A stretch of DNA of 64,000 bases. It comes from Saururus chinensis. Taxonomy: Eukaryota; Streptophyta; Magnoliopsida; Piperales; Saururaceae. Under the pieces are notes generated by a model that worked only from the letters and a program-made list of their open reading frames with translations, searched no databases and was not told the DNA's origin. This document shows, in pieces, positions 1-64,000 of the stretch (position 1 is its first letter; every line of letters starts with the position of its first letter). The stretch lies in assembly GCA_035235625.1 (NCBI GenBank), contig CP141146.1, forward strand, positions 2,784,501-2,848,500, in the 5' to 3' direction. Made by a program: the position numbers and the translations under genes.

Positions 1-3000
1 AGCTGGCTCACAAGTGTGATAAATAGGATGTTAGAAACAGTTGGCTAACGTGATCATCTCCCTTTGCTAACATCGTAGGGCGTTGCAGCTATGTTTCTCA
101 TTTTTATTCATTATACTTAAAACAGTAATGTCTCATTCATTACCGTTTAAATTTGAGGGCATTCATGTGAGTGTGGATAAAGCTTTTGTTTGAGTGTGGG
201 CACTAAACTAAAAAACGTGAACATTGGACACTTGTTCTTTTCGAATGCCAAAAAATGAGTGGGCGAAAAACAAAAAACGTGGACACTAGAAATCAACAAC
301 ACTTGTTTTTTTAACTGTTCCAAAGAATAAAACTAAATGTGTAAAAAAAAATGTTCACATGTGGATAATAGTAACCCTTTGATTGTATGTGTTGGACTAT
401 GGGTTTGGGCTCACATGGTCCACCTTTGTTTGCGGTTTGGCTATAAGGTCCAAGGATAGTGGGGGGTCACGTTGACCCAACAGGAACTATTGTGATACGT
501 TTTTAAGGGACTTATATTTGATACACACATACTAGGTATATAATTAGGGTGTACATATTAACCTTGTGGGGTTTGGTCTTAAATATGTGTTAATGGTTTG
601 AAGGAGGAGTTGACCTTGCTGCGAGTGTGGTCATGTGTAGGGGTTAAGACTTCTGTGGGCTTAAAGAGTTAGAGCCCATTTATATTAGACCCTATAGTTA
701 AGCCATATAGAGAATTAATTGGTTGGGAGGGGGGACTGTGAGGCCTAAGCTCTTCCCCTCTCTCCGTTCTTACTCTCTTGGTGTGCTCACTAGGGAGGAA
801 GGAGAGAAGGACTAGCTGCCCCTCTTCGTGTGGATAGTGCCTTGGGATTTGTGTCAATATTGAGATCTAAAAGTGGATTTAAAAGAAGCGTTAGGCCAAT
901 GTATCAAGAAATCTATATTCCATTGCAAAGAAATTACGAGGGACATATACATAGATAAGACATTTCTTTCATCCTTTTTATTGAATTGATATTTAATTAT
1001 GAATTAGGCATCAGTGTGAAGAGAATTGGCATCATAGGGCAAATCAGCCTTAAAAGGTTAGTACTCTCCCTTAATTCAATTTTAATTAATTGAATATGCC
1101 TTAAATATGTTAATTATTTATTATTTATGATGTTTTGAATTTCATATACATGTGTAGAGATTGTTGAAAAATTCAAGATTTTCTTAAGTGCGCCCCTCTT
1201 GTGCTCGCGCCCACCCACCCTTCTGCTGTGCCTCTACTCTACAGTATAATCCCTATATTATATAACAGTTCCTACCCCTCTACATGCTTTAAACACATCG
1301 TATTTTGTACATGTTGTTTAACATTTGAAAAACAAAGACAGCTCTCACTTTCTTTTAGCACACACCTTTTAACATTATTAAAAAACTACTTATATTCTCA
1401 TCGACATGTTTTGTAAAGCGTCTACAGAATAGCACAGCAACGGTTCTCACCTTTGAACATGTTATAGGCATGTTTTATTTTGCGCACTTAAGGGCGTTCC
1501 ATTGTCTACTACGGCATTTTTATATTTAACAATGATATGATTGTACAAAGCCAGTAAACATACCACAATCATGCAAAAATAGTTCGATCCGTAGGGAACA
1601 CCGCCAAACAACACCGTAACCCGTCCCGTAAGAGAAGCTCTCAGGCATGTGTAAGCCCATACGAGTGAACTGCAGGACACTAATGGTCAACCGTCAATGG
1701 CAGTGCGACACACAGGCTTGTATAAAACCTAGAGCGTAAATTGAGAAGCATTTATTTTGGCACGCAGGCATGGAAATCGGGACCAGAAATTATTAGTTGC
1801 TCATGAGACCATGGACACATGGTGCTGAATGCCCGTTAGGGTCCGAACACAGCTTGGAAAAGCATGTCTATTAGGAATTGAAAGAGGCTATATCGATATA
1901 CATAAGAATATCGATGATTATGGATATAAGTATGTGTCTATGATATATTTGATACGCACCGAAACGGACATAATTTTTTTTATAAATATAAAAAAATATT
2001 ATAATTAATAATATATTATTATAATATTTTTTTAGAGCATAATAAGACTATATAATATTGTATCAACCGATATGGGTTTTCTAAAATTAATTTATTTAGA
2101 ACTATATATTATTATGCTCTCTGTTCTATATTAATATTGGTCCTTCTTTCCCATAATTAATGTTTTAAAATTAGTTTATTTTAAAATAAATAATATACTT
2201 AATATAAGTCTAAATTACATATTTAAATAAATGTATATTTGTGGAGTACTATATGTAAAAATAATAATTATGTAAATTATATGGACCTACCCGTATTAAT
2301 CTCATATAATTTTAAAAATATTATTTTTAATATAATTAAAATTTAAATTTTTAAAGAAGTTGGGTTTGAATGGTATTTTTATTTTCAAGAAAAAAAATTA
2401 ATTTTATTTTTAAAAATTTTAAAAATAATTTTTTATTTTAAAAAATTAATTTTTTAATACAGTATCGATACATATTAGCTATATCGATACGGTATGACCG
2501 ATACGTATTAAAAAAGGATGAAGGGGGCGTATCGCCCCCCATACCATATCAGTATCGACCAATATAGGTACATATCGATCAATACGGACTCGTATTAATC
2601 GATACGTCCTTCCATACGTGGGTCTCACCCTTGACAAAACTTCCTTCCTTGGTGGGGTTGGCATTGGTCTCCTTCTTCTTTTAGTAATTTTTACTCATAG
2701 TAAAACTAAAGTAATTGATATTTAAAATTAATAGTGTATATACTAGGACATGTTGATGTTGCGACTAATGATGTTAATATGTACTAGCCTTTTGCTATTG
2801 ATTGTTTTTTTTTTTAAGTTTTACATAAAAAACTTACATTTAATTGGTCTAGATAAGTGATGCAAACTTTGTGTGGGGTCTGTTTGTAAAGTTTAATTAT
2901 GAATTTATATATATATTTTTATTGTAAAAATATTACTATCTTTATAAAAATACATGGTTATGGTACATTTTTTACACTAGTTCACATATAATAACAAACT

Positions 3001-3400
3001 AAGAAAATATTTTTTAACTCTAAAAAACCTGACATTTTATCCTTTTGAGGTAAAGCCAAGCCAAGTCATTTTTATAATTTAATCATAGCAATTTAAACTT
3101 TTGCAAGGCAGAACGTCGCTGTTAAAGACTTACCGTGGTCATACGATCATATAATCAGAACTCCGACTCCATGGCACTCAAATTACTCCTCGAGCAGAGG
3201 GCCCACACGATTTCTTTTGAATCTTTCAGCAACACGTAAGGTACCCATTCTCGGTCACAATGCACAATATCCCAGCGGAACCGTCCGACTGTACCGGCTC
3301 CCCAAGTTCAAAAATTGAAAATCCCCCACCCACCACTCCATGACAACCCGTGCCATCCCATGGACCCCACCTCTCCAACCCCTACAAATCGGGTCCCCAA
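1..3400. other. Intergenic region upstream of the dynamin gene
   Basis: I see no convincing coding exon here. The stretch is AT-rich, with a very A/T-rich core around 1970-2460. Around 1890-2620 there are many short copies of GTATCGATAC-like palindromes. An 11-bp inverted pair, CTTAAGTGCGC near 1185 and its complement near 1481, could mark a roughly 300-bp inverted-repeat element, but I find no clear target duplication. Short open frames in this region have no recognisable domain. Confidence 0.6.
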
Positions 3401-3445
3401 CCGGATCCGGACCCGAGACTGACGGATCCGGTTCAAACCGGGTAG

Positions 3446-3453
3446 TATAAATA
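3446..3453 (+). promoter_or_regulatory. Probable TATA box of the dynamin gene
   Basis: TATAAATA lies about 190 bp before the dynamin start codon, in an otherwise GC-rich stretch. A transcription start near 3475-3485 would give a leader of about 155 bases. The placement is inferred from motif and spacing only. Confidence 0.55.
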
Positions 3454-3638
3454 ATAGTAGCAGCGGAAACCGCGGAAACGGGCACGCGAGAAAGGCTCTG
3501 AAGTTGAAGTTTTGCTTCCTCCTCGCAGAGTCCACCGTCTCCTGCGTTGCTTCAACGACTCCACCGGTTCCTCGCCGTCCGCCACCGCCATTATCCCCGC
3601 CAAGGGTTTTGCGGGAGGGCTTCGGGTTCTGAGAAGGA

Positions 3639-6600
3639 ATGGCGACGATGGAGAGCCTGATCGGCCTCGTCAACAGGATCCAGCGGGCATGCACCCTCCT
3701 CGGCGACTACGGCGGAGACGGCAGCGCCCTCCCTACCCTCTGGGAAGCTCTCCCTTCCGTCGCCGTCGTCGGAGGACAGGTTCGTGTATCTCTCGTTTCT
3801 CGATTTGCCCTCCGGTGCAGCTCTGGTTCCCGATTTGGTGTACGTTTCCCTTTTTTCTTTGTGACTGCAGAGTTCCGGGAAGTCGTCGGTTCTTGAGAGC
3901 ATTGTCGGGCGAGACTTTCTACCTCGGGGATCTGGTCAGTTCTGTTATTTTATATATCCATCTGATATTGGATATGAATTCCGTCTTTCGTGGCGTTTGA
4001 GTTCTTCTTGATCTGTCAACTTCTGTAGGAATTGTGACGAGGCGGCCGCTGGTTCTGCAGCTGCACAAGACGGAAGAAGGGCAGCCGGAATACGCCATGT
4101 TTCCTCACGTGGGCAATCGAAAATTCACGGATTTTGGTACTTCTTTTTGTTTATACTTCAGATTTAAATTTATTGGACTTCAGTTACATCTCCGTGGTTT
4201 ACATAGTACTTGTCATTTTTAACATTTTCAGTTGCGAATATCAAATTTACATGTCCGTATTTGTCATTGTTCCAACTTATTCCGATTGTAAAATCTTCTT
4301 GACTTTCTTATCGCTGAGTGTTCAAACTAGCTTTTTATATTTTTTTCGTTTGCAATGAATGTGTTTGCTGTGCGTTTGTTAAATTTCTGAGTTGACAGCT
4401 GTTGCCAATTGTTCAATTAACCTTTTGTTTTGAAGATGTTCTGCTATCTTAGCTATATAGTGTTCAACTATTTTGGCCTTTATTCTCTACCCGATCATTC
4501 ACTTCTGCATTTTTTTTGTTCGTGTCTAACAACGTCATCGGCTATACAGCCATGGTTCGGAAGGAAATTGAAGATGAGACAGATAGAATGACTGGAAGGA
4601 CCAAGCAGATTTCGCCAAAACCAATTTTCCTTGAAATATTCTCTCCAAACGGTGAGTATTCATCCGTCCATATCCTTATATATTTGGTTTCCTGTAATGT
4701 AAGCAGTAGTAATGCCCTAATATTCACCTTAATTGGGGTAATGAGCAGTTGATGTTTTCCAGTTTTGCCTTTATTTGCTTTATAAAAATTTGTTTCTGGA
4801 CGTGTCTTATCTATTTTCTATTTTTCATTTGACAGTTGTGAACCTTACATTGATAGATCTACCCGGGTTGACAAAAGTTGCTGTCGGTAATATTCTGTTT
4901 CTTATTGATTGGTGTATTAGATAAATCTGATTATTGTTTACAAGGGAAACACATCTCCTTCTGCAGAGGGACAGCCAGAAAGCATAGTCCAGGATATTGA
5001 GAACATGGTTCGCTCATATGTTGAGAAGGTAGTGATGGAGTAGGAATCATTATGAACTGCATCTTTGTAAGTGATTGTTGCTGTTCTGTTACCCAATAAT
5101 TATGCATTTTTCAACTTTTTTAAGCCCAAGAGCATCATATTAGCCATATCACCAGCCAATCAGGATATAGCAACATCAGATGCTATAAAGCTTGCCCGAG
5201 AAGTTGATCCTACTGGTAAAATTCTCAAAGCCACGTTTCCATTTCCTTAATTTTTAGTTTTGACATGGATCTGTATAAAATAATAACAACATACAGATGC
5301 TAAATTGGCCATGTTTTGATGATTATCAAACCAAAAAAGGGAAGTTTGCAACTACCATTTCACCAAGATAATTAATTCTTTATGTGAGCTTACATCTTCA
5401 GGCGAGAGGACATTCGGGGTATTGACTAAGCTAGATTTGATGGACAAGGGTACAAATGCATTGGATGTAAGTTTCTGCCCTTCATGTGTTTTGGCTGTTC
5501 TCTTAGTAGTTTTTTTCACGTAGTTGGTTTACTGAGTGGTGCATCAAAAAGTTAATTGCTTCAGCTACATATTTCTGAAGGTTCTTGAAGGAAGATCCTA
5601 TCGTCTTCAACATCCCTGGGTAGGAATAGTGAACCGATCGCAGGCTGATATAAACAGAAATGTTGACATGATTGCTGCCAGGAGAAGAGAGCGAGAATAT
5701 TTTGCTACAAGTCCTGATTATTCTCACTTGGCAAGCAAAATGGGTTCCGAATACCTAGCAAAACTTCTCTCCAAGGTAAAAGACTGGCATGCTTGTTTCC
5801 TTAGTTTGCTGACAATTTTGAAATAATAATCCTCATAACAAAATTCCATGATATCAGCACCTGGAGGCTGTAATTAGGGCACAAATACCAAGTATCACAT
5901 CCCTGATAAACAAAACTATTGACGAGCTGGAATCAGAGATGGATCATCTTGGAAGGCCTATTGCTGTTGATGCTGGGGTGAGGTCCAGCAAATTATGTAC
6001 TGTCTTATTTTACTCAGTTATGGTATAATTGTTTAACAAACTCCAATTTGTGTATATCACTGTGTAGGCTCAATTATATACAATATTGGAACTTTGTCGG
6101 GCCTTTGATCGTATTTTTAAGGAGCATTTGGATGGAGGGTAAGTGGCTAAATCTTTTGTGATTGGAGTAGAGGGTGTGGGAAGTTGTTGTTTACTTTGCA
6201 TAGTGCATATGTTGTAATGACTGTCCTTATGTTCCATGATCATAGGCGACCTGGTGGTGACCGCATATATGGAGTTTTTGACAATCAGCTTCCTGCTGCT
6301 TTGAAGAAACTCCCATTTGATCGGCATTTGTCTCTGCAAAACGTAAAGAAGGTGGTTTCAGAGGCTGATGGCTATCAGCCCCATTTGATAGCTCCTGAGC
6401 AAGGTTACCGGCGCTTAATTGATGGTGCTCTCAGCTATTTCAAGGGTCCAGCTGAAGCCTCTGTTGATGCTGTACGTGCCCCCAACTTATTACTTTTTTT
6501 TCCCCATATCACCTTGTTTTTCTTTTTGCTCGTTACACCATTTTAATTAGTTCATTTTGGGTGAGGGTGCTAGGGAGGGGATTGAATTTATTATGTCAGA

Positions 6601-7610
6601 TGTTGATAGATGTCTCTTGTAGGTGCATTTCCACTTGAAGGAGCTTGTTAGGAAATCAATTGGAGAGACACAGGTCAGTGATGTTGCTTATTCTAATGAT
6701 GCAATTGGTATGGATTTTGTTAATCTTAATAGTTACTAAATGAAATGCAGGAGCTAAGACGTTTTCCTTCAATGCAAGCTGAATTAGCAGCTGCTGCAAA
6801 TGAAGCTTTGGAAAGATTTCGCGATGATGGTCGTAAAACAACACTGAGATTAGTAGAAATGGAGTCATCATACCTGACAGTGGATTTTTTCCGGAGGCTC
6901 CCACAAGAGATGGAGAAAGCAGGGAATCCTGCTGCACCTAAAGGAGGGAATCCTGCTGCACCTAATAATCTTGATCGTTACTCAGAAAGCCATTTCAGGC
7001 GCATTGGTTCTAATGTACACTCCTATATTGGGATGGTTTCTGAGACATTAAGAAATACCATACCAAAAGCTGTTGTTCATTGTCAAGTTCGGGAGGCCAA
7101 ACGAAATTTACTTAATTACTTCTATACACAAGTGGGAAAAAAAGAGGTTCGTACATATCCCATTTCTATGGATTTAATTTCATTGTTTAATCTATTCGAT
7201 ATGTGTTACTGAATAGGAAAGATGTGATTTTTTCTTATTCAAATGCATAAATCTTAGAGAAAATATGAAAGTTCAGGGAAATTGTGTGGAAATTTTCTTA
7301 GAACAACAGAAATTATGCTTGGATTTACTTCCTCACCCAGTTTTGGTTTCTATAATTTTTCGTTTGGGAATATTAAATAGAACTACCAGCTCCTCTGGAA
7401 CCTCTGATAAGAATTGGACGTTCAGTAGTGTTTTACTCTGTTTTTTACTCAAAAATATTTTTATATACGTGGTTGTTTCAGCCGAAGCAGCTCTCTCAAC
7501 TTCTGGATGAGGATCCTGCATTGATGGAACGCAGACAAAAGTGTGCCAAGAGGCTGGAGTTGTACAAAGCAGCTCGGGACGAAATTGATTCCGTTTCTTG
7601 GGCAAGATAA
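3639..7610 (+). CDS. DRP1E: Dynamin-related protein 1E-like GTPase (DRP1 class)
   Basis: Complete gene for a plant dynamin, a large GTPase that assembles on membranes at the cell plate and in clathrin-mediated endocytosis (family knowledge). Fifteen exons join in frame: 3639-3779, 3871-3934, 4029-4136, 4550-4651, 4836-4886, 4967-5028, 5125-5215, 5402-5466, 5581-5775, 5858-5977, 6068-6138, 6246-6471, 6623-6673, 6751-7146, 7482-7610, giving 623 aa, the usual DRP1 length. All introns are GT-AG. The GTPase motifs are GGQSSGKSS from residue 45, the GSGIVTRRP switch, DLPG at 146-149 and TKLD at 215-218. The middle domain and C-terminal effector domain follow; there is no PH or proline-rich domain, as expected for DRP1. 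The C-terminus ([12 protein letters not shown] ... SWAR) is closest to DRP1E as I remember it. Oddities: an in-frame 24-bp duplication at 6922-6969 gives GNPAAP twice, and the usual EFLH segment reads MFPH. Confidence 0.96.
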
Positions 7611-10600
7611 ATATTGTTGTTTATCTTGACCATTTGGGTGTATCATAGCGAGTAGATGAAGCTGATTACCGGGTCGTCTTTTGACCTTCGGTGACATTCT
7701 TTTCCTGAGTATTCATTCGATTTTAGAGTGCCTGGGGCCTTTATTTGTGTCCTAGCTTTATGACATTTCCTTTTGAGATGTGGATAATTTTTCCTCGTAG
7801 ATTGCATTGATTGATCTTATATCATGTTAGGAACGGATTAGGATATAAATTGACAATATTTTAAAGGGTTTGTGAATCCAATGGTTGCAGAGAATATTTT
7901 TTATGAACGCGGCGGCTGTATGGACCCGATAAGCTCCTCTTTATTACCTCGTTTCTTGTTTACCACAACTAAGTTTATCTCAAGTATACCCCATATGTCA
8001 AAGTCAATTTTAAAAAATATTTCTTAACATATACCGCTCCAAGTGTCTCTGCCTCGCCTTGTCTTCCGCCTTGGCCTCTCTCTTGTGACCTCTTGCTCTC
8101 CTCATCCTCCATGGATTTCAGTGCTACCCGTTGGTCCCTTGCCTCAGTCCCTTTGGATTATCTGCAGGGAACCCCAAAGACAAAGGATTTGTAGCCTTGC
8201 AGACATAGCATTCGCTCTTTGCCCTTTTGCCTAAGTGGTTGTAACGGCTTAAATTATGCACTCTTAAATAGATGAGCCCTATATATTAAAATAATTCTAA
8301 ATTTAGTAGATCTTTTTTCTGAAGTAGAATTTTGGTTTCACACTTATTTTCTAATTCTAAGGACCCAAATCAAAAAATGTAATAACAATAATTGATTTGA
8401 TGGTAAAATTAAAGTGTTATGATGAATGGGGTCCATAAGTCTAAATAAACCTAAAATTTATGGCCATATTTCTTATAATGTTCGTTTTATTTCTTTTGGT
8501 CCTACCTTCAACAAATATTAATAATGACTATATATTAAAAATCAACTTGAAAAATTCTTTTCTTCGGGACATGAGCTTACCTTTTTGCATCATTCTAATC
8601 TATTTTATATAAAAAAGTTATTTTCAGTCTATGTGCATATGCTTTTTCTTGTAGTATTCAATGTTTTTTGAATTTAGGAACAAAGCTATCAATATGTTGC
8701 ATAAATTTTCTTTGTTAATATTGAGTTGTAGTCCTTGTTGATAAATGGTTACCTAATGTATATAGCAAACATGTCAAAATTATTTGAATAACTGTGAGAC
8801 AACTTCAGTACAAGTTGTAATTGCCAATCAATTTTTATTTGGTCATTCTATGAATATTAAATATACCTGTCATGACTTGAGATTTTGAAATAACTTTTTA
8901 AAATATTAAAGTTGTTGTAGTTTGTAAAACTTTTTCAAAATATTTATAGGAGAAGATCTCAGGCCATGATCATCATTTCTAACATACAACATATGAAACT
9001 AAGCATATTAATAATATTGAATATAAAAGTTTTAAATAATGTAAATTGTCATCCCTTGCACATAATCATCTAAATAACATTGTACAATATAAATTGGCAT
9101 CTCATGCACCTTAATACAACTTTCTAAACAACAAAAATAGAGAAAGTCCTACTATGTTGCAAGCATCATTCCACGTCAAATCCCACACCAAGACAGTTAG
9201 CTACGATCTCTTGTCTACAAATATGTACCACTATCATGTCTAAGTATATCAATATAAACTAAATAGGATCACAAGCTATAAATAGTAGATGAGTAAATCA
9301 TGTCGGTAGTTATCTTATTAAAGTTTATTATGCAACATCATTATTTAGCATGCTTTCGAAACCCAAGAATTTACTTGATAGTTTACTATCATCTCCTTAA
9401 TGTGTACACATCCCAAACTCATTTCTTGAAAATACTCAATTAGAAGAGTTATCTCCAAGCCTCCAAAATATTACTTCTCTTAGTTTGCTTATATAGCTCT
9501 TTTGATTACCTATATCGTTCTACCCCATGATTAATGCCAGAGTCATTTATTATCTACATCCCTAAGTAGCATATCTTAGGATGTACTAGTGCCTTTGTGT
9601 CACCATTATCACCTATGTCCCATATTATGAGTATTTTATGGATTTACTTATGCAATACTACATGTACTTACCCAACTAAGCGGAGCTCTCTATGAGTGTC
9701 TATGATCCTTTAAAGATCGTAAATCTCCATAACAACCTCAAGAATCAAGCATTGAACCATAATTTAGCTCAATCACTTCCTCTAGAACATGTACTTGAAC
9801 CTTGGGTCTCATTTTCCTAGGGTATGCTATATGGCCCTTAACATTTGAGCAAATCTTGAGCTCCAATTCCATATTGGATTCCAATATTAATCCTTAAGGT
9901 CATTTTTTAAGTATTACCTAGGATTTATTTGATTTTATTCTCATAAGGTAACTACTACTCACATAGGAATGTTTTATGCAAGAGTGTTGATAATTTTCTC
10001 AAGTTGCTTAATTTCCACTATTGGTCACCTGTTTGGCTTGGCTTGGTTCGAAATTGGCTTGTTTTGAAGTTGACTCGACTTAAACTTGATCTTAGTCTAT
10101 CCAAACTCGAATAGGCCATGGATTGAATTAATTCTATTTGAAAATAGTCGGATCGTCTCAAAATCGACTTGAATAATTTTAAATTACTTTTTGCATAATT
10201 ATAAGATATGTATGTAAGTATATTCACTATATACCTATTTATACACTATATACTTAATATATCTCATATATATTATATATTTCTTTTTATGAGTATATTA
10301 TACATAGACATTATATATAATTATGTACACATTATATATTATACATATATATACACTCATATGCACATTTCATAAACATAAATATAATTATGCATCTATT
10401 TAACATTTTTTTTGTAACATCCACATTAACAAATTCATATACAATTATACATTAAGAAAATGTAAATAAATAACACTAAGTTGTTGATGTTGTTGTTGTT
10501 ATTACTATTATTATTATACTCATAATACATACATATATTTACACATATATAATAACATAAAAATATTATTAATTTGTGTAATATATGATATATATTAAGA

Positions 10601-12117
10601 AAATATAAAAAAATAATACTAAGTCACTAAGTAACTTGTCTCGTTAGTGCCTAACTTATAAATATTATATACAATGTAAAAATATAAACTAATATAATTT
10701 CTATGTATTTTAGGGATCATGACATTAGATATAATCCTTACTATGTAAACTCAGCTCTACAATACATTAGTCATTGGTTATTATGTTTTTTCTACACGTG
10801 TACATCTACTTGAAAATTTGAATTATAGTTAAAAACTTCATTCTAACTTCAAAACCTCCATAAATTAACTATAGCCATTGGTTTTTTAGTGAGAGTCCAC
10901 AATGACTTAAAATTAACATGAATTCATGATTGACTCTATTAGCTTTTTAAGTGAAACTCTAAGAACTCAGTCCATTTCATTATCTAAGTGACTTTTTCTA
11001 AAAAGAATTAGCTAAGTAGCTTACAATTAGGGTCGATCGTGGACTTTTGTCATCCGACATCCGAGCCATGTCCAAAGTGTTTGTAGTTGTATCCAATTGA
11101 ATTCTTTTGTCCACCAATTTTTAGACATGGCCATGGACAAAGCCTCATTCAACCATTTGTTCGAGATTTAGTTAACTTTTAAATACAATATGCATTCTTA
11201 TATAAAAGATAATTTTTATATCTCTATAATTATTCTTAAGCATTATTTTCTTATACTTAAATTTTTAATAATTTAAATATAATTATGTTAATGTTATATT
11301 TGAATTATTCTTTAAAGCTAATTATTAAAAATTCCTTTTGTCCCACATTATTTGGCTTTTCAAAATGAACTAATATGTCAAATAGTTATACTACAAATAA
11401 AGAAAATGATGTATATTATTTTAAACTATTATTATATGCTAAGTTACTTAATCTAGAGTTCCTTAATCTAGTTGCCCTACTTAGTTAAAATTGTCAACAC
11501 CTCTCTGGTTATCTCCAACCGCTTCAACCCTCAACCAATTGCTTAAGAGGTTATGCCTATAAACAATGGTCGTGTCTACCGAAAAAGTGGCTTCATCCAT
11601 AAACAGATAACCAACGTGCATATTATATTAAGACACAAATATAGATAAGCCTTGTCCACTAATTATTTGGCTGAGGACTAGCCTTACTTAAGTTGTCTGA
11701 AATTATTTTTTGTGTGCAATATATTATAACTTCCATGTGATTTGTGATTCCATTGAGACTCCAATAATAGTTATGTTGCTGAATCTAAGTCCTATGTTTT
11801 GGATAATTGAAAATTGACTTCAATATGAGTTAGCTATATATGAATAAGTTGGAATTATCTAAAAAAATTTGAATGCATACCAATAACTATATATACATAT
11901 GACAAATATTGAGTACATAATACATATGTAATTAGAAGTACCAATTTGATAAGTTTTATATTGAAAAAGTTTGTATGAGCATGGACGAATGAGATATGAG
12001 ACTTATATCTTTGGTGATGGGTAAAGTTTTTTGTGGCTCACTAGATGTGATAATCATGATTAGTGAAGTTTTTGTGGCATCATTTGTTAATGGATTTATT
12101 TTATGTCAGCTCTTTGA
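7611..12117. other. AT-rich intergenic region, probable decayed repeats
   Basis: No gene is visible in this 4.5 kb. A stretch starting near 8868 (TGTCATGACTTGAGATTTT) resembles the start of the TG...CA elements found elsewhere in the window, and 8239 (TGTAACGGCTTAAATTA) could be another decayed LTR start. No matching ends or target duplications were found. Around 10020-10150 a TCGA-rich tract resembles tracts near 13640-13840 and 22190-22376. Confidence 0.45.
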
Positions 12118-12119
12118 TA

Positions 12120-13452
12120 CTCCCTCCGTCCTATTTTAATAGCTCCAATAGGAAAAAATAAATGTTCTACATTAATTGCTCCATTTCTTTCCATTTAAGC
12201 CGAAATGAATCTCTCTTGCTTCTCAGGCGCGCAAAAAAGGAATAATCTAATATCACAAGAAAAAAGCACTGAAACTGAGATGACCAGAAGAGCAATGAGG
12301 CGACTCTCCCGGCCACGTCCTCTCCGGCGAAAGAGTACCCCCCGCTAAACACCGCCGAGTTGTCCAACCCCAGCATCATCTTCACGTATGCGTCACGCAA
12401 CCGGATGAGCAGCCGCTTTGGCGTGCTCAGTTGAAAAAACCTCAGCCTAGCACGATACTGATCCTCCAGAAGCACCGCCCGACCCTCCTCCCGGTGGTAG
12501 AAGAGACATCGCAGTGAAGAAACGGTAAATTTGGGCTCTGCCGGTGGGTATTTCTAGAATAGCAGGATCTCGTCGGGGAGAAGCACGGCGTCCTGTATCT
12601 TGGCGTGCAGACGGGGGCTGTCTATTCTGTTTCCGGGGAACAAATATCCGCCAGCAGCATCGCTCTCACGTACGGCGGAGTTAGTCCCGTCAACTCCACC
12701 GGAAGGAGGCAAAACTGGCCGGAAGGAACCTGCAGGAAGCATGTGATATTCATCCTTCATATCATGCGAAGCAAAAATATAAGATATTTAGCACAGAAAC
12801 TGGATATCATCACAGCTACAGAAGGAAATATGTCATATCAATAACATTCTATTGAAATATTGCCCACAAGCTAAATCTACTCAATACTGGACACGCCAAG
12901 TTTTCTGCACTCCTGCAACTCCATCAATCACCATATTGCTCATTGTGGGAATATCTTCTGCTTACCGGAAAAGAGTGGAAGGGCTGAAAAGCTGAAGGCG
13001 AAGGCGACAAGGAACATGACGACGAGAGCAAACCAGAGTGACTTCTTCATCTTCTTCATTGATCTCAGCATCAACTTCTCTGCATGGTGCAAGTTGAGCA
13101 TAAATAAAGCAAAGTCTGGGCTAGTTTCCTCGGAAGAATAGTTTCCTGAGCGAGTAGGTTTGACCTCTGGCAGTTGCAGGCGGGTTAACAGAGGTTTCCT
13201 AAGATGGGTTCTTCTTCTTCATCTTCCTACGTGCTGTACAAATCCTTGGATCGCTTCAGATTCCGGTTTTTGACCAACAATTTGTAGAGTTTCATGCGTT
13301 CGTACGCACGCTGATGACTCTTCCTCATTAATACAACCGGTTTCTTTTGTTTTGACTCCGTGCTTCATTATTATCGTTAGATGCTTAAGAGAAGCTTTTT
13401 GATAAAAATAACAAAAAATAGAAATGGAGCTATTAAAATAGGACGGAGGGAG
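12120..13452. mobile_element. 1.33-kb Stowaway-ended (Tc1/mariner-type) element carrying a gene fragment
   Basis: The two ends are perfect inverted repeats of 28 bp beginning CTCCCTCCGTCCTATTTT. TA dinucleotides at 12118-12119 and 13453-13454 form the target duplication typical of Stowaway/Tc1-mariner elements. At 1333 bp it is far longer than an ordinary Stowaway MITE (usually below about 500 bp). It encodes no transposase I can see. Its interior is filled on the minus strand by a spliced plant gene fragment, given separately. Identical ends suggest fairly recent movement. Confidence 0.85.
12167..13101 (-). pseudogene. Captured gene fragment inside the Stowaway element (possible GT92/DUF23-like)
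   Basis: Exon 13101-12966 encodes an N-terminus with one strongly hydrophobic segment (SLWFALVVMFLVAFAFSFSA), as in a type II membrane protein. A GT donor follows (CCG|gtaagc). The second exon begins at 12739 after ctgcag and stays in frame to 12167. It reads through DAVLLPDEILLF, an in-frame TAG at 12553-12555, then KYPPAEPKFTVSSLRCLFYH. The pattern LPDxxLxF-x-YP resembles the start of plant family-92 glycosyltransferases (DUF23), but the catalytic region is absent. The later segment STPKRLLIRLRDAYVKMM looks like part of another plant protein that I cannot name, so the piece may be a chimera of two captured fragments. The family call is a weak inference; the splice structure and the nonsense codon are seen directly. 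Confidence 0.6.
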
Positions 13453-13898
13453 TATTAAAGTGATGCTTAGATATTATTATGGAATTATGGTTATTACTTG
13501 TTATAATCCATGTTTATAATATTATAATTTTTAAAACTTGTAACGATGAATTTTGTTTTAAATAAATTAACTTATATAGTGTTTAATCCAATATTTCATA
13601 CATGCTTTGGATTAGCACTATATAAGAAGGATTCGAGCAAGGATCGAGCCAGTATTGAACCTCCCTGTGGTATGTATTCAAACCCAAACCGAACTCGAGC
13701 TTTGAGGTTCATATTTGAACTGATAGCAAACCGAATTCTTAGATGTTCGATTGAACTCGAGCCCAACCCCAAATAGTCAAGCTCGATCCGAAAAATTCAA
13801 AAACATGATTTGGTTCATCATGTTAGCACTCCTATGGCTTATTGATAGGTCAGAGAGCTTGTCGAGCTTGCTTTGTTTGACAAACCCATGGTACCTGT

Positions 13899-15318
13899 TG
13901 ATCGTTTATAATTAAACCCTTTGCAAGTGTACAAGGTAATTGTACTAGGATAAGTATTTAAGAGTTGTCGAACCTCAGGGACGGATGGGTTATTACTAAA
14001 TCTAAAGAGGAATTTGTTGATTGAAAACTAAAACAAACTTAAACTTTAATTAAGTAAAGGAAATAAATCAACTAGTTTAAAAATAAGAGATTAATATGAT
14101 GAAAATTACTTAGGAAATTGAATTCACTATAGAACCATAACAATTTCTTAACTTTTAATCTAAATCTAGTGTGAACATAAACAAGTATTCTCAGCTACAA
14201 GCTAGAATTACTTCAAAAAGAATCATTGATTAACTTCCATGACATGAACTATCTTCGACAATAGCACGGATCATCTACACTAAACTAGCTATAGGCATGA
14301 CCCGTCTAATCTTAGTATAACTCATCCAAGTCATTAATTATCTGAACATTAAAACTATTGTATGACTATCTCATCTAAATCACAGAAATTAGAATCGATG
14401 CAAATATCAAAACCATATCAATCTATCATCTATAAGACAATAAATCAACATAGACTTGAATAAACATTAAAAGCTCTTCCATTAAAAAGGAAATTCATAT
14501 CATACAATTGTCATCATTCACAACTGAGATCTAAATTAAAAAGAAAAGAAACTGAAACTTATCTATAGCTTCATCAACTCCTAAGTAAAAGAAAAGTCTA
14601 GCCTTCCATGGTAGAAGAAAGCACTTCAATCTCCATTAGAAGCTTTGAATTCTCTTCCATCTTCTTCTTCCTTTTTCTCTTCTTAAAATCTACTGGAATC
14701 CCCTAATTCTAAGCCAAATATGTCTTTTTATAGGCATAAGTTTCGTAGGAAGAAGTCCAATATGAAAAGGATTGGAATTTGGGTCAAACAAGAAAACTGC
14801 ACGTTATGCTGATCGATCGCCCTGCATGCCCGATCGATCGGCTACACTGTATTTTCATATGAATTCACGTTATCCCGATCGATCGGTAAGTGACCCCGAT
14901 CGATCGGCTATAGTGTTTCTGTTTTACCGGACTGTTCATATTCTGTTCATTAAGCTTTCCTTCGTGTCCATATAAATTTCTAACTTGGTTATAACTCCGA
15001 AAAGTTGTCCAAATCACTTTAAAGCATGTGAAGACTATTTTTAAGCATTTCAAACATCGTCCAAGTACTTCGATAAGCGCACTTTACCTACAAAACATAA
15101 AATACCATACTTTAGACATGTAGAATATAATTAAAATTCCAACTTTGTTTAAATACACATCTAAACTACTAATAACTACAAAATTATTAATAATTAAACT
15201 AAAATACTAATATTTATTTTAATCTAAATAAACTATAATTAACTCTAAATTAACCTAATCTATACTAGCAAATAAGGTAAAAAGGCATATAAAATAGATA
15301 TAGATTTCATACTTATCA
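13899..15318. mobile_element. Solo-LTR-like element with TSD CCTGT
   Basis: A 1420-bp segment starts TGATCG and ends TTATCA, so it is TG...CA bounded, and is flanked by identical 5-bp repeats CCTGT (13894-13898 and 15319-15323). That is the signature of an LTR-retrotransposon footprint. There is no internal coding region or second LTR, so it is read as a solo LTR. The interior is AT-rich. It contains four copies of a GATCGATCG core between 14812 and 14906, three of them preceded by CCC. Confidence 0.7.
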
Positions 15319-15481
15319 CCTGTCGGGTCCAAGGCTCACCCTAACTCGTTTTTATTGGATTTAGTGCTTATACAACATATATTCAAAAATTTCCCTTTCA
15401 TTTTTGCTGGTTTCTTGCTTTTGTCTTTTGTTTTCAATACACTTTGACAACCCTCTAAACAGGGGAAGCGTTTTTCATGGT

Positions 15482-15645
15482 CCAATCTGACAATGAGCCC
15501 AATATAAGGAATATATATATAAATCTTTAATATTTGAGATTGACTGGTGCTAATGTGCGCTAGTATGTACGCCATCAATCTTAAATATCAAGGGTTTCCA
15601 TGCGTTCCTTAATTATGCTCGGCTCATTGTTAGAGTAGAGCATGA
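15482..15645. repeat. Inverted-repeat (hairpin) element
   Basis: Left arm from TCTGACAATGAGCCCAATAT and right arm ending CGGCTCATTGTTAGAG are imperfect inverted copies of about 60 bp around a central spacer of about 40 bp. A related right arm occurs at 27290-27360, so this is a dispersed family of small non-coding elements, MITE-like. No target duplication was fixed. Confidence 0.55.
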
Positions 15646-16127
15646 AAAACTCTTAAATGACTTGTTAAGCCTCTTCCCAAAACACTATCAACACTGTTGA
15701 AGAGGCATATCGAGCCCCTCGTTTACAACATATAATCTAATCTTCTAAGTCTTCTCTTAATTAACCTCTTGGAACATGAGAATAAGTGAATTATTTTCTT
15801 AGTTCCCTTTTATTTTTTTTAATCGTTATTTTGCTTTAATTTGATAACTCCCTCGATAGGCTAGACCCTTTGATATTCAACCTCAACAGGTACATCGATA
15901 GATTGAAGGGCCCGTCAAAGGTCCTCACAGTCATTTTCCCAATGAGTATTTCTAACATTTAAATTTTAAATTTTATTTCTATTCACTTCCTCACTATTCC
16001 GAAAAAGTTAAATACATTCTCTTATCACTAAAACACCTTTAGATCATTAGAAATCTATTATTTCAGTCATATATATAAACACCAACTATTTCTTAGCATC
16101 AACAAGCATAATCACTAACCATATATA

Positions 16128-16318
16128 CCCTCCATCCAATATTTATAAGTTACATTGGGTTTTCATTGAATGGTGAAACCCACATTTAAAAGAAGAAAAA
16201 ATAAGCTTATGATATTCTTTCTTAAGTACCTAACTATTTAAATTTAACAAAATAGAGCTAATAATATAAAACTAATTTTTTTTTGTTAAATGAAGCTATT
16301 AATGTATGATAGAGGGAG
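16128..16318. mobile_element. Degraded Stowaway-like MITE
   Basis: About 191 bp. The ends read CCCTCCATCC and ATAGAGGGAG, imperfect inverted repeats, and TA flanks both sides (16126-16127, 16319-16320). The terminal sequences resemble those of the 12120-13452 element, so they belong to the same broad superfamily. It is non-coding. Confidence 0.6.
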
Positions 16319-16480
16319 TATAATTTTTTAAGTCTCCTAGCTACTGTAAAGAGCACCCAAGCTCAAAACCTCTAAATAGACAATGATCCTCCCTGACAAA
16401 AGCTTCTCTTGGAGCTTGATCCCCTCAAAGGGATCCCTCAAATCAATTCTCCCCTCCCTCAAATCTCCTTTCTCTCTTAG

Positions 16481-16630
16481 TCAAGGATAATTTTTAGAAC
16501 TGAAAAAGGTAAAAATAATATTTGGAGCTCAAACTAATAAATTGGACGAAAGTAGTCAAGGATAATTTCTAGAACTAAAAAAGGTAAAAATAGTATATGG
16601 AGCTCAAACTAATAAATTGGACGAAAGTGT
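16481..16630. repeat. 75-bp tandem duplication
   Basis: TCAAGGATAATTT...GGACGAAAGT occurs twice head to tail (16481-16555 and 16556-16630) with a few substitutions. It lies in the upstream region of the expansin-like gene. No function is visible. Confidence 0.8.
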
Positions 16631-17629
16631 AATTAGCAATGACTTAACGTGGCGACCGATTGTTGATCTACTGGGTCTATTTCATTATTCTATTTATCCG
16701 GCTGATTACTCTGTTATTCAACTCCCTTTTTGGATTTCAATATCAAAAGTCAGGAAAGATGCCACACTTTCCAGGTTCCAACCTGTTTTAAATTGGAGAT
16801 TCACCAACCCCGTTAGTAGTTCCAAAAATGAGGGGTCATTCCCTAAACAGAGAGGTGATGCACTACACCCAACCGTTTCTGAACAGGCTATGGCCCTAAT
16901 TAGGTTCATTGCAACTTACTGTAGCTCATTCATGTCCCTGACATGCCTGAAGTGGCAGAAGCTCGTGGCCGCCATCTTCTAAGTATCGCCTTCCACTTAT
17001 TACTCACATGGCAGCCTAGTCCAGTCCGCATTGGATGTTCCAGTCATAAAGTGACAGTTGTTGATTATACTTTGGGTTCAATCATTTCCTGGCATCTTCC
17101 ATGTTAGAGGGAGGGAGGACTAGGGAGAGAGACGCTGTTCATCTGCCTAACAATGGTCTGACGTTTTTTAGTGCAAGATCACCAAACTTGTCTTGTGGTT
17201 TGCTCAAGCATTACATAGTAGAAGATTACCGTCTGCTGAGTGCTGACAAGTCTTTCTCTTGGTCTATGTTCTGGAGTTTTCTCACTTGGGTGGCCAATGG
17301 TCCATGTCTGCAACCATCTTTGAACTGGAGGCTGGAGCTAAGGTGCTAATTGTGATTTGGTTCACACGCCCTACAATCATGCACTTAAGCCACTATTTAC
17401 ATGTGAGAAAGTAATACAATAAACTATAACTATGGTGGGAGAAGATTTATTAGTTTGAAGCCCCACATTTTACAGATTAAGTAATGTAAGTCCAACGAAG
17501 TTGCTGTCAGCTCTTTGTTTATCAGTGTACCATCTGCATTCCATTCATCTCAATGTCATCCCTAACAGAATAGTCAAAGTCAAAAATTTTACCAGTTTGA
17601 GAAATAGCAAGGTGGGCTTTCTTGTTCAC
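16631..17629. other. Upstream region of the expansin-like gene
   Basis: This kilobase ahead of the expansin-like TATA box holds only short open frames with no recognisable domain. I see no repeat boundaries in it. It is presumably promoter and spacer sequence. Confidence 0.5.
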
Positions 17630-17637
17630 TATAAATA
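17630..17637 (+). promoter_or_regulatory. Probable TATA box of the expansin-like gene
   Basis: TATAAATA lies 113 bp before the start codon. With a start of transcription about 30 bp further on, this gives a short leader of roughly 80 bases. Confidence 0.6.
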
Positions 17638-17742
17638 CATACCTCACGAGAACCATTTCTTTCACCAGCTTCTTAGTGTTCTCACCACCTTATCTCTTCT
17701 GCAATACTAATTGCTCTTTCTATACAGAAGTCCTCCCTTTCA

Positions 17743-19392
17743 ATGGCCACCCTCCTCGTCCAAGCTCCTCGTCCAAGTTCTCCCAAGCTTCTTCTCTTCT
17801 TCCTCCTCGCCACCCTCCTCGTCCAAGCTCCGGCAGGAGCGGCTACATGTGCTGACTGCTTCACACAATCAAGGGCTGCTTACTACCCCAACTCCGATGA
17901 GGCTGGCACAGAGAGTGAGCGATCTCCCACAGACATTATCCACATTTTAGATGAACTGCGCGCATGTGTTTCTCTGCAGTTGGATAACTGTTCTTAAAAG
18001 TTTACTCACTTGTTTAATCAAATCTGCAGATGGGGCATGCGGTTTTGGCAAATACGGAGCAACACTCAACGATGCCGACGTATCAGCTGCATCTGATCTT
18101 TATAGGGGTGGTGTTGGCTGTGGAGCTTGCTATCAGGCAAGAATAGGCTTCCCTCAGTACTGAACTGTGCTACTGACACTTTTTTTCATTAGCATCTCTG
18201 TAGAGTCTAGATGATTAATTATAAGCTTGTTATGGCTTGATTACACCAGGTTAGGTGTACAAACCCGAATTATTGCTCAGACAAGGGTGTGAATGTGGTC
18301 ATCACCGACCAAGGCTCCAGTGACCGCACAGACTTCATACTTAGCCGGCGAGCTTTTGGCCGGATGGCCCAGACCCAGGACGCAGCCGCGTCTCTGTTGG
18401 CACTCGGCGTTGTTGATATTGAGTACAGAAGGTAGGCTATCTTCATTGTCTTAACTGAAGTTTGGATAATAACTTAAACTAATGTAAAGAAATACTCCCT
18501 CCATCTTACATAATAATTACATTTAGTTCTTTAAGAAGAACTAAAAAAAAATGTAGCTATTAATGTGGACACTAACAGGCATGCTTGCACATGCATGAGG
18601 TAATTCTAAGTGATAGGATCATATGATATGAGCCCATGAGGTGCTATAGTGCTATGGAGGTTGGATGGTGATTTTAAGTAATTTTAAAGCTCCACAAGTG
18701 CCTGCCACCTAATTATGCACTTCAAATTGAACAGTTGAGTGGCATGCACTTCCCCGGGGGGACCTAATATAGGCCGTCACTCTAGAAGAAGAGAATCCGG
18801 GTCCTCTTACTCCTAGCAATGTTATTAGCATGGAAGTCAAGTGATGAGACGTTTAGTTGATCCTCCTATTTACTTATCCAGAGCGGGTGCTTGACTAACT
18901 TTGGTGGTGGCAATGGCCTACTTGCAGGGTTTCTTGCAGCTACACTAGTAAGAACATCATGTTCAAGATTGACGAGGCCAGTAATTACCCTGACTACTTG
19001 GCCTTTGTGATTCAGTACCAACAAGGCAAGAGGGACATCATAGCCGTTCAGCTCTGCGAGGTGATATTATGTCTCTTGATCATCTTTTTCCTACTGTAAA
19101 GAACTATTTTTTTGTTTGGCCATATATCAGTTTAGTTTGTGTATATTTAGTTTCAACTTTCTTGATACGGCGTGTGTATGTACAGACTGAAAACCAAGTC
19201 TGCAAGCTCTTGGATCGCAGCCATGGCGCCGTGTGGGCAGTGGTCTCCCCCCCCAAGGGATCCCTCACCATAAGGATGCTTCTAAGTGGAGGAGAAGATG
19301 GCGATGAAGAATGGCTAGCTCCTACCAACGACATACCTCAGGACTGGAAGGCTGGAGAAGTGTACGACTCAGGCGTCCAAGTAGATTCTTAG
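17743..19392 (+). CDS. EXLA: Expansin-like A protein
   Basis: Complete 266-aa secreted cell-wall protein of the EXLA family, which has the expansin fold but no proven wall-loosening activity (family knowledge). Five exons: 17743-17914, 18030-18136, 18250-18431, 18928-19060, 19186-19392. A signal peptide covers about residues 1-34 (hydrophobic [11 protein letters not shown], ending AGA-A). The six-stranded double-psi barrel domain follows, with GACGFG, CGACYQVRC and [14 protein letters not shown]. The C-terminal CBM63-type domain contains SHGAVW and ends [14 protein letters not shown], typical of EXLA. Intron 2 begins GC (CAG|gcaaga) rather than GT; the reading frame and the conserved CYQVRC junction require this. 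Intron 3 carries a small MITE. The start codon lies in a short duplicated segment: ATLLVQAP is encoded twice. Confidence 0.95.
18495..18580. mobile_element. Decayed Stowaway-like MITE in EXLA intron 3
   Basis: CTCCCTCCATC follows a TA and leads into arms that fold on themselves (TTAGTTCTTTAAGAAGAACTAA). The right end has decayed, so the far boundary is approximate. It lies within the third intron of the expansin-like gene. Confidence 0.45.
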
Positions 19393-19933
19393 TTATCCAC
19401 AACGTCCATCTTTGATCATTAGTTAGACTAGTTCATTGAATTATGTCTTTGTCAGTCTTAGGAATTGTGACGTTATTCCATGTATGTATTTGGAAATAAG
19501 CATGTGAATGCAAGTGGGTAGCTAGTGATTAGGTATATCTTAGTCGTTTATTCTTTATGATACCTCCTGTATGCAAATTGACACTTGAACCTGGGTGAAC
19601 ATTCTATTGTTCTTATCTTAATGCTGCTGGCAAAAAGAGCTGTTGTTGATTTCATGACCAGTATCGGTCCTCTCATCAATTTTACAAAATTAAGTACATC
19701 GCCTACCAAGCACCCCACCTTAAAATAATCCGCCTGATTAGAGGAACCACACAGTCTTAACATAATCAACTTTTAATCCGCCTGATTAGAGGAATATCCA
19801 GAACAAAACATGGCAAAGAGTATCTGTGGCTTTGGTGACTAGCAGGCAGAAGCGGCCATTGTTAAAAACTAATCTCAATTTCTGCTGGTATAATTATATA
19901 TCAAGTTGACTGTACATGGCCAACAACAGAGAG

Positions 19934-21898
19934 TCAGACTCTTAAAAGAGATTGCCCATTTTGCCTATCAACAACGAGCTCACAAGAAGACTTTATTCTG
20001 GATCCCATCTCGCTTAGCATAGAATATATCATTTTTCTCTTGTGAACTGAGCCACTGGCAGCTAATGTTTCCACCTGAGCTTCACTATGATCAACTAAGC
20101 TATGCCCTGCAGTTTTCTGCAGGCCCTTCTCCTTCATCATCTCTCTCACCTTCTCAACTTCTTCCCACCTACCTTCTGCGGCATAAATATTGGACAGTAA
20201 CACATATGGTCCTACATCTCTTGGCTCCAATTCTATGAGCTTCTTACATACAACTTTCCCAAGATCAAAACTGTAATGATTTCTACATGCGGTTGATAGG
20301 GCTCCCAACAAGGCCGGAGGTGGTTTCATTGGCATTGCCTCCATCAGCTCCGTTGAATCCTTCAACAGCCCAGCTCGACCAAGGAGATCCACCATACATC
20401 CATAGTGCTCGACCTTAGGCTCAATCTTGTATATTCGACGCATACGATCAAAATACCACCACCCCTCCAACACCATTCCTCCATGAGCACAGGCAGACAA
20501 AAGGCAGATAAAAGTCACATCATTTGGTTTTGGCCCTTTTTTCTCCATCTCTAAGAACATCTGAATGGACTTCTCGGCCTGGCCATGCAGGGCATACCCC
20601 ATAATCATAGAATTCCACGACACAACAGTCTTCTTTGGCATATCATCAAACACTTCCCGTGCCATGTCCATCTCCCCACATTTTGCATACATGGTCAACA
20701 AAGCTGTCAACAGAAGCACGTCGGACTCAACATTCTCATCGTTTTTAACATAGGAATGGATCCATTTCCCCTTCTCGAGCTCGCCTGCATGCGCGCAAGC
20801 TGTAAGCACACTAACAAAAGTCGCTTCATTTGGCTTTGCTTCTCCTGAATTCATCATCTTGTCAAACAATTTTAAGCACTCATCGTATTTCTTCTTCCGG
20901 GTGTAAAGTGACAAAATGGTGTTCCACGTAACAAGGTTCCGAACCGGCATCCGATCAAATACCTCCCGCGCCACCTCCACATTCTCAGCTTTCACATATC
21001 CCTCAATCATGGAGTTCCAAGAGACCATGTCTCTGGTCGGCATGGCCACAAACAGCTCCTCAGCATTGTCAATTTCGCCCATCTCCATATACCCTGAGAT
21101 CATCGAATTCCAAGTCACCAAGTCTCTTTCAGGCATTTCATTAAACATACGCCTCGCGGAATCCACCATCCCATTCTTCGCATACCCATCGATCATCGAG
21201 TTCCAGGTAACCAGATCCGCTTCAGATCTTTCATCGAACAACTTGCAAGCAGGACCAACCATCCGGAACGCAAAATACATATGAATCATAGAATTCTGCA
21301 CAAACAAATTAGAGCTCAAACCATACTTCACCGACAACCCATGGGTCTTACCTCCCTCCTGGGGCAGGTCGAGCGCAGCAGATATCTTCGCCAGGAGGGG
21401 AAAGCTGTAGTGATTGGGTTTGACGCCTTTCGTGACAACTAAGCGGTGGTAGAAGCTAAGGGCGGCCTCGGGTTCGCCGGAGCTGAGGAACGACCGGAGA
21501 ATGGTGTTGGCAATGAAAGCGTCGGGAGCACTGAGGTGGGCGAAGAGGGAGACCGCACGGGGAATGGAGGAAAAGGAGCGGCAGAGGCTCTTGACGGCCC
21601 GGCCAGCGGCGAGAGGGTGGTGGAAGAGGCCGGTGAGAAGGAGCTGGGCGTGAATTTGGTCGAACAGTTTCAGCGATCCATTGAATCTCTCGAGCAGGCG
21701 CAGAAGGGGATGGCTGAGCTTCAATGTCCGGACACCACCACCGGCTGGGTCGTCCCCGTCTTCCTCCTGCTCCTGCTTCCATATTCTGATTCCGGGCGGT
21801 GGAGATTCTGAGCCTTGTGGGGGCCTCTGTGACCTTGCAACGGAGTGGATGGTTGAAGACATGGAGCTGGTATAACACAGCCTTGGCCCAACGGCCAT
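19934..21898 (-). CDS. Pentatricopeptide repeat protein, PLS class, E subgroup
   Basis: Intronless gene for 654 aa. PPR proteins bind single-stranded organelle RNA, one base per repeat, and PLS-class members act mostly in C-to-U editing in mitochondria or plastids (family knowledge). Repeats run from about residue 90 to 500, recognisable by DLVTWNSMIDGYAKNG, DMVSWNSMIEGYVK, NLVTWNTILSLYTRK and VVSWNSMIMGYALHG. The E region follows with VEHYGCMVDLLGRAG, LLSNIYAAEGRWEEV and AGHSLVDH. There is no DYW deaminase domain, so if it edits RNA it would need a partner. The N-terminus is serine-rich and could be a transit peptide; Met13 (MSST) is an alternative start. I cannot assign an orthologue. Confidence 0.96.
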   Translation of the reverse strand: MAVGPRLCYTSSMSSTIHSVARSQRPPQGSESPPPGIRIWKQEQEEDGDDPAGGGVRTLKLSHPLLRLLERFNGSLKLFDQIHAQLLLTGLFHHPLAAGRAVKSLCRSFSSIPRAVSLFAHLSAPDAFIANTILRSFLSSGEPEAALSFYHRLVVTKGVKPNHYSFPLLAKISAALDLPQEGGKTHGLSVKYGLSSNLFVQNSMIHMYFAFRMVGPACKLFDERSEADLVTWNSMIDGYAKNGMVDSARRMFNEMPERDLVTWNSMISGYMEMGEIDNAEELFVAMPTRDMVSWNSMIEGYVKAENVEVAREVFDRMPVRNLVTWNTILSLYTRKKKYDECLKLFDKMMNSGEAKPNEATFVSVLTACAHAGELEKGKWIHSYVKNDENVESDVLLLTALLTMYAKCGEMDMAREVFDDMPKKTVVSWNSMIMGYALHGQAEKSIQMFLEMEKKGPKPNDVTFICLLSACAHGGMVLEGWWYFDRMRRIYKIEPKVEHYGCMVDLLGRAGLLKDSTELMEAMPMKPPPALLGALSTACRNHYSFDLGKVVCKKLIELEPRDVGPYVLLSNIYAAEGRWEEVEKVREMMKEKGLQKTAGHSLVDHSEAQVETLAASGSVHKRKMIYSMLSEMGSRIKSSCELVVDRQNGQSLLRV

Positions 21899-22179
21899 CC
21901 CAATTTGAACTGATTTTGGCTGGACTCGCCTCTCCTGAGCATCTCCATGTTCTCACATAAGAGAGGACGGCCAGTAGCAGCAGCAGGCCATCTTCATGCA
22001 CACTTGTAGCTATAATCTACTGCAATGCAGGAAGCTGGGTCATTGAAGGGTGACTCGTCCAGGTGCAACAGAGCTAAAATTTCTTCTTCTTCTTCAATGG
22101 CCACCATGTAACAAATCACACTGATTGGGGAATTAAATTAATTCCCGCTTGGACGGCTCCCAATCCTTTACTCAAACTC

Positions 22180-22380
22180 ATTTTCTCAACAAACTCAAGC
22201 CGAGGCTCGACTCTAACTTTGAGAGAAACTCAAGTTAGTTTCAACACATGCTAAAAAATTTGCAATTATTTTTACATATAGTAATTTAGCTTCAATTAAT
22301 ACAGATTATATTTGCACTGTAATTTAAGTTGAGCTCAATTCGAGCCAAGCCAACTCGAGTCATTAACACCGCCTAATAGT
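22180..22380. repeat. CTCGAG-rich inverted-repeat remnant
   Basis: The two sides, CAAGCCGAGGCTCGA near 22196 and TTCGAGCCAAGCCAACTCGAGTCATTAACACC near its end, are roughly inverted. They match the common plant hAT-type MITE style in which TCGAGC-rich arms end in TTAACACC. Similar decayed tracts lie near 10020-10150 and 13640-13840. Boundaries are approximate. Confidence 0.35.
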
Positions 22381-22746
22381 AAGCTCCTGGTTCAGGTTTC
22401 TCCCTGTAAATGCCTCAGAATTTTATACTAGCATGTAAATGTAAGTTGAACAGGCACAGGCGATTCAGATACAACCCATAAACCTATTACTAATGGAGGA
22501 ACAATTAAGTGCCTTTACATCTCTTTCTCACATAATTTATGGGTAGGATTTACATCTTTATTATCTTGGGCTGCTGACAGATATGAATGGAGGACAATGT
22601 TCGGTATTCTCTTCATAATTAGTGTACAAATGGGGCAACAGAAGAAAGGTCGTGTGCACGGTGGAATTTTGGGGACAACCAGCTGTGTGGCCCGTACATT
22701 GTATCGTTCTCCAGTTCTTCCATATTGGGAGGTTGGGGTCAGCCTG

Positions 22747-25700
22747 TCATTTCTCTTCAATCTCAATATCAATGACATCAGGATCTGGGGGTGGCGAACC
22801 AGAGTTCTTCCCTCTTGAAAAGGTCTCCCCAGGCTGCCATACAATGCTTCTGCAGTTCGCACAACGGATGATTTGGTTACGGTAGCCCATGAAACGCCTC
22901 TTGCAAGCTGGGCAAGCTCCCTGTTAACAATTTTAGGACTTGGAGGTTAAGCACTATAAATAGGTCCACATTTTTGGGAAACGGAAGTAATTCATCAACA
23001 AATCAAATAACTTCAATGTCCAGGTTTTCAATATAATCACACCCCTTATGTGCAGCTTCCATTGCAACCTAACCTAAAACTCTTACTTCGCTACTTTAAA
23101 ATGCAGTAGTTTAACAGGGTATTTTAAGCTAGAGGACACATAATATGGCTAGGGCAGAGCACAGGACACACACACATATTGTTTACCTTGAAAAAAATAA
23201 AAGTACGGCAGAAAAATAAAAACAAATGGTAAAAATGTTCGAAATAGATAACAGAAAATAAAGTTTGATGGATGAACATATATACATAGAGAAAACAGTA
23301 GCGTGAACCATTAGGCATCACAACTGAAATTGAAGTTGACTAATTACATATTAAACTACAAGAAATGGTAAGTACAAAATTACCTCAATAACAAAGTTAT
23401 TGGCAACAGTTCCAATGAGAAGAGGAGCAGCAAATGGCAGCACCCAAGTTGCCAAAATTATAAACCTGAACAACCACCCGGACAATGCAAACCAGAGGAA
23501 GAATATTGTCTACAGGACAGAAAGGAATGAATTAGAGCAAGAAGTTAGTACAATTGTCTCATAGTATACTAAATTACTAATATAAACAAAAAACACGTCC
23601 TGTCAAGTTTTGCAAATCACATTTTACCACCGATTTGCTTGACAGTTATCTATTATGTGTCAAATACAGGAACTTCACACCACACAGACAAACACTATAA
23701 CATGATGGTTTGCAACTCAGGTTATGCATCTCCTTAAACAAAAATAATGTACAAACATTGACCAACTCGAAGTCTATAATTTAAAGGCAGAATAGAGGTG
23801 TAAGATCCATGTCGCCGAACCCCGAATTGTTGGGAAAAGGTGCTACTTGATTATAATTATGATTATCATCTAAGTTTTACCAATCAACAATCCCAATAAC
23901 CTAAATTGCAAATAGTGTCAAGGCAGGGATCCACAAACATGGAAAAGGTCTTAGATCACATTTTATCCCCACTGTGCTTGTGACACTATGGTCAAGTTTA
24001 ATGATGCCAAAAAATTTGATCATTTGAAAGATATGTTGCTATGTATGCAGGTTATAAATAAACTTCTTCAAAGGCCAAATACTAGACCAACTAGTGAAGC
24101 AATTTAGAAGGCTAAGTGTCTACCAGCCTAACCATGAATGACCCATGACTTCAAGAAGACAAACCAATGCTCTTTACAGAAGAATTCCATACGTAGCAAT
24201 TCAAGTCTCTTTTGTTTCTACAATCAGTCTACTTCGACCAATACAGTTGCAGGACAGTTTGTAGTGGTTCATGTTGTCAAAGCTTCAACGATTACCCAAA
24301 AATTAAATAAATGAGCTTGACAATTTTAATACGGAAAAAGTTGAAAACCCAGATTTAAATTCCTCACCTCCAGTAATCCCAAACATGCAACTTGCAAATG
24401 TGGTAACAAAGAGAAATTGTTGCACTCAATATGCCCACCAAAGAGAAATTGATGCATAATATTTGGATGGGAAGAATAACTTCTCGCTTTTTTCTACAGT
24501 TATAGTAAGTGTGAAAGCACTGGAAAAGAAGACATGGAAACGAGGTTTATTGTATAATCCACCTATATAAGGGAACAGTCCACCTATTTTTCTGCATAAG
24601 CCACCTATATAAGGGAACAATCATCACAGCCAACAACAACATTTTTGGCTTCCTACTTTGAAAATCAACTAAAAATACATGCAAGAATAATTTTCTATCT
24701 ACAAACAATTTTGGAAGCAAGCAAATCGGTGAAAATAAAAAAAGGCAGATAGAACACTTACAGTAGAGCTTTTCCCGAGGGGAGATTCCAAAAATCCACT
24801 TATATCTTTCCTGTACTGTAAGGAAAGTGACAAACAACTCACTAAGCCATCACGTAATCAGAAATAACAACATTGCAAAGAAAAAAACAAACATACCGCT
24901 ATTCCATTAAATTCTAACTAACTTCAAATTTACAAGCCAAAAATGATTAAGGTAAACATTACAAAAGAAAGCAGTTGACTGAAAACGCAAGTTTTTGTTT
25001 GCAAATTATAAGTGAAAAACGTGTACTTCATTGCAACGGACATTCATAGTGTCGTACGGAAACTCTCAGAATATTATAAACAAACATGACCTAAAACTAT
25101 TTCTCTGAAACTTTGGCTTCTAAACACATTTCCAAGAATTCCACTTGTACTTAGATAAGGAATCAAGTTCCGATAGATGATCGAAGTGGAACTTCCGAAA
25201 ACCTTGTCCACGGAAACTATGTTTTTGCCTAATCCTTTAATGCAATATAAGTACTACGAACTGAAATGAGAATTAAAATGGAGAATTTTTACCTCCCCAT
25301 CCACCAAGTGACTAAATTGCTTTTCCAAACCGACGATCAACCAATTCCATAAGAGTTCAAAAATGTTTCCCAACCCAAAAAAACTACAACAACTACGACG
25401 AAATTTACTTAATAATCGTTTTTAGAAGCTATGGCAGTACATATCACGGGGTAAAGGGACCGAGAAAAGAGGGGCACTAACGAACCCGGGGCCAGTCCCT
25501 GCTAAAATCAAGGGTGAAGGTCCGCCACTTCTGTTGAAGTCCGAGGTCCCGGTCGAGCTCGCGGGCACGTAAGGCGGCCGAGCGGGCGAAGGAGTCAAAG
25601 CGGCGGGAGACCGAATACCGACGGTCGAAGCGCTCGGCGGCCTTCCGGGCGTCGTAGAGGAGGCGCTCGAAGCCGTCGTTGGCACCGCGCCAGGCATCCC

Positions 25701-25878
25701 TCAGCGCCTCCCCGGAGGCCACCCTCCCAGCGAACCCGTCCAGGTCGCTCCGCCGGAAGGCGTGCACGAGGACGGAGAGGCGGCGCGGCGGAGCTACAAG
25801 AAGAAGCCGTCGGAACGGCCGGAGGCCGGCCCCCGCGGGGCCGACAAAAGGAGGGCGCCACTGCAGGCTCGTGGCCAT
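22747..25878 (-). CDS. Probable organelle-targeted membrane protein with zinc ribbon
   Basis: Four exons join in frame to 248 aa: 25878-25486, 24815-24762, 23509-23384, 22920-22747, all GT-AG. Residues 1 to about 40 are rich in R, A, P and S without acidic residues, which suggests a plastid or mitochondrial transit peptide. Residues about 45-131 are charged and helical-looking (DSFARSAALRARELDRDLGL). Exon 3 encodes a 42-residue hydrophobic block (150-191) that could span a membrane twice. Exon 4 has CPAC (194-197) and CANC (211-214), a zinc-ribbon pattern, and ends in an acidic tail. I do not recognise a named orthologue, so no function is claimed. The start is the MATSL methionine; an upstream in-frame ATG at 25983 would add a proline-rich stretch encoded through a poly-G/C tract and is less likely. 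Confidence 0.85.
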
Positions 25879-25893
25879 GGGATGAATCGGCGA

Positions 25894-25911
25894 GGGGGGG
25901 GGGGGGGGGGG
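25894..25911. repeat. 18-G homopolymer (poly-C in the leader of the minus-strand gene)
   Basis: Eighteen consecutive G on the plus strand lie 16 bp upstream of the start codon of the minus-strand zinc-ribbon gene, so the mRNA leader would carry an 18-C run. The plus strand could form a G-quadruplex. The length is error-prone in sequencing. Confidence 0.8.
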
Positions 25912-26204
25912 AAGGGGGAGAGAGAAAGCCGAAAGCTTTCCAGGTGATGGCGGTCTCTTTGCGGATCTTTTTCCCCTGCCCAATGCAGCTGGGAACTCGG
26001 GGTTTTGCTATCCTGCGCTGATGGTGGTCACTGGTAGCGTAGCAGATTCCCGAACCTGAGAGACTGATGTTGGGCTGCTGCTAAATTGGGCCATGAAAAC
26101 ACTGGGGAAGTCTCTTCCCACCAATTCTGCTTGGTTTGGGCTGTGGCCCATTTGATCCTGTTTTTGCTCTGTTAACTTTTTTTAAAAAATTTACGTAAAA
26201 TTTT

Positions 26205-26392
26205 GTTGGACAGATATCTGATTGAAAAATGCTCGACGTAAAGTTTTATACGTCAAAACTCTACATTATTTTAACATGATTTATGAGCGGGGCCATACTC
26301 AGCAATGGTGTTGAAACAATGAAATACAGTTTTGAGGTATAAAACTTAACGTCACAACAGCATTATATCAGATAATCATGTTCGTTAAGGGA
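26205..26392. repeat. Small inverted-repeat element (MITE-like)
   Basis: Arms near 26232-26260 (GACGTAAAGTTTTATACGTC) and 26330-26357 are inverted copies with two mismatches. Weaker similarity runs outward to about 26205 and 26392 (ATCTGAT...ATGCT). It is non-coding and sits upstream of the minus-strand zinc-ribbon gene. Confidence 0.6.
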
Positions 26393-26399
26393 AATGACT

Positions 26400-27709
26400 A
26401 AAGTCAAACTTTACATGTTTATGCGTAAGCACGTCAAGATTGAACAAGCTTTAATTAAAAGAATAACCACAACCATAATGATAATAATAATAGTAACAAG
26501 ATGAGAGATAAAAAAGAAAAAAAATACATGGCATGACCCACAATATGTGAGAATATTACAGTTCTAGAGTTGTAGACGCCCTAAAAACACCATTGCTTTG
26601 GTTGCATTCAGAGTTTGGCACCCCGACCTCCATTTGGAACGACCATGCCGAAGAAGGTGTCGACGACCAACTATGCATGCTAGCAACGTACAGCTCTAAA
26701 AGTAGAAGAATGAAGAGGGAGTACTGAGGGGGAACATCACACAAAAAGGTGCCTACCAAACAAAAGAGACTTCATGGACAAGGAAAAAAATATCTACAAA
26801 CACAAAAGATATATAATACGAAAGGGTTTGGGAAGAGAGGAGTGGGGAAGGTAGCCGAAATGGTGGATGGGTTAAGTGCGAGGGGAGAAGGCCAGGAAGG
26901 AGATGCAGAGGAAGGAGGTACGAGAAGAGAGCATGTCAACTAAGGAGAAAGACACTACACTGAAGATAAAGGCTAGAGTAGAAACTGGAAATCTGGAGTT
27001 ACAATAGGCTCAAATAAAGGTGAGCTGGGTGCTGCCTAGCACTAAGCAATTCCCACACACCACACGGTTCACTCTAACAACAAGATGCGCTAAAGGAAAC
27101 TAAGTACATCATAATTCATGCCTATCTCTATTCATAATGGAGAGAACTTTGCCTTTTTGTTCACCACATTCGTTACTTAGTTTAATATATAATAATATCT
27201 TGTCTGGGTAGATGTACTTTTAATGCTCCCTTGTGACAATGAGATAGACAACACACACACAAACTTACATTAGCGCTAGTTATAAGCTAATATGTGCACC
27301 ATCAATCTCAAATTTCAAGGGCTCCCTTGTAGTCCTTATGTTGGGCTCATTATCAGAGCGAAGTATTAAAGCTTCTGTGTTGGCAAGGTTACTTAAACCA
27401 AAATATGCTTCCTCAATCCCACTATGAAGGAAAAAAAGATGCTAATAACCTTAAACCACTTGCTGTCCAACACAAGGCACATTGTTTTCAAGAAACCCCG
27501 TGGTAATGTTGAAAATACATAAGGCACAACTTTTTCATCAAACCCCAATAATTAATGCTATGTTGAGAATATGTCATATCCAAAATCCAGCCTTCCCTGA
27601 CTTACCAAGCATGCAAGCGCCGCATAGTCGTCTGCCCTGCAAGCATGTATGTGACAATGTGCACTAAAGCTCATTAAGACGTATTATCTCTTCATGTCTA
27701 TTCTTCTCT
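26400..27709. other. Intergenic spacer with a second copy of a hairpin-family arm
   Basis: No coding exon is recognisable. At 27290-27360 the sequence CACCATCAATCTCAAATTTC...GGGCTCATTATCAGAG repeats the right arm of the 15482-15645 element, with a decayed left arm near 27235. The rest is unremarkable. Confidence 0.5.
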
Positions 27710-30639
27710 TTCAAAATAAAAAAAACAGTTTTTTCCATATTACCTTGCCGAAGAATGAAAATTTCTATATTCCGTAAGTTTTAAACACAAATGTCATATA
27801 ACCTATTTTTGGACAAAATTGCCCTTAGGTTTCCACTATCCCATATAACATAGAACTCTATAATATAATAAATGCCTACGGGAACAGTGATGTGCCATTT
27901 CGGTGTGTTTCATTAGCGGCCAACGGAAGTCACTGGTGGGAGGTAAATGACGGTAACTCCCCGGAGAGCATCGTTCAACAAGAAAAAAATATTTTTTTGA
28001 CACCGCAGACGATTTGTGAGGGCTCCAAAGGCTGTATTTCGTAGAATCAATCCTTCTTTTACACTAATCATAGATAGGATCGGTACTTACATACATTACA
28101 ACGGAGAGGTAGACAATGATGACATGTATATTGGTGGAATTACACAGTTGATGAACATTCATCCGTCGGTGAGCTTTAGTGAGTTGCTGGTTCTAGTCAA
28201 AGCATGACTTGCCGTCAAATGGTCATGTCACTTTGAAGTATTTAATTTCATCTTCACAATCATCCATGATAAATGAATTACAAGATGATGAGGACCTCCA
28301 ATCAGTGTTCTTCATTCATAAGAAGGCGAATAAGGAGGTGTTATCATTATATGTTGAGATGAAAGAGCCCGACAACAGTGACAAATCACCATATGTAGAA
28401 AGGAACCAGACATCCAATAAAGCTAAATCACTGGTCGTAATGGCTCAGCCCAGCTCTAATGTCGAATTTCATACCAGATTCAATGAAACACAGTTCACAT
28501 TTGAAACTGTCAGGTAACAATGAATCTTTAGATTATACGCAATTGGACATTTTTGTGTACTCGAGACCACGATATAGACCATATCGTGTTAAGTTAAAAT
28601 CATATCGTGTGAAGAAAGAAACACGATGTGTAATATATTGCATTAGTAATTATACGACATCCACATGTGATATATCAATTATGATTTTCAGCATAGATAT
28701 AATAACATGACATGCATTCATGTTGTGGTTTCGATAACACGATTTGAATTGTAAGTGTGTTAACCGAATACACGATGTTGAGTGATGCCGCATTTTTTTA
28801 ACATAATAATGTGCAATGCAGATTGGGAGAACCAGGAAACTTGCCCTCAACAAATCCATGTTATTCTTCTTTCACCAATCCAATGAGTACATAATCTGAA
28901 ATATAAGTCAATTAGAATAGATCAGAGGAATTGTCACCGATGATGGGTGGGAGAAGGATTTCATTTGATAACTACGAACCTCCATACAACCCTTGTAATT
29001 ACAACAGTGAAGAAGGCGAAGAAGTTGAGAATATGTGGGGTGAGGATAAGTGGTACGATAATGATATAGTTGACATGGAAAACATGTCTAACCACGAAGA
29101 ATTTGGAAATAGCAAGGTTCCCAGTAATGTCGACGTTGAAGTGGATACAAATTGGGATACAGTCGATGATTTAAACATGTTAGAACCGAATATTGGTGAA
29201 GGCCAGCTAATGATGAACAATTTGCAAGCTAAGGATTGCCAAAAGCTCCTCAAATTGGGCACACATTTTCTTAGCTTGTTGCATTTCAAGAGGATTTTGA
29301 TCGACTTAGCAATAAAGGCGAATTTTACACACCGTGTTGTGGATGAAAATAGGAATACGTATGCCGCAAAGTGCTACAATAATTCTTATAACTGGTACAT
29401 AAGGGCTTCAAATATAGGAGATCATGTGATTGTCACGAGGTTAGTGCCGAATCATTCATGTGGAACCCAAAGGAAGTCAACTGACCATCCCCTAGCATCA
29501 CACCTTTGGATTGCGAGAAAATGTTATGGCCTATTTAAAGACTCAGTGGACATTATACCTAAGAGCATAACAAGTTATATTTTGAAACACTGGGGCATAA
29601 CTACGAACTACAAGAAATGCTGGTGTGCAGGTAATGTATGAGACTAATCGAAGTATTGATTTAGTGTCACGATATGTTAGTCTAGCGTGTTATCGTTTAC
29701 ACGCTTATACTACAGTTGCATTTTGCGCTCACATGACATATGTACATATCATGTTAACATGAACATGATCAGTCATCGTACATGGTTTCCGATCACACGA
29801 CTAAAAACAATGTCGTGTGATCTGGACCACGATGTAAGCCACTATCGTATAACCTTTACTAAAGTGTATTAAGTCGTACAGGTAAAGCACTGACTGATTT
29901 AATAGATGGGGACCCAGACAAACCCTACCGCATACTTCTTGCTTACAAAAGGTAGATAGAATATATAAATCTAGGAAGTATAGTTGTTCCAATGAGATTA
30001 TGTGATATTCTCGGACCTATAGGTGGGTACGATTTTAAAAGAGTATTTTGGATGTTTGGTCCTCTTGTGAGAGCTATTAGAACAACACTGAGGCCATTGC
30101 TAATGGTAGATGCAACTTTCTTTAAAGGAAAGTATCATGGACAACTATTGATAGCAACTACATTGGACGAGAATAATAATATTTTGTGTGTTGCATTTGT
30201 AGTGGTTGAGAACGAGTGCGAGAAAACATGGTGCTGGTTTCTTGAGTTTCTTAGAAATCATCTACTCTCTGATCCTTCAACCGAGTTGGATATAATCATT
30301 TCTGTTACACAGAAGGGATCGACAAATGCTATTAAGTAGTTTTTCCCACATCTACACACCATGGATATTGCATCCATCATATGGCAGCAAATATGCTGGA
30401 CAGATTCAAGGACAACTACCTAAAGAACCAGCTCAATGTTGCAACTGAAACTTTCAGCACAATGTGTGTGATGAAATAATGAACAACATTAAAGAACATA
30501 ATCCCGAAGCATATGCTTGGCTAAATAAGATATGTTTGAAGCATTAGGCCAATGTCGCATTTCCGGGGAAAAGATATGGGACCCTAAGCTCAAATAGGTC
30601 TAAAAATGCCAATGCAATGATAAAAAAGCCAGATCGATG

Positions 30640-32339
30640 TGTAATGCCCCGACCCGAAAACCGATCTGGGCCGGGGGTCCGGAAATGATAAAAACCAAAC
30701 CCAGAACCGGGAGCGGCGAACTTTGAGTGCGAGAGTCTTCTTGTTCCTCTACGTGCTTCAGAACTTTAGTGCTCTGTTACACGTAGGCCAGAACAAACCT
30801 AATTATATAACTAATTCGGATTGGGCCAACGTTGCCTTGCCGTTGGTTGCCTATGTACGTATCGGATAACATCCGCGATGTTACTCGGATACGATCTTAT
30901 CCGTACGTAGTTTTGCCTACTGGCTACTACATACATCAAACCATACGAAAACACATGTATACCTGAATATTTAATTGGGGTTATACGAAAACCCGTAAAA
31001 CACCGGCAACACATATCTTGCTCTATCATAGAGACAAGCACCACAACATGCCTCACTCTATCCGAGAGCAAATCCATCACATTCACATGTATCGCTCCAT
31101 CACTGAGCCGAGACCACATGCATCACATGTCTCGCTCTATTACTTGGCCAAGACCGAACACACACACAACACGTCTCTCTCTAACCCAGAGCGAGACGGC
31201 ACACATCATGTCATATAAGCATAGCATATCATAATATAAAGGATCATAACATATCAAGGCATAGCATATACCCTATCTAGCACATGCATTCTATAATTAA
31301 AATAGGGGGTCAGAAACGCTTACTCCCCTAATGTCTCGCGAGGTAGCGGTATTCGGGGTACTCATTTCTGGGCGTCCTCCCCTTTGGATCCGGAGACAGC
31401 GAACGGAGAGTCCTCTAACCTCCGCACGTTCCTTGCCTTGCGACAAAAGATGACTGACCAACTGTCCCCTTTCTCGAAGACTTCTCATTTTCCGCGCCCG
31501 TAAGCGACGGATATAACGTCCCTTTCCCCGGGACGTTTCTCACACTTCGTGGCCCATCAGTAAAGGGTGGATCCTTCCCTACTTCAGGCAATGACCCACG
31601 ATGCAGCCCGTGATGGAGGACGGAGTCCCCCTTTCTCTCCGGGCTGCTGCTCTCTCTTCGGGGCAGGAGGGTGGTAGATAGAGCCTCATCTTGCCCTAGG
31701 CCGTTTCCCCTTCTAGTGACGCTAACTTGAGGGATATGTCATTGCGTAGATCACCCTCGAATTAGCTAGGAACGCCTCAAGAACGACTCGAATCGGACTT
31801 AAAATGAGTGAGAAACGAAGAACAAAAGTTTCTGAATATGGGAGAGAACACAGAAACGTGGGAAAGGATCCCCCCCCCCCTTAGCTAAATGCTCTAGACG
31901 ATATTTATAGAAAAATTAGATAGACGTGAAGCTGAAATGTGGCAGATAAGATTGATATGCGTCTGTCCTATCCGCTGCATCAGCGATCTTATCCACTTCG
32001 TTAGCAAACCTATCTGCTTCATCGTTAGTCTTATCCACTACATCGTCGATCCTATCCGCTTCATCGTCAGTCTTATCCACTGCATCATCGATCTTATCTA
32101 GAATGATATTATTTTATTCAAATAATATCTTGACCTTAAAACGCGATAACTTCCAACCTTGACATTGGAATTGCATGTTTTTATTACCGATGGACTCGTG
32201 TCGACGAGCGCTTTGAAATAAGACCACACATAGGTAGGTTATCCCGCACTTTTTATGTAGTCCCGCCTATATAGCGTGCTTCCCGGGGCTGTAGCTTTTG
32301 TTGTTGACCTTCATTTTGCGCGTTCTTCGATTCGTTACA
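30640..32339 (-). mobile_element. LTR-like insertion, opposite in orientation to its neighbour
   Basis: It begins TGTAATGCCCCGACCC at the point where the transposase frame is lost. Its first roughly 570 bp match, in inverted orientation, the last roughly 550 bp of the 32383-34336 element (for example TTGCCGTTGGTTGCCTA and the TCTCGCTCTAT...GAGCGAGAC blocks). The right edge is uncertain; TTCGTTACA at 32331-32339 is the best candidate. No target duplication was found, so the insertion may be truncated or rearranged. Confidence 0.5.
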
Positions 32340-32382
32340 CTCGTTACTCCGAGCTCTACCCAGACAAGGGGATTTCACCTAA

Positions 32383-34336
32383 TGTGACACCTCGCTTTTC
32401 AATTACGTCTAACCAAGGGGGTTAGAGGTAATTAGTGATTTTTCTAATAAATTATAAACGGTTTCAACTGTTGAAACCTCCGTATTTGAGTAGATCTTGA
32501 AGAAACGAGCGTAATGAATCATAGAACGGACGAAACGGAGGTCGAGATCGGAAGTTACAATATTTGAGAAAAGTGCAATTTAGGTGGGACCCACTTAGAA
32601 AGAGCACGATTTATTGCTTTAAGTGGGTTAGTATTGAAGGGCTCGTCGATATGAGTCCAACGGTGCCAAGAACGCGCAAATCCGAATCTGGGGTAGGAAG
32701 TTGCGCGCGTTTGTAATTTTGAGTATAAAAATAAAATCAAAGAAAAAGGAAAGCCAACGCGTGGCGCGCAACTGGCGTGCGCCGCGGTGCGCAGCTGGAG
32801 CGGCAAAACACGCGCCCACGGAACTGCGGGTGCTGCATTTTGGCGGGTGCCGTGGAACGTGAGCGCGACCTGCGCTGCGCGTTATCGCGGGCACGCGCGC
32901 GACTTCGGCAAGCGGCGCCGCTGGTTTTGGCGGCACGGCGCCGCGGTTTCGGCAGCTCGGGGGTCTATAAATACTTCATTCTATTCCTTTCTGAAACCAG
33001 AACTTCTCCTCTCCCGTTTCTGATCGTTTTGGGGCCGATTAAGGCCGTTCAAGACCCGTTTCCTACTAAATCGAGAGTGCTCTACGCAATGGAGTGGTCC
33101 TTTCTTCGAGTTGGAGTCCGTATAAGGAGGAAAATGCCCTAAGATAAGGAGAGGTTCTGCCCGCTACCTTCGAGCATCGACCAATTTCGTTTTCTCTGTT
33201 TCTTGCCATCCTAACTCCGATTTAGTCGATTCAAGAGGCGTTTTTGACTAAATCGAGTATGTTCTACGCGATGGAGGATTCCGTTTTTTGAGTTGGAGAT
33301 GAAGAGGAAATGTCCCATGACAAAGAGAGGCTCTGCCCGTTATCTTCTACCCGTACCGACCAACTTCGTTTTCTCTGTTTCTGGCCATCCTAACTCCGAC
33401 TTAGTCAATTCAAGAGGCGTTCTTGACTAAATCGAGTAGGTTCTACGTGATGGAGGGCTCCGTTTTCCAAGTTGGCAACCATATCAAGAGAAAATGCTCT
33501 AAGACAAGGAGAGGCCCTGCCTGTTATTCTCAAACACCGGAACGAGAAAAAGAGACCCGGAGCAAGACGGGGTTTTGTCTATAGATACCGATATCGTATG
33601 AGTTATGATGGAAGTAAGCATTTCCGATCTTCCATTGTAATTATAGAACAACATGTGATGTGTGTTATGCTACGATTTTTATATTTGTTGTGCTATGTGC
33701 CTATATGCCTTGTTGTGTGTTTATATGCTATGCTATGTGCCTATATGTCATGTTGTCTGTCTATATGCCATATTGTGTACCTATATGCCATGATGTGTGT
33801 GGTCTCGCTCTAGGGTAGAGCGAGACGTGTAATTTGTGTTTTTAGTCTCGGCTCAGTGATAGAGCGAGACGCGTATATGTGATTATCAGCGAGATGTACG
33901 TTTTTGGCTTATTAACTTCCGCTTGACTCCGATATATGACGAATTTTTGTAAATATCAGTATATGCATATTTTAACGTATATAATTTTGTGACGATTATT
34001 GTATGTAGTAGCCATTAGGCAGAACTACGTTTGGATCCGATCGTGTTGGAATAATATCCAATACGTATGTAGGCAACCAACGGCAAAACAACATTGGCCC
34101 GATCCAAATTAATGATAAATATATGTTTTGTTTTAGACACGGCGAACTGTGAAGCTCCATTGTGTGTATACGTTCGTTATAATCTGAGTCTACGTACATG
34201 GAAACCTTAAAGCTTCGTAGTGCGTAGACGAAGGTTGTACCTCTCGCACACAGATGTTGATTCCTGGCTCAAGGAAAAGAAAAGAAAAATTTTCCATAAG
34301 TGATTTTGTGGACCCGGCTTGGGTTGGGTCGTTACA
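32383..34336 (+). mobile_element. Solo-LTR-like element with TSD CCTAA
   Basis: A 1954-bp segment starts TGTGACACCTCGC and ends GGGTCGTTACA, flanked on both sides by CCTAA (32378-32382 and 34337-34341). It contains a GC-rich stretch, a TATAAATA box at 32966-32973 and then about three tandem copies of a 179-bp unit (33003-33540), as expected for U3 promoter and transcribed sequence. No retroelement protein is present, so it is read as a solo LTR. Confidence 0.8.
33003..33540 (+). repeat. 179-bp tandem repeat, about three copies, inside an LTR
   Basis: TTCGTTTTCTCTGTTTCT recurs at 33186 and 33365 within a longer unit. The unit includes CTAACTCCGA, GACTAAATCGAGTA and GGAGAGGYYCTGCCYGTTA-like blocks; the first copy is more diverged. 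It lies directly downstream of the LTR TATA box, so it would sit in the transcribed part of the element. Confidence 0.75.
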
Positions 34337-34599
34337 CCTAATGAAACCCCCAAACACTGATATCAAATTACCCTTAACACCCCGGGTTAAGCATAATCAG
34401 AAAATGGGTCGTTATGCGATGCTTATAACTTAGTTAATTGAGCACACAAGGGAGCACACGACGATATTATTTGAAAAACGTTGGACGGACTGCTAGAATA
34501 TGATGGAAGAGTTAACCCCATTTGCCCACAAACACCTCAAAAATAGGCAAGAAGAAGCAAGGAATGTGATTGTATTGCCTGTGTTAATGAAAGAATTCT

Positions 34600-35570
34600 A
34601 GGTTAACTCGCTATATCACTAGGTACATTTCATTCATACGGTGATGTACATAGCGTGTGTACATTTATTCGTGAGTTGCTTATATCGTGTTAGTGTGTTT
34701 GTTTAGTTACACGACAGTAAGCCTTATGAGTTGTATCACCGATTACATGTTATTTTCATTTATCGTGTAAGTCGGTATGATTAACGTAGATGATCGTATG
34801 ATACGTTGTGTAATCAATGACATGACAGTTTTGTTTATTGTGAGCTCATTCTCACGATATTTTCTTCACATGATGTGGTAAACCTAGTTGATCATACTTG
34901 CACATGTGGAAAGTTTCAACAATCGATCATAGACATTTCTATGTGTTTGAGTACTGTGAAAGATGGTACTCTGCTGAATTATATTGAATGACCTATCGAG
35001 AGTTATTACACCCAACAAAGGATAGGTACCAATGGACACAGGATGAAGTTATGCCTACATTCAGCCCACCTATCCCATAGAAGTAGCGGGGGCATCCACG
35101 AAAAAATTGGATAGTCAAAACCAAATGTCAAAGCCCCACAAAAATGTGGAACATGTGGTCAATTGGGTCACAACTACAAACAATATACCAGCGCATAAGG
35201 GGAACCTCCCAATGTGGCAGATATCCCAACGACAAGCCAAAGGAGGTCGAATAATAGAGTAGGCAAACGACGTAAAGAAGGGGAGCATCGATCAGGGTTA
35301 CCTTTTCTACCCCCGTTCTTCAGCTGAAAGTTTTGTAAATACATCGTGTCATTGACAACACGCAATATGTAATTAATGTGTTTTTGAAAACACAATATGG
35401 TGTGTATATGGCATACTGTATATATATCGTGTAATCGACAACACGTCCAAAGTGGTTACGTGTTACTACTTACACGATAAGAACAAATGATAATAAATTC
35501 TTTTGACATGTGGTGTATTGATTACACGTTATTGGTCATTTCGTGTGTTTGCACATACGACATTTGCATG
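34600..35570. repeat. ATCGTGT/ACACGAT-rich MULE sequence
   Basis: Between and after the C-terminal transposase exons are many short inverted motifs of the form CGTGT...ATCGA...ACACG, for example at 34680-34820 and 35338-35560. The same motif fills 28540-28790, 29660-29870, 49340-49560, 50590-50870 and 51660-51905, always in the presumed introns or spacers of the MULE genes. Confidence 0.6.
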
Positions 35571-37679
35571 ATAATAACTACCAAATTCCCAATGCATCAT
35601 TCCCGAAGAATCACCACAATGTCTGGTGTATCAATAACTTCCATAACCCGACGATTGCTTTAGCGCCGGATGGTGAATCGACCCCCGATCGGAACAGTCC
35701 TCACCTATATCCGATGGAGGGCATGATTCACTATCAGACGATATATCAATGTGGAACACCAACTTTGTGTTAAGATAGTCCTTTGGCTGCAGACTGACCT
35801 CCTCCTAAGTCATCTTTTTCGCAGCCTCCTCCTCGACCTCTATCACATTGCAGATACTCTCGAGTACTTCCTCATCAACTGGAGGAGTATTCGATTAATT
35901 ACTACCATTGTTGTCACGCCCCGGCACCTGCCTGACATGAGCCGAACCCGGTCCAAGGGCTGGTCGATACACAAGGGGGCGACTAGATTGCATTGCGAAA
36001 ATCTTTAACCCCTTAATTGGGTATTTAATATAAACACAGAGTCGCGCACCTTTAGTCCTTTGAGTAAGAGTAATGAGGTAAAAGTAAAAAGAGGATAACA
36101 ACTCTGATATAAAATCCTGAGCCGACATGTGGCTCGAAACAGAAAATTTAAGACAAGTCTAAAACTAGAAGATACACATGAGTCAGAAACATAGTAACCA
36201 AAACAAGGTGTTTTATGATCATAATAGCATAAATCAGAAGACAAAATAACATTCGATAGCATCCATGCTTAATCCCATGCATATCCCAGTCGTCCCTTAT
36301 ACAGGGAATCTTGATTAACTGCATGTCGTACCATGTAGCCCCAAAACAAAAACATAGAAAGAGGGGTGAGTAAAACTCAGTAAGTTTTGAACTACAGTAA
36401 CATTAATCATAAAAAGAACCACGGTACAACAACATGGTAATTCATATCAACATTTTATATAACATCCCTATTTTTTATTAATCCCCCTAGTTCCATAAGT
36501 AATCATCCTGCATACGAGTATCTCATACATGCTAATCATGGCTTTAATAATCACATCATAGCACAACATCAATCCTACATAATAAGTGATTATCACACAA
36601 TCATGCATATCAAGTCATTCTCCTTCATAGCATTCAACCTGTATAACATGTGTACTCAACACATAATCATATAATACAAGCTCATATTATTCATCCATAG
36701 CTCATTCACCCTGCACGATAAGAGTCTCAATCATACAATACTAAATCATGCATAATAACTAATATTCACATGTGTCACATAATTACAATCATCCCTACAC
36801 AACCTGTGTAACATTGGCATAATATTAACTTATGCACATGCATCATCAACAAATGGTGAATGTCTCCATCATGGAGAGAAGTACAATCAAGCTACACAGG
36901 TTGGACATAGTCCGATTTTCACACACGAAACGTAAAGTGTTCGGGGTAGTCAGCTCCTCAATCTACTCGCCCTGGACAATCTTGGCCAAGGAATGTCTGA
37001 ATCTCACATTGTAACGCCAGAGATTTTTCATCCCTTTTTCTTAAAACTCATAGAATTTTTTTTTATATGTTAAATCGGAGTCAAAATGACAAAATCAAAA
37101 CCTGTATAAACAGTTTATAATTTTAAAACATCACACGGTTAAACATTGTACCGTCAAATCAAATATCCTCAGGCGCTACTCGAAAACACACGTACGACTA
37201 AATAACCATGATCATGGATTTTTAAATACAAATAACTCCCAGGCGTCCTCGAGTACAAGTCCCATAAACAGTCTACTCTGATCCAAATTAAAAGTCCAGA
37301 ATACATACACTTCAATCTCATCAAATACATCAGGTCGTGACACCAAATATACTTGAGTCGAGGGGGAACAATCCACCGAAAAGACGAGTGTCCATCTCTA
37401 GGAGCTCACCAACACATACCTGCAAAAGCCTCCCGAACAATGGGGCTAAAAGAAGTAGGGTGAGTATTTTCATACTCAGTAGGAAAATACTCAGTAGGGG
37501 AAACCCCAAACGGTGAACTCAATAAGTTCATAAATCATGTGTCATGCAACACAACATGAGGCAAACAACGTATATCAATTATGCTCATATCCAACTAATA
37601 ATGCATAGCATACCATGAAACCAAACTCATACAAACACCCTTAATCAGAGTCTTACAAACATACTCATCCCAACATACG

Positions 37680-37905
37680 CTAACTCATACAACTTACTCA
37701 ACTTGTACGACCTTACTCGTACAATCTTACCCTTACTCGTACAGTCTTACACTTACTGTCGAACTCATATTCAAACTCTTACAGTCGTGCTCAAACTCAC
37801 ACTCTTACAGTCGTACTCATCCTCAATCTTACAGTCGTGCACATACTCATCATCACACGCTTACTCAGAAACGCACAAACTCATTCATACAGTCGTATAC
37901 ATACT
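37680..37905. repeat. Minisatellite of CTCGTACAGTCTTA type
   Basis: Short irregular repeats of ACTCGTACAATCTTA and TTACAGTCGTACTCA run for about 220 bp. A longer version lies at the equivalent place in the second element (43340-43680). Confidence 0.7.
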
Positions 37906-39459
37906 ATCGACCACTGAAGCTCATTACAACTAATAAGCTCCAACGTCGAAAAGGAAAAGAATGCCACTGGGGCATCACCTTAACCTCCGGGGAGTGACTA
38001 GACGCCATGGACTTTTTCGAAGGTAAGGTACACCAATGCTCATGGGGCACTGGATCAAACAGGTAAGAGTAGATCCATGATACTACTTACCTGAGCGCGC
38101 AAACATACACCCACACAAGGGGTCATACAATTGCCCACACATAAGGGGTCTTATAGTGCCATAGAATTGCCCACCATAATGGGTCTTATAGTGCTAGAAA
38201 ACATACAGTGCCACTTGGGCAGAAACGTACAGTGCCACTCTTGGGCGGAAACATACAACACTCTCAACAGAGCATCAAACGTCTGGGCTTGTACAGCACA
38301 CAGACCGAATCAAAAACATACTTCGCTCTCAACAAAGCATAAAACGTCTGGGCTTATACAGCACACATACCAAATCAAACATACATCGCTCTCAATAGAG
38401 CATCAGACGTCCGGTGCTCTATATAGCACACAGACAAAAATCCCGCAGGATAACAACCATGGCAAGACACAAGAAGTGCTCAGCCGATTCATTATCGGCT
38501 AGCTCAAACACGGAACTTAATCCATCGAACCCTCAGGTCTCAAACTCACAACGCTATTATTAACGTTCTCATAATTCAAGTTTGAATTAAGTATATTATG
38601 CGGTACAATTATGCCACACAAACTCAGTCCTCGACTGATCAAACTGAAGCTGAGCCCGATCTGAACCCTAGTTCATCGGGGCAGCAGACTTCACTTACCC
38701 GTCCAGGTCACACATAACTCACCGTATACAAATCCTTATGCACGCATACATCCTTTGACATCCACCTTACGATCAGACATCTTACTTACATCGTCAAACT
38801 GAGCTCCTCACAGTAGATCCCTGTTATCAACCTCTTACTTAATTCCTCACTTATTATACTTACTTTTCACTTCATAATTTGTACGTTATGCTTGTACAAT
38901 TATGCACGCTCTTACTGTCTAATAAACCCTCATAAGGCTCCAAGCCTAAGTCTTCTTACTTACCGAACCCCTGACGTATACTCCAAACCAAACTGACCCA
39001 TCTCAAATCCTCGCTCCTCAAACTTACTTTCTCTGTCTTCCGTCGTGCGCTTACACATCCAAATCCACATCCAACTTCATACCAAACCCTTACCAATCTT
39101 ACAGTCCATCGCCCATACCTCTGCCCACACAGTCCACATACGTAACTTACTTGACATCGCTAGCCATCACTAGCGTGTCCATCATACACATACGTAGCAC
39201 ACTAACATATTCGCAAGCCATCACTAGCGCATACATCATACACATACATAACCATGCTTACAACTCACATACATACATACATGTATCTCAATGTGGCATA
39301 ATTCACTATCTTACATCATGCATACATGTCATGATTTAATATCCAAAACATGGAATCATACAAGCCTAGCATGCAGCTACTCAATCAAAGTATGCTGTCA
39401 TGAATTTACGAGTTCAAAGCTCCCCTACCTCGTAATCATGACGTTTGATGGCGAGCACA

Positions 39460-41450
39460 CGATGGTGGCGGCATCGATGGTGGAGTCAGTGGTCAACATC
39501 ATTGCCTAGCTGAGAGAGCTGTTGTCCCGAGGTTTTTAAGAAGCGCCGGAACTACACACGGCCAAAAGGGGTATCAAAATCAACGCGGCAAAATCCGCGA
39601 TCCATGGCGGCACACTAGGGGCAGCCGGGAGAAAGATCGTGCCAATGAGTGGCAGGTGCAACCGGAAGGCAGGGTGTACTCACTAAAATTCGACCGGCGG
39701 TTGAAAAATACACAACCGGTCACAAGACGTCGAAATCGGCCGTGGACAGCACCCAACGACGTCGATTTCACGTTTACCAGGGCCCACATAAGGGCGGAGG
39801 GTGTAGGTGACACTCAAGGACGGAGGAGACTGATGGAGGACTCCGATGTCAACTCTAGATGATGGTAGAGCCATCTGACGGTCGGGCGGCGCCAAAGCGG
39901 CATTGATACCCTAACCCGCACGCGCGGCTACTTGCACACGCGGCCAAGGGAAGAGGGGAGGGCTAGACGGTGTCGACCCAAGACTCGGAAGGGCGGTAGG
40001 GCCATGCCCAAGGGTGGTGACCAACAATACGGCCTTTGCCGTTGCCGTGCCGAGGCAAGCCGACTAGAGGCCAATCGGCATCCGGCGAGGGTAAAACGGT
40101 CAAAGGGCAACACGTGGCGCTCTCTATAGAGCGGTCAGACACAATCGGCAGAGGGGAACCTAGCCCATGTCGAAAGAAGAGGGGCAGTGCCGCACTAGGG
40201 CGGCCAGCCATCCCCAGGCTGAGACCCACCACACTAAGGTGGTCCAAGGGTGTTCGACATCCAACGATGCTCGATGGCCCATAACGGGTGGAAAACCCTA
40301 GGGGCACAATGACGAACAGGGTTTACTGGCAGCTCTGGCCCGTGACACTAGGGCCCTAGTAACCGGGCGGAGCTGGGTGGAGGCGGCTACACCAGTGCCG
40401 CTAGGTCGAGGATGGCCGACCATAAGCTCACCACCAGCGCGGCCACAATTCCCTTCAAACCAAAACAGGGAAGAGGGACCGACCGGGGGAAACCAGCCCA
40501 GGCGGAGCGGCTGTGGGGGCGGTAGACCTAGCTAGGGGCGGTCCTACTGTCGTCATCCCAAGGCTGGTCGGCAAGAGGCGAGCCGAAGGCTGGCTCTCGC
40601 CAGCGTAGCCCCCAAAGTCCGTCACAGACAGAAACAGGGGAGATGCGGGGCGGATCAAATCGGGCTGGGGCGGTGCCGAGGAGGCGGCTTGGCCATCGCT
40701 TGGCCGAGGCAGAGCCAGATAGAGGTCCATCGTCCATGGCTCGCAACTGCCGGCCTCTTTTCCACCAAAACCAATCACCGGCGGAACAGGGGAGGTGGAG
40801 GCATCTGGCCGGAGAAGAAATGCACAAGGACGGAGGTGGAGGTGGAGCTAACCAGTTGGGGGCTGTCCCTGGCCGTCATCATGCCGGGGCGGAACCCACG
40901 ATGGCCGGCTGGCCACTGCCGGCCATCACCGGCGGCGACAAGGCCCAGAACAGAGGGGCGTCGTCTGTTCGGCGAAAAACAGGGCAGAAAAGGGGGATGA
41001 GGATGGGCGGCGGAATGGAGGCCCATCGGGCCGGGAGGGATGGCCTCCCGCCGTGGCCGGCCGGTCGGGCCTTGGTGGCCCACGGCGTCGTCTCAAATCG
41101 GATCATAGTGAGAAAAGGGAGCTAAACGGGGGAGGAGGAAGAAGCTGGTCGGGCTGGCTTGGGCGGCGGCCCTGCTGTCGCCAGCCTGTGGCTGGCCGGA
41201 AGGAGCCCCTCGGCCATCGCCGGCGCCGCCACAGCACCAAACAGAGAAACTATGGCGGAAACGGGAAAACAGGGGAGAGGCACAAGGTGGACGGCGGAGC
41301 GGCCATAGGGCCGGGACGGAGCCGGTGGCGGCGGCCCTTCGGCCCACCAGTGGCCGGCGGCGGCTGGGACCAAGAGAAGCCTGAAGGGGGGTGGGCAGTG
41401 CACTGTTCACTCCAAAAATTTCTGGATCGGGCTCGGCCGAGCCCAAGCCC
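39460..41450. other. GC-rich block of LTR-like copy 1
   Basis: About 2 kb of G-rich sequence with many GGCGGAG, GGCCGG and GCCGGCC motifs, in sharp contrast to the AT-rich surroundings. Open frames on both strands are long here but lack any family motif, so no gene is called. Confidence 0.6.
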
Positions 41451-41683
41451 GAGCTCGTTTTCTCTATTTTTTTTTCTTTTCACTTACTTATCCTCTACAG
41501 TTCCGATCTTCAACGATTTTTCGCACCAAATCGCACGTCGAGGCCCGTGGCCCACGACTAACCCGAGACCCGGCTCTACGGTTACGAATACCGAGGCCAC
41601 ATACTCCGAAGCATCACAATATATCGTTGAAAATGATCAGATAAAAATAGCAGAAAATCGTAATAAAAATTCGGGACGTTACA

Positions 41684-42618
41684 CACAAAAACCTAGAATA
41701 TGTGTCTTCACCCTGGAACATCTTCTGGGGGGAAGAGTCTGAATTCTACACAGGAAACCTAGAACACGTGGTAGCCGGTGCACAAAGGCATACCACTCTC
41801 GATTCTTTGGGTACAAATAACTATCTCAAGAAATCTCAACCGCAAGACAAGTACACAACTTGTCCCCATTAAACTCAACTCAATTCAGATCGACTCAACC
41901 CGGGGAGTATCCATGTTCCACATAGGAACTCAAATGAAAATTATGTCCTTTCGGACCAACCAATTTTTGAAAAGCTAACGATCAATTAATCCGGCACGCA
42001 ATCTCTCATCATTGCATCCAATTGATTAAAATACGACTAATTTCGATAAAGTCTTAATCGGAAATCCATTTCATGATGCATGCAACATGGTACATACGTG
42101 GGCAAGGCATATATTAATCCTAATTCATGATAAGTGCTTTCACCAGCCCCTCATACATCATTTATAATCATAATACTCAACATCATCATGATCATTCCCC
42201 CACATGTGTGTGTACATGGTAGAAAATTTTAATTCTAAGCATACGAACATGCCTTGTAATTAGCTCATCATCATACCACACTTGCACATTAACATCTAAT
42301 CATGGTTCTAACTGAAATCATGGGTGAAAACCATAGAAAACCATCAATCAAGTCAAGCGTAATCTCATGCTAAACTATACAATCATATTCACACTACACT
42401 TGAATATAAACATGACACCATCACTCACCCATAATTTAATCACATTATATGAAGACATATCAGTTCATTCTCATGATATAATTTTGCTCAAATTATGCTT
42501 ACAACATAAGGAATCATCCAATCATAGATTCAAGATAACAATTCTAACATGTATAGCCAACCACATGCAATTTCACATAAACTTTAAATATTCTTCATAG
42601 TTTCCAAACATTAATAAC
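41684..42618. other. Host LTR sequence between the two nested elements
   Basis: About 930 bp belonging to the outer 35912-48623 insertion. It is AT-rich, with no gene and no distinct repeat seen. Confidence 0.5.
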
Positions 42619-43339
42619 TGTAACGCCCGAGATTTTTCATCCTTTTTCTCAAAACTCATAGAAATTTTTTTTTCTTTCCATAAATCGGAGTCAAAACGAT
42701 AAAATCAAAACCTGTATAAACATTTTATAATTTAAAACATCATACGGTTAAACATCATACGGCCAAAGCAAATATCCTCAGGCGCTACTCGAAAACAACC
42801 GTACGAATAAATTTGCTATGATCATAGACTTTTAAATACAAATCACTCTCCCAGGCATCCCTGAGTACAAGTCCCATAACAGTCCACTGACTGATCCAAA
42901 TGGAAGTCCAGAATAAACATCTTGTGTTCTCATCTCACCCAATACAATAGATCGTGGCACAAATAAACTCGCAATGAGTAAAGCATATACCTGAGTCAAG
43001 GGGAATCAATCCACCGCTGAAACGAGCGTCCATCTCCAGGAGCTCTCTGCACAACCTGCAAAACCTCCCGTACAACGGGGCTAAAAAAAGTAGGGTGAGT
43101 ATTTTCATACTCAGTAGGAAAATACCCAGTAGGGGAAATCCCAAACGGTGAACTCATAAGTTCATAATCACATGCGTCATGCAACTCAAACATGAAGCAG
43201 AAGCATATCATAACCATATCGTGCACATACACATACGATCATATCAAAGGCACCATCGTGCCACAGACATAGCGAAGGCACCATTATGCCAACATCATAC
43301 TGTCCAATCAACTTACACAAACACCCTTATCCAGGGTCA

Positions 43340-43680
43340 TACAACTTACTCGTACCATCGTACGCATACTCATACAACATACGCATACTTGTACGACCTT
43401 ACTCGTACAATCATATGCTCGCTCATGCAGCTTACCCATACATGTGCGACCTTACTCGTACAATCAGACTCGTACGACCTCACTCGTACAGTGCACAAAA
43501 TCATACTTACTGTCTTACTCAGAAACATATTCTCACAATCGTACTCATACTCTTACAGTCGTGCTCATACTCATACGCTTACAGTCCTGCTCATACATAT
43601 TCTTACAGTCTTACTCATACTCACTCTTACAGTCTTACTCATACTCATACAGTTGTACTCGCACACATAATCGTACACAT
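43340..43680. repeat. Minisatellite of TTACTCGTACAGTC type, copy 2
   Basis: The counterpart of 37680-37905, expanded to about 340 bp, with units such as CTTACTCGTACAATC and ACTCATACTCTTACAGTC. Confidence 0.7.
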
Positions 43681-43914
43681 ATCAACGACCACTGAAGCTC
43701 ATTACAACTAATAAACTCCAGCGTCGAAATGGAAAAGAATGCTACTGGGGCAACACCTTAACCTCCGGGGAGTGACTAGACGCCATGGACTTTTCCGAAA
43801 GTAAGGCACACCAATGCTCATGGGGCACTGGATCAAACAGGTAAGAGTAGATCCATGATACTACTTACCTGAGCGCGCAAACATAAACACCCACACATAA
43901 GGGGTCATACGGTT

Positions 43915-44049
43915 GCCCACCATAATGGGTCTTATAGTGCCAGAGAATCGCCCACCATAATGGGTCTTATAGTGCCAGAGAATCGCCCACCATAATGGGT
44001 CTTATAGTGCCAGAAAATCGCCCACCATAATGGGTCTTATAGTGCCATT
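43915..44049. repeat. 35-bp tandem repeat, four copies
   Basis: The unit GCCCACCATAATGGGTCTTA followed by TAGTGCCAGAGAATC starts at 43915, 43950, 43985 and 44020. Copy 1 of the host element (near 38125-38200) has only about two such units, so the array differs between copies. Confidence 0.9.
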
Positions 44050-44992
44050 GCCACTCTTGGGCAGAAAACATACAGTGCCACTTGGGCAGAAACGTACAGT
44101 GCCACTCTTGGGCGGAAACATACAACGCTCTCAATAGAGCATCAAACGTCTGGGCTTACATAGCACACAGACCAAAACAGAAACATACGTCGCTCTCAGC
44201 AGAGCATCAGACGTCCGGTGCTCTATACAGCACACAGACAACATCCCGCAGGATAAACACCATGGCAAGACATGATAAAAGCTCGGCCGACTCATTAGCG
44301 GCCAGCTCAAACACGGAACTTAATCCGTCGAACCCTCATGTCTCAAACTCACAACGCTAACATTAGCTGTGCTTATAATTCAAGTTTGAATTAAGTATAT
44401 TATGCGGTACAATTATGTGACACAAACTCACAGTCCTCCTCGACTGATCAAACCGAAGCTGAGCCCGATCGAAACCCTAGTTCGTCAAGGCAGCAGACTT
44501 CACCTACCCGTCCACATCATGGACAAAACTCATCGTACACCAAATCCTTACAGTCTTACACTTCGCCATCCATCTTATGGCCAAAACCTCTTACACTGAC
44601 ATCCTCGAATAACGCTCCTCATAGCCAACCCAGTTGTCGCCCTCTTACTTATATCTCACTTATTATACTTACTTTTCACTTCATAATATGTACGTTATGC
44701 TTATACAATTATGAACACTCTTACTGTCTGACAAATGCCCAACATACAATCCAACCCAAACCGATCCATTTTAATCCTTGCCCATCATACTCATATCCTC
44801 TGTCCTCTGTCATACGCTTACATAACTGTATCCAAATTCAGACAGAGCTTCTGTCACCTCTTACTGTCCATCGCCCATACTTCTGCCCACAACACTTACA
44901 CATATCCCAAGCATAGGCAAAATGCCATCATACATACGTATGTCTCACACATACGTACAACATACACATACGGTCATACATACATAACTTAC

Positions 44993-45215
44993 AAACATGC
45001 ATGCTAGCCATCACTAGCACATGCATCCACACGTCAAACATGCACGCTAGCCATCACTAGCATATGCATACATTCACACATACATCAAACATGCACGCTA
45101 GCCGTCACTAGCACATGCATACATCAAACGTACACGCTAGTCATCTCTAGCACGTGCACACACACATTCATACATACTTCAAACATGCACGCTAGCCATC
45201 ACTATCACATGCATA
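44993..45215. repeat. Degenerate tandem repeat with GCTAG-CTAGC hairpins, five copies
   Basis: The unit is ACATGCACGCTAGCCATCAC followed by TAGCACATGCATACA, repeated about five times with variable spacers. Each unit contains the small inverted repeat GCTAG...CTAGC. Only a shorter version is present near 39150-39250 in copy 1. Confidence 0.75.
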
Positions 45216-45459
45216 ACCCATACATAGCATACTGACATATTTGCTATCCATCGCCAGCGCATACATAATCCACATCCATAAAACATGCATACATCTCATG
45301 CATATCAATCATACCATACAATCATGCTTACACGCACAACATGCAATCGGATCGTTACTTAACATCCAAGCATGGAATCATACAATCCTAGCATGCTACT
45401 ACTAATTCAAAGCATGCTTCATGAATTTACGAGTTCAAAGCTCCCCTACCTCGTAATCA

Positions 45460-47130
45460 TGACTTTCGATGGCGAGCACCCGACGGTGGCGGCGTCGGCG
45501 GCGGAGTTGGCGGTCAAAACCGTTGCCTGGCTGAGAGAGCTGCTGTCCCGAGGGTTTCAAGATGCGCCGGAACTATCCACGGCCAAACAGAGTGTCAGAA
45601 ATCAATGCGGTAAAACCCGCGATCCATAGCGGCACACTAGGGCGGCCGGGAGAAATATAGTGCCAACCTATGTGGCGGTGCGATCAGATGTCAAGGGTGT
45701 ACACTCTGAAGATCAGACAGTGGCTAAGACGTGCACAGTCGGCCACAAGACGTCGAAATCGGCCGTGGACAGCACCCAACGACGACGATTTCGGTCAACA
45801 AAGGCCCACATAAGGGCGGAGAGCGTGGGGCAACGCTCGAGAATCAAAGGAGAGGTGGAGGACGGCTCTAGTGGTCAACTCCACTCGGTGGCAAAGCCAA
45901 CCGATGGTTAAGAGGCACGAATGCAGCGCCTAAACCCAGAAGTACACGCGTGGCTACATGCGCACGCGGCCCAAAGGGCGGGGGAGATGGCTGAAATGAG
46001 GCGACTCAAGGCCCACAAAAGCCAACAGGGCTAAGGCCCTAACAGTGGCCAATCAAAGCGGCGACATCGCCGATCGTCACCCACAACCAAAACTCATGGT
46101 GCGGGCAGCTGTGCATCTCGCACGGTATAGGGCAAGGGGAGGGTTCAAGGTCGTGCAAAGGCTATGAGGCCGTCACTGGCCAAGGCCTAAGCAGGTGAAC
46201 TCGTCTACCTTCTGTCAAGGTAAGACATATAGATTCTTGCCCGAGGCCGTTCGGTACCAACGGCGTAAAATGGGCAAGAAGGGTCAACGACAAACGTGCC
46301 GGTAAGGCGGACTAGCTGCAGCTACGGGCCGCAAGGCTGAACAAGACCCAGAGGGGTGGCCCATTGGCATCACCGGGCTGGGGCGGAGCCGAACTAAGGT
46401 CCGCTAAAACAAATCCGGCGTCCGACTGATAATGTCAGTCACCACGTCCAAAACGGGCGTAGGCCAAAAATATGGGACGACCGGAGAAAACCCATAAGGG
46501 CGGAGCGGCCATGGGGGCGGCGGCTGAATCGGGCACGGAGGTGTAGTCCATTGCCTTCGCCGGAGCAAGGCGAGGCTGGGGGAAAGCCGAATCGGCCACG
46601 AATCACCGCCGGCAGTCACTGTTTGCCCAAACAGTCCGTCAGCGGAACAGTGAAAAAGGGGGAAAAGAGGATGGGCGGCGGAACGGAGGCCCACCGGGCT
46701 GGGAGGAGTGGCTCCTCGCCGTCGCCGGTCGGTCGGGCCATGCCGGCTCGTGGCGGCGGCAGAACGGCGATACATAGTGGGGGCGGAAAATAGGGCAGCA
46801 GAGAGAGGGAGCGGGACGGCGGAGCTGGGGCCGTCCGGGGCCGGGGGGAGTATCCTCCCGCCGTCGCCGGCCCATGGCGGAGCCGTGGGTGGCCGGCCGG
46901 CACTCGCCGGCCCACGGCGGCGGCGGAATCAAAAAAACACAGTGGGGAGGCTAACCGGAAAAAGTAGGGGCGGAGCGGCCGTGGGGCCGGGACGGCGGCT
47001 CCCCTGCCGTCACACGGCCAGGGCGGAGCCGGTGTGGCGGTCCAGCGGCCTGCCGGCGGCCGGCGGCGGCCGGGCACAGGGAAAAGGCGGAAGGGGGCGG
47101 GGGCGCACTGTTCATCCAATTCCTGGATCG
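45460..47130. other. GC-rich block of LTR-like copy 2
   Basis: The counterpart of 39460-41450. It is dense in GGCGG, GCCGGCC and CGGAGC motifs. No coding family is recognisable. Confidence 0.6.
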
Positions 47131-47419
47131 GGCCGAGCCCGATGTTTTATTTTGTGCACTTCTTTTTCTTTTTCCACGTACGTCCCCAACGCACGTTAAC
47201 CCACTGGTTACACGTTAAACCTCCAAAATTCGCTCCGTAAGCGCGCAGCGAGGCCCGTGGCCCGCGACTAAGCCCCACACCCGACTCTACGGGTATAAAT
47301 ACGGGGAAAAGACACAAATACCCATACGCTGAAACGTCACATTTTCCTGCCGAAAATGACCAGAAAAATGGCAGAAAAACCCCAGAAAATCGTAGAAAAA
47401 TCAGGGACCTTACAATAAC

Positions 47420-48623
47420 ATACCATTCCAGTTGCTCATTCGAGCTCAATTTATTCAACATGAACATTAGAAATGATATTGAAGAGAAAATACATCGAAA
47501 TAAGCAAAAGGAATAAAAATGGCCAAACTGCAGTATTGCCGTTTGATCGGCCTGCAGGGCTGTTCGAACGCCATAATGACTATTCTGCTTCATCTTTCCC
47601 ACTTCGAATTCAAAACCGCAACTTCACATACACTTCATAAATCATCAAATAACATCCCCAAATTTTATTATAATCCAACCCATGCTTCAAGAACATCAAA
47701 TCTAGCCATTATTAAACATAAACCCCAAGAAATTACATTAAAAATCTAATCTTTCTCAAATCACCATTAAAGCTCATAATCATGGAATCATTTCAAAACC
47801 ACATCAAAAACTTAAATCCGAATCACAACAATGTTTGAGACTAAAACCTTTACCTTTCAACAAGTTCTTGATTCGAAATGGCTTCTTAAACTCCTTCAAA
47901 ACCTACCCTAAAACATGGTTTTTATTAATACTTCTCAAATCCGATTTTAAAACACTTAAAACCTTCAAGAACAAGTATATTTAGGGTTCAAGAGACCCAA
48001 AAACAAAATTCTAAATATTTTAGGTTTTGAAATAAAAGCCAAAATTAGTAGTTTTTGACTGAAAACTAAGATTAATCCAAAGCAAAGGAAGATATTTGAA
48101 AGATTTAAGCAAAACCCTAATGGATTAGTGAAATATTAAGAAAAATCATACCTTAATCTCCTTTCTCCTTTAGGAAAATGAGGATTAGGTTCTTAAGCTC
48201 CAAGTCTCAGCCCTTTCCTAATTAGGAAAGTGGCTGTCTCTTTCCTTTTATAGTAAAGGGAGGGGTAGACCTAATTAACTAATGAGCTACAAATAGAATT
48301 TTATACTAAAAATGGTAAAACTTTCTTATTTAAAACCTAATTTTATGTATAAATTTTTTGAAATAATTACTTAGGGTCTTATGTTGATGTTAGGGTCATT
48401 TAGGGAGAACCCTACATTTTCGGAAAAAATAGTGAAAATTCGAGAAAAAATTTAAATGACTTAAATTAACTTAAAAACCTGAAATGTGAAGAAAAGTTTG
48501 GTTAAAACCTTTGTTAACCACTTTAATTTTAAAAATAGTCAAAACCAATTAGAATTGACATTAAACCATACTTAAACAATTAAATAGAATAAAATAAACT
48601 GGTTCAAGTTCAGGGATCTTACA
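47420..48623. other. Right part of the outer LTR-like insertion
   Basis: About 1.2 kb of AT-rich sequence leading to the GGGATCTTACA terminus. No gene is seen. Confidence 0.5.
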
Positions 48624-48999
48624 ACTGGAACCAATGGTTGAGCCCATTGGTTCTAGGGTGAAAGACTTTGGATGTGCCAGACAGATAATGCATGGGCCAG
48701 GGACTGATGCCAAAGGAACTTTGCACCAGGCTTTGTATTTTGAGTCGTGTGTTTAAACTTGGCTACCTTCTCATCAACGTAGCTGCTGAAATGCTTCGAC
48801 TTCTTTGAGCCCTGAGCGACCACCTTATTAACTACCACCTAACCTTGAGTAGGTGGTTCAACGGCGGTGGACCTCGACTTCCAGGGCACTAGAGGTATGA
48901 AGGGTGCGCCAGGGGCAGCTTTCCTCTTGAATCTTAGTTTTATTGATGTTTTCGGAACTGCTTCTTTATTTGTGTGTTCCCTCCGTTATTTGCTTGTTG

Positions 49000-49190
49000 G
49001 GTTTTTCCGATCCCTCCTGGGGTTATTCAGGTCCCTCTTGGGGTTTGTTTTGGTTCCACGACCCTCCGGGGAAGGTCTGGTTCCACGACCTCCTGGGATT
49101 GTTCCTGGACAACCCAGGGTTGTTCTTCGACTTCCTGGGTTGTTCCAGGATAGCTCGGGGTTGGTCTTCGACCTCCTGAGGTTTTCTAGG
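49000..49190. repeat. Degenerate 30-bp repeat block
   Basis: Several related units around GGTTGTTC..GACCTCCTGGG. On the minus strand it encodes an Asn/Pro/Arg-rich stretch (SKTNPELSWNNP ...) that may be a late exon of the DUF1985-type gene. Confidence 0.45.
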
Positions 49191-49639
49191 ACTTCTTCAT
49201 CACTTATTTTCTTTAAAAATCTCGTTATCATAGTCCTTTGCAACTTCAGACCTGTCTTCTTCTTTATTTTGAAGGCAGCTTATGGCTGCCTTTTCTCTAC
49301 ATTTAAGAAGTAAGTAATCACATTAGTCAATAAATGATATGCATGCCAATCGTGTTTTAGCTTACACGATGAAACTCCATATCATATTGATGAAAAAAAG
49401 AAAAATGGACTAATCATGTTAACGATCACACGACCACAACTAGATTGTTTTCTTAACAAATGTTTGGCTCAATGATTGTGTGATCGACCACAATAAAATC
49501 ATCTTTCTTAAAGCATGACCGTTGAGACTATTGTGTACTCGATTTTATGAATATCTCCATTTGAACACGATACATTAAAATGTAGTACTTACTCAAAATG
49601 AATCCCTCGTCCACCGGTTGAGGGACTGGTATTGGTTGA

Positions 49640-50000
49640 TCTTTAGGGGCAGATGGTTGGCGAGCTTCTCTAGATTTTGAAGCTCTTGCCTTTACACAAA
49701 CCGACGGCTTGCCTTTACACGAACTGACGGCGATCCTTCGGTTCTTGGAGGAGGGGTTGATGCATGGGCGACTTCCGATTGAGGGGGTTCATGCGATTGT
49801 TCTTTCTCCGGTTCCTCAGGGGACAAGCACTGGTTAATCTTCAGGGGCAGATGGTTGGCGAGCTTCTATGGATTTTGAAGCTCTTGCCTTTACACGAACC
49901 GACGGCGATACTTTGGTTTTTGGAGGAGGGGTTAATGCATGGGCAATTTCTGGTTGAGGGTCACGCGGTTGTTCTGTCGCTGATTCCTTAGGGGGTTGTA
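49640..50000. repeat. Tandem duplication, period about 198 bp
   Basis: AGGGGCAGATGGTTGGCGAG occurs at 49645 and again at 49843. After each, TTTTGAAGCTCTTGCCTTTA and GGAGGAGGGGTT.ATGCATGG follow. It lies in the low-complexity C-terminal coding region of the minus-strand MULE gene. Confidence 0.8.
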
Positions 50001-50199
50001 TATGTTCTGTGAGGCTAGTTGCCACCTCTAGATCGTTTTTAACCCGCTAGAGTGCAACTTTAATTCTCTCAGTATTCCATCCTCGCTCACCATAGAGAAC
50101 AACCTATCCAAAACGACATCACAAATTCTAGTCATGACATCAACTAGCATGACAAATGATTCAATGACGTCCTGGCCGGAATGTACATGCCCCTGACGT

Positions 50200-51558
50200 C
50201 TCGCCGTGGAGGGTGTGGATGAGTTTCATTCGCCAAAATGTCTATGTACCCGCCTTCTTAGCCTTCGGGGTCGCCCTTTGGCCATCCATCAAGTGAGCCT
50301 CTTCTGAAATTGGTGTGATTCATATAATAATTTGGGAGTCTAGCTTCAGCTGCATAAAGACCTCCTCATACCACTTCCTCATTCGGTGATGAGCTAGAAG
50401 CTTCTTCCTCGATTTTTCGTCAGCTGGGTCAAGTTTAACAGCCTTCTCTATGTCGCTCAAACGTTGGGTAAATCATGGCCATCTCTTGCACCTTGGGCTA
50501 CATAGATGACCACTGGGAGCCCATATGGATGTATGCTCATAAAACCATATTTGGCCAACAATACAAAAGAAAATGGTTAGTAGTGTAAGTATGACAATTT
50601 AGTCGTATTACCGATAACACACTTTGAGGTCAAATAGTATTATCGATAATACGATAGTTCATCATAGTGTAATGTCCTCTACACAATATTATACTTAGTC
50701 GTGTTACCAATCATATGATAGTTCTACGTGCGTGTTATATGTCGTATTTTTGATAACACGATCGATTTGATATTGTGAGCGATATGACGATATATATGTG
50801 TTTGTAAACATATTGTGTCATTAGATAGACGAGAATGAAATTTATCATGGTATATAAAATACGAGTGTTACTTGGAGCACTAATGAAGCCCCAATGAGAA
50901 TTTCGGCCATGGCGGAACACTCATCCTGTCTGCTCATGATGTTTCAGTGAGCTGTTGATATGGCTCTCATCAACATATCATATACGACGCTAGCCCAATT
51001 GTAGCTCCCCACGATCGACAAGTCATCCATGTAATCACATAGAGATGGGGATATGACTCTGTTGCTTTGTGTGAATAACATGAGGACACCCATGTGCACA
51101 ATAGCCAATTGTGCAAAGTCCTTGTCTGAAATAGATCGTGTTTCGGCATCCACTTCTTTCAACATTTCTTCAAGTCTTGTCTTCCCTGGCCGCTTCCCTT
51201 GGAAGAACTTATTGTAGAATTGCCCCTTGCCTTGGGCAGCCTTCCTCTCGCTACTTTTCAATTTACACTGGTTTCTTTTTCCACTCAAACCTGTTATCAT
51301 TGCCACTTTATCCATAGTAAGGGGTAGTCTTTTACCTCTTATGTTAAAGACCTCATGTGAGTCATCCCAACACTCACCAATGAGAACATCCAAGAGCAGC
51401 CTGGAGATGATGATGGGCTCACAATCATATACTGGGCAAAAACCTGACTCCACCAAGATGGCTTTACAACAAGAACGTGAATCTACAAGTTTTTTTGATA
51501 GACGAAGTCCAACGGGAAAACTATTCGTTCCTAGATTCGGTCTTCTCTCGTAGATCAT
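50200..51558 (-). pseudogene. DUF1985-type gene carried by the MULE (ULP1-like family relative)
   Basis: An open stretch of 204 codons (51558-50944) has the layout of plant DUF1985 proteins: FNIRGKRLPLTMDKVAMITGL, then the AIVHMGVLMLFTQSNRVISP segment, then YNWASVVYDMLMRAI. The frame continues past an in-frame TGA at 50944-50946 through AMAEILIGASLVLQ to a GT donor near 50873. The next piece at about 50560 reads IWFYEHTSIWAPSG, the expected continuation. Such genes, often fused to a C48 (ULP1) protease, travel inside plant MULEs of the Kaonashi type (established knowledge). No protease catalytic motif is visible here. The downstream part is low-complexity and may be lost to the LTR insertion. 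Confidence 0.75.
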
Positions 51559-52691
51559 CTTCTTTTTTTCTTATGTTGCCTTCACTGACTCCACCATTTG
51601 CTATAATGCTCTAACTTTATATCTGCAAAATTGGATAAATATATGTATATCAACAAAGGGTCGTGACCATAATCAATAGTCGCGTCGATTTACATTATCT
51701 GACTAACTTCTATTTATATGATAAGTATATCTATCATGTTATTGAACATACGATAAGAGAATCTCTCTTACACGATATCATAGCAGTTGAATATCGAGTT
51801 GCCAACGTCTTCTCGAACACAGGATATATGATTTATCATCTTTATGCAAACATAATAGTTTGCTTCGATTGCATATGTCGTGTGCTTTCATACACGCCAA
51901 ACTAAAAATCGTGCATACAAATATCCAATGTAGATTTTGGTAAAGGCCTTGCAACAAAACCACCATTGATTTTCTCCAAACCAGATTAACCCCTCGTTCA
52001 ACCGCTGCTTTTCTAAAAAATTTACTCCTTTATCGAGATTGTGTCAAACGGAACCTCGCTACACAGCAAAAACTAACCTTGGGGCGTACAATTTCAAAAT
52101 CAATTTGCAAAACAAGATAAAATAAAATTAACGCCAGAGTGTTTTTCAAAAACTCGTTCCGAAATAAAAACAACCCTAATCTTCAATGTTTAGTCGGATA
52201 GGTCGTAAAATCTCATCTCGCATTGTGTGAACACCACTCAATCAGAGGACTTTTAAATTAAAACAAACTTTTCAATCGAAAAAAACTTTTCAATCAAAGG
52301 AATCACTGGCGTTTTAAAATCGTTTGCATGTAAATGCGACTTCGTGAAGATTTTACACGATATAAAACCCTATCTCTGGTCAAAAATATTTTTGTCCAAA
52401 ATTTATATTATATCATGTTATTTGATGACATTTGTGTTTAAAATTTAGCTAATGAAAATTTTCATACTTTGGTCAGTCAATATGGAAAAAACATAGGGAC
52501 TTCAAAGTATTGAGGACTACCTTAGTAGTTAAAAAATATGAACAACTGCTTCTTAGTTGAAAATCAGACAATATGTGTGGACAGTTGTCTCCATAACTGC
52601 TGACAACTCTCATTAATTTCTTCATGGCTTCAACGAAATCAATAACAGCTTCTATTACAAAAGCGTTTGTGAAGAGTTTTCCTCTCTCGTG

Positions 52692-55600
52692 TCACATGTC
52701 AGACACAGACCAAAGATACGCTTCTCTTTCAGTAGCTCGCTTCTCATTTTGCCTCTTGAATAATTCCTTCTCGTATCCTATAAGATAGAAAAAAACTATC
52801 AGCCTCCACTATATACTAAGCAACTAGAGGTAGAAAAACAATATGGAGTGATTCTATGCTTCCCACAAATGACATTTAACAAAAAATAATGTTTATATGT
52901 GAAGACGTTGTCCTAATTAACTTTCCCTTTATTACTTTGGCAACCAACCTGCCATTGACATGGGCCAACCCTATTCGGCGGTACAAGCCCCTATGCAAAG
53001 CACATATTTAACCTCAAGTTTCAACCAAACAAGCTAGAGATGCTAGAACTCACCATTGCTGCGGTCCACTCCATCCCAATGCCGTCCAGGTTTAATGCCA
53101 TAACGATTTACAGGGGGGTCGATACCTCTTTTTATCCAACTGTGAGTAGGTATTGTCTGAGGAATTAGAAACCCAGATTCCTTCATCTTCTCATTATCCC
53201 CCAAATCTTCCAGAACAAGCTCCTCATTTTTCCTCTGCACAAAGAAAAGGAATAAATATGCCATATTGTCATATTACTGCCTAGTAATTCAGTTTTATTA
53301 GATGTCCGGGGTATTTTTCATAAGAAAAGAATTACCTTGACCAGGTGAGCCATAGGATCACCAAATCTGATCCTCTGCCTTAGCATTTTATCAAGCTCGG
53401 GATCATCCCTGCAAAGATAACAAGAAGGTGAGAAAACAAATGCTAAAACTGCAATAAAATAATCAGTATTTTTTCCTAAAATCCACTTCCACATTGCACA
53501 GAATTCAAAAGAAGCTTAGAAGTCAAAAAATACCTTGTTCTTGCAAATGGTTTTTCCTTCTCCATTTCAATCTCATGCAACCTAGCTTCAGCTTCTCGCT
53601 TCTGAGCTAAGCCTTTGCCCCACTCCAACTTTTTGTCCTAAAAGGTAGAACAAGAACATAATTTCCATGAATCAGCACACTAGAAGACTTCACATGGCGT
53701 GTTGTTTACACTGCTTTAGTCATTAACTCATTAACAGTAACTGTTATAACATTGCAACATGCATTTAAATACACCCCATTAAAAATCCTTTAGAGAAATG
53801 CTTCAGTTGAAAAATGAGCTACCTTAGGTTTTTCCTCGCGCCCATGTAATTTAACATACTCCTCCTTTGATATGCGTTTTCCTGCAAAAAATTTCACACT
53901 AACAAATATAAATACACTGCGAACTATGGGCACAAGTAAAGAATATATGTCGGTAGAACTAGCTTTATAAAAGCAACCAAAGTAGAGACATTTAAAGTCT
54001 AGTAGCTTAGCACAAATGCTGCAACCAAAATTTCTATCGCACCTTGATGACGATATACAGGTTCAGCACCTCTACCACTTATAGATGGGTCCAATGTAAT
54101 GTACCTGTAAAAGCAACATCCTTAAACATGTGATTTAGATATAATAAAATAAGTCACGAAAGGTAATTTTGTGATAACAGAAGAATACAAAGATAAAGAT
54201 GGTGCTTGCAACACATAATAGGCAAAATAGTTGTGACAGTAGAAAGATGAGAAAATGCTCGAAAAAGGGCTGAGGTGTTATAGTTTTTTTTTCTGATCCC
54301 CCCCTCCATACCGTAGTCTTAGTAATAGCAGAAAAGATATTATCAATCCATGAAAAAGATACCCTGCAAGGGCTTGCAAAGGTTATTACTTGCAAATCCT
54401 GTCAGACACAAAGTGGTGGGACCAACTTAAATGGGCAAATTGACATGTGGGATCCATCCATCTGAGCATGTAAAGTCAGCCAAACTTTACATGGCCAGGA
54501 TGGGGCCCACATGTTTGAATCTGGCCATATTTAGTGGGCTCTCATTTCGAGGGTTACTTCCTATCTCCCTTGGTCCCCATTTGTGGGACCACCTAGGCAC
54601 TCACATGAAGAGGGTTTGCACCTAATACCTATGTGAATGATCGCAGGGGATTCCAATAATTTCTCCCGATAAATTGATAATTTTAAAATTTTAAAAAAAT
54701 TGCTATCTACCCTCAAAATAAGAGATGCCAAACTGATATATTCTTGGGTCTCAGTATCTCTTCTTCAGCAAAAAAATGTTACAGATTAAATCAGCATAAC
54801 AATTTATAGTACAATCTATAATCAACAGTTCCGTGTTGCCACTGCACACAATATGTTAAAAAAAAAACCAGTGGGAGATCCTAAGGAGAAAAACTTGCAG
54901 AATATTAATACCTAATCTGTAAGACATGCTGAACTAAACTAAAATAGAGTGTAGCGGAAAAGGATATTGAAAAACGGTACCACAACTTAAGTTGAGAACA
55001 GATAAAACATATAAATAATTCATATGAGGTAAGAGGATTACCTCAATCTCTCCTCTTCTTTTGTTTTATCAATCTCTTCTTTTATTTCATGTGCAGTAAA
55101 TAAACCAGCTTTTCTTCCCTCTTTTCCAGGATTATTATCCTTCCTAGTTTTCCTCGGAGGGGAAAGGTCTGATTGGGAAGAACAGATATTTTCAGGTTGA
55201 GTTAACTGTTCCAAACTTCGGTGCTGTAACCGTCTAGGTGGGGATAAATCCTGCTCCGGACTAACAGATTTTGGTCGCAAAGATTCAGGCTCTGGAGAGG
55301 GTGTGTCCACACGTTTTCTCCTCCGACGTGGGGGAGACTGGTCAGGACTTCCAAAGCCATACTGAGGGGGGGAACCTTGTCTTTGTGGTGGGGACACATC
55401 AGGATCAGTTACTTCAGATAAATGTTTAGGATATGATGTGTCAACCCGCCTTTGCCCACGGCGAGGTGGTGATAGATTAGGAGATACAGATGCAACTTTC
55501 TGCTGGAATGCTAATTTTCCTGAGGGAGATGAACACCGAATTTGGTCTATGGATAGGTTATGCTCGGGTTCTGGGGAGGGAGTGTCAGCTTGTCTTTGCC

Positions 55601-56114
55601 CTCGACGGGATGGGGACAAATCTGAAATTTCATCTACCAAATTGGAAGGGCCTTGTCTTTGTGGTGGGGACAAATCAGGATCTTCTCTATCCAAGTTTTG
55701 TTTTGCAGTATCTGAGACAGAAACCCAACCACTTCCATCATCAGAAATTGTAAGATAGGGTCTCTGCTCTCGAATCTGTTCGAGGCGCTTCATTCTCTTC
55801 ACTTCAATATCTTCATCAATTTGAGGTGCAGCTTCATCTGATCAGATTAAAAACGAAATTTATGTGGTCAAATTGCTAAGAATCACTACCATGAACAGCA
55901 TCACTTAAGTAAGGATTTCTAACTTACCAGCAGAATCTTTATCTTCCTCCTCAAGCTGAACTGGTTTTTGCCAAACAGGATCTTCATCAACCACCAATAC
56001 ACCCGTTGGATCTGATTTTTTCTTCTGTTTTTTCTTCTTTTTTTTCTTTGGATCTTCGACATCAGTTTCATATCTTTTAAGGTATTCTTTGAGGGAGAGA
56101 GAGGTGGATGCCAT
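52692..56114 (-). CDS. BUD13: BUD13 homologue, spliceosome RES complex
   Basis: Complete 515-aa gene. Eight exons join in frame: 56114-55928, 55837-55042, 54104-54043, 53881-53823, 53637-53534, 53408-53336, 53234-53054, 52777-52692, all GT-AG. BUD13 is part of the retention and splicing complex with SNU17 and PML1 and helps activated spliceosomes handle weak introns (family knowledge). The N-terminus MASTSLSLKEYLKRYE is typical and is followed by a lysine run. The large second exon encodes seven repeats of the type DLSPPRR. The conserved C-terminal block contains YGIKPGRHWDGVDRSNGYE, whose Trp is the known SNU17-binding residue, and ends REAYLWSVSDM. A leader exon ending near 59569 (AAAGAG|gtacgg) and an acceptor at 56193 suggest a 5'-UTR intron of more than 3 kb. 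It is divergent from SUA. Confidence 0.96.
54400..54615. repeat. Imperfect hairpin in the BUD13 intron
   Basis: ACATGTGGGATCCATCCATC...GCATGTAAAGT (54443-54477) is followed by its imperfect inverted copy ACTTTACATGG...CCCACATGTTT (54483-54517). Outer blocks GTGGTGGGACC and GGTCC...GTGGGACCACC extend the symmetry. It is probably a small transposon remnant in the second intron. Confidence 0.45.
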
Positions 56115-56199
56115 TCTATTCCCAACCTTTTGGTAAAATTCACAAAATACACACAAACAACTGCCAGTCCGAAGCCCAACACGATCAGAAACCTACATA

Positions 56200-59100
56200 T
56201 TAATTCAAAAAAGGATTGATAGTATGCATTAAATAAAAGTGTACAAGGATTCCAGAGGCAAATTCATACACTTGAAAAAATTCCTCATTTGGAGCCAACC
56301 AAATAATTTAAAATAGAACAAAAAACTAAAAAGAAATGGGTGTTAGTCATTCTGTATTTTAGACTGTTGCATTTCAGATTCTCTATTTTAAAATGCAGAC
56401 CAAAACCCTGCATTTCAGACGCTCAATTTTAGAATACAACAAGAATCCTGGCCTTTCAGAATGCATGACAAAATGTACGATAGAATTCAACTTTCATCTA
56501 AACATAAGATCAAGTGTGGTAATCGATCTTTCGGACATGGTTAAACACTGACTGTGACCGTGTCGGACTATTCTAACTGTTTAAGCTTTTTACTGTGTTT
56601 ATGTCTGACTGTACCACGGACACAGACTGTGTTTTGATTATTTTTTTTACCTCTACCTGAGTGACTCACTCAAGTAACCTTGTATTTTAGTATATGCCAA
56701 TTAGGGTTAATAATTTTCTTTAATTTGCAACTATGCAAGCAAGGTTAAAAGGGGATTAATAATCCAAACAATCTCCCAAGTTCCACCAGAGCATTTTCCA
56801 ATGGCTTGGCACCTCTGCAAATGAATATCTCAGGGAAGTGGCTTTTATAGTAAACATTCAAAATGTGAACTATCCAGGAACCAACTAAAGCTACCATCGC
56901 AATGGGAGAATTTCTGTGAGATTGATTGATGAAGCCATGGTCAAATCAGGCCAGTCGAAGGAAGTGTTATAATGATAAATGGCAACCCAAGCACAAAATG
57001 TCCTCCAGAATTCAGCTAAAAGGCACAAAAATGTTAGAAGGGAGAGAGATTGACAAAATAATCTCCAGCCGATACTAAACTTTCATTCCACATATGTGAA
57101 CTTGTTAGCTTATCCTTTTTGTTGAGGATACTTATTTACTAGAGTCTTCAGGCTTGGCTTCCTTTTTATTTTTCTTGAGACCACCTACAGATTATTAACT
57201 TCTAATAAAAAAAATCATATATTTTTGCATCTTCCCTTCAAATGTTTTTGCCTCTTAGCCTTAAGCTACTGCAACATTGACATAATTCCAATAGAAATTC
57301 CAAACACTCCCACATAGATCAAAACAAGCCAAATTTGATAAAGTGAACGTAAAAAAGGTGGCCTGAGTTGAAGATATTTTTTCATCAGTCCACTAAATAT
57401 AAAAACTTTATTTATTGCCGATTGAATAAGAAAGCCTAGATAAAGTTTTGGAAGACATTTCAACTGGCCTAACACAACATCAAATTAAACTATTGTATTG
57501 AAATAGTGATCAAATAAATCATATACATTGTAATTCTTGACAGGGCATCTTCTCAAATGGAAATGAGGTATATAAGAAATATTACCGAATAAGTTCAAAA
57601 TTCTGTGTGATCCAGCACAATAGAACTGCCACAAAATCTTGTGTGATCAAATGCTGCTAGTTACAAATCTTGCTCCATATTGGTACATCTGTAGCATTCG
57701 ACAATTTCTGCAATTGACATGTGCAACCTAGTTAGCTGTGTGAGAAACATATTTATTCAGAACTCAACATTACAAGCGAGACATCAAGTTTTAACATGTC
57801 CCCCTCCAATAAGTCCTTAAACCAGAGAATGCTGAGATATAAGTAATTGTTAGAGCTATAAACTAAACATCCAACATCAAGCCTCAGGAGGCAACATTTA
57901 AAAGAAAGAGCCTTTCACAGTGCCAAAACGCTCTCAGGAAAGACAAGTAATCTATCAAAGTTGGATCCTTTTGTGCATTTACGACATATTAGCCAATCTC
58001 AAATCTGTTTCTTTCAGTCATGCTCATGGAGAAAGTAATATGTTCGAATCTTTATGAAACTAATAAGTCATCAAACAACCATAACTAACATTAATAGCAA
58101 TTTGGTCGAAGTAAACATCTTGGAAAGTACAAATCAAATGAGCCAAAAGAAGGACCTGTGAATTGAGCTTTGGAGAATTAGTAGCTCAAGCTAGCCATAT
58201 CAAATGAGCCAATCTCCTCAAACCAATAAATGAAACCATACCAATACTTTGTACACCACAGTTGAAAAAGATAAGTAGAAACTTGATCAAATTTGCCTCA
58301 ATTCTTAATATGCAAGGCTGAACACGTGTTTGTGACAGCTGTATCAGGAAAGGCCAATTGAAGACAATGTACAATAGTGTTGTCATTATTATTATCCTTA
58401 AAGTTGCCAGACAGATCAACTAGATTGCTCTTCTATGTCCAATCAAAACCATTTGTGTAAGATTTTGTTGGACAGAAAGTCGTGTACAAAAATCATTATC
58501 CAGAAAAAAGACTCCATCTAAGATTTCAGAAGTATTAGAAAATATTTATTGAGCTTTTACTTGACTGCAATGTTTTAAAATCTGACCCAGCCACAGACCA
58601 GTTTTAATGGCCGGATGAGTTGATCAAGTCAATCTCGAAGGCATCACACCTTCAACTGCAGCAATACCTCGTCTGGCCGGAGCCATATACCAGTCATTAA
58701 AATAATACCAACACAAGTTGGGAAGAGAGTGCTGAGGAAAGAGGGGCTTTCTATGTTTGATCCGTAAAACATTTTGTCGAATAGTACATGGTTACTATTA
58801 TTCACTTGTTCAACAACCACGCAAATCCTTTTCTGAACTAATCACATCGTGCAAAGATAAACTTTAGTTCTTTCTCCATTCAAGCTCAATCAAATCACTT
58901 TCAAACATAAAAGCATAATTTTGATTCAATCAATAACCAAAATAAAGGAAAAAGTTAGAAATTTATCCCAAAGAAATCAAAATGGGTTTGTATACTATTT
59001 TAAAAGCATCAATTTTTTTGTGCAAATGCAAGTCCTGACACCGAAATGGTGAAGTGCTGAAGAACATAAAAACAACCCAGTATTAATACCTGACCGCAAC

Positions 59101-59440
59101 AAATCCAGCGAAGTGGTGAAGAACATGCACACAGAAATTGGTGTATGAGCAATCCAGCGAGGGAATCAATGAGAATCGAAGATGAAAAGAAAGTGTTGGT
59201 GACGGTGGGATAGGTGCACTGCTGAAGAGTCCATCTAGCCGAAGGCTATATACAAGAAATGGAGAAGTAAAGCTACAAAGCAAGTCGCTGGAGACGTTAC
59301 AGATCAGAGGGAAAAGAGGTGAGGGGATCGAAGAAGAGGTCCCGACACCTCCAACTCCCAACCCTTCCTAGTTTTTATTTTTTGCGACCCGTCCAACCCG
59401 TAAAACGTTCAGCAAACAAGCAACTTGCCAGAAAACCATC
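56200..59440 (-). other. Probable 5'-UTR intron of BUD13
   Basis: There is no coding exon on either strand. Short frames here have no domain. The stretch sits between the BUD13 start-codon exon and a GC-rich leader region at 59450-59810 and is best read as leader intron sequence. An extra non-coding exon ending near 59090 (GTCAG|gtatta) is possible. Confidence 0.5.
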
Positions 59441-59569
59441 TGTGATTACGAGAAATTCAGAATAAAAAAAAACAACAACACGGGAAATAGGACATCCCAT
59501 TTAACCGTGAACGCAAACTCCAGAAGGCAGAGAGAGAGGAGGAACGGGGAAGACCGTACCTCTTTCTTC

Positions 59570-60200
59570 GACTGGCCAGCAGGAGGCAGATCCTCTGGGC
59601 GAAGAAGAAAATCGTCCAGCAAGCGGCGATGGAGGGAGATTGTCGGGCGGGGAAGATGGCCGGAAGGGAATGTCGGGCCCGACGGGGGCCGGGGAAGGAC
59701 TGAGGGGGTTGGTCGTCGGGGGGCTGGCGACCGCGGGTCGCGTCGATTCGGTTCTCGGGTCTTTTTACCTGGTGGAACCGACTCGGCCCGCGCGAAACAT
59801 TCGGGTTTCAACTTTCAAGTGGGCTTCAATATTCTACTACCACGTTATGTTATCCACGGGATGGAGCCACAGGCTACTGTGTAGCCATTGGATTCTGGGC
59901 CCATGTTGTCTCTTTACGGTCAAGATCTGTCGAATTCGTAACCCCGTGGGTTCTCCCGTAGATATCAGCGCGTAGGTTTCCATTCTTTCTTGAGAGAACA
60001 GAGCATCTTATATGACCTGCGCGTACTCCCAGGAGATCAATCTTCAATCTTCTTCCTCTAGCCTTTGTCGTGTTTGGCGAAGGGCCCGGCCCTAGGGTAG
60101 CTTCTACTTACTTTCTCGGCTCCGGTGAGAGACGACGGCGACGGCGACGGGCTCCGAGGAGCGATTGATTCGACACCTTCCTCGCCTGGTAGGAGGTCGA
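59570..60200. promoter_or_regulatory. Shared head-to-head promoter region of BUD13 and SUA
   Basis: GC-rich leader sequence of BUD13 (minus) ends near 59810. Leader sequence of SUA (plus) probably begins near 60000 and includes the GACGGCGACGGCGACGG microsatellite. Fewer than about 300 bp therefore separate the two transcription starts. No TATA box is evident, as is common for housekeeping bidirectional promoters. The SUA leader probably splices from near 60190 to 60922 (ttacag|GATAG). Start sites are inferred. Confidence 0.5.
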
Positions 60201-61005
60201 CGTCGCCTTCTGTTGTTTCCCCATTTTCGTTTATACCTTTTTTTCCATTTTCGTCTTGACCTTTTTTTCTAAAGGGAATGGTTAAGCTGTATGTATGGTT
60301 TTAACATGGTTTTGATTTCGTCTGTAAGCAATAAGCAAATATGGATGGATGTTGGGAAGGAATTAAGAGGAGATTAGGGAAAGTGACCTTGTTTCACTTC
60401 AATTGTTGATTATTGATTGTTTCTGCTAAGGATTTCGTATTTTTTGTTTCGTTTGTTGCGTCCTGATGGATTTGGAATTTATAATGGTCGTGTTGCCACT
60501 GCGAAGGAGTATTTGATTTTTCATTGTATAAGTTCAGGAAGGGAGTGATCAATTTATGTGCACTTTTCGCAGGGGAGGGAAATAGATGGGCACGGGGTCA
60601 TTGTAAGGTTTAAGTAGGGCAGCTCCTTTTGGATTCAGATGGCTATATCTGTTTAGAGAAGTCGGAGCAATGATGATAAACAGTGAAACCAGTTGAAGAC
60701 AATTTCAAATTTTATGACTTTTTTTTAGTTTCATATTTGGTCGCCCAACTCAATATGCTTTTATAGCAGTAATGATAATGATAATTATTTTGAGGGCTAA
60801 TGATGGGACAGTAGTGTGGGGAATATGTTTCTGACGGATTCCATCACCAAAGGTGGCCGATTAATGTGATTATTACTTGGTTGACATGGGTATAACTGTC
60901 TGTTTGTGCATCCATTACAGGATAGATTCCTAAAACAACTTGCATTTGAAGCCTTTTGAAAGGCCGGCAAGAACTCACAAGGTCATCATCACAGACCCAA
61001 AAGAA

Positions 61006-64000
61006 ATGGATCCTGGCCGATTTGGTCTGCAGCAAGGATGGGAAAATAACAGCGTAATTGCAGTATTCTCCTTAAATAACCTCTGCGGGATGATATAGAA
61101 GAAATTATCGCTCATGTGAATGTGATTTTCCTCGATTATTACTGGCATGTCAGCCAAAAGGGACATTGAAAGAATAGTTTGGGCCAGTGAGGATTTGGAG
61201 TGGATTTGCCTAGCCCTTCCTTTATTATCAGTTGCTGACTTGGCTTATTCTGTTGAATCCACAGGCCTTGGAGGGGTACAATGGAGTTGAAGGGTCAGAT
61301 ATCAGGTGTGTTGTTGGTCATTTCTTTCAGTAAAAGTTCATTTTTTTTGTGGGGTCTAATTTTTTTTGACGACATATGTATCGGTCCACATGCAATTATT
61401 TGGTTAATGTGTAGTTCTTGGTTTGTTTCCCTTTGTTATTTTGGCATGTATGCATATTGTAGATCACATAAAATTTTAGGTAATGCCTTTTCTCTGTCAC
61501 TGTGTTACACTCTTTTTTCTATGGATGGTCCCTACTGTTGGCAGGGATGGTGGATCATATGGCGATAGGAGATATGGGGATGGGGGTTACTCGAGAGACA
61601 ACCTATACCCAAGGGGTGCTTTTCATCGAGATATGCTTGAGAGGGATAACTATCATCCACCACAAGCTGTTCGCAATTGGCCTCAAGTGCGTCGAAGAAC
61701 CTATGAGGAAGATTACTCCCAAGCCCGGGATTCTAGAAGGCATGATAAAACATATAACTGATTCATATCATGAGATGGATGGCTTTCGTAATGCAGATAA
61801 GTATTGAGAGATTGATGCATTTCAAGGTGCTGATAAGTTTCACAATCATTATAGGATTGCGGACAACTATTGCGATGCGGATGAGTCCCGTGATTATGGT
61901 TACAATCGCCCTGGTCGGTTTGAAGGGCGTGAGCGCAGTGATTACAGCAGCGATGAGTATGAATATAGACATCGTGGTTCTCACCAAAACAGAGGGGATA
62001 GCAGGGACAGAGACTCTGAATTTAGCAGATATGACTATGATTCTGACTATGAGAGAGGCAGAAGAGACTTCAAAGATGGTGGGTGGAGGCGGCATGAATC
62101 CCATGATCGTGAACGCGACAAGAGAGGGCTAAGCCGAGAAAGGGATTTAAGTCCCTATAGGAGGCAGCATGAACGTTCTCGGTCTCGTGGTCGAGATGAC
62201 CGGCCCAGGTCAAGATCTCCTCGATCTCGTAGCTATAGTCGAGGTTATAGAGAAGATAGCTATGAAGATTGCAGACAAGAGAGTGGTGACCGGAGAAGGG
62301 ATCGGGATGAAAAATATTGCAATGATCGTTCCTCGGTGGTATGACATACGTTAAGCTTAGTTCTCTGCAATCTTTTCTTGGATTTTTTGCATGTATACTA
62401 CTGATCTTCATTTTATACTGATTATAGGCCCCATCAGCCACACTTGTTGTGAAGGGCCTGTCGCAGAAAACAACTGAAGAAGATCTGTATCAGATCCTTG
62501 TGTGTATCCTGACTTATGTTGTGATTTGTTTTCATTTATAGTTTGCATTTTTACTAGAGGTGAAATTGTATCTTTGATGTCTCAACTACTCTAAGATAAT
62601 AACACTTGCTTCCTTGTTTAACTTTAGTCTGAATGGGGACCCCTCCGTCATGTGCGTGTGATCAAAGAACGAAATTCAGGGGCTTCACGTGGATTTGCAT
62701 TCATTGATTTCCCTTCTGTGGTATCAGTTTCTACAGATCTGTCCCATTCATGAATTTTGTACATAGTTTTTGGTGTCGGCTTGTTGAGAATTTTCATGTT
62801 TCATTGAATAGGCTGCTGCACAAAACATGATGGATGGCATTGGTGTTGAAGGCATTGTTGTTGATGGACGCAAACTCTTGTTTGAGTATAGGTTTGTCCA
62901 ACTCTTATGAATTATATAACAAATAATGCTGACTTACAAATTTCTTTTGGCAAATCATTTTCTGGCTTGCTTGATCGTGTTTGTTGTACATGTGCTTGTT
63001 CTTGTCTTGTTATAATGAAATTGCTAAAATACTTTTGAGGACCTATAGTGATGTTGTTTGTGTCTGTTTTTTGCAATTGTCTGAGTGATAATGAAATTTC
63101 TATGGATTGGAGTATCTGTGTTTTAAAAAAGTACAAATGAACCGGTAGCTATATTGTAGCAATCTGGACAAAGCAATGATAATAATCTGCATTTAACCCC
63201 CCCATAGAGTGTATGCTGATGATTTATGTCTATTGCAGTAGCAGGCCAACTGGTGGTGCAGGAGGGCCCTTTTTTGGGCAAGACAGTGCCACTAAAACTG
63301 GGCATGGGCATAGTAGAAATTCTGCGCCCTTTGACTGGATGTGCACATTGTGTGGTTATGTGAATTTTGCTCGACGAACATCCTGTTTCCAGGTTTTTTG
63401 TCATTTGAATTATGGTTTCTTTGTTTTCCTTGTTGTTAGTGTTCTCCCTTTGTCTTGCTGTTTTTTTTCCCTCTCTTTGTTTTTTTCTGGTGGGATTGTT
63501 AGTCAGACATAATTGCTTGGTGCATCATTTGAAATTTTTCTGAAGTTTGTTAAGACAAGAGTTTCAGGATTGAGTTATGAGATGATCATTGCACTGTACT
63601 AAACTAATTAAATTCAATAAGTGGGCTGCACACACCAATTGTATGTCAGTAATTATCTGTTATGGTAGGATATGTAATGAGATTATATACTGATGCATTA
63701 GGATGGAAATCACAAAGAAATGAGGTAGATTGCTAGTCTATCTAGAACAAGGTAAAAAACGGGGAAGGTGGTTACAGTGACAGTCTCGTTTTCTCTGTTA
63801 AATTAAGGTTTTAAGTGTGTACATATTGATAGATTCTTGTGCTACTTTTTGAAAATGGATGGTAAGTCTAACATAAAAACCAGAAGTTCATATAAATGTC
63901 AGATGTGAGCTTTTTAAATTGTATGCTACATGACCTTTTCTCACATTCTCTTTTTTGCCCTCCATAGTGTAATGAGGTCAGAGCTGAAGATGCTCCTGCA
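61006..64000 (+). CDS. SUA: SUA/RBM5-like splicing factor, 5' part, with lesions in exon 3
   Basis: Homologue of Arabidopsis SUPPRESSOR OF ABI3-5, a nuclear RBM5-type regulator of alternative splicing. Exons: 61006-61053, 61265-61305, 61545-62338, 62428-62499, 62628-62720, 62812-62891, 63239-63392, and 63968 to the window edge. The product starts MDPGRFGLQQGWENNSALEGY, then an Arg/Asp/Tyr/Ser-rich region, an RRM (LVVKGL and RGFAFIDF), and a RanBP2-type zinc finger (WMCTLCGYVNFARRTSC...CNE). The G-patch end lies outside. In exon 3 the frame meets TGA at 61759-61761. Conserved sequence resumes one base out of frame (DSYHEMDGFRNADKY) and then has TGA at 61805-61807 where CGA is likely. Removing one base restores the phase to all later exons. 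Either this copy is damaged, the sequence has errors, or the lesion is spliced out. The N-terminal and later exons all have sound splice sites. Confidence 0.92.

Follow-up and report, generated by a model that had tools for sequence, protein, structure and literature searches.

Features of the Window and Boundaries of the Element

The window, by which we mean the whole 64-kb stretch of Saururus chinensis DNA analysed, contains at positions 12120–13452 an element of 1,333 bp, with GATA immediately before it and TATTA immediately after it. About 3 kb from the element lies a Stowaway-like MITE (16128–16318), whose ends were read by eye and whose left end is degraded. An Expansin-like gene was recognised by eye at 17743–18435 and 18495–18569, where two exons match Pfam DPBB_1 (PF03330, 1.2e-13), and a Stowaway-like end starts at 18495, just past the third exon, as read by eye. 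Further along, a PPR gene with the E motif occupies 19934–21952 on the reverse strand as a single open frame of 672 aa. We take a MuDR transposase piece (PF03108) on the forward strand at 28916–29641 and a DUF1985 piece (PF09331) on the reverse strand at 50944–51570 to be typical plant transposon debris. Two related blocks of about 3 kb, at 37010–39799 and 42619–45821, are 79–87% alike in their matching pieces, carry many short tandem repeats, and are probably copies of one larger repeat. Searches of the window with Rfam at gathering thresholds and for tRNAs returned nothing.

The element is bounded by 28-bp terminal inverted repeats of the Stowaway type, one at 12120..12147 on the forward strand and the other at 13425..13452 on the reverse strand, which are identical in exactly 28 of 28 bases and start CTCCCTCCGTCC. 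Terminal inverted repeats of the CTCCCTCC type, a Stowaway / Tc1-mariner feature, are thus present in the element and correspond to the Stowaway consensus. With flank included, the arm pair at the element ends extends to 41 nt at 93% identity. The TA target-site duplication, also a Stowaway / Tc1-mariner feature, is present at both sides (12118..12119 and 13453..13454). The earlier note had described perfect 28-bp Stowaway-type termini with a TA duplication around 1.3 kb, and both this description and its coordinates proved exact. TA is the duplication given for virtually all Mariner elements detected, in the part of the study by Gisby and Catoni (2022, PMC8903248) drawn on here.

The flanks of the element are palindromic at 8 of 12 positions; this is at most a weak hint of target preference, because 50 of the 4,701 TA sites in the window equal or exceed this value.

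Probable Exons and Intron of the Interior and Its GT92 Resemblance

The interior, read on the reverse strand, has the layout of the 5' part of a spliced gene. An upstream stretch (13072..13419), assigned by position and possibly the 5' UTR or promoter of the captured gene, precedes the 106-nt coding part of exon 1 (12966..13071), which begins with an in-frame ATG at 13071 and encodes a hydrophobic N-terminal stretch; this stretch, recognised by eye, is read as a putative membrane anchor. The intron (12730..12965, 236 nt) has the borders GTAAGC...CTGCAG of the GT-AG type. It is followed by the 5' part of exon 2 (12269..12729), whose low end was placed by eye near a drop in GC content, and which contains an in-frame TAG at 12554..12556. 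Exon 1 has a GC content of 0.481, the intron one of 0.373 and exon 2 (12291–12729) one of 0.576; the values for the 1 kb on either side of the element are 0.275 and 0.31.

The longest stop-to-stop frame wholly within the element measures 128 aa, and a Pfam scan of interior pieces, covering some of the frames, brought up no transposase and no other domain at cut-off. On both counts the element has the non-autonomous character, without a transposase, that marks Pack-Mariner elements. Below the cut-off lay matches to SurA_N_3 in exon 1 (E 0.032) and to DUF3599 upstream (E 0.18), and a comparison of the exon 2 product with solved structures gave 0 matches. A second captured gene was considered upstream of exon 1, where a stretch was translated in two frames, and in exon 2 past the end of the GT92 alignment described below; it was rejected, as neither place gave a Pfam match at cut-off. 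Frame openness was likewise dropped as proof of coding: a sense frame of exon 2 with at most one stop occurred in 893 of 10,000 mononucleotide shuffles, a level of about 9%, which is not significant.

For the identity of the cargo, we aligned the interior to a putative reference sequence of 578 residues for one castor-bean GT92 protein. In Pfam the GT92 domain of this reference spans residues 295–521 with 143.9 bits, which confirms only that C-terminal part. The spliced product aligned across the exon junction with the N-terminal part of the reference at a score of 69, the best of 2,000 shuffles reaching 59, over a span of only about 110 residues that ends near 12464. The best unspliced frame of the element scored 55, and none of 289 other stretches, read in six frames each, exceeded 53 (300 had been drawn at random from the window, and the 11 near the element were left out). 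With softer gap penalties exon 2 alone scored 62; when the fragment was shuffled 2,000 times this score came up once, and when the reference was shuffled 2,000 times it never did. BLASTP of the fragment against the reference gave 26 bits and, counted as a single comparison, 5e-04. In a tblastn search of the window with the same protein the element ranked first, but with E values of 0.43–0.60.

Pfam PF01697, the GT92 domain itself, did not match the fragment, as would be expected if only the N-terminal part of a gene was captured. Accordingly, "fragment of a GT92-like gene" denotes resemblance and not membership. Judged from the sequence, it is likely but not proven that the cargo is an N-terminal fragment of such a gene, and we hold this with moderate confidence. 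The earlier note had seen a two-exon gene piece with one nonsense codon here; the GT-AG borders, the intron of 236 bp and the single TAG are all in place, and we infer its gene nature from the splice borders and their phase, the GC contrast and the modest GT92 alignment. An internal stop, together with a cargo in which Pfam detected no GT92 domain, makes it most likely that the fragment is decaying.

One Unit or Two Insertions

We scanned the window for opposing ends that lie next to a TA, differ from the 12-base Stowaway pattern by at most 4 mismatches, stand 60–2,500 bp apart and are alike in at least 16 of 24 bases. The only pair recovered was that of the element itself, and after shuffling of the window in 500-base blocks none was recovered in any of 20 trials; the scan is strict enough to have overlooked the degraded MITE at 16128–16318.

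Matched ends, the TA duplication and the lack of a clear internal opposing end support reading 12120–13452 as one unit, and the gene-like interior has splice borders in phase. The main alternative, which we consider unlikely, is an ordinary gene-fragment pseudogene flanked by two independent Stowaway insertions that have lost their inner halves, so that the ends only seem to form one element and never moved together. The earlier note had named two independent MITEs as the finding that would overturn its reading. When up to 2 mismatches of 12 are allowed, the inside of the element contains no end in the opposing orientation, and two MITEs standing back to back were rejected on this ground; for the same reason, neither of the termini can clearly be called a full MITE on its own. 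At 3 mismatches of 12, three weak opposing sites appear (12701, 12717 and 13223), which judged by eye are probably not ends, and they count in favour of two insertions.

The difference between the two ends beyond the 28-bp repeat bears on the same question. At the left end, a copy of the inner motif of the terminal repeat recurs 36 bp inward on the forward strand (12170..12186, 14 of 17 bases), with a score that 0 of 2,000 shuffles of that stretch reached; it was also returned by a search for repeat pairs. The right end has no such copy inward, the best candidate matching 10 of 17 bases and being equalled by 1,002 of 2,000 shuffles. This inequality would suit two insertions, yet the neighbouring MITE is built in the same one-sided way: its right end has a second motif copy 38 bp inward (equalled in 1 of 2,000 shuffles), and its left end has none (1,384 of 2,000). 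The third Stowaway-like end, at 18495, has no second copy either (1,536 of 2,000). The first 79 bases of the element, a left end derived from a transposon (12120..12198), are 72% identical over 81 aligned columns to the right end of the MITE. The shared asymmetry argues for both ends being parts of a single element from a local family, with the comparison comprising two elements (n = 2), the second of which has a degraded left end.

Two insertions are also favoured by the fact that no sister copy was seen within the 64-kb window, where neither a second copy of the element nor a parent gene was found. In a comparison of the element with the window at E < 1e-3, the sole match besides the element and its own ends was the MITE end near 16.3 kb. 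In IMG/VR, where plant sequence is not expected, 16 stretches fitted a peptide pattern, none of them a relative, and 24 bases of the element end had 0 exact matches. Against two insertions stands the fact that two convenient losses would be required to leave a TA duplication and perfect ends with no clear opposing end between them. The published capture model described below starts from the same state, and all that separates the two readings is whether movement of the unit followed.

That the interior is a Stowaway-family element's own or random DNA, with exons arising by chance, is very improbable: the level of about 9% for exon 2 openness and the absence of Pfam matches at cut-off in the pieces scanned agree with it, but the GC contrast of exon 2 with the intron, the matching splice phase, the hydrophobic N-terminus and a GT92 alignment that improves after splicing speak against it.

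Overall, we regard the element with good confidence as a non-autonomous Stowaway/mariner Pack-TYPE (Pack-Mariner) transposon whose cargo would be the 5' portion of a gene from the host, probably one related to GT92 (DUF23) glycosyltransferases. The weak stand-alone link to GT92, the unremarkable openness of exon 2 and the three weak internal end-like sites weigh against this reading, as does the fact that neither a sister copy nor a parent gene nor an empty site was seen in the window. The unit with its cargo is a putative mobile one, known from one copy in the 64-kb window.

Probable Capture of the Cargo and Comparison with Known Elements

As the intron is retained, DNA and not a spliced messenger would have been captured, and the earlier note's argument for capture at the DNA level is supported by the 236-bp intron in the interior. 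The captured DNA would run from exon 1 through the first intron into exon 2, perhaps preceded by part of the upstream region. The pieces could have been joined at the DNA level when two Stowaway ends that had come to flank a gene were mobilised together, or else while a gap was being repaired by fill-in; the two routes cannot be told apart from a single copy. A mariner-like transposase acting in trans may then have moved the 1.3-kb unit to its present site.

The first of these routes corresponds to the capture model in the portion of PMC8903248 used here, in which a pair of elements that lie close together and have compatible ends moves as a single unit, taking along the DNA between them. The same source reports Pack-Mariner elements, with a stronger accumulation in rice than in maize, and describes most Mariner Pack-TYPE elements as low in copy number; the earlier view that gene capture is rarely described for Stowaway/mariner-type elements is therefore out of date. 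Pack-Mariner elements, as presented there, and our element are alike in their Stowaway/mariner ends, TA duplication and lack of a transposase, and would probably also share the presence of host gene DNA inside. They differ in that an intron is directly visible in our element, whereas the word "intron" is absent from the main text of PMC8903248. The element thus adds to a described class and opens no new one.

Stowaway MITEs share with the element the type of terminal repeat and the TA duplication but have a short non-coding interior, in contrast to its 1,333 bp with gene-like cargo. Pack-MULEs and gene-carrying Helitrons also carry gene fragments, but their ends and duplications are unlike those of the element, which is not a member of either group. 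PIF and hAT elements of grapevine that show transduplication, as described in PMC2528002, captured exons together with introns in a cut-and-paste transposon, as our element appears to have done. These are superfamilies other than that of the element, and the same study did not succeed in detecting a Tc1-mariner element in grapevine.

A further possibility, to which we attach very little weight, is that the Stowaway element forms a single mobile cassette in which a promoter, a start codon and a membrane-anchor exon with a usable splice donor are packed together. If this were true, a gene into which the cassette inserted could gain an N-terminal anchor through exon shuffling.

Taken as a Pack-Mariner transposon, the element is one clean case which suggests that a piece of a gene, intron included, can be carried between Stowaway ends, and it supports capture at the DNA level in the mariner superfamily.
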